42,814 nt of DNA, taken from the NCBI GenBank assembly GCA_902771635.1, contig CACXXW010000018.1, forward strand, positions 1-42,814, read 5' to 3'. The translations under genes and the position numbers were made by a program. The stretch is from an uncultured Bacteroidia bacterium. GTDB lineage: Bacteria > Bacteroidota > Bacteroidia > Bacteroidales > F082. Within the stretch, counting starts at the first letter, position 1, and each line of letters starts with the position of its first letter. The notes below the pieces were generated by a model, which was not told the DNA's origin, did no database searches, and worked only from the letters and a program-made list of their open reading frames with translations. This document shows, piece after piece, positions 1 through 42,814 of this stretch.

Positions 1-582
1 CAGAATCTCCAACATCTTCTCCCAAGTGTCGCGGCAATCGTAGTTTAGTTTTACTGTGTCGTACCAGTCGTTGATACTCGGACAAGACGAAAAAACATTA
101 TTACCCGTTGTTTTGGCAGGGAACTCCTCGTAAGGTTGTTCGCTGATTCTTCTTGGCGACACAAACGCCTGGCCCTCACAATAATAGAAATTGCACGAAT
201 CAAAACCTTTGTTCTGCCGTGCCAAATGATTGGGGATGAAGTCGATGATTACTTTCATTCCTTTCTCATGGATGCGGCTGACCAATTGCTCAAAGTCGGC
301 AATAGTGCCCAAATCGGGGTCAACGGCATGGTAATCGGTGACGGCGTATGGTGAGCCTGCCCTACCTTTGGTAATGTCTGGATGCGTGCCCGTCGATTCG
401 GAAGCGTGCTCCAAAATGCCCGTCAGCCAAATATGAGTAAAGCCTAAGTCCTTGATGGCCTCAAGTGCAGTTTCATCAATGTCGCCAAAAGTGCCACAGC
501 CGTTTTCTGCCTTGCTGCCGTTGAAGTGAAAGTCGGTATGTTTGTTACCGAACAATCGGGGGAAAAGTTGATAGATGTTCAT
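1..582 (-). CDS. Alpha-amylase family glycoside hydrolase (GH13), N-terminal part
   Basis: The minus strand is open from ATG at 582 to the window edge, giving 194 codons with no stop, so only the N-terminal part is present. The start reads MNIYQLFPRLFGN, the usual N-terminus of intracellular Bacteroidota GH13 enzymes. No signal peptide is seen, which suggests a cytoplasmic enzyme. Further on come GFTHIWLTG, then AGSPYAVTDYHAVDPDLG and VIIDFIPNHLAR, the last two matching the start of the TIM barrel and conserved GH13 region I (DxxxNH). Catalytic regions II-IV lie beyond the edge. The family hydrolyses alpha-1,4 glucans; the exact substrate cannot be read from this part. It is divergent from the fucosidase, with a perfect TAnnTTTG box almost touching its start codon. 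Confidence 0.9.
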   Translation of the reverse strand, partial: MNIYQLFPRLFGNKHTDFHFNGSKAENGCGTFGDIDETALEAIKDLGFTHIWLTGILEHASESTGTHPDITKGRAGSPYAVTDYHAVDPDLGTIADFEQLVSRIHEKGMKVIIDFIPNHLARQNKGFDSCNFYYCEGQAFVSPRRISEQPYEEFPAKTTGNNVFSSCPSINDWYDTVKLNYDCRDTWEKMLEIL

Positions 583-586
583 ACGG

Positions 587-618
587 CAAAATTAGGAAAT
601 CTCGGACAAATCTCCAAA
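587..618 (-). promoter_or_regulatory. Promoter of the GH13 gene
   Basis: On the minus strand, TAATTTTG (594-587) matches the Bacteroidota -7 consensus TAnnTTTG, and a TTTG (618-615) lies 20 nt upstream as the -33 element. The box ends only 4 nt before ATG at 582, so the transcript would start at or next to the start codon. Confidence 0.65.
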
Positions 619-634
619 TTATTGAAAAATGTAC

Positions 635-642
635 TACTTTTG
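635..642 (+). promoter_or_regulatory. -7 box of the fucosidase gene
   Basis: TACTTTTG matches TAnnTTTG perfectly and ends 6 nt before ATG at 649, again implying an almost leaderless transcript. No clear TTTG -33 element is seen at the right distance. The box lies back to back with the GH13 promoter. Confidence 0.5.
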
Positions 643-648
643 CGGATT

Positions 649-2376
649 ATGAAAGCAAAAAACTTCTTTTATCTGATTGCGGTCTTGCTGCTAGGCAAGT
701 CGCTGTATGGCCAAGTCCAGCCCACCTGGGAATCCATCAACGAACGAGGCTATCCACAATGGTTCTCCGACGCCAAGTTGGGCATTTTTATCCATTGGGG
801 CGTATATTCTGTTCCTGCCTATGCGAGCCTTGAAGGTTATGCCGAGTGGTACTACCGTGGCCTGATGACCAACGACGACCGCAAGGCTTTCCAAGAGCGC
901 ATCTATGGCAAGGACTTCAAATATGAAGACTTTGCGCCCATGTGGAAAGCCGAGCTCTGGAATCCTGACGAATGGGCAGAGTTGTTCAAGAAATCGGGAG
1001 CGAAATATGTTTTGCTGGTCTCGAAACACCACGATGGTTTCTGCCTCTGGCCCAGCCAATATGCACCAGGATGGAATTCCGTTGAGGTCGGACCAAAGCG
1101 CGACATTTGTGGCGAGCTGACTGAAGCCGTGCGCAACAAAGGACTCAAAATGGGCTTCTATTACTCACTGCCCGAGTGGAAAAGCGACATCCACCGCTGG
1201 TATGTCGACCCCGACGAAAACATTGGCACTTATGTAGATACGCACATGATTCCGCAGTTCAAGGAACTCGTCACCAAATACAAGCCCACCGTCCTCTTCA
1301 CCGACGGCGAATGGCGCAACAGCGCGGAGCAATGGCACGCCACCGAACTCATTTCGTGGTACTACAACACAGTGGGCAAGGATGCCATCGTCAACGACCG
1401 TTGGGGCGATGGACAACAACATGGTTTCCGCACGCCTGAATACAGTGCAGGCATCACCCTTACCGACCGGCCTTGGGCGGAATGTCGCGGTTTGGGTCGT
1501 TCGTTTGGTCTCAACCGCAACGAGCCTTTGGAAAACTATATGACCTCCGATGAGCTCATCCGCCATTTCTGCGTCCTTGTGGCAGCTGGAGGTGGCATGA
1601 CCCTCAATGTGGGGCCTGCTGCTGATGGCAAAATCCCATTGTTGCAGCAAGAACGCTTGCTTGACCTCGGAAAGTGGCTCGACATCAACGGCGAAGCCAT
1701 CTACGGCACGCGACCATATAAGAAGTTCTACGAGATGAAGCCTGTCAAGGTGGTACGCAACGACAGCGAAATCAACTTCGACTGGAAGCGCAACGCTCCC
1801 GATCCTGCCATCAGCTGCGACCATTTCCAAGCACATTGGCAGGGAGCGTTCTCTTGCATGGCCGATACCTATACCTTTGAAATCCAGACCGATGACAAAG
1901 CAAAACTAATCATTGACGGCAATACTGTCATAGAAGACACAAGAAAAGCGAAGACTGGCAAGATAAAATTGGCGCATGGGCAACACAACATCGAAGTCTT
2001 CTATGAGGAAGATGAGCTTGAGGCCACCATCAGTCTGTATTGGTCATCGAAAAACATGGAGAAACAGGTGATGAGCGGATTCCAAGTTGGGAGCATGCTG
2101 CCCGCCATGGGCTTAAAAGCCACATACACCTGTGAACAGCCCAACATTTGCTACACGCAAGGCAAAAATGCGCTTTATGCCATCGCCTTGGAATACCCTG
2201 AAGACCAATTGGTGTTGAGCCTCGACAAGCCAGCCGATGATATGAAAGTAACATTGTTGGGTTGCCCAAAATCCTTGCCTTGGACATACAAGGATGGTCA
2301 ACTTTTCATTGACACGAGTGGACTGAAATACAGCGACTTGAAGAGTACTGCGGCTTGGGTGTTTAAGATGAAATGA
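649..2376 (+). CDS. Secreted alpha-L-fucosidase (GH29) with PA14-like C-terminal domain
   Basis: The enzyme should release alpha-linked L-fucose from host or plant glycans, probably in the periplasm or at the surface. The chosen start is the ATG at 649, which begins a signal peptide (KAKNFFYLIAVLLLGKSLYGQ). The open frame extends upstream to 526 but that part lies in the GH13 coding and promoter region. GH29 hallmarks include GIFIHWGVYSVPAY, KYVLLVSKHHDGFCLW, and FTDGEW, where Asp219 fits the nucleophile position. About residues 390-485 resemble a PA14/carbohydrate-binding fold (TYTFEIQTDD, then LAHGQHNIEVFY, then SLYW). The length, 575 residues, is usual for GH29 plus an accessory domain. 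No SusC/D pair is adjacent, so this is not a classic polysaccharide utilisation locus within the window. Confidence 0.93.
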   Translation: MKAKNFFYLIAVLLLGKSLYGQVQPTWESINERGYPQWFSDAKLGIFIHWGVYSVPAYASLEGYAEWYYRGLMTNDDRKAFQERIYGKDFKYEDFAPMWKAELWNPDEWAELFKKSGAKYVLLVSKHHDGFCLWPSQYAPGWNSVEVGPKRDICGELTEAVRNKGLKMGFYYSLPEWKSDIHRWYVDPDENIGTYVDTHMIPQFKELVTKYKPTVLFTDGEWRNSAEQWHATELISWYYNTVGKDAIVNDRWGDGQQHGFRTPEYSAGITLTDRPWAECRGLGRSFGLNRNEPLENYMTSDELIRHFCVLVAAGGGMTLNVGPAADGKIPLLQQERLLDLGKWLDINGEAIYGTRPYKKFYEMKPVKVVRNDSEINFDWKRNAPDPAISCDHFQAHWQGAFSCMADTYTFEIQTDDKAKLIIDGNTVIEDTRKAKTGKIKLAHGQHNIEVFYEEDELEATISLYWSSKNMEKQVMSGFQVGSMLPAMGLKATYTCEQPNICYTQGKNALYAIALEYPEDQLVLSLDKPADDMKVTLLGCPKSLPWTYKDGQLFIDTSGLKYSDLKSTAAWVFKMK

Positions 2377-2377
2377 A

Positions 2378-2431
2378 AAAAGAGGCTCCTTCGACGCTTC
2401 GACAAGCTCAGCGACCGAAGGAGCCTCTTTT
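2378..2431. terminator. Bidirectional hairpin terminator
   Basis: A perfect 16-bp stem (2378-2393 with 2416-2431) is flanked by A-runs on the left and T-runs on the right. It sits between the convergent fucosidase and the CpcT-like gene and would act for both strands. Its 22-nt loop holds one arm of an interspersed repeat. Confidence 0.85.
2397..2416 (+). repeat. Single arm of interspersed repeat (CTTCGACAGGCTCAGGGACC family)
   Basis: CTTCGACAAGCTCAGCGACC differs at two positions from the right arm of the dyad inside the S9 peptidase (4207-4226). It lies almost wholly in the loop of the terminator, sharing its last base with the stem. Confidence 0.6.
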
Positions 2432-2440
2432 CTATCTTAC

Positions 2441-3034
2441 TTAATCTGTCAGCTCCTTAATTCCTTGATAACCAATGATTCGGCTTGTCCGCTTCGGCAC
2501 CCGCTTAATGAAAAAGCGCTCATCCGCCTGCACGAACTTGAAATGCAACAGGTCGCCCTGCGGGAAGCAGTCAATAGCCTTATATCGCGTAGGTCCATCA
2601 TTGGTTTGATAGGAGAAATCGGAGGTTTTCACAAAAGTCATGCGCTTCCCACCCTTCAAGATGCTCGGCGTAAAACCGTCAAAATAGTTGCGGTTGGCCC
2701 ATTTCCCAGCAAACTCAGCTGGATTCTTCAAGTCGTGAAGATAGACGCGAAACTTTGTGCTCGACTTGGGTTGTACCTCCAGGACTTTCTGAAACACAAC
2801 ATTTTTGTCAATGGTCGCCTCCACATACATCCATTGGAAACGGTTATCGGGTTTCTCCCAAATCGGGACAAAATGCACCATCGCCGTCGTGGAATCGTTC
2901 ACCTGCATGACATAGTCGCCTTGCATGGTGCGGTAAAACTGCTTGGCGTCTTCTTCGGTAAACTTGGGCTGTTTTTGAGCAAAACCACTAAATGCCAACA
3001 ATATAGCGGCAATAACCAATGCTATTCTCTTCAT
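2441..3034 (-). CDS. Secreted protein, probable CpcT/CpeT-like family
   Basis: The 197-residue protein starts with a clear signal peptide (MKRIALVIAAILLAFSGFAQ), so it is exported. The middle part, FQWMYVEATIDKNVVFQKV followed by YLHDLKNP, resembles the conserved core of the CpcT/CpeT fold. In cyanobacteria that family attaches bilins to phycobiliproteins. Bacteroidota make no phycobilins, so the fold here must serve another, unknown role. It stands alone on the minus strand between a strong terminator and the peptidase operon. The family call is by pattern only; the secretion call is firmer. Confidence 0.6.
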   Translation of the reverse strand: MKRIALVIAAILLAFSGFAQKQPKFTEEDAKQFYRTMQGDYVMQVNDSTTAMVHFVPIWEKPDNRFQWMYVEATIDKNVVFQKVLEVQPKSSTKFRVYLHDLKNPAEFAGKWANRNYFDGFTPSILKGGKRMTFVKTSDFSYQTNDGPTRYKAIDCFPQGDLLHFKFVQADERFFIKRVPKRTSRIIGYQGIKELTD

Positions 3035-3098
3035 ATCAGATTCTTTCTTCGGTTTGAGTGTGCAAAAATAGCAAAACTAATCCTCTTTTGTCAAGGAA

Positions 3099-3431
3099 TT
3101 ATGCATTTCTCCTCTTTCGTTTCTTTGTCAGCGATTCGAACGCCTTGTCAAAATCGCTTTCAGTGTAGCTTTCATCATACACATAATGCTCAGGGCCCAA
3201 GGTTCCATACATTGTGTCCTCGAAGCGGAAAAGCAACCGTCCCGTTTCAATCAGTCGATCGTTGTCATAGTCTTCGGGAAACGACCCCAGCCTATCAAAG
3301 ACTTCTTTGGTAATCTCATAAAGGTAGCGTGTCTGCCCTTCACGGTTGGTGTACATGAGATGACCAAAGTACTTGTTGTGATTTTGGTCGTAACATGCTT
3401 TCCAACAGTTTCCTTCTTTACAAAGTTTCAT
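3099..3431 (-). CDS. Conserved-looking hypothetical protein, 110 residues
   Basis: I do not recognise this protein. It is acidic in the middle, begins MKLCKEGNCWKACYDQNHN with three cysteines in the first 13 residues, and ends in a strongly basic tail (KKRKRRNA). It has no signal peptide or membrane segment. Its ATG shares one base with the stop codon of the S9 peptidase (TAATG), so it is very probably translationally coupled and the last gene of the TonB receptor-peptidase-unknown operon. The coupling is the main support that it is real. Confidence 0.65.
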   Translation of the reverse strand: MKLCKEGNCWKACYDQNHNKYFGHLMYTNREGQTRYLYEITKEVFDRLGSFPEDYDNDRLIETGRLLFRFEDTMYGTLGPEHYVYDESYTESDFDKAFESLTKKRKRRNA

Positions 3432-5563
3432 TATGATTCGTTATTTGATGATATCATTCCCAGTTCATCCAGCATGAAGGCATATTCCAAAACGACTTCC
3501 TTGAACCCTTCGAAACGCCCCGAAGCACCACCATGACCGTAATCCATCTCGGTCTTCAAGTACAAAGGATTCTTGTCCGTTTTCAAGGCGCGGAGTTTGG
3601 CCGCCCACTTGGCGGGTTCCCAATACTGCACCTGGCTGTCGTGCAATCCTGTGGTGATGAGCATGGCGGGATAATCCTTGGCTTCTACATTATCGTAAGG
3701 TGAATAGGAAAGCATGTAGTCGTAATACTTTTTCTCATTGGGATTGCCCCATTCATCATATTCACCCGTGGTGAGCGGAATACTCTCATCGAGCATGGTG
3801 GTAACAACATCTACAAAAGGCACTTGAGCGATGACACCTTTCCATAAGTCAGGACGTATGTTGGTCACGGCACCTACCAAAAGTCCACCCGCACTGCCAC
3901 CCATGGCGAACATTTTTTGCGGCGAGGTGTAACCTTTATTAATAAGGTATTCAGCGCAGGCAATGAAATCGAGGAAAGTGTTCTTCTTGTTCAGCATCTT
4001 GCCGTCATCGTACCACTGCCGCCCCATCTCCTCGCCACCACGGATGTGGGCAATGGCCCAAATGAAACCGCGATTCAAGAGGCTAAGGCGTGCCACGGAG
4101 AAATAAGCATCCGTACTAGAGCCGTAGGAACCATAACCGTAAAGGACAAGTGGACGGTCAAGGGTTCCTGAGCCAGTCGAAGAGCCCGACACAATTACAG
4201 ACGGCGCTTCGACAGGCTCAGGGACCGCAGCATCCACATTTTTCTTGTAAACAATCGAAATCGGCACCAGGACACCGTCATGTGATGGCGCCATCAAACG
4301 CTCGGTGACATAATCTTCTGGATTATAGCCACCCACAATTTCCTGTCGCTTGAGCAAAGTCTTTGTGCACTTCTCCATATCATACTCGTAGACCGAAGAA
4401 GGTGTGGTCATGGAATTGTAGGCATAGCGCAAGGTGACGGCTTCAAAGTCGGGATTGGCACCCACACCAGCGGTGTAGGCAGGCTCACCGAAATCGAGAT
4501 AATAGTCTGTGCTGCCGTCCCAAGTCCGTATCCTGATGTTGACCAACCCCTTCTCGCGCTCCTCAATAACAAAATACTTACTGAAGATGGTGAAACCCTC
4601 TATCATCACCTTCTCACGATGGGCGATGACCTCCGTCCAATGCGCCATTTCCGTTTGGCCGATTGGCGTCCGCATAATCTTGTAGTTCTTCGCACCATCA
4701 GCATTGGTCTGGATATAGAAATGCTCACCGTAATGGTCGATGCCGTACAGCATATCGGGTTGGCGTTCCTGGAACACACGAAATTCGTTCATAGGCTTGT
4801 CGCTCTCAAGGATGCGACATTCCGATGACAGTGTTGAATCCGAATTGATAATCAGATATTTTCTGGATTTTGTCTTGCTAATATAGCAGACGAAGGTCTC
4901 ATCTGACTCTTCATAAACCAACACATCCTCAGCAGCAGCCGTTCCCAAACGATGACGCATGATTTTGCAAGGCCTCAAGGTCTCATCCTTAACACCATAG
5001 AAAAGCGTCGCGTTGTCGCTGGCCCAGACCACATTGCCTGAGGTATTAGGAATCGGCTCATCAACCAACTCACCCGTCTCCAAGTTTTTGACATACACGG
5101 TATAGAGACGGCGGCTCACTGTGTCGACCGAATAGGCTAACAACTTATCATCTTCACTAAGGCTGAGCTCCCCTATTTCGAAAAAAGTATGGCCTTTGGC
5201 CAGCTGGTTGCCGTCCAACAAGATTTCCTCAGGTGCCTCGAGGCTGTGATGCTTGCGACAGAAGATAGGATATTCCTTGCCTTCCTCATACCGCGTATAA
5301 TGATAATACTCGCGGATTTTGATCGGCACAGAATTGTCATCCTGCTTGATACGTCCAGTTATCTCCTTGAAGAGTTGTTCCTGAAGAGGTTCCGTATGCT
5401 TCAGACAAGCTTCTGCATATTGGTTTTCGGCCTCAAGATAGGCCAAAACCTCAGGGTTTTCGCGCTCGTTGAGCCAATAGTAGTTATCAATACGGGTATG
5501 GCCGTGCACCGTCATCTCATGGGGACGGATGGCGGCCTTGGGGGGTGTAAGAGTGTTTTTCAT
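3431..5563 (-). CDS. S9 family prolyl oligopeptidase / oligopeptidase B-like serine peptidase
   Basis: The protein should cleave short peptides with an alpha/beta-hydrolase catalytic domain capped by a beta-propeller. The N-terminal region (HGHTRIDNYYWLNERENPEV) and the C-terminal half match oligopeptidase B. The triad is visible: Ser557 in GGSAGG, Asp642 in LHDSQV and His677 in YGHGGASG. RGGEEMGRQWYDDGK is the conserved stretch before the nucleophile elbow. There is no signal peptide, so it is cytosolic unless exported otherwise. The length, 710 residues, is normal but includes an unusual insertion: residues 447-467 (VPEPVEAP to GSGT), just before the LVLYGYGSYG strand, are encoded by a palindromic repeat element at 4163-4226. 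It follows the TonB receptor by 14 nt, suggesting coupled peptide uptake and breakdown, which is an inference. Confidence 0.92.
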   Translation of the reverse strand: MKNTLTPPKAAIRPHEMTVHGHTRIDNYYWLNERENPEVLAYLEAENQYAEACLKHTEPLQEQLFKEITGRIKQDDNSVPIKIREYYHYTRYEEGKEYPIFCRKHHSLEAPEEILLDGNQLAKGHTFFEIGELSLSEDDKLLAYSVDTVSRRLYTVYVKNLETGELVDEPIPNTSGNVVWASDNATLFYGVKDETLRPCKIMRHRLGTAAAEDVLVYEESDETFVCYISKTKSRKYLIINSDSTLSSECRILESDKPMNEFRVFQERQPDMLYGIDHYGEHFYIQTNADGAKNYKIMRTPIGQTEMAHWTEVIAHREKVMIEGFTIFSKYFVIEEREKGLVNIRIRTWDGSTDYYLDFGEPAYTAGVGANPDFEAVTLRYAYNSMTTPSSVYEYDMEKCTKTLLKRQEIVGGYNPEDYVTERLMAPSHDGVLVPISIVYKKNVDAAVPEPVEAPSVIVSGSSTGSGTLDRPLVLYGYGSYGSSTDAYFSVARLSLLNRGFIWAIAHIRGGEEMGRQWYDDGKMLNKKNTFLDFIACAEYLINKGYTSPQKMFAMGGSAGGLLVGAVTNIRPDLWKGVIAQVPFVDVVTTMLDESIPLTTGEYDEWGNPNEKKYYDYMLSYSPYDNVEAKDYPAMLITTGLHDSQVQYWEPAKWAAKLRALKTDKNPLYLKTEMDYGHGGASGRFEGFKEVVLEYAFMLDELGMISSNNES
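4163..4226. repeat. Palindromic repeat element inserted in frame in the S9 peptidase
   Basis: Left arm 4163-4182 and right arm 4207-4226 are inverted copies matching at 18 of 20 positions, with a 24-nt spacer. The arms belong to the same family as those at 2397-2416 and 35225-35292. On the minus strand the element is open in the peptidase frame and adds 21 residues. Confidence 0.8.
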
Positions 5564-5577
5564 TGCTTAATTACGCA

Positions 5578-7923
5578 TCAGAAGGAGAACGTCAAACCGA
5601 AGGTCGGGAGGATGGGCAACTGGCGCGCTATGTCACTTGTCACCAGATTGACGTAGAACACATTGTTACGGTTGTAGACGTTGGTCACGCTAAGGTCGGC
5701 CTCAAGCATAATGTTCTCCGTGAAATAGAACTTGCGCTTCACATCAAGGTCGAAACGATGGTAGGTAGGCAGACGGCCAGCGTTGAGGTCACCATAAAGC
5801 ACGCCAAGTTCGCCATTGGTTGTAGTATAGTCAAAGTTGATGCCTTCTTGGAAAGAATAGTATTCGTAGAAACCTTGTACTTGCGTGAACGGGAAGCCCG
5901 TACCGAAGTTCCAACGGCCGCTAAACTCCCACTGACGCTTAGAGCCTGCGGTATAAGTCAAGATGACGTTGATGTTATGACGACGGTCGAAGTGCGGAGC
6001 ATATTGCAGCAACTCAACACCATTTTCCACGACTTTCTCGTATTCCCTGTTCACGAAGCCCAGAGCATAAACCATCCAAAGATACCAGTGCTGGTCCTCA
6101 TATTTCAGGGACACATCGAAACCGTATGCATTACCTGTTTCCTTGGTGAAGTCCTTCTTCAGCAAGTCGGGGATTTGTGCGTTTTCAGGATTGTCGGGAT
6201 AGAGCTTGTTACGGTTGATGTTGGTCAACTGCACAAAGTCCTTCCAATAGCCTTCGATATTCAGTGTGGCATTGCGCGACAAGTCAAACTCGCCACCCAA
6301 GATGAAGTGGTTGGCTTTTTGCAGGTTACTCTTGATTCCTTCTCCGTTGTAGGTCTCAGGCAGATTGTCGATACCTGAAAGGAAGCCGTAGAACAAGTTG
6401 ACCACATCGCGGTCGCTAGTGGCCGCCACGAAATTCTGCGAATACATACCTGCTGCAGCCTTCAAGCGCAGACGGTCGGTGGCATTATACTTCAAGGCGA
6501 GACGCGGCTCTGGCGACAGTTCAGACAGAGAGGCATAAAACTGCAAGCGGAAGCTCGGTTCCAGCAAGAACTTGCCCAACACAGCCTTGTATTTCGCGTA
6601 GGCACCAATCTCAGTGGAGTTCAACTTTGCTCCAATCCTATTGTGTCCATAAACACTATAAGTCTGATAATCAGTGGTATAACCCAACATTTCAATACCA
6701 TATTTCAAGGTATTTTTACCCATGAACTGGCTGAAGTCGAAGCCCATGTTGAAGCCGTTGATATTGCTGTAACGGTCGGGGCTATCCGCTTCAACCATAC
6801 GAGAAGTATAGCTTGAATAGGCGACCGTACCTTCAATCATCACGGGAGCCTTGCCTGGGATGACGAGGAAATTGGCGCCTGCGCCATAAGAATCCCATCC
6901 AAAATCGGAGAGTGACATATAGTTGTTCACTTGGTCGTTAAACGAGAAACCAAACAAGTTGATTTTACTACCGTTAGGTGCATTCAGCGAAACCTTGCCA
7001 TAAAAGTCTTGGTAGTTGAAAGGAAGTCCCGTCTCGGATGCGTAGGGATAGAGGAACTTGCTAGATTGTTCAAGATAAGAGTTCTTGGCCGAGAGGATGA
7101 AAGAAATCGTGGCATCGTCAGGAGTCTTGGCTTTCTTCAGCGGGCCTTCAATCATCACCTTGGCGCCGAAGCAGTTAGCACCTAACTTACCTGAGATGCG
7201 TTTCTTGTTTCCATCGCGGGTGGAGATGTCCATAATGGAAGAGATACGGCCGCTGTATTCAGCACCGAAGCCACCTGTATAAACATCGGCGTTGCGGATG
7301 ATGTCGGTATCAAACACCGAGAACAAACCGATGGAGTGGAAGGGATTGTAGACCACCATGCCATCGAGCAGCACCTTGTTTTGGATGGGTGAGCCACCAC
7401 GGATATAGAGCTGTCCACCTTGGTCACCCGTGAAGATGACGCCTGGCACCACTTGCAGGTATTGGGCGAAGTCGGCCTGGCCACCTATGCTAGGAATCTT
7501 TGTAATGGTCTTAGGCGTGACGGTGATGACCGAGGTCTTTGTCTCAGTGCGAGCCTCAATCTTGTCGGCAGTAATGGTCACAGTCTCCAATTTCTGGCTG
7601 GTCTCCTTCATATAATACTTTCGGTTGATGCTTTGGCCTTTCGAAAGGTTAAACGTCTCTCGAATAGTATCGTAACCCACGCTTGTGATTAATAAGGTAT
7701 AGCGTCCGTCAGGAATACGGTTAATGTTGAAATAGCCGTTTTCGTTGGTCGAGCCACCAAAGGTCGTGCCCTTCAAATAAACATTGGTGAACATCATGGG
7801 CTCGCCGGTAGACTCTTCATAAACGAATCCCTTAATGCTGTTGTCTTCTTGACCAAAGGCCATGAAACCTGTAAAAACAAATAGTGCTGTGAGAATCAAA
7901 CTCTTAAGACAGTGGTTAGTCAT
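5578..7923 (-). CDS. TonB-dependent outer-membrane receptor with carboxypeptidase-like N-terminal domain
   Basis: This is an outer-membrane transporter of 781 residues. The start at 7923 (MTNHCLKSLILTALFVFTG) gives a normal signal peptide ending at FMAFGQ; an in-frame ATG at 7944 adds only 7 residues. A CarboxypepD_reg-like domain follows (IKGFVYEESTGEPMMFTNVY), then a plug domain (DFAQYLQVVPGVIFTGDQGG, QLYIRGGSP, VLLDGMVVYNP) and a long beta-barrel that ends in SFSF, the usual aromatic terminus. No SusD partner is adjacent, so it is unlikely to be a SusC glycan importer. The S9 peptidase 14 nt downstream makes peptides or a peptide-linked ligand a possible substrate, but the ligand cannot be read from the sequence. 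Confidence 0.93.
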   Translation of the reverse strand: MTNHCLKSLILTALFVFTGFMAFGQEDNSIKGFVYEESTGEPMMFTNVYLKGTTFGGSTNENGYFNINRIPDGRYTLLITSVGYDTIRETFNLSKGQSINRKYYMKETSQKLETVTITADKIEARTETKTSVITVTPKTITKIPSIGGQADFAQYLQVVPGVIFTGDQGGQLYIRGGSPIQNKVLLDGMVVYNPFHSIGLFSVFDTDIIRNADVYTGGFGAEYSGRISSIMDISTRDGNKKRISGKLGANCFGAKVMIEGPLKKAKTPDDATISFILSAKNSYLEQSSKFLYPYASETGLPFNYQDFYGKVSLNAPNGSKINLFGFSFNDQVNNYMSLSDFGWDSYGAGANFLVIPGKAPVMIEGTVAYSSYTSRMVEADSPDRYSNINGFNMGFDFSQFMGKNTLKYGIEMLGYTTDYQTYSVYGHNRIGAKLNSTEIGAYAKYKAVLGKFLLEPSFRLQFYASLSELSPEPRLALKYNATDRLRLKAAAGMYSQNFVAATSDRDVVNLFYGFLSGIDNLPETYNGEGIKSNLQKANHFILGGEFDLSRNATLNIEGYWKDFVQLTNINRNKLYPDNPENAQIPDLLKKDFTKETGNAYGFDVSLKYEDQHWYLWMVYALGFVNREYEKVVENGVELLQYAPHFDRRHNINVILTYTAGSKRQWEFSGRWNFGTGFPFTQVQGFYEYYSFQEGINFDYTTTNGELGVLYGDLNAGRLPTYHRFDLDVKRKFYFTENIMLEADLSVTNVYNRNNVFYVNLVTSDIARQLPILPTFGLTFSF

Positions 7924-7965
7924 AGTAATATAGATTATTTGCAAGAAAGCTAATTAAACAATTTG

Positions 7966-7973
7966 CAAAGTAA
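7966..7973 (-). promoter_or_regulatory. Probable -7 box of the TonB receptor operon
   Basis: The minus strand reads TTACTTTGCAAAT here, one mismatch from TAnnTTTG. The same 13 bases occur upstream of the small lipoprotein gene (35345-35357), which supports a variant -7 box. Confidence 0.45.
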
Positions 7974-8057
7974 ATAAAATTATTTGAAACATCGATTAAA
8001 AAACTGAAAAAATCGCTAAAAAATCCAATTCAAATGGGATATAGGCTTTTTAAAGCC

Positions 8058-8087
8058 AAAAAAGGGCGGCGTCAGCAAACACCACCC
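8058..8087 (-). terminator. Rho-independent terminator of the T9SS cargo gene
   Basis: Read on the minus strand, an 8-bp GC-rich stem (8087-8080 with 8071-8064, two G-U pairs) with an 8-nt loop is followed by six U residues. It lies 25 nt beyond the stop of the gene at 8113. Confidence 0.85.
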
Positions 8088-8112
8088 TTTTAGTTTCAAT
8101 TCATAGAAGGCT

Positions 8113-8847
8113 TCACTTCTTCACGACAAACTTTTCTGTCGTCACCGCGCAACCATTCACAAACAGTTTGCAGAAATAGATACCTTCGTTGAGGTCGGCC
8201 ACCGAGACGGAGAGACGTCCTTGCAAGCCGTTCACCTGTTGGCTCTTCACCTCTTGGCCAAGCAGATTGTAGACCGAGACAGAAGCTCTGTCGCTGGCAT
8301 TGATGCTGTAGTCAAAATTCACTACCGAGGAAGCCGGATTGGGATAAGCTTGACCGAAATGCACGGCAGCGGCCTCGTGCACACCCACGCCCGACCTGGT
8401 GAAAACAACATTGATGGTGATACGATCATTTGGATGATTCTCATCATAGGCGGAATACTTCATCTTCACTTTACCATACACCGTCTCCTCAAATATTACG
8501 TGAAAAGACAGAGCAGCGTTATCTGTGACGCTATTGGAAGGCACCATTACAGGATTAGGGCTGACAAAAACATTGGGACTAAAGCACGTACCCCAGCAAA
8601 AGAGATCCGTGGTGCCCTCAAGGGACTCAACGACTTCCTTTTCGACAAGGACATTCAAGTCGCCCGAAGTGAGATTCCTAATCTGCATGTGTTGGATGAG
8701 TTCTCCATAGCCGTACTCATCGTTGGTGCATTCGACAGTCTCGCCCTCTTCATAGACGTGACCATCCCATTCAAACTGCAACGATTGAGCTGAAACCCAA
8801 CCCATTACAGCTAAAAACATTAAAGTAAAAATAGACCTTTTAATCAT
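8113..8847 (-). CDS. Secreted protein with C-terminal T9SS type A sorting domain
   Basis: The 244-residue protein has a signal peptide (MIKRSIFTLMFLAVMGWVSAQ) and a C-terminal T9SS sorting domain from about residue 168: AYPNPASSVVNFDY, then VSVYNLLGQEV, LNEGIYFCKL and the terminal KFVVKK. Such domains direct passage through the type IX pore and surface attachment or release. The middle (about residues 20-160) has paired cysteines, FCWGTCF, and beta-rich sequence that I do not recognise. The same middle appears in many small Bacteroidales cargo proteins of unknown function. It is divergent from another T9SS cargo gene at 8986. Confidence 0.85.
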   Translation of the reverse strand: MIKRSIFTLMFLAVMGWVSAQSLQFEWDGHVYEEGETVECTNDEYGYGELIQHMQIRNLTSGDLNVLVEKEVVESLEGTTDLFCWGTCFSPNVFVSPNPVMVPSNSVTDNAALSFHVIFEETVYGKVKMKYSAYDENHPNDRITINVVFTRSGVGVHEAAAVHFGQAYPNPASSVVNFDYSINASDRASVSVYNLLGQEVKSQQVNGLQGRLSVSVADLNEGIYFCKLFVNGCAVTTEKFVVKK

Positions 8848-8927
8848 AGTATTATCTTTTTGATATTATCCCTATTAATTTCAACTTGCAAAAATGCATA
8901 TTTTTTCCTGATTACACAACAAAAACA

Positions 8928-8957
8928 TTGCCATTTTTTGAAAAATATCTACTTTTG
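8928..8957 (+). promoter_or_regulatory. Promoter of the Omp28-like T9SS gene
   Basis: TTG at 8928-8930 (-33) and TACTTTTG at 8950-8957 (-7) are separated by 19 nt, matching the Bacteroidota promoter. The start codon follows 28 nt later at 8986. Confidence 0.7.
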
Positions 8958-8985
8958 TGCTGAAAAACATCAAAAAATCACGCTA

Positions 8986-10614
8986 ATGAAAAGGTTTACT
9001 GTCTTTTTGGCATCGCTTATGATGCTGGTTTCCCTGAAAACCAATGCTCAAAACGAGCGTATGTTATTACTTGAAAGCTTCACCAACACTGGCTGTGGCC
9101 CATGTGCAATGTACAATCCAGGCATGGATGCACTTATCGCCAACAATCGCGACAAGGTGGTGGCCATCAAATACCATGTAAGCTGGCCATCGGGTGCCGA
9201 TCCGATGTATTTACACAACACGGGTGATAATGGTTCCCGCGTCAGTTATTATAGTGTCAATAGTGTGCCTCACGTTGTCGTCGATGGCAACCGCTTTTCA
9301 GGCAATTCTGGCAACATCACCCAAAGTATCATCGATCAGCTTTCTGTCATCGAATCACCTATGGAGTTGCACCTTTCATGGGAATTGAACGAGGCGCAAG
9401 ATGCCATCACCGTTCATGTGATGGGCCGTGCCTCAACCGACATCGCAGGCAGCCTAAAGCTTTACGTTGGGGTTATCGAGAAAGAGATACACTTCACTTC
9501 TGCCCCCGGCCCCAATGGCGAAAAAGACTTCTATGACGTGATGAAGAAGCTCCTGCCTAACTCATCAGGCCAATCTCTTGGCAGTTTGGAAGCCAATGGT
9601 TACTTTGCCTACACTTTTACATGGGAGTTGGCCAACATCTACAACATGGACCAGCTGGATGCCATCGCTTGGGTGCAAAACTCAAACACGAAGGAAGTGT
9701 ATCAAGCCTGCAAGTCGAGCTCCAGTCCCAATCCTTTCTATGCCAACGAGGCTGCCGTGAGCGACATCACAGATGTCAAAAAGATGAACTGTAGCGGTGT
9801 TGCTGAGCCAACAGTTTTGCTGACCAACTACGGCAGCAACACCATGACCTCTGCCGAGTTGGAAGTACTTGTCAACGGAGAGACCCTGAAGACCATCGGC
9901 TGGACAGGCAACTTGTCTACCTTCGGTTCCGAAACCATAGAATTGGGCGAAGTGGAATTCCCAGTCGAAGAAGAAAACACGCTTGAGGTTAAGATAAAAA
10001 GCGTCAACAACGGGCAAGACGAAGCCCCCGAAGATGACGTAGCCTCCTTCTCCTTCCAACAAGCCTACCAAGCAGTTGGTAAGATTATCAAGGTCAACAT
10101 CCGCACCGACAGCAACCCACAGGAAACCACATGGAAAGTCACCAAACTCTCGACTGGTGAGGTGATTCAAGAAGGCGGCCCTTACGCAGAGCCCAACACC
10201 ATGTATGTTGACACTATTGTCATTACTGCCGACGGATGTTACGACTTTACTATCTACGACGCTGGCGGCGACGGACTGACAGGCTCTTCTGTCTATGGTC
10301 TAAGAGCCGGATCATCAACTATGTTCTCGGGTAGCCGCTTCGGCTACAGCGAGAGCACCGAGTTCTCCTACGAGGTAACTGCCGATGTGAAAGAGAATCT
10401 CAGTCAAAACACTAACATCTACCCCAATCCTACATCAGGCCTGGTCAACATCATCAGCGAAGGCGAACAAAGCGTCACCATATTTAACATGGTCGGCCAA
10501 CGCGTTTTCGAAGGTTGTTGCAACGGCGAGATGCAAATTGACATGAAGCGTTTTGGTGCTGGCATCTACGCAGTCAAAGTAGGTAACGAGACACAGAGAG
10601 TTGTGGTGAAGTGA
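8986..10614 (+). CDS. Omp28-like thioredoxin-fold protein with T9SS sorting domain
   Basis: The start at 8986 (MKRFTVFLASLMMLVSLKTNAQ) gives a signal peptide and follows a good promoter; the frame is open further upstream but without support. The N-terminal domain has ERMLLLESFTNTGCGPCAMY, a thioredoxin-like CxxC motif as in Omp28-family proteins, then VPHVVVDGN, the family's cis-proline segment. A beta-sandwich region follows, then a repeat module found in many Bacteroidota exoproteins (CYDFTIYDAGGDGLTG). The C-terminus (IYPNPTSGLVNI, VTIFNMVGQRVF, GAGIYAVKV, RVVVK) is a type A T9SS sorting domain. It is 543 residues. The role may be disulfide or redox work at the cell surface, an inference. 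The stop overlaps the birA start. Confidence 0.88.
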   Translation: MKRFTVFLASLMMLVSLKTNAQNERMLLLESFTNTGCGPCAMYNPGMDALIANNRDKVVAIKYHVSWPSGADPMYLHNTGDNGSRVSYYSVNSVPHVVVDGNRFSGNSGNITQSIIDQLSVIESPMELHLSWELNEAQDAITVHVMGRASTDIAGSLKLYVGVIEKEIHFTSAPGPNGEKDFYDVMKKLLPNSSGQSLGSLEANGYFAYTFTWELANIYNMDQLDAIAWVQNSNTKEVYQACKSSSSPNPFYANEAAVSDITDVKKMNCSGVAEPTVLLTNYGSNTMTSAELEVLVNGETLKTIGWTGNLSTFGSETIELGEVEFPVEEENTLEVKIKSVNNGQDEAPEDDVASFSFQQAYQAVGKIIKVNIRTDSNPQETTWKVTKLSTGEVIQEGGPYAEPNTMYVDTIVITADGCYDFTIYDAGGDGLTGSSVYGLRAGSSTMFSGSRFGYSESTEFSYEVTADVKENLSQNTNIYPNPTSGLVNIISEGEQSVTIFNMVGQRVFEGCCNGEMQIDMKRFGAGIYAVKVGNETQRVVVK

Positions 10615-11345
10615 TGCTCAAATACATCCATTTAGAGCAGATTGACTCCACCAATGCCTACCTGCAACGCCTGCAGTCGGAGTGCGACATCCGCAACTGG
10701 GTGGTCAGTGCCGACATGCAGACCGCGGGCAAAGGCATGGGTAGCAACAGCTGGGAAAGTGAGGTTGGAAAGAACCTCACTTTCTCTTTAGCCTTAGATG
10801 TGAGTTTTTTGCCTGCCGAAAAGCAGTTTCTGCTTTCCGAGGCAGTGCCATTGGGCATTGTCGAGGTGTTAGACAAATTGTTACCAGTCGAGAAACTCAG
10901 CATCAAATGGCCTAACGACATCTATTACGGAAACCGCAAACTAGCCGGTATTCTCATCAACAGCACGATAAAGGCCAACATGATGGATATTTCCATCATA
11001 GGTATTGGACTCAATGTCAACCAAATGCAATTTCAAGATTGGCCGACGCATCCAGTTTCGCTGAAATTGATTACGGGAAAAGACTTTGAATTGCAGCCGT
11101 TTTTAGAGCAAATTGCAGAACATATTATTATAAAGGTGGAGCAACTGAAAGCCGACCCGACAACCATTGAACAGGACTATTTGAAAAGGTTATTCCGTTA
11201 CCGCACTTGGGCGGATTATGAAGTCGGTGGAAAGTTTTTGCGGCTGTTGATGACGGGTATAGACCCGTTTGGACGGCTGCAACTTGTTGATGAGCAACAA
11301 ACTTTCTACACATTTGATATTAAAGAGATAAAGTTTGTGCTGTAA
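10614..11345 (+). CDS. birA: Biotin--[acetyl-CoA-carboxylase] ligase
   Basis: The enzyme activates biotin as biotinyl-AMP and attaches it to the carboxyl carrier protein. Visible motifs are IDSTNAYLQRL at the start, TAGKGMGSNSWESEVGKN (the biotinyl-AMP binding loop), KWPNDIYYGNRKLAGILIN with the catalytic-site lysines, and IGIGLNVNQ. It is a 243-residue group I enzyme with no N-terminal helix-turn-helix, so it should not act as a repressor. The ATG at 10614 shares its first base with the preceding TGA stop (TGATG); a GTG at 10611 is also in frame. It is therefore probably co-transcribed with, and coupled to, the T9SS cargo gene, although the functions are unrelated. Confidence 0.95.
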   Translation: MLKYIHLEQIDSTNAYLQRLQSECDIRNWVVSADMQTAGKGMGSNSWESEVGKNLTFSLALDVSFLPAEKQFLLSEAVPLGIVEVLDKLLPVEKLSIKWPNDIYYGNRKLAGILINSTIKANMMDISIIGIGLNVNQMQFQDWPTHPVSLKLITGKDFELQPFLEQIAEHIIIKVEQLKADPTTIEQDYLKRLFRYRTWADYEVGGKFLRLLMTGIDPFGRLQLVDEQQTFYTFDIKEIKFVL

Positions 11346-11385
11346 ATAATTTATTCTAAAGAATACATAACCAAAATAAAACAAT

Positions 11386-11413
11386 AAAAGCCGGCAGCAA
11401 TGTCGGCTTTTTT
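11386..11413. terminator. Bidirectional terminator between birA and pyrE
   Basis: An 11-bp stem (11386-11396 with 11401-11411) is closed by a GCAA tetraloop and followed by a T-run on the plus strand. The left flank is A-rich, so it can also serve pyrE on the minus strand. Confidence 0.9.
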
Positions 11414-11444
11414 ATTTATTCAAGATTATGTCAGATTTGTTTCC

Positions 11445-12092
11445 TTAACTCCACCTGTCGCTCCAAGCCTGCTGGTCTTGGCGCCATTCCTTTAAGGACT
11501 GCACATCCTCTTCGGTGACATATTTCTCTTCCACTGCTTTGTGAATCAAGGTCTCGTAGTTCGACAAAGTAACTAGCTGGCAGTTCTTATCTTCGAAGTT
11601 CTTCTTGGCGAGTTCCATCTGGTAAGTGAAGATGGCCACCATGCCCTTCACCTCAGCACCTACCTCACGCAAGGCATCAACGGCCAAGAGGCTCGACTTG
11701 CCTGTGGAGACCAAGTCCTCAATGACCACCACCGACTGACCCGCGTTGATGACACCCTCAATCTGGTTCTGCATGCCGTGCGACTTTTTCTCGGAGCGCA
11801 CATACACGAACGGCAGACCCAGTTCTTGAGCCACCAAGGCACCTTGGGCAATACCGCCTGTGGCCACACCAGCAATCACATCCGGTTTGCCGTAGTTTTG
11901 CATGATTTTTTCCACAAACTGCTGGCGGATAAAGGTCCTCACAGCAGGATAAGAGAGTGTGACGCGATTGTCGCAATAAATGGGACTTTTCAGTCCAGAC
12001 GCCCAAGTGAACGGGGCTTGAGGGCTGAGTTTCACGGCCCTAATCTGCAACAGATGCAAGGCCAAAGTCAATGCTGAGTCATCGTATTTCAT
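11445..12092 (-). CDS. pyrE: Orotate phosphoribosyltransferase
   Basis: PyrE joins orotate to PRPP to make OMP in pyrimidine synthesis, in the cytosol. The PRPP-binding motif is VVVIEDLVSTGKSS, and the N-terminal part has FTWASGLKSPIYCDNR, the orotate-binding loop typical of this enzyme. The catalytic flexible loop carries lysines in VRSEKKSHG. The length, 215 residues, is usual. It is convergent with birA and divergent from the Nudix gene. pyrH, another pyrimidine gene, lies 8 kb away but is not in the same unit. Confidence 0.97.
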   Translation of the reverse strand: MKYDDSALTLALHLLQIRAVKLSPQAPFTWASGLKSPIYCDNRVTLSYPAVRTFIRQQFVEKIMQNYGKPDVIAGVATGGIAQGALVAQELGLPFVYVRSEKKSHGMQNQIEGVINAGQSVVVIEDLVSTGKSSLLAVDALREVGAEVKGMVAIFTYQMELAKKNFEDKNCQLVTLSNYETLIHKAVEEKYVTEEDVQSLKEWRQDQQAWSDRWS

Positions 12093-12103
12093 GGTTGTTG
12101 AAC

Positions 12104-12130
12104 TTTGTCGGAACTAATTTTGTATCTTTG
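12104..12130 (+). promoter_or_regulatory. Promoter of the Nudix hydrolase gene
   Basis: TATCTTTG at 12123-12130 is a perfect -7 box; a second overlapping candidate, TAATTTTG, lies at 12115-12122. TTTG at 12104-12107 may serve as -33 with a short 15-nt spacer. ATG follows at 12160. Confidence 0.6.
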
Positions 12131-12159
12131 TCGCTTGAAAAGCGATAAACAGACTGCAA

Positions 12160-12786
12160 ATGTACAAGATTTTTCATGAAAACAAAGCCCTGTTTTTTCC
12201 AAAAATCGAGGGCAATTCTTTAAAACTCGACGCAACGCTCCAAGAATCTGACAGATACGATGCCGAACTGTTGTGCGAATTTTTACCCGAATGGCTTGAT
12301 GACCGTGATCCAGGCGACACTTTCATCCATGAAGTGGGTGAAAATGCCGTGGCCGCAGCCTTGAAAGAGACCTTCAAGATGGCTCCTGCGGCGGGTGGTA
12401 TGGTGGTCGTTGATGGCAAATTCGTCAGCATCGTGCGCAAAGGCATCCCCGACTTGCCCAAGGGACATATAGAAAAAGGTGAAACCCCAGAAGTTGCCGC
12501 ATTGCGTGAAGTAGAGGAAGAAACAGGTATCGGCAAATTGCGCATCGTCAAGGAGTTGCCCTCCACTTGGCATTGCTATCTCGAACATGAAGTCTGGACG
12601 CTGAAGCGTACCTATTGGTACCTGATGGAAAGCGAAGAGACCATCCAACCCAAGCCACAAACCGAGGAAGGCATCACCGAGATAAAACTGATTGGAAATG
12701 AAGAGATTGAAGGGTTTTTGAAAAACACTTTCCGTTCAACAAGTGAAATATTAGGCGAAGATTTGCGTCATGTCGTGACGAAATGA
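12160..12786 (+). CDS. Nudix hydrolase
   Basis: The Nudix box is complete at about residues 101-124: GHIEKGETPEVAALREVEEE followed by TGI, matching Gx5Ex7REUxEExGU. Nudix enzymes hydrolyse nucleoside diphosphates linked to another group. The substrate cannot be told here. An N-terminal region of about 75 residues precedes the Nudix fold (GGMVVVDGKFVSIVRKGIPD begins the fold), as in a group of Bacteroidota Nudix proteins of unknown substrate. The length is 208 residues and no signal peptide is present. It is followed by coaD, but a separate promoter overlaps its 3' end. Confidence 0.9.
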   Translation: MYKIFHENKALFFPKIEGNSLKLDATLQESDRYDAELLCEFLPEWLDDRDPGDTFIHEVGENAVAAALKETFKMAPAAGGMVVVDGKFVSIVRKGIPDLPKGHIEKGETPEVAALREVEEETGIGKLRIVKELPSTWHCYLEHEVWTLKRTYWYLMESEETIQPKPQTEEGITEIKLIGNEEIEGFLKNTFRSTSEILGEDLRHVVTK

Positions 12787-12794
12787 TACTTTTG
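12762..12794 (+). promoter_or_regulatory. Promoter of coaD
   Basis: TTTG at 12762-12765 and TACTTTTG at 12787-12794 are spaced by 21 nt. The -33 element lies inside the 3' end of the Nudix gene. The predicted leader before coaD is about 115 nt long and contains a GC-rich hairpin. Confidence 0.65.
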
Positions 12795-12854
12795 CAGCCT
12801 GAAAAGAAACACGAGTCTACGAGACTTCAGGGCGCGAGTTTTTAATCCCCCCAC

Positions 12855-12870
12855 CCCCCTTTCAAGGGGG
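12855..12870. repeat. C-run/G-run hairpin in the coaD leader
   Basis: A 7-bp inverted repeat, CCCCCTT and AAGGGGG, sits within a longer C-rich then G-rich stretch (12847-12876). As part of the coaD leader it would fold in RNA. It resembles a common intergenic repeat rather than a known riboswitch. Confidence 0.5.
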
Positions 12871-12915
12871 AGGAGGTCACGCGTCCAGAACTCTCGAAGT
12901 CAAAAAGAACAACCA

Positions 12916-13386
12916 ATGAAAAGAATAGCCGTATTCCCCGGTTCCTTCGACCCCATCACCTTGGGTCACCGTTCCATCGTTTTAAGAGCCCTCCCCATGT
13001 TCGACGAAATCTATGTCGCCGTCGGCATCAACATGGAAAAACGTTCCACCTTTGAGCTGCAAGACCGCATCGCCTGGTGCAAGGCCGTCTTCGCCGACTA
13101 CCCCAATGTGAAAGTGGAAAGCTACGAAGGCCTCACCGCCGACTTCTGCAAGAAGGTGGGTGCCAACACCATCATCCGCGGTCTGCGCTGCGGGAGTGAC
13201 TTCGAATACGAGAACATGATTGGGCACGCCAACAAGCGCCTGCATCCCGAGTTGGAAACCATCTTCCTCCTCACCGAAAGCGAACTGGTGGGCGTTTCAT
13301 CAAGCGTCGTCCGCGACATCTACAAGAACGGTGGCGACACCTCCAAGTTCTTGCCTGCCGAGGTGAAGTTGCCTGAAAAGCAATAA
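12916..13386 (+). CDS. coaD: Pantetheine-phosphate adenylyltransferase
   Basis: CoaD transfers AMP from ATP to 4'-phosphopantetheine, the penultimate step of coenzyme A synthesis. Motifs are FPGSFDPITLGH (the T/HxGH nucleotide-binding site), IIRGLRCGSDFEYE and VSSSVVRD (the ISSTxVR-type motif). The 156-residue length is normal. It has its own promoter and precedes the thioredoxin-fold protein by 26 nt, so the two may share a transcript. Confidence 0.97.
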   Translation: MKRIAVFPGSFDPITLGHRSIVLRALPMFDEIYVAVGINMEKRSTFELQDRIAWCKAVFADYPNVKVESYEGLTADFCKKVGANTIIRGLRCGSDFEYENMIGHANKRLHPELETIFLLTESELVGVSSSVVRDIYKNGGDTSKFLPAEVKLPEKQ

Positions 13387-13412
13387 TTCCGCCTGTTTTT
13401 CGTTTTCAACGC

Positions 13413-14783
13413 ATGAAACGAAGGATTGCTACACTTTTTTTTGCCTTGCTTTTCCTCTCGGTAAGCGCTCAGAATGTGACCATTACCGGCCGATGCAACA
13501 AAACTTATACCTTAATCAGGCTCTTCGCCTACGAAGACCTGGTCAACGAGACTAGCACTTTGCTTGACCAAGGCCAGACCGATGACAAAGGTCATTTCAT
13601 CCTCGAAGGCAGCGTGAAACAAATCATGCCAGCACGGGTTTTTGTCGGACTCGAATCTGTCGACCTCATCCTCTCCCCTAACTCCACCTACGATATTGAA
13701 ATCATCGTGCCCGAGAAGAAGGATGATGTCTCCTATTTCGAAAAGGAACTGCCGACCATCCGGGTGAAGCGTGCCACCGACAAAGGCATTTATCGGCAGA
13801 TCGTCTATTCCGAGGAAATCATCAACAGCTATATGACCGAGCATTTCAACCAGATTTACCGTGGGCGGCAGCTGCGCTACATCGACTCCATCCAGAACAC
13901 CATCAACAAGGAGTTGCCCGACATCAAGTCTGACTATGTGAAAAACCACAACCGCTACAAAATAGCCGCTATTCGCTTGGGAATCAGCACTGATGGTGGC
14001 AAGAAAATCATCAAGGATTATTATGACGGGCAGTCTGTGCTCTATACTCAAAGTGCTTACATCGACCTTTTCAAGGAACTGTTTGACGGCTATTTCAACA
14101 GTGCAGCCTATGATAACCACGCGCTGAACGAGGCCTTCGACAAAGGGCCTGCAGCCTTCAAGAAATACCTTGACACCGACCCTTTCATGGCGAAGAACCC
14201 GCAACTTGCCGAGTTGATTGCCATCTATAATTTGCAGAAACTCTGCTATGGAGACCGTGGCACCAGCCGTCTGGTCAAAGACCACCTCAACCACATCAAG
14301 AGCCAGACAAAATATGCCGAACATAAGACCATCATCGGCGATTTCTTCACGAAATACGAACGTCTTGCCCCTGGCACTGCCGCTCCCGAGTTCACCTTAC
14401 AAGACCGCGATGGCAAGGATGTCAGCCTATCTGACTTTAAAGACGACTTGGTGCTGTTGCAGTTTGTTGACGGCATGTCGCCTGTCAGCGAGCATCAGTT
14501 TTCGGAGTTAAGAAGTCTGCACAACCAGTGGCGCGACTCCGTGCAGATCATTACCATTGCCACGCACGACAAGATGGAGTTTTTCATGAAGCAGTTCACG
14601 GAGAAGAAACAAGACTGGCCCCTCCTCGACCTCGGCGACCAAATTCTCCTTTTGGAGGATTACAATGTCCGTACTTTCCCCGAATATATCCTCATCAAAC
14701 GCAACAACAAGATTGGCGAGGCGCCGGCACCGAGTCCAGAGCGGTATTTGGAGGAAAGGGTGAGAAGATTGTATGGGAAATAA
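13413..14783 (+). CDS. Exported TlpA/AhpC-like thioredoxin-fold protein lacking the CxxC motif
   Basis: The protein begins with a signal peptide (MKRRIATLFFALLFLSVSAQ). A beta-rich N-terminal part follows (VTITGRCNKTYTLIRLFAYE), then a helical middle, then a TlpA-like thioredoxin domain from about residue 315 (PGTAAPEFTLQDRDGKDVSL, DFKDDLVLLQFVD). Bacteroidota have many such DUF4369/TlpA proteins, normally with WCxPC. Here the site reads FVDGMSPVSEHQF, with no cysteine, so a thiol-disulfide reaction is not possible in the usual way. The terminal FPEYILIKRNNKIGEAPAP keeps the fold's cis-proline segment. It is 456 residues, probably periplasmic, and follows coaD closely. Confidence 0.8.
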   Translation: MKRRIATLFFALLFLSVSAQNVTITGRCNKTYTLIRLFAYEDLVNETSTLLDQGQTDDKGHFILEGSVKQIMPARVFVGLESVDLILSPNSTYDIEIIVPEKKDDVSYFEKELPTIRVKRATDKGIYRQIVYSEEIINSYMTEHFNQIYRGRQLRYIDSIQNTINKELPDIKSDYVKNHNRYKIAAIRLGISTDGGKKIIKDYYDGQSVLYTQSAYIDLFKELFDGYFNSAAYDNHALNEAFDKGPAAFKKYLDTDPFMAKNPQLAELIAIYNLQKLCYGDRGTSRLVKDHLNHIKSQTKYAEHKTIIGDFFTKYERLAPGTAAPEFTLQDRDGKDVSLSDFKDDLVLLQFVDGMSPVSEHQFSELRSLHNQWRDSVQIITIATHDKMEFFMKQFTEKKQDWPLLDLGDQILLLEDYNVRTFPEYILIKRNNKIGEAPAPSPERYLEERVRRLYGK

Positions 14784-14787
14784 TAAC

Positions 14788-14901
14788 GGAAAAAGTCCCT
14801 TTTTCACCCCTTAAAATTATGGAATAATTCCCTTTTTTTGGCTAAAATTTTCGGAAAAAGTCCCTTTTTTAACACAATTTTTTCGGAAAAAGTCCCTTTT
14901 T
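14788..14901 (+). repeat. Four direct repeats with 32-33 bp period upstream of the ATPase gene
   Basis: GGAAAAAGTCCCTTTTT occurs at 14788, 14853 and 14885, with a variant GGAATAATTCCCTTTTT at 14821. Start-to-start spacing is 33, 32 and 32 bp. Parts of the spacers are also alike (AAAATTTTC-type), so the array may be a degenerate 32-bp tandem repeat. The last copy ends at the -33 element of the next promoter. Confidence 0.85.
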
Positions 14902-14902
14902 G

Positions 14903-14933
14903 TTGCAGGAATAAATTGATTTATATATTTTTG
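14903..14933 (+). promoter_or_regulatory. Promoter of the AAA/DUF4143 ATPase gene
   Basis: TTG at 14903-14905 and TATTTTTG at 14926-14933 are 20 nt apart. The repeat array abuts the -33 element, so proteins bound to it could control this promoter. Confidence 0.65.
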
Positions 14934-14950
14934 CAGCAAAATAACAAATA

Positions 14951-16327
14951 ATGCTGTACAGAAAGTTCGAAAAACGCATTGAAGAGTTCTTTCGCAAGGA
15001 GCCAAACAAGATTCTTTTGGTGAACGGTGCCCGACAGATTGGCAAGTCGTATCTCATCCGATATGTCGGCCAAAAACTATTCAAGAACTACATTGAAATC
15101 AACCTCAAAGAAGACAAAGAAAGCGTGGGGATTTTTGCCAACGTAAAAAGCACCAATGATTTTTACATTCAGTTGGGGGCTATTGCTGGTAACCGTCTCG
15201 GCACAAAGGAAAACACTTTGGTCTTTTTGGACGAGATTCAGAGTTATCCCCATTTGATGACGATGTTGAAGTTTTTGAACCAAGAGGAGCGATACACCTA
15301 CGTGGCCAGTGGTTCGCAATTGGGTGTAGCCTTATCGGAGACCGCATCAGTTCCTATCGGAAGTGTCGAGATTGAAGAGATGTATCCACTTGACTTCGAA
15401 GAATTTCTATTGGCCATGGGTTGTGGACAAGAAACCATCGAGAGCATAAGGGAAAAGTTCCATGCAGGTGAGGCGTTGAACGAATCCTTGCACAATTATA
15501 TGATGCAGCAGTTCAAAACCTACCTGTTGGTGGGAGGATTGCCTGAAGCCATCAACAAATTCTTGGAAAACAGGAACCTGGCTCATGTGAGAAAGGTGCA
15601 TCGCAACATCCATAATCTATATAGAATCGACGCCTCACAATACGACACGGAGAAGAAGTTGCTTATCCGAAAGATTTACGACATGATCCCGTCCAACATG
15701 GAGAACAAGAAAAAGCGGATCATTGTGAAGCATGTAGAAGACACCAAAAGCCACAAGCAGTTCAGCGATTATGCCAACGAGTTTGAGTACCTGACCAATT
15801 CCGGCATTGCCCTCGGGGTGCAAGCCGTCAGCAATCCCAGATTTCCATTGTTGGAATCGGAAAGCAAAAACTTGCTCAAGCTATACATAAATGATGTAGG
15901 CCTGCTGACGAGCATCTTATACGGCCTCAACATCAATGCCGTACTACGAGACGAGCGGAGCATCAACCTTGGCTCGGTGTATGAGACCGTGGTGGCGCAG
16001 GAACTTCACGCCCACGGCTTTGCGCTGCATTATTACGACAATAAGCAAAAAGGCGAAGTGGACTATCTGATTGACGATTACGACCACTTGACCGTGCTGC
16101 CTATTGAAGTGAAGTCGGGAAAGAACTACACCGTGCATAGTGCCTTAAACAATTTCATGAGCACGCCCGACTACCATATCAAAAAAGCCGTGGTGTTAAA
16201 TAACGAAAGAGAAATCTCAGTAAAGAATGGAATTACCTATTTGCCTGTGTATTATTGTATGTTCTATCAGCGGGATTTTGTGCAGGATGAAGGGGAGTTG
16301 GTGATTCCGGAGGTTATATTGCCATAA
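14951..16327 (+). CDS. ATP-binding protein, AAA_14 with C-terminal DUF4143
   Basis: The 458-residue protein has a Walker A motif in NGARQIGKSYLI (about residues 25-36), a Walker B motif LVFLDEIQ (about residue 90) and an ASGSQLGVALSE sensor segment. The C-terminal half matches DUF4143, and it ends with a PD-(D/E)xK-like pattern: GEVDYLIDDYD then VLPIEVKSGKN. These families are common in Bacteroidota and archaea, often in many divergent copies, and their function is not established; some resemble mobile or defence-linked ATPases. There is no signal peptide. It is flanked by repeat arrays on both sides (14788-14901 and 16338-16430) and has its own promoter, so it looks like a self-contained cassette between housekeeping genes. 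Confidence 0.9.
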   Translation: MLYRKFEKRIEEFFRKEPNKILLVNGARQIGKSYLIRYVGQKLFKNYIEINLKEDKESVGIFANVKSTNDFYIQLGAIAGNRLGTKENTLVFLDEIQSYPHLMTMLKFLNQEERYTYVASGSQLGVALSETASVPIGSVEIEEMYPLDFEEFLLAMGCGQETIESIREKFHAGEALNESLHNYMMQQFKTYLLVGGLPEAINKFLENRNLAHVRKVHRNIHNLYRIDASQYDTEKKLLIRKIYDMIPSNMENKKKRIIVKHVEDTKSHKQFSDYANEFEYLTNSGIALGVQAVSNPRFPLLESESKNLLKLYINDVGLLTSILYGLNINAVLRDERSINLGSVYETVVAQELHAHGFALHYYDNKQKGEVDYLIDDYDHLTVLPIEVKSGKNYTVHSALNNFMSTPDYHIKKAVVLNNEREISVKNGITYLPVYYCMFYQRDFVQDEGELVIPEVILP

Positions 16328-16337
16328 AACGACTTTT

Positions 16338-16430
16338 TATTCAATTTACATGTTCTATTGCACAAAAAACATACTTTTTTATGCAGTACAGCGTGTTTAT
16401 TGCATAAAATTGGATGTTATTGCACAACGA
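16338..16430 (+). repeat. Degenerate direct repeats (TATTGCA) with ~20 bp period
   Basis: TATTGCA followed by C/T-A-A recurs at 16356, 16398 and 16418, with weaker copies at 16338 (TATTCA) and 16379 (TTATGCA). Successive spacing is about 18-23 bp, two helical turns. The array begins about 10 nt after the ATPase stop and lies 90 nt or more upstream of the secA promoter. Confidence 0.6.
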
Positions 16431-16519
16431 TTTGAGCTGTTGCCACCAAGAAATCATGCAAAGCAGTTGCTTTACACTGACTTTTTGTCGCATATTTTCA
16501 CCAATTCACGGAAAAACAC

Positions 16520-16527
16520 TACCTTTG
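16520..16527 (+). promoter_or_regulatory. -7 box of secA
   Basis: TACCTTTG matches TAnnTTTG and is the only perfect box in this gap. No TTTG at the usual -33 distance is seen. The leader to ATG at 16599 would be about 65 nt. Confidence 0.55.
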
Positions 16528-16558
16528 CACGAATTTTGCGCTTGACGCAAACTATTGA

Positions 16559-16586
16559 ATTTTAAATTTTAAATTTTGAATTTTAA
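16559..16586 (+). repeat. AT-rich heptamer repeat in the secA leader
   Basis: Four consecutive heptamers (ATTTTAA, ATTTTAA, ATTTTGA, ATTTTAA) lie 12 nt before the secA start. Such unstructured AT-rich leaders are common before Bacteroidota genes and may aid ribosome access. Confidence 0.6.
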
Positions 16587-16598
16587 ATCACTGAATAA

Positions 16599-18305
16599 AT
16601 GGGATTTCTAAAGAAACTCTTCGGCGACAAGGCCTCACGCGACAACAAGGCCCTGCAGCCCATACTCGAAAAGACCCTCAAGGCTTACGAACAAATCGAG
16701 AAACTCGACATCGACAGCCTGAGACATAAAACCGTAGAATTCAAGGAATACATCAAGAACAAGACCGCTGCCGAAGTGGCCGAAATCGCCGAGCTGAAAG
16801 CCAAGGCCGAAGCCAACTTCGACATGGACCCCGATGAGAAGGAGAAGCTCTACACCCAGATCGACAAGCTTGAAAAACAGGAGCTTGACCATATTGAAGA
16901 AGCACTGAACGATATCCTTCCCGAAGCATTCTCCGTGGTGAAAGCTGCCGCCAAGTACTTCTGTGAGCACGAGACCGTAGTGGTCACTGCCACCGACCTC
17001 GACCGCGAATTGGCTGCCAAATACGAGCACGTCACCATCGAGGGCGACAAGGCCTACTACAAGAACAGCTGGATGGCTGGCGGTAACATGGTGACCTGGG
17101 ACATGGTACACTACAACTGCCAGATCATTGGCGGTATCGTGCTGCACCAAGGCAAAATCGCTGAGATGGCCACTGGTGAAGGTAAGACCCTCGTGGCTAC
17201 GCTGCCCGTATACCTGAATGCCTTGGCGGGCAAGGGTGTGCATGTGGTCACCGTGAACGACTATCTGGCCAAACGTGACTCCGAGTGGATGGGCGCGATG
17301 TATGAGTTCCTCGGCCTCACCGTCGACTGCATCGACAAGCACGAGCCCAACTCGGCCGCCCGTCGCCGCGCCTACAACTGCGACATCACCTACGGTACCA
17401 ACAACGAGTTTGGTTTCGACTACCTGCGTGACAATATGACAGGCAACCCCGATGAGCTGGTGCAGCGCAAACACCACTATGCCATCGTCGACGAGGTCGA
17501 CTCGGTCTTGATCGATGATGCCCGTACGCCTTTGATCATCAGTGGCCCCACACCGCGCGGCGACCAACAGGAGTTCGATGAGCTGAAACCTGATGTCGTC
17601 AAGTTGTATGAAGCCCAAAAACGTTATGTGACTTCGATTTTGGCAGAGGCAAAGAAAATCCTCACCGACCCCAATGCCACCGAGGATGAAAAGAAACACG
17701 GTGCTGACCAACTCTTCCGCGCCTATCGTGGTCTGCCCAAAAACAACGCTCTCATCAAGTTCCTGAGTGAGGAAGGCATGAAGAGCTTGTTGCAGAAGAC
17801 AGAGGGCTTCTACATGCAGAACCGCAACGAGAACATGCATATCATCGATGATGAGTTGTATTTTGTCATCGATGAGAAACTGAATACAGTGGTCCTCACC
17901 GACAAGGGCAGTGAGCAACTGGCACAAGCCTACAACGACCCATCTTTCTTCATCATACCCGATGTGGGTGCCGAGGTTGCAGATTTGGAGCACTCCGATC
18001 TTAGTAACGATGAGAAAGTGCTACGCAAGGCCGAGCTGATGCGTAACTTCGCCGAGAAGTCGGAGCGCCTGCACACCGTACAGCAACTGCTGAAGGCCTA
18101 CACCTTGTTTGAGAAGGATGTCGACTATGTCATCATCGACAACAAAGTGAAAATCGTGGATGAGCAGACAGGTCGTATTATGGAAGGCCGCCGTTGGAGC
18201 GACGGTCTGCACCAAGCCGTGGAGGCCAAGGAAAACGTGAAGGTGGAAGCCGCCACGCAGACCTACGCCACCATCACCTTGCAGAACTACTTCCGTATGT
18301 ACTGA
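16599..18305 (+). CDS. secA: Protein translocase ATPase SecA, N-terminal portion (frame broken)
   Basis: SecA is the cytosolic motor that drives precursors through SecYEG. This frame covers about 568 residues: the helical N-terminus, Walker A ([16 protein letters not shown], near residue 190), [31 protein letters not shown], and Walker B in [18 protein letters not shown], then the preprotein cross-linking and wing regions. It ends LQNYFRMY followed at once by TGA. SecA proteins continue here with roughly [19 protein letters not shown]; that continuation is found from 18305 in another frame. About 16 nt are therefore missing after TAC at 18302. The gene is essential, so a sequence or assembly error is more likely than a true loss. 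Confidence 0.93.
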
Positions 18306-19885
18306 CCGGTACTGCTGAGACAGAAGCGGGCGAGTTCTGGGACATCTACAAACTCGATGTGGTTGTCATCCCGACCAACCGTCCCATTGCCCGTATCGAC
18401 CAAGAGGACATGCTTTATAAGACAAAGCGCGAGAAATATAACGCCATCATCGAAGAAATCCAAAGATTAGTCAGCGAAGGTCGTCCTGTACTGGTGGGTA
18501 CCACCTCAGTGGAAGTCTCCGAGTTGCTGAGCCGTATGCTGACGCGTAAAGGCATTCCGCACAACGTGTTGAACGCTAAGTTGCACTTCAAGGAAGCCCA
18601 AATCGTCAAGGAAGCTGGTCAGGCAGGCACTGTGACCATCGCCACCAACATGGCAGGTCGTGGTACCGACATCAAGTTGGGACCTGGCGTGAAGGAAGCT
18701 GGTGGTTTGGCCATCATCGGCACCGAGCGCCACGAGTCACGCCGTGTCGACCGTCAGCTGCGTGGCCGTTCCGGACGTCAAGGTGACCCCGGTAGTTCAC
18801 AGTTCTACATCTCCTTGGAGGACAACCTGATGCGTTTGTTTGGTTCCGAACGTATGGCCAATATGATGGACCGTATCGGCATTCAGGAAGGCGAAGTCAT
18901 CCAGCACTCGATGATGACCAAACAGATTGAGAAAGCGCAAAAGAAAGTCGAAGAGAACCACTTCGGTGTTCGTAAGCACCTGTTGGAATACGATGACGTG
19001 ATGAACGCACAACGTGAGGTCATCTACAAGAAACGTCGTCACGCCTTGTTCGGAGAGCGTCTCTCCATCGACCTCAACAATATGATGTACGACTTTGGCG
19101 AGAAACTCATCGAAGAATTCAAGGATTCGAAAGACTACGAAGGCCTCAAAATGGAGTTGCTTTCGAGCATGGGTATCGAGCCTCCTTTCAGCGAAGAAGA
19201 GTTTGACAGAAGCAAGACCGATGAGTTGGCCGAGAAACTCTTCGATGCTGCATTGGAGCATTATAAGGAGAAGGCTCGTATCATCGGTGAAAAGACGCTG
19301 CCCGTCATCAAGAACGTGTATGAAAACCAGACACATTTCGAGAACATCGCTATCCCGATTACCGACGGTAAGCGTGGCATGAATGTCATCGTCAACCTGA
19401 AAAAGGCTGTTGAAAACGGTGCCCGCGAAGTGAACCTCTGCATCGAGAAGAGCATCACCCTTGGCCTCATCGACAACGCTTGGAAGGAACACCTCCGCGA
19501 GCTCGACGACCTGAAGGAATCAGTGCAGAACGCCTCCTACGAACAGAAAGACCCGTTGGTCATCTACAAGCTGGAGTCGTTCAACCTGTTCAAGGCCATG
19601 TTGGAGAAGATCAACGAAGACGTCATCTCCTTCCTAATGCGTGCCGACATCCCGACACAAGACCCGAACACCGTCCGTGAGTCGCGCGGTCCGCAAGGCA
19701 TCGACAAGTCGAAGATCCGTGAGCAACGTCAAGACTTGCTGGCACAATCGCACAGCGACACCCAACAGAAGCAAATCACGCAGCCCATCCACGTGGAGAA
19801 GAAAGTGGGCCGTAACGACCCATGCCCTTGCGGAAGCGGCAAGAAGTACAAGAACTGCCATGGACGCATGGAGGCTGCTGAGTAA
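18305..19885 (+). CDS. secA: Protein translocase ATPase SecA, C-terminal portion (frame broken)
   Basis: Homology resumes at [20 protein letters not shown] and runs to the stop, with no proper start of its own (the frame is nominally open from 18194). It holds the second motor domain ([39 protein letters not shown]), the helical scaffold and the C-terminal zinc motif [13 protein letters not shown] that binds SecB and phospholipid in other bacteria. Together both parts give about 1,095 residues, usual for Bacteroidota SecA with its long N-terminal insertion. A -1 shift at 18302 would rejoin the frames but leave about five conserved residues missing. Confidence 0.92.
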
Positions 19886-19906
19886 ATCGTTATCGTCAGT
19901 TAGCTA

Positions 19907-19950
19907 TTAGCCATTAGCTGTTAGCCTCAGGCTACCATGCTAATGGCTAA
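19907..19950. repeat. Palindromic repeat between secA and pyrH
   Basis: TTAGCCATTAGC (19907-19918) and GCTAATGGCTAA (19939-19950) are perfect inverted copies around a 20-nt loop that itself holds TAGCC/GGCTA. It has no T-run, so it is more a REP-like element than a terminator. The loop contains GCTACCA, shared with the hairpin at 28528-28577. Confidence 0.75.
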
Positions 19951-19988
19951 CAGCCAAATTATAAAAACCATACGCTAAATTCTTGAAT

Positions 19989-20696
19989 ATGAAATACAAC
20001 AGAGTACTCCTGAAACTCAGCGGCGAGGCCCTGATGGGCAGCCAGCAATACGGCATCGATCCGCAACGCCTCAACGAATATGCTGATGAAATCATCGAAG
20101 CCGCAAAGGCTGGTGTGCAAATCGGCATCGTCATCGGCGGCGGCAACATCTATCGCGGCTTGCAAGGTGCCTCAAAGGGCATGGACCGCATCCAAGGCGA
20201 CTACATGGGCATGCTCGCCACCGTCATCAACTCGATGGCCATGCAATCGACCTTACAGAGCAAAGGCCAAAAAGCCACCCTACTTGCTGGTCTTTACATC
20301 GACCGCATCGCCGACACTATGAGCAGCGCCAAGGCCATCCGTCTGCTTGAGGAAGGCCACATTGTGGTGATGGGTGCTGGCACAGGCAACCCTTTCTTCA
20401 CCACCGACACAGGCTCTGCCCTCCGCGCCGTGGAGATCAAGGCCGACATCATCCTGAAAGGCACCCGCGTGGATGGTATTTACACCGCCGATCCAGAAAA
20501 AGACCCGACGGCCACCAAGTTCGAACACATCACCTACGATGAGGCCTACCAACGCAATCTGAAGGTGATGGACATGACCGCCTTCACCATGTGCAAGGAA
20601 AACGACATGCCGATGTATGTGTTTGACATGAACACGCGCGGCAACCTGATGAAGGTATTGCGTGGTGAGAACATCGGGACACTGGTCACCAAGTAA
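19989..20696 (+). CDS. pyrH: UMP kinase
   Basis: PyrH phosphorylates UMP to UDP in the cytosol. Motifs of the bacterial amino-acid-kinase fold are RVLLKLSGEALMG at the N-terminus, IVIGGGNIYRG, GAGTGNPFFTTDTGSALRA and GTRVDGIYTADPEKDPTATK. The ATG at 19989 is preferred because the protein then starts directly with MKYNRVLLK; a TTG two codons upstream is in frame. It is 235 residues, as expected. frr, its common neighbour in many bacteria, follows one gene later. Confidence 0.97.
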   Translation: MKYNRVLLKLSGEALMGSQQYGIDPQRLNEYADEIIEAAKAGVQIGIVIGGGNIYRGLQGASKGMDRIQGDYMGMLATVINSMAMQSTLQSKGQKATLLAGLYIDRIADTMSSAKAIRLLEEGHIVVMGAGTGNPFFTTDTGSALRAVEIKADIILKGTRVDGIYTADPEKDPTATKFEHITYDEAYQRNLKVMDMTAFTMCKENDMPMYVFDMNTRGNLMKVLRGENIGTLVTK

Positions 20697-20717
20697 AACC
20701 CTTATCGAATTCGCTTC

Positions 20718-20819
20718 GCGTCACTGCGAGGCACGAAGCAGTCCAGGGTAAAAGCTCTTTTTCTAGATTGACTCCGTCGAATCTTCGATTTGCTTCGTCG
20801 TTCCTCCTCGCAATGACGC
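20718..20819. repeat. Inverted repeat of the GCGTCATTGCGAGG type
   Basis: Left arm 20718-20740 and right arm 20791-20819 share GCGTCAyTGCGAGG and ACGAAGCA in inverted order, the left arm being shorter by several bases. I recall this sequence type as an interspersed repeat common to many bacteria. It fills most of the pyrH-glycosyltransferase gap. Confidence 0.75.
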
Positions 20820-20834
20820 AAAGCGTGGGAAAAA

Positions 20835-22730
20835 ATGAGAACAAGAAAAAACCATCTGCGCAAAACCCACAATGTGCCGAGCAAGAGAATGGATTACATC
20901 CTCTTGGCAATCATTATGGTAGTGGCTGCCGTGCTTCGTTTGTGGAAACTCGGCCAAATCCCTTTTATGCACGATGAGTTCAGCGCATTGCTCCGCACCC
21001 GTTTCGACAACTTCCACGACTTTATCCAACAGGGCATCATGCCCGACAGTCATCCCATTGGGGTGCAGCTTTTCCTTTGGGGTTGGGTGAAACTCTTCGG
21101 TTGGAGCGCGTTTTGGGTCAAACTGCCTTTTGTGCTGATGGGCATCGGTTCCATATACCTTATTTATTTAATAGGGCGGCAGTGGTTCAACCGAAAAGCG
21201 GGTCTGTTCTCGGCCGCCTTCTTTGCCGTCAGCCAATTCACAATATTTTACAGTCAGTTGGCGCGACCTTATTCGGCGGGGCTGTTTTTCGTCTTGCTGA
21301 TGGCGGTGTTTTGGTACAAGGTCGTTTTCGGGACGAAAACGCCGACAATGAAGACATACATCGGTTTTGCACTTTCGGCATGGGCCTGCTCGCTGACCCA
21401 GTATTTCTCCATCGCGCAGGCAGGACTGATTTTCCTTACCGGATTATTCTTCCTACCTAAAGAAAGACGCAAAGCCTACTGGCTCAGTGGAATAGCCGCA
21501 GTGGTCTTGTTTGCTCCTACCCTACCCATTTTCTACCAGCAACTCTTCGTGAGTGGCAGCATCGGTGGTTGGCTGAGTGCACCCAAGTCCTCCTTTTTCA
21601 CGGATTTCCTCCAATACACGATGAACTACTCGCAGTTATTTATGTTTGCCACAGGCATCATTATCCTATTGCCGCTTATTCTAGGCAAACGTAGCAAACT
21701 GCGTCAGCCCTTGCGTTGGGCGGGTATCGCCTGGTTTGTCATCATCTTTGCCATCGCGTTCATCTATTCCTTAAAGCGCGAACCTATTTTGCAACATAGC
21801 ACGCTGATTTTCAGCTATCCTTTTGTTATCATTGTGGCTTTCTCTCTGTATGGCACACGCACCTTGTCTCCATGGCAAACTGCGCTGGTCGTTGCCGTCA
21901 TCCTCTTTGTCGGTACCACCTCGCTCATCATGGAACGCCGCCACTTCGACTTGATGTACCATCAAGGCTATGACCAGATTGCCTCCAAGATGAAGCAGGA
22001 CAAAGAAAAATATGGCGACAAGATCCAGTTTGCCACCCGCACTGAAATCGGCGAGGCTGCAGAGTTCTACCAATCTCAAACTGATGTCGACAACCGTGTG
22101 GTCTTTAACCGCTACAGCAACCTCGGCGAATTCAACCAATGGCTTTACGAGCACAAGGAAAATCCCATGCTGGGTTTCGGCTGGACCGACTACGTCAATC
22201 CCATTTGGGAAGTCACCGCCGTGGGCAACTATCCTTACCTCATCGAGAAGAAAGACTGGTTCACTTCGCGATATCTCACCTTAAGCAAGACCCCAACGGA
22301 AGGCGCACGATACATGCTCAATGAATTGAGTGCCGATTCCTGTCGTTACATTGAAGGCCAAGAATGGGGTGAAGTTTTCACCTTCCCGTGCGACTCGCTG
22401 CCCAAGGATATTGAGGCATTGGGAGTCGTTGCCCGTTTCACCAACGAGATCGAAATCAACAACTGTGTTGTCGTCATCGAGGTCCACGATGCCACGACCG
22501 ACTCCATCGTATTATGGCACAGTTCCCTGCCCGAAGACGGGCATTTCTTCTCAGGCAGCCATATTGTTGCCGATGCCCTTATTTTCGGAGAAGACCTTTC
22601 GCCTGTAGGCAAGACCATCAAGACCTTCCTTTGGAACCAAGACAAGAAGCCCCTTGTCGTGACCAAGATAAGCTATTATTTCACCAACAAAAGTCATGTA
22701 CTGACGGGTTTGTACGAGCCGCTCAACTAA
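20835..22730 (+). CDS. Membrane glycosyltransferase, GT-C / GT39-ArnT-like
   Basis: The 631-residue protein has many hydrophobic segments across its first 400 residues (DYILLAIIMVVAAVLRLW, LPFVLMGIGSIYLIYLIG and others) and a soluble C-terminal part. The first loop has IPFMHDEFSALLRT, the acidic DE-type motif of GT-C enzymes, followed by MPDSHPIGVQLFLWGWVKL. Such enzymes transfer sugars from polyprenyl phosphate donors on the periplasmic side. Donor and acceptor are unknown here. The start at 20835 gives a basic 18-residue N-terminus; ATG at 20889 (MDYILL) is an equally possible start, directly before the first membrane helix. The gene abuts the repeat element. Confidence 0.82.
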   Translation: MRTRKNHLRKTHNVPSKRMDYILLAIIMVVAAVLRLWKLGQIPFMHDEFSALLRTRFDNFHDFIQQGIMPDSHPIGVQLFLWGWVKLFGWSAFWVKLPFVLMGIGSIYLIYLIGRQWFNRKAGLFSAAFFAVSQFTIFYSQLARPYSAGLFFVLLMAVFWYKVVFGTKTPTMKTYIGFALSAWACSLTQYFSIAQAGLIFLTGLFFLPKERRKAYWLSGIAAVVLFAPTLPIFYQQLFVSGSIGGWLSAPKSSFFTDFLQYTMNYSQLFMFATGIIILLPLILGKRSKLRQPLRWAGIAWFVIIFAIAFIYSLKREPILQHSTLIFSYPFVIIVAFSLYGTRTLSPWQTALVVAVILFVGTTSLIMERRHFDLMYHQGYDQIASKMKQDKEKYGDKIQFATRTEIGEAAEFYQSQTDVDNRVVFNRYSNLGEFNQWLYEHKENPMLGFGWTDYVNPIWEVTAVGNYPYLIEKKDWFTSRYLTLSKTPTEGARYMLNELSADSCRYIEGQEWGEVFTFPCDSLPKDIEALGVVARFTNEIEINNCVVVIEVHDATTDSIVLWHSSLPEDGHFFSGSHIVADALIFGEDLSPVGKTIKTFLWNQDKKPLVVTKISYYFTNKSHVLTGLYEPLN

Positions 22731-22750
22731 GAGAGAAAAATGGCAAGATT

Positions 22751-22782
22751 TTTGAGTGGAAAAAGAAAAATAATTACTTTTG
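22751..22782 (+). promoter_or_regulatory. Promoter of frr
   Basis: TTTG at 22751-22754 and TACTTTTG at 22775-22782 are spaced by 20 nt. The frr start follows at 22802, and this supports that start over the longer upstream frame. Confidence 0.75.
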
Positions 22783-22801
22783 CACCAAAATTCAAACGAC
22801 T

Positions 22802-23251
22802 ATGACTGAAGATTCTCAATTTGTATTAGACGAGGCCACTGAAAGCATGGACAACACCATCAAGCACTTGGAGCATGAATTTCAGGGCATCAGGGTGCAA
22901 CCTTTCGACAAGAGCGCACTCGGCAACATTGCCAAGGCCATCTTGAACGCCAACTTGGGCTTCAACCCTATCAACAACGGTGAAATCCTTCGTATTAGCG
23001 TGCCCGCTTTGACTGAGGAACGTCGTAAAGAGCTGGTGAAGCGCACCAAGAACGCCGCCGAGGAAGCCAAAGTCGGCATCCGTGGCATCCGCCGCAACGC
23101 CAACGACGACGCCAAGAAACTGGAGAAAGATGTGATTTCTGAAGATGAGTCAAAGCTCCTTCAAGAAGAAATCCAGAAGCTCACCGACAAATACATCAAG
23201 AAGATTGATGACCTCACTGAGCTGAAGTCGAAGGACATCCTCACGGTGTAA
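22802..23251 (+). CDS. frr: Ribosome recycling factor with internal deletion
   Basis: RRF splits post-termination ribosomes together with EF-G. The C-terminal part is unmistakable: VQPFDKSALGNIAKAILNAN, LTEERRKELVKRTKNAAEEA, IRGIRRNANDDAKKLEKD and LTDKYIKKIDDL. The protein is only 149 residues against about 185 normally. After HLEHEFQGIR the usual TGRA...LLD...YYG...P stretch (about 36-40 residues, start of domain II) is absent, and the sequence goes straight to VQPFDKS. The deletion is in frame. Losing half of domain II should impair function, so an assembly error is suspected. The gene has its own promoter and is convergent with ddl. Confidence 0.93.
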   Translation: MTEDSQFVLDEATESMDNTIKHLEHEFQGIRVQPFDKSALGNIAKAILNANLGFNPINNGEILRISVPALTEERRKELVKRTKNAAEEAKVGIRGIRRNANDDAKKLEKDVISEDESKLLQEEIQKLTDKYIKKIDDLTELKSKDILTV

Positions 23252-23275
23252 TAACGATAAAAAAACGAAACGATT

Positions 23276-23305
23276 TGTAGAGACGTAGTGCGCTACGTCT
23301 CTACA
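23276..23305. terminator. Hairpin between convergent frr and ddl
   Basis: TGTAGAGACGTAG (23276-23288) and its exact inverse (23293-23305) enclose a TGCG loop, a 13-bp stem. The right side has a short T-rich stretch and the left an A-run, so it may stop transcription in both directions. The sequence also resembles a repeat seen in many genomes. Confidence 0.7.
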
Positions 23306-23310
23306 TTGTT

Positions 23311-24282
23311 TTATAAGACATTCTCTATCGCCATTTCAAACAGCCGTCCTAACGGCAATCCGAAGCATTGTGCCTGCTTGGGAATGATGCTGGCCTCCGA
23401 CATGCCTGGAACGATGTTGGCCTCGATGAAAAACACACCTTCATCGCTGACGATGTAGTCCATGCGGACAAAGCCCTTGCATTCCAATTTTTCGTATAGC
23501 ATCGCCGTTGTGGCCTTGATTTCGATTTCAGTGTCTTCATCCACTTGGGCGGGCGTCACCTCATCGCATTTGCCGGCGGTATATTTGGCTTCATAGTCGA
23601 AAAACTCGTTCTTGCTGCAAATCTCAGTCAGGGGGAAGACCATCATCTTGCCTTTATACTCCATGGCACCGCAGCCAAACTCGCGTCCGTCGACGAACTT
23701 CTCGCACATAATCTGTCGACCAGCCGCCCGAGCCGTATAGATGGCTGGATCAAGCTCTTCAGCCGTCTTCACTTTGGTCACACCCACGCTGGATCCGTTG
23801 CAGGTCGGCTTGACAAACAAAGGCAGCCCTAATTGCTTGATGATTTCATCGGCATCATATTTCTCTCCTTCGTTGATAAGAATTGAAGGCGACACCTTGA
23901 CTCCATAGGAAGCCACCACACGCTTGCAGAAGTCCTTATGGAATGTCAGGGCACAAGTGGTCAAAGGGGAAGAAGTGCAAGGAATACCCAACAACTCCAA
24001 ATAGCCCGACAATGGCCCGTTCTCACCAGGTTCGCCGTGAACCGCGTTGAAGGCCACATCGAATTTCGTTCTGTGTCCCCCTACTGAAATGGAAAAGTCA
24101 TTCTTGTCGACATCCACACGGGTACCATCTTTCAAGAGTCCATACCATCCCTTTTTCGACACTACAATTATCTTCGAATTATACAGTTCCGGATTCAAGT
24201 TCTGTTTCACTACCTGAGCACTTTTGACGGAAATTTCGAACTCTCCCGAATCTCCGCCACAAATAATTGCCACGTTTTTCAT
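23311..24282 (-). CDS. ddl: D-alanine--D-alanine ligase
   Basis: Ddl makes the D-Ala-D-Ala dipeptide for peptidoglycan. The ATP-grasp fold is intact: MKNVAIICGGDSGEFEISVK, FNAVHGEPGENGPLSGYLEL, LFVKPTCNGSSVGVTKV, and the C-terminal FIEANIVPGMSEASIIPKQA. The conserved end of the family is usually E-x-N-T-x-PGM; here it is EANIVPGM, with the Mg-binding Glu and Asn kept. The 323-residue length is normal. It is divergent from a PASTA-domain protein, fitting a cell-wall neighbourhood. Confidence 0.96.
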   Translation of the reverse strand: MKNVAIICGGDSGEFEISVKSAQVVKQNLNPELYNSKIIVVSKKGWYGLLKDGTRVDVDKNDFSISVGGHRTKFDVAFNAVHGEPGENGPLSGYLELLGIPCTSSPLTTCALTFHKDFCKRVVASYGVKVSPSILINEGEKYDADEIIKQLGLPLFVKPTCNGSSVGVTKVKTAEELDPAIYTARAAGRQIMCEKFVDGREFGCGAMEYKGKMMVFPLTEICSKNEFFDYEAKYTAGKCDEVTPAQVDEDTEIEIKATTAMLYEKLECKGFVRMDYIVSDEGVFFIEANIVPGMSEASIIPKQAQCFGLPLGRLFEMAIENVL

Positions 24283-24298
24283 ATTTTTTGTAATTTTG
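24267..24298 (+). promoter_or_regulatory. Promoter of the PASTA protein gene
   Basis: TTG at 24267-24269 and TAATTTTG at 24291-24298 are 21 nt apart, with the -33 element inside the 5' end of ddl. The 65-nt leader contains small overlapping dyads (GAGCA/TGCTC and CTCAA/TTGAG) at about 24310-24340. Confidence 0.6.
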
Positions 24299-24370
24299 TC
24301 GGTTTAATTGAGTGAGCAATAAAACTGCTCAAAATTGAGTTCTAAAAAACACGGCTAAATTAGGAAAAAT

Positions 24371-25273
24371 ATGGGACGATTCAGCTTCCTCAAGGAAAAG
24401 AAATTTTATCTCAACCTACTTCTCATAGTGATACTATCAGGTGTTTTGCTATGGTTAACATTCAGGTTATTAGACAGATACACACGTCACGGCAATGTCT
24501 ACATCATGCCTGATTTTGTGGGTCAAGACTTCCAACAAGTGAAGCACGACAACTCAAAAGACTTCAATTTCATCCTCATCGACAGCGTTTATCCCAAGGG
24601 ACAGCAGCCTGGAAGCATCTACCAACAAGACCCCTTGCCTGGCTCAAAAATCAAGAAAGGCAGGAATGTGTATGCCATCATCGTGGCTGTGACCCCCGAA
24701 AAGACGGTGATGCCTAACCTGAAAGGTATCTCGTTGCGCGAAGCCATTGGCCGCCTTGAATCAAGTGGCTTGGATGTTGACCACCTAGAATATGTGACCT
24801 ATTCCTATAAAAACAATGTCATTGACCAGTACTATCTGGGACAGCCCATCGAAAAAGGCACCGAATTGGTGAAAGGCAGCAAAATCACCTTGCATGTGGG
24901 CATTGGCGATGACAAATCGGACATAAAAGTGCCCAACCTCATTGGAAAAACCGCCGAAGAAGTGAAACGTCTGCTCAACTTGGCCGGCCTCAATCTCGGA
25001 AAGGAAGAAAGAGAAGACAATGATAGCATCCAATATATGTGCGTCAGAAGAATGACTCCGGGACCCAGCTCGGGTGCCGTCAAGCCAGGCACATACGTCG
25101 ATGTTTGCTACCACTCAAGCCGCACCTTGGACTTCAAGAAAGAGATGAAAGAGCTGTTGCACGAAGATTCCTTAGCCAATGTGCCACAACCTACGATTAA
25201 AATAGATACGATTACAGAAACCATAGAGACCACCGACTATGAAGAGGAAAATGAATTTGAAGATGAGTTTTAA
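24371..25273 (+). CDS. Membrane-anchored PASTA-domain protein
   Basis: A short basic N-terminus leads into one membrane helix (FYLNLLLIVILSGVLLWLTF), followed by an exported region with three PASTA domains: about residues 45-110 (IMPDFVGQDFQQVKHD), 112-178 (VMPNLKGISLREAIGRLESS) and 187-250 (KVPNLIGKTAEEVKRLL). The C-terminus is acidic (TTDYEEENEFEDEF). PASTA domains in other bacteria bind muropeptides or beta-lactams as parts of Ser/Thr kinases or PBPs. No kinase or transpeptidase domain is present here. The gene sits beside ddl, consistent with a cell-wall role, which is inferred. It overlaps the following gene by about 35 nt, depending on the start chosen. Confidence 0.92.
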   Translation: MGRFSFLKEKKFYLNLLLIVILSGVLLWLTFRLLDRYTRHGNVYIMPDFVGQDFQQVKHDNSKDFNFILIDSVYPKGQQPGSIYQQDPLPGSKIKKGRNVYAIIVAVTPEKTVMPNLKGISLREAIGRLESSGLDVDHLEYVTYSYKNNVIDQYYLGQPIEKGTELVKGSKITLHVGIGDDKSDIKVPNLIGKTAEEVKRLLNLAGLNLGKEEREDNDSIQYMCVRRMTPGPSSGAVKPGTYVDVCYHSSRTLDFKKEMKELLHEDSLANVPQPTIKIDTITETIETTDYEEENEFEDEF

Positions 25274-27365
25274 GGCGCTTGCCCTGATGATGGCCATAGG
25301 CCTCATGGCCAGCTCTGCCCACGCTCAAGAAATATTGACTCCATTTGGCAATACAGAGAAAGCGCCCATCAGAAAAGGAGTCGCCGAAGCGCGTTTCCTG
25401 CCTTTCTTCGATGACTTCAGTCAGTCTATCACCTATCCCGACTCAACGAAGTGGACCGACAACAACGTACTGATGAATGCCGGCTTCCCCGTATGTCCCC
25501 CCAACCGCAAAGGTGCCACCTTCGACGTCCTCGATGCCGATGGCAAGGTGTACAGCTATGCCATAAGCAATGCCTTCGTGGCCGAATACCTCACCTCTGT
25601 GCGTATCCGTCTCGACTCTATCATGGAACCCGAACCACGCGCTCTCACCCCTGCCGATTCGGTGTACCTAAGCTTCTACTACCAGCCACAAGGCAACGGC
25701 AACCCGCCCGAGGCGCAAGACTCACTTGTGCTGCAATTTGGAACGACCACCGAACGACAGGAATTCCTGTTCCTTGACTACCAAAACTATGAGATCGCCG
25801 ACATCTTAGCAGAAATGCAAGTCGACACGCTGTTCCCTGGTGACACTGTTTGGGCTTCGACTGGTTGCCAACCTGGATTGTACACCCTTATCACCGACAC
25901 ACTGACCTCAATGGATCAAGACCCCATCGCCGTGCCTTGCGATTCAGTCTTCATCACCGTGGCCGACACCACTTGGTACCACATCTGGAGCGTTCCTGGG
26001 CAGACCTTGGAAGACTTCATGGATGAGAACGACGGACAGTACTTCAAACAAGTGATGATACCCATCACCGACTTGAAATTCTTCCGCGAAGACTTCTATT
26101 TCCGCTTCTACAACTACGCCAGCATTGTCAGCAGTTCGTTGCCCAGCAACCGCAGCAACGAGGATAACTGGAGCATTGATTTCGTTTACCTCAACATCAA
26201 CCGCACGATCGATGACACCGACTATCCCATGCTGACTTTCTCAGGCCAACAGCCTTCGTTCTTCAACCGCTACCAATCGATTCCCTACCGTCAATACCGC
26301 ATCAATCCTTATACCCTTACACGAGAGTACTTGGATATTGACGTTGCCAACCTTGACGGCATCGACCATGAGGCCAACTATTATTATAACGTACAGCAAA
26401 TCGGTGGAGGACAACACTATACGCGTACTGTGAGACCAACCACCATACCCCCATATAAAACCAATGGCTATCTGCAATGCTCCGAATACGAGTCGCCCGC
26501 CTGCCCAAATGTAGGCGAGCTCTTTGCCATCAGCTTGGATTATGATTCGGTATCCTATCAAATCAGCCATTACCTTTACGACTCCACTGCCAATCCGCCC
26601 CTGGTCGATTCGATGGTGTACCGCATAGGCATGTACAACTACTACGCCTACGATGACGGCATTCCTGAGTTGGGCTTTGGCGTGCGTCCTGCCGGTGGTC
26701 GCTTTGCCGTGCGCTTCGACGTGGCCGACTTCGACACCATCCAAGGCGTGCAGCTGCTGTTTAACCACACCCTCAACGATGCCAATAACAAATATTTCGA
26801 CATCGTGGTTTGGAAAGATGCCAACGGCAAGCCCGGTGAAGAGCTATACCGCCTTGAAAACCAGCGTCCGCAATGGCAGGACCAAATTTACCGTTTCAGC
26901 TATTACAAATTCGAAAAGACCGTCGCCCTTGCAGGGGCCTTCTATATCGGCATCGAGCAACGCAGCGACGACCTCATCAACATTGGTTTCGACACTTCCA
27001 TCGACAATATCGATTACAACTTCATCAACACCAACGGCTCGTGGCAGCAAAGCAGCAAGCATGGTTCGCTGATGATACGTCCTGTGGTAGGTGCATCTTA
27101 TTTCATTGGCGTGGAAGAGAATGGCCCTTCGTCAGGCTCAGGAACCTTTGTAGTCTATCCGAACCCCGTCAGCAATATATTGCATATCGAAGGCGACATC
27201 GATGGTGGACAACTGAGCATCTACGACCTTATGGGAAGAATGGTGCATCAAAGCGAATATCATACCGAAATTCCTGTCAGTCAACTGAATGACGGATTGT
27301 ATTTCCTCAGCATCACCACGAACGATGGCCAAGTCATCAACCAAAAATTCATCATCCGCAAATGA
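25239..27365 (+). CDS. Large secreted protein with T9SS type A sorting domain
   Basis: The 708-residue protein has a signal peptide ending MASSAHAQ and a C-terminal sorting domain (VYPNPVSNILHIEGD, LSIYDLMGRMVHQSE, LNDGLYFLSI, QKFIIRK). The body is beta-rich, with YLSFYYQPQGNGNPPEAQDS and FRFYNYASIVSS suggesting carbohydrate-binding-like sandwich modules; no catalytic motif is recognised. Three in-frame starts exist, at 25239, 25251 and 25263. The first overlaps the PASTA gene by 35 nt and gives the most basic n-region. Its stop overlaps the rluD start (ATGA), so PASTA, this gene and rluD form one unit. This order recurs in Bacteroidota as far as I recall; the function is unknown. Confidence 0.85.
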   Translation: MKRKMNLKMSFKALALMMAIGLMASSAHAQEILTPFGNTEKAPIRKGVAEARFLPFFDDFSQSITYPDSTKWTDNNVLMNAGFPVCPPNRKGATFDVLDADGKVYSYAISNAFVAEYLTSVRIRLDSIMEPEPRALTPADSVYLSFYYQPQGNGNPPEAQDSLVLQFGTTTERQEFLFLDYQNYEIADILAEMQVDTLFPGDTVWASTGCQPGLYTLITDTLTSMDQDPIAVPCDSVFITVADTTWYHIWSVPGQTLEDFMDENDGQYFKQVMIPITDLKFFREDFYFRFYNYASIVSSSLPSNRSNEDNWSIDFVYLNINRTIDDTDYPMLTFSGQQPSFFNRYQSIPYRQYRINPYTLTREYLDIDVANLDGIDHEANYYYNVQQIGGGQHYTRTVRPTTIPPYKTNGYLQCSEYESPACPNVGELFAISLDYDSVSYQISHYLYDSTANPPLVDSMVYRIGMYNYYAYDDGIPELGFGVRPAGGRFAVRFDVADFDTIQGVQLLFNHTLNDANNKYFDIVVWKDANGKPGEELYRLENQRPQWQDQIYRFSYYKFEKTVALAGAFYIGIEQRSDDLINIGFDTSIDNIDYNFINTNGSWQQSSKHGSLMIRPVVGASYFIGVEENGPSSGSGTFVVYPNPVSNILHIEGDIDGGQLSIYDLMGRMVHQSEYHTEIPVSQLNDGLYFLSITTNDGQVINQKFIIRK

Positions 27366-28507
27366 ACGACAACCTGATCGAAAGCATGGAAAAAATGCTG
27401 GCTCCAGAAAGCAAAGATCCCATTCCACCCTATGCCCAACGCGGGAAATGCTCTGCATTCGACGGAGTCAATGACATGCTTTCTGAAAACGAAGAAAGCA
27501 CCGAGCTATACGAGCATATACGCATGACCGTCGACCCTGGTCAGCAGCCTGAGCGTATCGACACCTATCTCACCAACCACCTTTCCAACATCTCGCGCAA
27601 CCGTGTGCAGAACGCAGCCAAGGCGGGCAACATCTTGGTGAATGAAAAAGTTGTCAAGCAAAACTATAAGGTGAAACCTAACGATGTGATTTCCATCGTG
27701 TTCACCTACCCGCCTCGGGAGACCGACATCAAGCCAGAGCCTATTCCGCTGAACATTGTCTACGAAGACGATGACGTCATTGTCATCAACAAGCAGGCTG
27801 GCCTGGTGGTGCATCCCGGACACGGCAACTTTGAGCACACGCTATTGCACGGCTTAGCCTATTATTTCGAGCAGACCCACCAAAACATCGAAAATCGTTT
27901 TGGTTACCTTGTCCACCGTATCGACAAGGACACCACTGGCTTGATGATTGTTGCCAAGAACGAGGCCGCACAGGCAGTTTTGGCGCATCAGTTCTTTGTA
28001 CACAGCATCCACCGTCGTTACTATGCTTTGGTTTGGGGAGATTTCGATGAAAATGAAGGCATTATCGAAGGCAACATTGGACGCAGCACCAGCGACCGTC
28101 GCAAGATGACCGTCTACCCCAATGGCGACTATGGCAAAGATGCCATCACCCACTGGAAAGTGCTGGAGCGCTTTGGTTACGTGACTTTGAACGAATACCG
28201 ATTGGAGACGGGGCGCACGCACCAAATCCGTGTGCATTCGCAATACATTGGGCATCCCTTGTTCAACGATACGATGTATGGGGGCGATGTCATCCTAAAA
28301 GGCACCACCTTTTCGAAATACAAGCAATTCATCGACAACTGCTTCAAAATCATGCCACGCCATGCATTGCACGCCAAGGAGCTGGGCTTCGTGCATCCCA
28401 CTACGGGCAAGCAGATGATGTTCACCTCAGAGCTGCCTGATGACATGAAGCAGGTGCTGGAGAAATGGAGAGTTTATCTGAAAGCGAGGAATTTATCGGA
28501 AGAATGA
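27362..28507 (+). CDS. rluD: RluA/RluD-family 23S rRNA pseudouridine synthase
   Basis: An S4 RNA-binding domain (GQQPERIDTYLTNHLSNISR, GNILVNEKVVKQNYKVKPND) precedes the catalytic domain with GYLVHRIDKDTTGLMIVAKN, holding the catalytic Asp of the HRxDxxTTG motif, and LETGRTHQIRVHSQYIGHPL. The reaction is uridine to pseudouridine in 23S rRNA. The start at 27362 overlaps the previous stop by ATGA and gives 381 residues, about 38 longer than the S4 domain needs. ATG at 27476 (MLSENEEST) is an alternative. The extra stretch contains 16 bases that also occur, inverted, in the repeat spacer at 20767-20782. Confidence 0.93.
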   Translation: MNDNLIESMEKMLAPESKDPIPPYAQRGKCSAFDGVNDMLSENEESTELYEHIRMTVDPGQQPERIDTYLTNHLSNISRNRVQNAAKAGNILVNEKVVKQNYKVKPNDVISIVFTYPPRETDIKPEPIPLNIVYEDDDVIVINKQAGLVVHPGHGNFEHTLLHGLAYYFEQTHQNIENRFGYLVHRIDKDTTGLMIVAKNEAAQAVLAHQFFVHSIHRRYYALVWGDFDENEGIIEGNIGRSTSDRRKMTVYPNGDYGKDAITHWKVLERFGYVTLNEYRLETGRTHQIRVHSQYIGHPLFNDTMYGGDVILKGTTFSKYKQFIDNCFKIMPRHALHAKELGFVHPTTGKQMMFTSELPDDMKQVLEKWRVYLKARNLSEE

Positions 28508-28527
28508 ACAAATAGGCTTTCAGCTGT

Positions 28528-28577
28528 CAGCCATCAGCTATCAGCTTTAGTGCTACCAAGCTGATAGCTGACGGCTG
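28528..28577. repeat. Palindromic repeat downstream of rluD
   Basis: Left arm 28528-28547 and right arm 28558-28577 match as inverted copies at 19 of 20 positions around the loop TAGTGCTACC. No T-run follows. The loop core GCTACCA is the same as in the secA-pyrH hairpin, and the arms use the same AGC-rich phrasing. Confidence 0.8.
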
Positions 28578-28608
28578 ATTGCTTATAGCTACTATAGCCA
28601 ATAAAGCT

Positions 28609-28962
28609 TTATGCCTTTTTCTGTTTCTCCGCCAAAGCCTTATCCAAGTCGAGGAGGAAATTGCGGGTTTTGTCCAAAGTTTCGAGCATGATGATGCGTT
28701 CCTCATAGTCGCTGAAACGTTCCTTTAGGGCTTGTTTGGCACCTGCCAAAGTGTAGCCTTTCACCTTGAGCAACTGATAAATAACGTGCACATAACGCAC
28801 GTCACGCTCGGTGAAGAGACGGTTCCCTTTCTTGTTCTTGCGTGGACGCAACACATCGAATTCTTTCTCCCAGTAACGGATCATGGAGGTGTTGACATTG
28901 AACATGGCGGCCACTTCGCCGATGCTGTAGTAGTATTTTCCGGTGTTGTTTGTATCTTCCAT
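28609..28962 (-). CDS. MerR-family transcriptional regulator
   Basis: The 117-residue protein has the MerR winged-helix DNA-binding domain: YYSIGEVAAMFNVNTSMIRY then WEKEFDVLRPRKNKKGNRLF and TERDVRYVHVIYQLLKVKGY. A short C-terminal coiled coil follows (LETLDKTRNFLLDLDKALAEK) that would mediate dimerisation. No metal-binding or drug-binding effector domain is present, so the signal it senses is unknown. It lies downstream of the M23 peptidase on the same strand; this MerR-M23-alaS neighbourhood is, as I recall, common in Bacteroidales. Confidence 0.93.
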   Translation of the reverse strand: MEDTNNTGKYYYSIGEVAAMFNVNTSMIRYWEKEFDVLRPRKNKKGNRLFTERDVRYVHVIYQLLKVKGYTLAGAKQALKERFSDYEERIIMLETLDKTRNFLLDLDKALAEKQKKA

Positions 28963-28978
28963 GATTTGTATTTCTATC

Positions 28979-29062
28979 GCCCCTACTGGGCTTGGGTTGG
29001 TACTCTTTTTCTCAGGCAGGGACTAACGTCGCCTGTTTACTGGTATGTCGTCCCTACGGGAC
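28979..29062. repeat. Short repeat copies (CCCTAC/GGGAC type) between the MerR and M23 genes
   Basis: GTCCCTACGGGAC at 29050-29062 (5-bp arms) and the similar GCCCCTACTGGGC at 28979-28991 (4-bp arms) look like two copies of one small intergenic repeat. Just beyond lie loose direct repeats of the CTGACAAC kind (29066-29097). No promoter is evident, so MerR is probably read from the M23 promoter. Confidence 0.4.
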
Positions 29063-29100
29063 TAGCTGACAACCGAACAACTGCTAACTGACAACTAACA

Positions 29101-30075
29101 TTAGTCCATTGTTTGGGTTGGTAAGGTTGACTGTTGCAAGATCAGGTCGTACTCATCCGGCGTAAGGTCTTGGTAGAAGAAATTGATGGGGTCGATTTGG
29201 TCATCATTCTTCAGCACCTCATAATGCAGGTGTACACCCGTGGCCTTGCCTGTGCTGCCGATATAGCCAATGACCTGACCTCTCTTCACTTTCTGTCCTT
29301 TGCGCACAGCTGGTTTCAGCAAATGAGCGTAACGGGTCTTATACCCATAGCCGTGGTCGAGAATCACCATATTGCCGTAGCCCCATTCATTACGCTCCAC
29401 ATCAAACACCACTCCATCACCCGTCGCATACGCCTCAGTACCTAAATTGGCCGAAAAGTCCATACCGCTATGGAATTTCTCAATCTTGTAAATCGGGTCG
29501 GGGCGATAGCCAAAATAGGAGGAAATGTATTTGACTTCAGTCTCTTTCAAAGGAAAAATAGCGGGAATGTGCGCCAGCATGTCCGACTTGTTGCGTGCCA
29601 TCACAAACAAGGAATCGTACGAAACAGATTGGTTATAGAGCTGACTGGCAATGACATCCATCTTTCGGGCCGCACTCACCACAAGATCCGAGTTCATGTA
29701 ACCGTACAAGTCAGCATAGCGGTCGGCATCGGAGAAACCCGAACGGCGTACTTGGTAAGGAATCGGATCCGCCTCAAACATCACGCGGTAGAGGTTGTTG
29801 TCGCGCTGCTCCATGTCGGTCATCAAAGCCTCAAGGTCATCCAGGCGGTCGTTCATAATCTCATATTTCAGCTTCATATACTCCAACTCGCGCGCTTGAG
29901 CCTTTTCTTTAGGCGACTTGATGAAGGTGAACAGTAAGACTGCAAACAAAAAAGCGATGCCCAACACTGAAAGCGAAATCAACAGAATACGCAGTAAAGT
30001 CCTTGATTTGGAAGTCTCAAGCACCTCGAAATCCTGGGTTAATTGATTGAATATGTAACGCTTCTGTTTTGCCAT
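29101..30075 (-). CDS. M23-family metallopeptidase, membrane-anchored
   Basis: The protein should be a zinc endopeptidase (or an inactive activator) acting on peptidoglycan. The start at 30075 (MAKQKRYIFNQLTQDFEVLE) matches the typical family beginning; an in-frame ATG at 30105 adds ten residues. A membrane helix follows (LLRILLISLSVLGIAFLFAV), then a coiled coil (about residues 70-110) and the LytM/M23 domain. Zinc ligands are visible in FHSGMDFSANLGTEAYATG (HxxxD) and GVHLHYEV (HxH), so the site looks complete. The 324-residue length is usual. It is divergent from alaS with adjacent perfect -7 boxes, and MerR follows downstream. Confidence 0.93.
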   Translation of the reverse strand: MAKQKRYIFNQLTQDFEVLETSKSRTLLRILLISLSVLGIAFLFAVLLFTFIKSPKEKAQARELEYMKLKYEIMNDRLDDLEALMTDMEQRDNNLYRVMFEADPIPYQVRRSGFSDADRYADLYGYMNSDLVVSAARKMDVIASQLYNQSVSYDSLFVMARNKSDMLAHIPAIFPLKETEVKYISSYFGYRPDPIYKIEKFHSGMDFSANLGTEAYATGDGVVFDVERNEWGYGNMVILDHGYGYKTRYAHLLKPAVRKGQKVKRGQVIGYIGSTGKATGVHLHYEVLKNDDQIDPINFFYQDLTPDEYDLILQQSTLPTQTMD

Positions 30076-30126
30076 TTCCCTACTGACTTGGGCCATAAAT
30101 AACACCCAAAATCAGAAATCATGGTG

Positions 30127-30134
30127 CAAAAATA
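30127..30134 (-). promoter_or_regulatory. -7 box of the M23-MerR unit
   Basis: On the minus strand the bases read TATTTTTG, a perfect TAnnTTTG match. The start codon lies about 52 nt downstream. No clear -33 element is visible. Confidence 0.55.
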
Positions 30135-30146
30135 GAATAATTAGCG

Positions 30147-30154
30147 TAAATTTG
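30147..30154 (+). promoter_or_regulatory. -7 box of alaS
   Basis: TAAATTTG matches TAnnTTTG, with ATG at 30205 about 50 nt downstream. It lies 12 nt from the oppositely directed M23 box, so the two promoters may interfere. Confidence 0.55.
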
Positions 30155-30204
30155 CACGTTTTTTTGAATCAATTTTTGAAGTATTATCACATAACTCTCT
30201 ATAA

Positions 30205-32085
30205 ATGAACGCTTACGAGATCAGAAATAGCTTTTTGGACTTCTTCCGCTCCAAGGAACACACCATCGTGCCTTCGGCACCTATTGTCGTCAAGAACGAC
30301 CCTACACTTATGTTCACTAACGCTGGCATGAACCAGTTCAAGGACATCTTCTTGGGCAATCAGCCTTCGAAATGGAAACGTGCCGCCGACTCGCAGAAAT
30401 GCCTGCGTGTGTCGGGCAAGCACAACGACCTTGAGGAAGTGGGCCACGACACCTACCACCACACCATGTTCGAGATGTTGGGCAACTGGTCGTTTGGCGA
30501 CTACTTCAAGAAAGAGGCCATCGCCTACGCCTGGGAATACCTCACCGAGGTAGTGAAGATCGACAAGGACAGACTCTATGTCACCGTCTTTGGAGGCGAT
30601 GAGAAGGACGGACAACCTGCCGATATGGAAGCCTATGGCTACTGGAAGGACCACGTCAGCGAAGACCGTATCATATACGGCAACAAGAAGGACAATTTCT
30701 GGGAGATGGGCGAGACGGGTCCCTGCGGTCCTTGCTCCGAAATCCACATCGATCTGCGTGATGATGAAGCCAGAAAACAGATTCCTGGCCGCGACCTTGT
30801 CAACATGGATGACCCGCAGGTGATTGAGATCTGGAACCTCGTGTTCATGCAATACAACCGTATGGCTGATGGTCATCTGGTGGAACTCCCTGCCAAGCAC
30901 GTCGACACAGGCATGGGTTTCGAGCGCCTTGTCCGCGTATTGCAAGGCAAGACCTCTAACTACGACACCGACGTGTTCCAACCCATCATCCAAGCCATCG
31001 CCAAGATGTCGGGCATCGAATATGGCAAGGCCGAGAAGACCGATGTGGCCATGCGTGTCATCGCCGACCACCTGCGTGCCGTGAGCTTCGCCATCGCCGA
31101 CGGACAGCTGCCCTCCAACAACGGTGCTGGCTATGTCATCCGCCGCGTGTTGCGTCGCGCCGTGCGCTATGGTTTCACCTTCCTCGGCTTCGAAGAGCCG
31201 TTCGTGTGCCAACTCCTGCCCATCCTGGTGCAGCAGATGGAACACAACTATCCTGAAATCAAGTCGCAGCAAGAGTTGGTCAGTAAGGTCATCCGCGAGG
31301 AAGAAGCCTCGTTCTTGCGCACCTTGGCACAAGGCATCAAGCGTTTCGAGGGTTATGTGGAGCAGCATCCACAGCAGGATATCGACGGCAACTTCGCCTT
31401 CGAGTTGTTCGACACTTTCGGTTTCCCCATCGACCTCACCCAACTGATGGCCTCCGAAAAGGGCATCAATGTCGACATGGAAGGCTTCAAGGCCAACCTC
31501 GAAGAGCAGAAAAACCGTTCACGCAAGGCTGCCGAAAAAGCTAACGGCGACTGGGTGGTGGTGAACGAGAGCGAGCAGCCCACCGAATTCGTTGGCTACA
31601 CCGACATGAGCTGCGAGAGCCATATCCTCCGTTTCCGTGAGGTGGTGGCCAAGAAGAAGACCCACTTCGAGATTGTCCTCGACAAAACCCCGTTCTACGC
31701 CGAGATGGGCGGTGAGGTGGGCGACACCGGCACCTTGACCTCAGAAAACGAGACCGTCAAGATACTGAACACGGTGAAGGAGAACAACCTTGTCATCCAC
31801 ATTACCGAGCAGCTGCCACAAAATCCCGAGACGGCTTTCAACGCCGCCATCGATGTGGAACGCCGTCAGCGTATCGCCAACAACCACAGCGCGACACACC
31901 TTATGCATGCCGCTTTGAGACAAGTCCTTGGAACGCATGTGGAACAAAAGGGCTCTTTGGTCGATGACCAACGTCTGCGTTTCGACTTCAGTCACTTCTC
32001 CAAGATGACTCCAGAGGAAATCCGCCAAGTGGAGAAGATTGTCAACCAGAATCCCGAATGTGACTTACGCCGAAATCCCGATTGA
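30205..32085 (+). CDS. alaS: Alanyl-tRNA synthetase, N-terminal portion (frame broken)
   Basis: AlaRS charges tRNA-Ala. The catalytic domain is complete: [58 protein letters not shown] and [18 protein letters not shown]. The tRNA-recognition part ([20 protein letters not shown]) and the start of the editing domain ([18 protein letters not shown]) follow. After QVEKIVNQ at 32049 the frame turns to unrelated residues and stops at 32085. AlaRS proteins continue with roughly KIREN-I-P, and the continuation is found one frame over from 32051. About 14 nt are missing. As the only alaS, and essential, the lesion is probably a sequence or assembly error. Confidence 0.93.
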
Positions 32086-32800
32086 TGAGGCTAAAGCCAT
32101 GGGTGCCACGGCTTTGTTTGGTGAGAAATATGGCGACAAGGTGCGCGTGGTGGTCTTCGACAAGGACTACTCCATGGAGCTTTGTGGTGGCTGTCACACC
32201 AGCGCCACGGGCAACATCGGCATGTTCAAGATCATCAGTGAAGGCGCCATCGCTGCCGGTATTCGCCGCATTGAGGCCATCACCGGTGAAGCCGTGGAGC
32301 AATACCTTGATGAGCAGCTGGGCCTCATCGGTCGCCTGCGCGAATGTGTCAAGTCACCCGACTTGGTGAAGGCAGTGACTACGATCAACGAGCAGAACTC
32401 TGCCTTAAAGAAAGAGTTGGAGCATCTGATGCAGGAGAAGGCCCAAGCCATGGCCGAGAGATTGCATGAGAAGGCTCTTGACCACGAAGGCTACAAACTC
32501 ATTATGGATACCCTGCCCTGCGGTGGCGACCAGCTGCGCAACATCGCAATGATGCTCAAACAGATGAACGAAAGCACCATTGCCATACTGGGTTCTGTGT
32601 CGGACGGCAAGCCTTCGCTTTGCCTGTTGTTGCCCGAGGCCTTCGCCGACACCAAAGGTTTGGATGCCACCAAGCTCATCCGCGAGGTAGCCAAGGAGAT
32701 CCAAGGCGGTGGCGGCGGACAGAAGACCCTCTGCGTGGCCGGTGGACGCAATGCTGATGGACTGCCGAAAGCAATGCAGATGCTTAGAGAAAGGATTTAA
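32051..32800 (+). CDS. alaS: Alanyl-tRNA synthetase, C-terminal portion (frame broken)
   Basis: Homology resumes at [20 protein letters not shown] and includes the second half of the editing site, [20 protein letters not shown] and [20 protein letters not shown] with the zinc-binding CxxxH, then the coiled C-Ala region ending [20 protein letters not shown] complete protein would be about 870 residues, which is normal. A +1 shift near 32049 would rejoin the frames but still lack about five editing-domain residues. Confidence 0.92.
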
Positions 32801-32826
32801 ATTCATTAATATTAAAACTTAAAACA

Positions 32827-33591
32827 ATGACAAAGAAACTCATTCTGGCAGCCTTTGTCGCTGCAATGGCATTCACCTCATGCCACAAAGACCCTACTCC
32901 AACCCCGACTCCTGACCCCGAACCGCAAACCGTTACGCGATTAGCCAGGGAGGATAACACAACTTCGAGCCCGACGCTCACAATAAACTCATCTGCGGAC
33001 TACATCTGGGAAAACGGCAACCTGAGGCGGGTTTGCGACACGATCTCCATGCCCATGTCAGCCATCACGACCCAAGAAAAGATGGTTTACGAAGGCTGTA
33101 AAATCGTGAAAGTAGAAGAGGAAAGCGGCAAATGGTCACATCACTTCACATACGAAAACGAACAGATCGTGAGCTTCCTCAACATTCACCAAGGCGACTC
33201 GGCTGTATGGGGTACGGTTTCTTACAACGCCGATGGCCTTGTGGAGGAGATCCTGTGTCACTCCGGTTCAAAAACGACCAAGTGGAACCTGACTTGGGTG
33301 GATGGAGATGCCACACAGGTAGTGGAAGAAATACTGGCGCCTGAAGAAATGGCCGGCACCCATATTTACGCCAACGCCTACGACGACAGGCCTTGTGTTT
33401 ATACTGGCTTCCCCATGGCCTATACCATCTTCGACGGCGACGGTATCCGCGTGGCCACACGCCAATCGAAGCACAACAGAATCAGAGAAGGTTACACCTA
33501 CTACTACAACACCGACAACGGCCTGTTGATTTCCGCCGCTGCGGAGAACGACTCCGTGTACTACCACTACATCGAGCAGACGGTGGAATAA
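32827..33591 (+). CDS. Predicted lipoprotein of unknown function
   Basis: The 254-residue protein has a lipoprotein signal with Cys19 (MTKKLILAAFVAAMAFTSC) followed by a proline-threonine linker (PTPTPTPDPEP). The rest is beta-rich with YD/RHS-like strands: IWENGNLRRV, FTYENEQIVSFLN, SYNADGLVEEIL and YYYNTDNGLLISAA. Such repeats of sequence, polarity turn and strand are seen in several Bacteroidales lipoproteins with no assigned role. It follows alaS by 26 nt and may be read from its transcript. A strong palindromic terminator follows. Confidence 0.8.
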   Translation: MTKKLILAAFVAAMAFTSCHKDPTPTPTPDPEPQTVTRLAREDNTTSSPTLTINSSADYIWENGNLRRVCDTISMPMSAITTQEKMVYEGCKIVKVEEESGKWSHHFTYENEQIVSFLNIHQGDSAVWGTVSYNADGLVEEILCHSGSKTTKWNLTWVDGDATQVVEEILAPEEMAGTHIYANAYDDRPCVYTGFPMAYTIFDGDGIRVATRQSKHNRIREGYTYYYNTDNGLLISAAAENDSVYYHYIEQTVE

Positions 33592-33629
33592 GGATTTGCC
33601 AACAGAGCGATCAATAAGTAATGACAATA

Positions 33630-33655
33630 GCCGCCGCGAGGATCCTCGCGGCGGC
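33630..33655. terminator. GC-rich perfect palindrome terminator
   Basis: Thirteen bases and their exact inverse (GCCGCCGCGAGGA with TCCTCGCGGCGGC) form an 11-bp stem with a GATC loop. Only three T residues follow, so termination may be moderate. It lies between the convergent lipoprotein and rdgB genes. Confidence 0.75.
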
Positions 33656-33724
33656 TTTGCATTCAAAAGATAGCGCAAACAGGAGATTGCGAATCGGGGT
33701 AAAGCAGCTAATCTTGGCCAGGAC

Positions 33725-34306
33725 TCAACCCAAGTCTTTCAAAAACGCGATCAACTTCCGCGTGGCCTTGCCACGGTGGCTGATGGCGTTTTTCACTTCA
33801 TGTCCCAGCTCGGCGAAGGTCTGGTCATAGCCGTCGGGCTGGAAGATGGGGTCGTAGCCGAAGCCTTCGGTGCCACGCTGCACCTCGGCAATTTGTCCAT
33901 CGCAACGGCCTTCGAAATAATACGATTTCCCATCAAGGTTCAGTGCGATGCAGGTGCGGAAAGCCGCCTTGCGGTTGGTCTGGCCTTTCATGGCAGCAAG
34001 CATCTTGTCCACGTTGTCCTGATAGCTGCAATGCTCGCCGGCATAACGCGCCGAATACACACCCGGCGCACCGCCCAATGCCTCCACCTCGAGGCCCGTG
34101 TCATCGGCGAAGCAGTCCACGTGGAACTTGTTTGTGACAAAATCCGCCTTGATTTTGGCATTGCCTTCGATGGTGTCGGCATCCTCGATGATATCCTCAT
34201 GGCATCCGATGTCTTCAAGACTCAAAACCACATAAAGGCCTTCCATGATTTCGCGCATCTCGCGCAGTTTGTTTTTGTTATTGGTGGCAAATACGATTTG
34301 TTTCAT
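33725..34306 (-). CDS. rdgB: RdgB/HAM1 family non-canonical purine NTP pyrophosphatase
   Basis: The enzyme hydrolyses dITP, ITP and XTP to their monophosphates and so cleans the nucleotide pool. Motifs are MKQIVFATNNKNKLREMREI, FADDTGLEVEALGGAPGVYS with ARYAGEHC, GTEGFGYDPIFQPDGYDQTF and the C-terminal ISHRGKATRKL. The 193-residue length is normal. Downstream of ung on the same strand, separated by about 190 nt of palindromic sequence, it forms a loose DNA-protection pair with that gene. Confidence 0.96.
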   Translation of the reverse strand: MKQIVFATNNKNKLREMREIMEGLYVVLSLEDIGCHEDIIEDADTIEGNAKIKADFVTNKFHVDCFADDTGLEVEALGGAPGVYSARYAGEHCSYQDNVDKMLAAMKGQTNRKAAFRTCIALNLDGKSYYFEGRCDGQIAEVQRGTEGFGYDPIFQPDGYDQTFAELGHEVKNAISHRGKATRKLIAFLKDLG

Positions 34307-34394
34307 TATTGTATTGTTTATGCTTTTGCTTTTATTCTATGGGCCAAGAAACACCACACTTACGCTACACCCTCATGGCGGAGGAACATCTGCC

Positions 34395-34482
34395 ATCTCC
34401 TGAACACGAAGACGACACCCTTTTGTTCAGGAGATTGCGGGGCAAGCCCGCAATGAGGGTTAAGCGGAATGTAGTATCCCTC
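34395..34482. repeat. Compound palindromic repeat block between ung and rdgB
   Basis: Three dyads lie end to end: ATCTCCTGAAC/GTTCAGGAGAT (34395-34405 and 34425-34435), ATTGCGGG/CCCGCAAT (34434-34441 and 34447-34454), and GAGGG/CCCTC (34455-34459 and 34478-34482). The gap of 189 nt holds no gene that I can support. Confidence 0.7.
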
Positions 34483-34495
34483 AGTGAGACCATCA

Positions 34496-35176
34496 TCATG
34501 GCAAAGACCAATCAATCGGTTCAATACCATGTTCTACCAAATAACGGTTCGTTTGTGAGAAATGATGACAGCCAAAGAAACCGCGGCTGGCCGACAGAGG
34601 CGATGGGTGCACCGATTTCAGTATCAGATGCTTGAACGGGTCAATCAAGGCCTGCTTGGCAATAGCGTAGTTGCCCCAGAGGATGAAGACAAGGTGTTCG
34701 CGTTGCTCCGAGAGGGCTCGGATGGCAGCATCGGTGAACTGTTCCCATCCGTGATGCGAGTGCGAGGCTGCCTGACCTGCACGCACCGTCAATGAGGCGT
34801 TGAGTAGCAGAACCCCTTCCCTCGCCCACTTCTCAAGGTTGCCTGAGCGCGCCATGGGAACGCCAAGGTCATCGTGCAACTCCTTGAAGATGTTCTGCAA
34901 GCTGGGCGGAAAGGGCACGCCATCGGGTACCGAGAACGAGAGTCCGTGCGCCTGTCCTGGGCCATGGTAGGGATCCTGTCCCAAGATGACCACCTTCACT
35001 TTATCGAAAGGGGTAAGGTTGAAGGCGTTGAAAATCAACGGACCAGGCGGATAAACGGCATATTGTCGCTTCTCGCTCACCAAGAACGTTTTCAAGTCAG
35101 CGAAATAAGACGCCTCGAACTGCGGACGCAGCACTTGGTACCAACTTTCATCGATATTGGGTTTCTTTACTTCCAT
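34496..35176 (-). CDS. ung: Uracil-DNA glycosylase
   Basis: Ung removes uracil from DNA to start base excision repair. The family-1 motifs are present: [20 protein letters not shown] with the catalytic Asp and Tyr, [38 protein letters not shown] and [13 protein letters not shown] with the catalytic His. The 226-residue length is typical. It is a single cytosolic domain. Confidence 0.97.
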
Positions 35177-35224
35177 CTTTTTTAGTTGTCAGTTGTTCAG
35201 ATATTCAGTTGTTCAGTTAGGGAG

Positions 35225-35292
35225 GCCTTTCGACAGGCTCAAGGACCTTGGCTTTTACGAAGGGTTAAGATGCCTGAGTTTGTCGAAGGCCA
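35225..35292. repeat. Intergenic copy of the CTTCGACAGGCTCAGG dyad
   Basis: The left arm (from about 35225) and the right arm (to 35292) are inverted copies of the repeat seen in the S9 peptidase and at 2397. A run of TCAGTTGTTCAG direct repeats lies just before it (35190-35218). The 195-nt gap otherwise holds only the promoter candidate of the small lipoprotein. Confidence 0.65.
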
Positions 35293-35344
35293 GTTTTATC
35301 ACAAAAAGTTGTGCAAATATGGCAATTTTTCGGAGAAAAATGCG

Positions 35345-35352
35345 TTACTTTG
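35345..35352 (+). promoter_or_regulatory. Probable -7 box of the small lipoprotein gene
   Basis: TTACTTTG differs at one base from TAnnTTTG; its 13-base context (TTACTTTGCAAAT) is the same as upstream of the TonB receptor. ATG follows at 35372. Confidence 0.45.
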
Positions 35353-35371
35353 CAAATCAAATTTGATTTCT

Positions 35372-35503
35372 ATGAAGAGAAAACTTGTCATCGCCCTGTT
35401 AATTGCCTTTGTTTCAGGCATTATTATGACTTCATGCGGGTCAAACAAAAGCTGTCCTGCTTACGGTGAGTCGCAAAACTTTGTCAAGGAGACGCGTTAT
35501 TAA
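35372..35503 (+). CDS. Small lipoprotein, 43 residues
   Basis: MKRKLVIALLIAFVSGIIMT followed by SCGSNK is a lipoprotein signal with Cys22 after the hydrophobic core. The mature part is only about 22 residues (CPAYGESQNFVKETRY at the end). I recall a similar tiny Bacteroidota lipoprotein with a conserved CPAYG core. The larger open frame from 35186 covers repeat sequence and is not supported. Stop at 35503 is followed after 25 nt by the next gene, so they are likely co-transcribed. Confidence 0.8.
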   Translation: MKRKLVIALLIAFVSGIIMTSCGSNKSCPAYGESQNFVKETRY

Positions 35504-35528
35504 TAACTAGGTGTTGGGAGGCATTGCC

Positions 35529-36326
35529 ATGACTGCCCTCAAACAACATCTATTACGCATTTTTATGCTCACGCTTTTCGGAGTGTGCGCTTTTTTATTG
35601 CCAGCCCAAAATATTGACATTCAAAGCGATGATGACAAACCTTTAGAGGAAAAGCTGGTCTACAACTATCAGAACACCTATAACGTGGCCATCCACACTC
35701 GGGGATTTGGTGCAGGATTCAAAATTGGCAAGATCAAGACCATAAACCTCACACGCAACTGGGAGGCCGAGGTGGTGTCGCTGCATTCGCTCAAGGAAAT
35801 CAAGACCTTGAACATCACCACCTACAATATGAGGCCCTTTGTCTACGGCAAGCTGAACTATGCCTATGTGGCGCGTTTCGGTTATGGCGAAGAGCGACGC
35901 ATCTTCGGCAAGCCCTACTGGGGCGGCATCGAAACCCGCTGGACCTACGAGTTTGGTGCCTCGTTAGCCCTGCTGAAGCCTTACTATTACTATGTCACCA
36001 TCTACAAGCAACTCGATGACGGTACTTTCTGGGAAACTTACGATGAGCAGACCTTCGACAATAAAGACCAATGGGTCGACGTGCTCGGCCGTTCTTCGTT
36101 CACCAAAGGCATTGCCGAGACCAAGCTCTCGCCTGGTTTTCATGCTTCATTAGGACTCAGCTTCGACTTCGCCAAGTCGCGCACCAAGGCGCAAGCCATC
36201 AACGTGGATGTCAAGGCGGAGTGTTTCCCTATGGGCATCTCCTTGATGGACTCAGAGCGCGACAGATGGCTTTTCATCACCTTCATGCTGTCGTACAACT
36301 GGGGATCGCGATTCAACAACTACTGA
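35529..36326 (+). CDS. Exported protein, possible outer-membrane beta-barrel
   Basis: The 265-residue protein has an N-terminal signal (LLRIFMLTLFGVCAFLLPAQ). The start at ATG 35529 is preferred to the GTG at 35511. The mature part alternates in amphipathic strands (VYNYQNTYNVAIHTRGFGAG, FVYGKLNYAYVARFGYGEER, ETRWTYEFGASLALLKPYYY) and ends LFITFMLSYNWGSRFNNY, consistent with a small outer-membrane barrel. I do not recognise the family name. Its position next to the small lipoprotein suggests they work together, which is an inference. Confidence 0.75.
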   Translation: MTALKQHLLRIFMLTLFGVCAFLLPAQNIDIQSDDDKPLEEKLVYNYQNTYNVAIHTRGFGAGFKIGKIKTINLTRNWEAEVVSLHSLKEIKTLNITTYNMRPFVYGKLNYAYVARFGYGEERRIFGKPYWGGIETRWTYEFGASLALLKPYYYYVTIYKQLDDGTFWETYDEQTFDNKDQWVDVLGRSSFTKGIAETKLSPGFHASLGLSFDFAKSRTKAQAINVDVKAECFPMGISLMDSERDRWLFITFMLSYNWGSRFNNY

Positions 36327-36372
36327 GAACGTGTCGTTTGCAAAAAATCCGAAAATTTTTTCCTCTTTTTAC

Positions 36373-36401
36373 TTGCAGCATTCAAAAAAAGCGTATTTTT
36401 G
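36373..36401 (+). promoter_or_regulatory. Promoter of tRNA-Gln
   Basis: TTG at 36373-36375 and TATTTTTG at 36394-36401 are 18 nt apart, and the tRNA begins 13 nt later. Confidence 0.75.
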
Positions 36402-36414
36402 CAGCCGATAACGA

Positions 36415-36487
36415 TGCCCAATGGTGTAATTGGCAACACGACTGACTCTGGATCAGTAAAGTCCAGGTTCGAACCCTGGTTGGGCAA
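36415..36487 (+). tRNA. trnQ: tRNA-Gln (anticodon CTG)
   Basis: The cloverleaf is complete. TGCCCAA at the 5' end pairs with TTGGGCA at the 3' end, with discriminator A at 36487. The D arm holds GGTGTAATTGGCAACAC, the anticodon stem ACTGA/TCAGT encloses CTCTGGA with anticodon CTG, and the T arm has CCAGGTTCGAACCCTGG. CCA is not encoded. CTG reads the Gln codon CAG. Confidence 0.95.
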
Positions 36488-36573
36488 CTTAAAACCAAAA
36501 CCGCTGTAACCTATCTTATGGCGGTTTATTTGTTTTAAATGATCTGAAATCATAAAACATAAAAACTAACACC

Positions 36574-37350
36574 ATGAAAAAACTAATTATGTTTATTTGT
36601 TGCGTCATCTTCGGACTTCAGTTCTGCCATGCGCAATACACTACTAAAAAATACACTGTCGCCGTCGCCGACTTCACTGGCAACTACGCTGAAGAAATGT
36701 TTAATGCCTGCCTCGCTACCATGCCGATATGTCGCGTGACGGTGGTCAATTGGAACGATGTGGCCGAAACCGACTTAGCCGATAATGTGGACTTTATCGT
36801 TACAGGTAACATAGGTGAAATCACCTCAGAGCCAAAGACGGGTAAACAAATACTCACTGGAACGGAATACACCTACTACTCTTGCAAGGTCAATTTCACC
36901 CTCGTAATGACCGATGCCAACACAGGCACCGTTGTGGCTACACGCACCAGTTTTTACACCAATACCGACCAAGATCCCGATAAAGCCATCAGCGATTGCC
37001 TCAAATTCTCAGACCAAGACCTGCGCCGACTGGTTGACAATGGTTGCATCATCAAAGTACCTATCCCGACAATACAGGAGGTGAAAAAGAACAAAGCCCA
37101 AACAGCCATCATTGATGCAGGGCCCAACATCGGCATTTGCGAAGGGCTCTATTTCGACATACAAGTGGAATCGGAAATCTCTGGCCGCACTTTTTACAAA
37201 ACCATCGGAGCAGCCAAAGTCAAGGAAGTACTCAGCGATGAACTTACCCTTTGCGAAATCACCAAGGGCGGCAAGGACGTCATGACTTATTTCAGCGAAG
37301 GTAGCACTTTAATCCTCAAGTCCAAGGAAGAACCCCTAATACATTTCTAA
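36574..37350 (+). CDS. Exported CsgG/LpoB-like protein
   Basis: A signal peptide (MKKLIMFICCVIFGLQFCHAQ) is followed by a domain resembling the CsgG/LpoB alpha-beta fold: KYTVAVADFTGNYAEEMF, then VDFIVTGNIGEITSE and YYSCKVNFTLVMTDANTGTV, the typical order of strands. About the last 80 residues (IDAGPNIGICEGLYFDIQVE onward) look like a second small beta domain. CsgG proteins form export channels, while LpoB-like proteins activate penicillin-binding proteins. Nothing distinguishes these roles here, and no lipobox cysteine or curli gene is nearby. The 258-residue gene follows the tRNA and ends in a good terminator. Confidence 0.7.
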   Translation: MKKLIMFICCVIFGLQFCHAQYTTKKYTVAVADFTGNYAEEMFNACLATMPICRVTVVNWNDVAETDLADNVDFIVTGNIGEITSEPKTGKQILTGTEYTYYSCKVNFTLVMTDANTGTVVATRTSFYTNTDQDPDKAISDCLKFSDQDLRRLVDNGCIIKVPIPTIQEVKKNKAQTAIIDAGPNIGICEGLYFDIQVESEISGRTFYKTIGAAKVKEVLSDELTLCEITKGGKDVMTYFSEGSTLILKSKEEPLIHF

Positions 37351-37402
37351 AGGTAATGGAATAACCTTCCAAGAGATAGCGTGTGATATCACAGCATAGC
37401 AA

Positions 37403-37435
37403 AGGGGCGGTCTAAAAGGCCGTCCCTCTTGTTTT
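37403..37435 (+). terminator. Rho-independent terminator
   Basis: A 10-bp GC-rich stem (37403-37412 with 37418-37427, including G-U pairs) with a TAAAA loop is followed by a T-rich tract. It closes the CsgG-like gene. The remaining 140 nt up to 37575 holds nothing that I can name. Confidence 0.85.
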
Positions 37436-37575
37436 TGATATGCCGGATTTTCACCAATGCCTTAAAAAAACTAACGTCATCCGTTCGTTCGGCTTGGCGT
37501 GATCCTCTTGGTTTTGATGTCCCTTTCTCTAAAGTAGATGTACCATTTGACATCGTTGCGATACTTTGGCAAAAG

Positions 37576-38691
37576 TCATATCTCCTTCTTATAAGCTCTA
37601 CGCCTCATGAAAGGTACGGTCTTGTAGTCGCCAAAGAGCGACTGGACTTTGTAGTTTTCTTCGAGTTGCGGGTTCATAATGATTTTGTCGATGCCGCGTC
37701 GGAGGCAGTTCTCGTGCAGATACTTGAACAGCAACAGCGGCACGCCCTTCTGCTGGCATGCGGGATCGACACCAATCATCAAAGCCTCCAAGGTGTCGTT
37801 CTTCTTCAATGCCCGCAGGATGCGAATAAAGCCGAAAGGGAGCAGGCGTCCATTGGACCGTTTCACCGCCTTCGACAGCGAGGGCACGCAGAAAAGGAAG
37901 CCGACAGGCTTATCTTCATCGTTGACGGCTAACGCCACAAAGTCCTTATCCAAGATTGGGACGTAGGTCTTCAGATAGTTGGCTATCTGCTTGTCTGTCA
38001 GCGGAGAAAATCCCATCAGCGGCGCAAAGGCATCGTTGTACATGTGAAATATCTCCATACCGTACTGTTTGCTCATCTGCTTCATGCTCTTGGGCTGCAC
38101 CACATGCACGTGGAAACGCTCCTCAATGAGGTGGGCGAACGTGTAGGTGGCAGGCATCTCTTTGTCGAGCATCAGCACGCGCTGCGTCCAGTCAACGTCT
38201 TTCACGAAACCCAACCTTTCGAGCATCTCGCCGTAGTAAGGGTAATTGTAGAGGCAAGTGAAAGGGCTAAGATTCTCATAGCCTTCGATGAGAAGGCCTT
38301 CCTTGTCCATATCAGTGAATCCCCACGGACCATGGATCTGAGTTCGTCCCCGTTCCTTGCCCCAGGTCGATACGGTATCCATCAAAGCACGCAGTACTTC
38401 CTCATCTTCGATGAAGTCGAGCCAACCAAAACGGACAATGCCTTGCTCATCATCAGCTTTGTGGTTGATGATAGCAGCCACGCGTCCTACAATCTCGTTG
38501 CCGCGATAGGCCAGGAAACAGTCGGCCTCGCAAAAGTCATAGGCACCATTCTTGGCAGGGTTGAAGGTGTCGTATTCATCGCCTTCGAGAGCGGGTACCC
38601 AATTGGCACTGTCTCTATAGAGTTTGAGGGGAAATTCCACAAACTTCTTCAGCTGGCAGTGGCTCTCCACCTTGACAATTTGTATGGACAT
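37576..38691 (-). CDS. GNAT-fold acyltransferase, candidate ceramide N-acyltransferase
   Basis: The 371-residue protein has GNAT-like blocks: EADCFLAYRGNEIVGRVAAI near residue 55, EALMIGVDPACQQKGVPLLL near residue 300, and the pocket region VALAVNDEDKPVGFLFCVPS. It is the last gene of a five-gene operon with serine palmitoyltransferase, an SDR, an acyl-activating enzyme and an ACP. In Caulobacter, bacterial ceramide synthase is, as I recall, a protein of this kind. By context it may attach the amide-linked acyl chain to sphinganine. The role is inferred and direct sequence evidence is limited to the fold. It starts 3 nt after the ACP stop. No signal peptide is seen. Confidence 0.8.
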   Translation of the reverse strand: MSIQIVKVESHCQLKKFVEFPLKLYRDSANWVPALEGDEYDTFNPAKNGAYDFCEADCFLAYRGNEIVGRVAAIINHKADDEQGIVRFGWLDFIEDEEVLRALMDTVSTWGKERGRTQIHGPWGFTDMDKEGLLIEGYENLSPFTCLYNYPYYGEMLERLGFVKDVDWTQRVLMLDKEMPATYTFAHLIEERFHVHVVQPKSMKQMSKQYGMEIFHMYNDAFAPLMGFSPLTDKQIANYLKTYVPILDKDFVALAVNDEDKPVGFLFCVPSLSKAVKRSNGRLLPFGFIRILRALKKNDTLEALMIGVDPACQQKGVPLLLFKYLHENCLRRGIDKIIMNPQLEENYKVQSLFGDYKTVPFMRRRAYKKEI

Positions 38692-38694
38692 TGG

Positions 38695-38937
38695 TTATCG
38701 GATTATGTTGGCACTAACGTAATCGAGAACCTCGCCCACAGTGTTGAACCTCGGGTTGCCTTCAAACTTAAACCCAAATTGGTTTTCGATGGCGAGACTG
38801 AGCAGCAGGATGGTGAGTGAGTCGAGGCCTAAGTCGCGCACTAACTGCGAGTCATCGTTGATGTTGCTGAAATCGGCGGCAGGCTTGATCTGCTTTAGGA
38901 TTTCTTTCATCGCTTCCAATATTTCTTCTCTTTGCAT
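38695..38937 (-). CDS. Acyl carrier protein
   Basis: The 80-residue acidic protein has the phosphopantetheine motif GLDSL, with Ser40 as attachment site, and typical four-helix ACP sequence (LVRDLGLDSLTILLLSLAIE). It is not next to fatty-acid synthesis genes but within the sphingolipid operon, so it is probably a dedicated carrier that feeds acyl chains to serine palmitoyltransferase or to the N-acyltransferase. It starts 10 nt after the stop of the acyl-activating enzyme. Confidence 0.94.
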   Translation of the reverse strand: MQREEILEAMKEILKQIKPAADFSNINDDSQLVRDLGLDSLTILLLSLAIENQFGFKFEGNPRFNTVGEVLDYVSANIIR

Positions 38938-38947
38938 AGCTTTGTCA

Positions 38948-40438
38948 TTATTGATTACGTGAAACTTTCATCGCACCAGTCCGTTTGAAATCCTCCTTGC
39001 GCACAGTAACTTTGCTGATGCGATGGGTTGTCGGCAGTGTCGCATTGACTTCATCAACCAACTTCTTGAAGTAGCCCTCCACCTCTTCCCAAGGCGTGTT
39101 GCCAAACTCTTCCATACGAGGCAGGATATCAATGGCAATCACCTTACGACCGTCCAAATCATCTTCCTTGACCAGACAGTCGCGAAGCTTGGCACATTTG
39201 TAGAACGGCTCCTCGATGCTTTCAGGGCTTACATTCTCGCCATTGGACAAAATGATAAGATTCTTGATACGTCCTACGATATACATATAACCTTCATCAT
39301 CGAAGCGCACGAGGTCGCCTGTCTTGATCCAACCGTCAGGAGTCAGGGTTTCAGCGGTCTTTTCGGGGTCACCGTAATAACCGAGGAAGACATTGTCGCC
39401 ACGGAACCACAGTTCGCCATCGACCACTTTGGCTTCTTGTCCGGGATAGAGCTTTCCGACCGACGTGGGCTTTTCCTTGACATCGATGTTGCCCGTTGTG
39501 AGGTTGGCACCTTCCGTCATGCCATAGCCGGCAAACAGGCTGATGCCCAGTTCATCAAACTCGCCAATCAATTTCGGCGGCACATTGGCGGCACCCGAGA
39601 TGATGAATTTGAGGTTGCCACCGAGGAAAGGTTTGCCGTACATCTTGACAAGGCCCAATAAGATTTCGCAGATGCCGGGGACGGCCACAAGGCAGGTCGG
39701 CTTGATCATCGGGAACTTGGAGATAGTCTCCTTGGTGTTGGCGGCGGCATACCATGCGCCACCTTCAAACAACACCGACAATGTGCCGCGAATCAGGCCA
39801 AACACATGGCTGAGTGGCAACACACTGGCGTAACGTTGACAACCTAATTGATGACCTGGAGCGTAAACGCCGTTCAATGCACCGCGCATCAAGGCCCTGT
39901 GAGGCAGGATGGCACCCTTCGGGGCTCCCGTTGTACCTCCCGTAAAGAAGATGGCGGCGGGGTCATCCTTGCCAACAACAGCAACAGGAGCTTTCTGGTC
40001 AGCCATATCAGTGATGGCGATCACGGTGCAAGGAGCGGATTTGGCGGTTTCCATGAAATCGGGACCGGCGGCAAGGACCTTCACACCGAACTTCATGCAG
40101 CATCCAGTCACGGCGGGAGTTGGCAACTGCGACGGCAAATTGATGGCCACATAACCCGCAGAGGTGACGGCAAGAAACATCTCTACCGCTTCCACTGTGG
40201 TATTGTCGAGGATGGCCACTTTGTCGCCCTTGGCAAGACCTAAGGCGTTGAGCAGCGCACGTTTGCGTGCAATAGCGTCACACATTTGTGCATATGTGTA
40301 AATGTTGACAGTATCGGAAAGAGCCGGCAAGTCTTTCCACTTGCCCTCAATCCATGTGACAAACTCAGGAATTGTCGGAATGTACTTCACCTGCGCAAGT
40401 TCATCGGCAGGCAACATGTCTTCAAAATAATTATTCAT
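38948..40438 (-). CDS. AMP-binding acyl-CoA/acyl-ACP synthetase
   Basis: The ANL-family motifs are clear: IFFTGGTTGAPKGAILPHRA (ATP P-loop), FAGYGMTEGANLTTGN, WIKTGDLVRFDDEGYMYIVG and IKNLIILSNGENVSPESIEE, with the C-terminal catalytic lysine in KRTGAMKVSR (Lys491). The enzyme activates a carboxylic acid as acyl-AMP and passes it to CoA or ACP. Next to an ACP and serine palmitoyltransferase, charging of the operon's ACP with a long-chain fatty acid is likely but inferred. At 496 residues it is slightly short for the family. Confidence 0.93.
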   Translation of the reverse strand: MNNYFEDMLPADELAQVKYIPTIPEFVTWIEGKWKDLPALSDTVNIYTYAQMCDAIARKRALLNALGLAKGDKVAILDNTTVEAVEMFLAVTSAGYVAINLPSQLPTPAVTGCCMKFGVKVLAAGPDFMETAKSAPCTVIAITDMADQKAPVAVVGKDDPAAIFFTGGTTGAPKGAILPHRALMRGALNGVYAPGHQLGCQRYASVLPLSHVFGLIRGTLSVLFEGGAWYAAANTKETISKFPMIKPTCLVAVPGICEILLGLVKMYGKPFLGGNLKFIISGAANVPPKLIGEFDELGISLFAGYGMTEGANLTTGNIDVKEKPTSVGKLYPGQEAKVVDGELWFRGDNVFLGYYGDPEKTAETLTPDGWIKTGDLVRFDDEGYMYIVGRIKNLIILSNGENVSPESIEEPFYKCAKLRDCLVKEDDLDGRKVIAIDILPRMEEFGNTPWEEVEGYFKKLVDEVNATLPTTHRISKVTVRKEDFKRTGAMKVSRNQ

Positions 40439-40468
40439 ATCTGCAATTATTGGTATATAAAATTGAAC

Positions 40469-41263
40469 TCATAGTTTGTAATATCCTCCGAGTATCGAAG
40501 CGAACCATTTGGCTGGCAAAACACGTTTCAATAACACGGAAAGCCGTTGCTCAAATGAGGCCACCACATAACCATATCGTGGATTCTTTTTTCGTAAAAT
40601 CCTACTGATTCTGCGCGCCAATACTTGAGGCTTCAGGCCTCCTGTCTCATCATGTTCCACCTTTGTCATCGATTCGGCATAACTCGTATAAATTTGCGAA
40701 GCCTCGGCATGAATTGTCTTTTTCCTGCTGCCGGTAAAGCCCGTAGAAAAATCGCCTGGACGCACGACAACCACCTTAATGCCAAACTGCTTCGTTTCCA
40801 ATCGCAACGCTTCACAATAGCCTTCGATGGCGAATTTGCTGGCGGAATAAAAACCTTGGAAAGGCAGGCCCATCAGTCCGCCTATGGAACTTATGGCTAT
40901 GATCTTCCCCGACCCTTGGTTACGCATATAAGGCAACACGGCCGTCACAAAATGCACAAGTCCCATGAAGTTGGTGTCCATCTGCTCCCTGATTTCCTCC
41001 TCCGAGGCAAATTCAACAGGACCACCGATACCCATACCTGCATTGTTGACCAACACGTCAATACGACCTTCTTGGTCAACCACCTGTTTTACAGCCTCTT
41101 TCACGGCATTACAGTCGCGGACATCCACTTTCAAGTAATGCACTCCAAGCAAAGGCTCCACCTCGCGACGCACAGTGCCATACACAATATGACCTTCTTC
41201 TGCCAACAATTGTGCAGTCGCTAAACCGAAACCTGATGAGATGCCTGTAATCAGAACAACCAT
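40469..41263 (-). CDS. SDR oxidoreductase, probable 3-ketosphinganine reductase
   Basis: A classical short-chain dehydrogenase: TGISSGFG for NAD(P) binding, VNNAGMG, then Ser126-Tyr139-Lys143 as the catalytic triad (IIAISSIGG, FYSASK). About 50 C-terminal residues beyond the fold (LARRISRILRKKNPRYGYVV, then SVLLKRVLP) may touch the membrane. It begins 2 nt after the serine palmitoyltransferase stop. That tight coupling supports reduction of the 3-keto product of that enzyme. The sequence alone cannot exclude another substrate. Confidence 0.88.
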   Translation of the reverse strand: MVVLITGISSGFGLATAQLLAEEGHIVYGTVRREVEPLLGVHYLKVDVRDCNAVKEAVKQVVDQEGRIDVLVNNAGMGIGGPVEFASEEEIREQMDTNFMGLVHFVTAVLPYMRNQGSGKIIAISSIGGLMGLPFQGFYSASKFAIEGYCEALRLETKQFGIKVVVVRPGDFSTGFTGSRKKTIHAEASQIYTSYAESMTKVEHDETGGLKPQVLARRISRILRKKNPRYGYVVASFEQRLSVLLKRVLPAKWFASILGGYYKL

Positions 41264-41265
41264 AG

Positions 41266-42501
<1,236 letters not shown>

Positions 42502-42559
42502 ATTATCATTTTAACGGTGACCACTCCGTGTCAACCGAAGAAGGCTCAACTTTCTTTTA

Positions 42560-42814
42560 TCATTTCCTGATTTGGAAGTCGTTGCCATGGAAAAACGATT
42601 CCCAGGTGCCGTCGGGATAAACGCGCTTTACGACAGGCACGCAATTGTCCCACTTCGAGACTCCCTCATTTGGCCCAAGTTGTTCGTAGCCCACATACAC
42701 CAAGGAGCCGTCGGCAAGCCATTGTGCCTTATAATCAGAGCAGTCCGTGTCTTCCAAAGCCACTTGATAGGTGCCGTCTGTACTTGAAACGCACAGCGGT
42801 CCATGGGGATAGTC
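42560..42814 (-). CDS. Unknown protein, C-terminal fragment
   Basis: The minus strand is open from the window edge to TGA at 42560, giving 84 residues of a longer protein that starts beyond the window. The sequence (DYPHGPLCVSSTDGTYQVAL, AQWLADGSLVYVGYEQLG, VKRVYPDGTWESFFHGNDFQ) is aromatic and beta-rich, like a surface or periplasmic domain. A GTG at 42763 is in frame but need not be the start. Not recognised. It points toward spt with a 103-nt gap, so a shared transcript is possible. Confidence 0.7.
   Translation of the reverse strand, partial: DYPHGPLCVSSTDGTYQVALEDTDCSDYKAQWLADGSLVYVGYEQLGPNEGVSKWDNCVPVVKRVYPDGTWESFFHGNDFQIRK

Follow-up and report, generated by a model that had tools for sequence, protein, structure and literature searches.

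We found that a pair of inverted REP hairpin units lies in frame within the gene for an S9 peptidase in an uncultured Bacteroidales bacterium of family F082. This element is one member of a wider pattern: the same family of units is scattered through the genome, mostly between genes, and its copies within genes are concentrated at the linkers that precede type IX sorting domains. We think it very probable that the REP pair entered a loop of the peptidase in frame and was nearly neutral there. Its conservation as DNA most likely reflects copying, and RAYT transposases would be the likeliest mobilizers of the family. "The window" refers to the whole stretch of DNA that we analyzed, which is 42,814 nt of contig CACXXW010000018.1 (assembly GCA_902771635.1). 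Its features are listed in Table 1. Locus names such as L047 are our own handles for the genome contigs that we compared.

Table 1. REP units and associated features of the window
Feature	Position	Strand	Basis
Inverted pair of REP units, predicted to encode residues 447–467 of the peptidase	4163..4226	-	Dyad and reading frame; 63 nt longer than empty orthologues (compared segment)
REP unit 1, predicted reading VPEPVEAP, residues 447–454	4203..4226	-	23/24 bases match the consensus unit
REP unit 2, opposite orientation, predicted reading GSSTGSGT, residues 460–467	4163..4186	-	21/24 bases match the consensus unit
S9 peptidase, oligopeptidase B-like, 710 aa	3431..5563	-	Pfam PF02897 and PF00326
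Degenerate REP pair	35224..35288	not assigned	Two mismatches in either core (35228 and 35274)
REP-like unit outside genes, within the loop of a terminator-like hairpin	2393..2416	+	Hairpin by reading, not by scan
Single REP unit, predicted reading GPSSGSGT, linker before sorting domain	27123..27146	+	Core match, reading frame, and position of the sorting domain
Type IX C-terminal sorting domain	27153..27359	+	TIGR04183 / PF18962
Cargo gene of this sorting domain, 708 aa	25239..27365	+	ORF

A REP pair in the peptidase gene

A preliminary description of the window, made from its sequence alone, had picked out a 64-nt dyad inside the peptidase gene, and the dyad is there as claimed: read directly, its arms are identical at 18 of their first 20 bases (or 21 of 24 for arms of 24 bases). 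The 80-nt stretch around it has a predicted fold, as single-stranded DNA, of -22.3 kcal/mol (z = -6.2). As none of 200 shuffles of this stretch folds as stably, we rejected a chance dyad. The two units are worn, with inner stems (CCCT/AGCG and TCCT/AGAG) that are not fully paired, but in the predicted fold they still pair with one another. The description had also claimed that the repeat adds residues 447–467 to the protein without breaking the frame, and this is correct: the ORF has no internal stop, and counting along the codons, the element takes in the last base of codon 446 and everything after it through codon 467, so it would encode these residues.

The peptidase has propeller and hydrolase domains, and when we searched by sequence and by fold, oligopeptidase B chains ranked at the top among solved structures. 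It is probably an S9A oligopeptidase B, with oligopeptidase B as its nearest kin. Ser557, Asp642, and His677, which we take to be the catalytic residues, are invariant across 45 aligned rows. So is Tyr477, which lies about 10 residues past the insert; it probably corresponds to Tyr473 in the prolyl oligopeptidase of the pig, which has an oxyanion role.

In a structure model of the peptidase (mean pLDDT 85), the insert sits between the strands at residues 432–440 and 472–477, and residues 445–466 have pLDDT below 50. The preliminary description, which had suggested modeling the site, expected a loop between the propeller and the hydrolase. A loop is what the model shows, but not at the domain border: the Pfam propeller domain ends at residue 406, and since the insert comes after this end and between these two strands, the loop belongs to the hydrolase part. 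The REP pair would have entered at this loop, which is modeled as disordered.

To compare orthologues, we used the best 80 of the 471 genome-contig loci that encode a relative. An insert is found at the same place in 14 of these 80 loci, and the other 66 have a short loop (such as GLDKNGRN). Thirteen of the 14 inserts are recognizably derived from REP units; the remaining one, in L047, is decayed or doubtful, with 12 of 24 bases per arm. In this comparison, which the preliminary description had proposed, the examined orthologues that are free of the repeat also lack the residues, so the case that it had named as a refutation (the residues standing without repeat DNA) did not turn up; L047 is the sole exception to a clean split. 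Together with the window, there are 15 rows with inserts. Relative to a 105-nt segment in the empty rows L043–L046, L048, and L050, these are longer by 63, 57, 54, 48, 33, or 24 nt. The frame is identical on either side of the insert in all 15 rows. (The lengths are from one-frame tblastn alignments, where an open frame across the insert already makes them multiples of three.) Three rows (L037, L042, and L049) have a single REP unit only, and in L041 the second unit is in another frame (ALRQAQGP).

We also built a tree from 29 of the 45 aligned rows (16 were left out), with the insert columns removed. All of the inserts are inside one clade (support 100/99), in 15 of its 19 rows. Because the four empty rows, L043–L046, are unplaced within the clade, the tree fits either one insertion followed by losses or repeated insertion. 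We propose that a BIME/REPIN-like pair of inverted REP hairpins entered the peptidase gene at least once within one genus clade. With the frame kept, the enzyme would have gained about 21 residues while the rest of the gene remained under purifying selection. That the gene outside of the insert is under purifying selection is shown by dN/dS relative to the window's gene, which was 0.03–0.08 in 14 of 15 comparisons and undefined in the 15th (several dS values were above 1 and saturated).

The arms of the insert evolve differently from the rest of the gene. Across the 15 rows, their identity was 0.75 at codon positions 1 and 2 and 0.74 at position 3, versus 0.93 and 0.59 for the rest of the gene. 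Of 662 windows along the gene, 1 was as low as the arms at positions 1 and 2, and 14 were as high at position 3. Without L047, the identities of the arms were 0.79 and 0.80. In the seven rows with two intact arms, they were 0.92 and 0.85, and 2 of 661 gene windows reached that identity at position 3; this choice of rows favors conserved arms, and in all 15 rows the effect is weaker at position 3 but stronger at positions 1 and 2. The arms in the peptidase (16 codons, in a single gene) change without regard to codon position, as DNA and not as protein. Exchange among REP units, re-insertion, or selection on the DNA could explain this pattern, but selection on the peptide could not.

A sliding identity scan also revealed a mosaic in the peptidase gene, at positions 5114–5363 of the window (nt 201–450 of the gene), where the window is 75–78% identical to L032 and L072 (77–78% to L032) and these are 98–100% identical to each other. 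As this mosaicism among near relatives is well away from the insert, we do not claim the repeat as a breakpoint.

The REP family and its copies in genes

The repeat unit has the consensus GGT-stem-GAGCYNGTCGA-stem-CC and folds with six stem pairs, a bulged T, and an 11-nt loop. At about 24 nt, it is shorter than ERIC elements. Four consensus units, folded singly, had energies that were no better than those of shuffles, so support for the hairpin comes from covariation and not from energy. In 60 fetched regions plus the window, with the register taken from the folds of the consensus units, 105 of 128 units are paired at all four inner stem positions; the mean for shuffles was 39.5, with a maximum of 53, and slid controls gave 0–1. 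There are nine stem types, such as CCCT/AGGG, CGTT/AACG, GCCT/AGGC, and TGCT/AGCA.

After adding five more regions, we had 136 units, and 86 of these have a neighbor within 120 nt. Neighboring units are in opposite orientation in 39 of 43 pairs, often with a spacing of 37 or 46 nt. A GTAG tag is near only 3 of the 136 units and a CGTC tag is near 18, which does not fit the GTAG or CGTC superfamilies. The family does have a covarying hairpin, high copy number with most copies between genes, and opposite pairing, as REPs do. We class the units as REPs that form BIME/REPIN-like pairs and lack both of the described tags. An Rfam scan of the window gave only a tRNA at threshold, and we rejected a described Rfam family for the repeat.

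The 15-base core of the unit occurs seven times in the window with up to three mismatches, while 1.17 occurrences are expected. Genome-wide, there are 52 exact cores (control: 0) and 158 with up to two mismatches (control: 7). The number of exact cores ranges from 0 to 104 among the 36 genomes of the same genus that we searched, and in a sample of the phylum, 51 of 296 genomes have at least one. Within this Bacteroidales genus of the gut and rumen, some members have the family in abundance.

Further inverted repeats were noticed in the window. Between genes, at 2376–2432, a terminator-like hairpin with arms AAAAGAGGCTCCTTCG and CGAAGGAGCCTCTTTT holds a REP-like unit in its loop. The inverted repeats at 28516–28589 and 19886–19971 have arms similar to CAGCTATCAGC and TTAGCCATTAGC and resemble interspersed repeats of different families.

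The preliminary description had stated that the repeat family is interspersed and also occurs between genes, and had suggested a search of the genome for further in-frame copies. Both points are borne out by the 158 cores and by a survey of the first 100 listed of these, minus five, which covered 96 sites in 82 elements. Of the 82 elements, 46 are outside of coding ORFs, 20 are well inside coding ORFs, and 16 are at an edge or ambiguous. (We classified the elements by ORF and codon model and compared 16 proteins with Pfam, where two had no match.) Some of the edge or ambiguous elements are also genic; for instance, a Pfam domain spans the unit in L155. Judging from the reading frames, REP units encode peptides within ParE/GyrB-like, KdtA-like, and Rho-like genes, in the N-terminal part of a transketolase, and in a ketoacyl synthase fusion, as well as in the tails or N-termini of GyrA- and ValS-like genes. 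The ketoacyl synthase fusion (L185, 1425–3788, - strand) has a REP pair around residue 397, with another REP-like segment farther along, and the KdtA-like protein (L194, 2360–3691, + strand) has REP units at two surveyed places.

The 27 units in the 20 well-placed elements use four frames: GPSTGSGT (16 units), PEPVEGP (5), SLSLSK (3), and ALRQAQG (3). The preference for the first frame is only a trend, and nine of its 16 units are from type IX genes. In the ParE-like gene, units are found in five of 22 orthologue loci and are missing from the other 17. Six of the unit-free loci (L250, L252–L255, and L265) are 93.7–95.9% identical over the aligned protein. Our genome has two tandem units in this gene, in two frames, and L251 has a single unit.

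Linkers before type IX sorting domains

The genome has a large set of type IX sorting domains, with 143 matches to TIGR04183 in 3.0 Mb. Eleven of the 100 listed REP cores are located at -30 to +80 nt before the start of a sorting domain, versus 0.53 expected if placement were uniform, and the adjacent bins contain 0, 1, and 0 cores. Ten of the 11 are in the same orientation and one is opposite. The usual junction between cargo and sorting domain reads EE(N/D)-GPSTGSGT-xxVYPNP. A pattern derived from it has 77 hits, spread over 35 of 99 genomes of the genus (the reversed pattern, as a control, has none). We examined 30 of the 77 loci: in 28 the junction leads into a sorting domain, and two are cut short by N or by the end of a contig.

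The window contains one such gene. Among 30 orthologue loci of its cargo gene, seven have a REP-like linker (degenerate in L280 and L286), L279 has a partial remnant, and 22 have none. The linker has a net gain of about 3 residues, so the REP unit seems to have replaced part of an old linker. Counting this cargo gene and the ParE-like gene, we found empty sites for two in-gene copies besides the peptidase's. The flanks at the empty sites of three genes are too diverged for reading any target-site duplication of the kind that marks a MITE.

We also considered that the REP-bearing linkers might arise mainly when a sorting-domain module, along with its REP linker, is duplicated onto a new cargo, instead of by repeated insertion. 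Among 465 pairs of REP-bearing proteins, 90 have dissimilar cargo and similar sorting domains, and none have similar cargo and dissimilar sorting domains. For 25 REP-free proteins from the best-scoring domains, a control whose make-up was not matched, the corresponding numbers were 3 and 0 of 300 pairs. However, several dissimilar types of sorting domain have the unit at the same place, one of them in the opposite orientation, and the presence of the unit is mixed among orthologues of one gene. Duplication as the main source is a serious possibility, somewhat short of likely. Since sorting-domain types vary among the carriers and one REP-bearing type is common to unrelated cargos, insertion and module duplication may both contribute.

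We propose that in-gene copies survive where they would be read as short linkers in places that tolerate them, namely loops of enzymes, tails of proteins, and the joint between type IX cargo and sorting domain, which is the commonest of these in our survey. A stronger proposal, which we consider rather improbable, is that REP units are a reusable linker cassette for type IX proteins, with their DNA kept by exchange among copies and the linker set by mobile DNA. If so, the REP unit may be a recombination joint that lets sorting domains change cargos. We also noticed that in L343, L346, L351, and L354, a repetitive HHSAFRIHHSEFQI-like peptide follows YPNP inside the sorting domain; this may be another translated repeat.

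Origin of the insert and relation to known repeats

Could the segment in the peptidase be ancestral protein that resembles a repeat by chance? Beyond the intact frame, all that we can cite for this is the insert of L047, which is of similar length and hardly REP-like, and could be either decayed or a different sequence. This explanation is hardly credible, given the short loop in 66 of the 80 loci (the best of 471), the matching flanks at the empty sites, and a match of both arms to a family whose exact core occurs 52 times in the genome and never in the control. Alternatively, selection might have kept the insert because its peptide is a useful loop for the enzyme. This would account for the in-frame insert in 15 of the clade's 19 rows, but it seems inconsistent with the low identity of the arms at codon positions 1 and 2 (0.75, versus 0.93 for the gene), with the three rows that have one unit only, and with the row whose second unit is in another frame. 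We consider it unlikely. Instead, we propose that the copy makes little or no difference to the protein. The amino acids that it encodes drift, arms have gone missing without a break in the frame, and the conservation of the arms has no codon pattern. The DNA-like conservation would most likely reflect copying among REP units, by gene conversion or re-insertion, and not a function of the peptide.

The preliminary description had likened the element to Rickettsia palindromic elements (RPEs), and there is a likeness, in that palindromic repeats are translated in frame in unrelated genes, as reported for RPEs in parts of PMC10969869 and PMC3733652. In excerpts of PMC10969869, which also review in-frame fusions, RPEs are about 150 bp, and each has an ORF for a conserved peptide. 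But here the single units are about 24 nt long and the pairs about 64 nt, the 27 in-gene units use four frames, and the surveyed elements are more common outside of genes than inside. So a longer coding mobile element of the Rickettsia type, with a conserved peptide, is very unlikely, and we replace this part of the description with a REP hairpin pair, whose relatives use four frames among the 20 well-placed in-gene elements.

What might have moved the REP pair? The genome has five matches to Y1_Tnp. None of them has REP units close by on either side, the shortest distance being about 1.4 kb; two of these genes are located at the end of a contig. Among relatives, the fetched flanks of 1 of 29 Y1_Tnp loci contain REP units, about 1.3 kb away; eight of the 29 loci are from REP-rich genomes, and the locus with units is one of these. 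We rejected tight linkage of RAYT and REP, as in a REPtron, where the transposase is flanked by repeats; the association is at the level of genomes only. Y1_Tnp is present in all 17 same-genus genomes with at least 8 exact cores, versus 10 of 19 genomes with fewer (Fisher p = 0.0012, with a threshold that was set after seeing the counts and a test that ignores kinship). We infer that mobilization of the REP units by RAYT is plausible, and a REP-associated tyrosine transposase that acts on single-stranded hairpins would be the likeliest mobilizer.

Sections of PMC3733652 describe REP units as hairpins of 20–40 nt that often occur as opposite pairs, are interspersed, mostly between genes, and are associated with RAYT transposases. 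These sections also report several species with REP units or dimers inside ORFs, including DNA-repair and rickettsial genes, and more than half of the in-ORF inserts are dimers or groups, which encode 20–30 residues. Our element resembles the REP / BIME / REPIN systems with RAYT described there in its hairpin units, its opposite pairs, and its interspersed copies, some of them in ORFs. Bacteroidetes are among the phyla with CGTC repeats, and CGTC units have stems of 8–9 bp and loops of 4–5 nt, according to the same sections; in contrast to the GTAG and CGTC REPs, our units have few tags and have six stem pairs, a bulged T, and an 11-nt loop. The recurrence at type IX sorting domains is a feature of our family that is not mentioned in the main-text sections of PMC3733652 on in-ORF units. 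As those sections equate RPE-4 and RPE-6 with CGTC REPs, the REP and RPE kinds appear to shade into each other. ERIC elements, although named as intergenic, also occur within genes, in Enterobacteriaceae and Vibrionaceae (excerpts of PMC10969869); they are alike in being small repeats that can be genic.

Given the in-ORF REPs and the RPE fusions in these parts of PMC3733652 and PMC10969869, translated REPs are known as a kind. In the open-licence literature of PubMed Central, no paper turned up that contains the sequence of the unit or of its peptides, and we saw nothing relevant on REPs with type IX linkers or on intragenic REPs in Bacteroidales. Within the literature searched, the REP family, the hotspot at sorting domains, and the DNA-like conservation within a coding gene seem to be new.

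Hairpin repeats are usually counted as extragenic, but here, if we have read the frames correctly, they would repeatedly give rise to new loops and linkers in proteins. Because filled and empty sites are found side by side in close relatives, such natural data make it possible to study how far proteins tolerate random inserts that keep the frame. And given the hotspot and a repeat that is conserved as DNA, and not as protein, although it is read in frame, the idea that mobile DNA can supply working linkers becomes directly testable.
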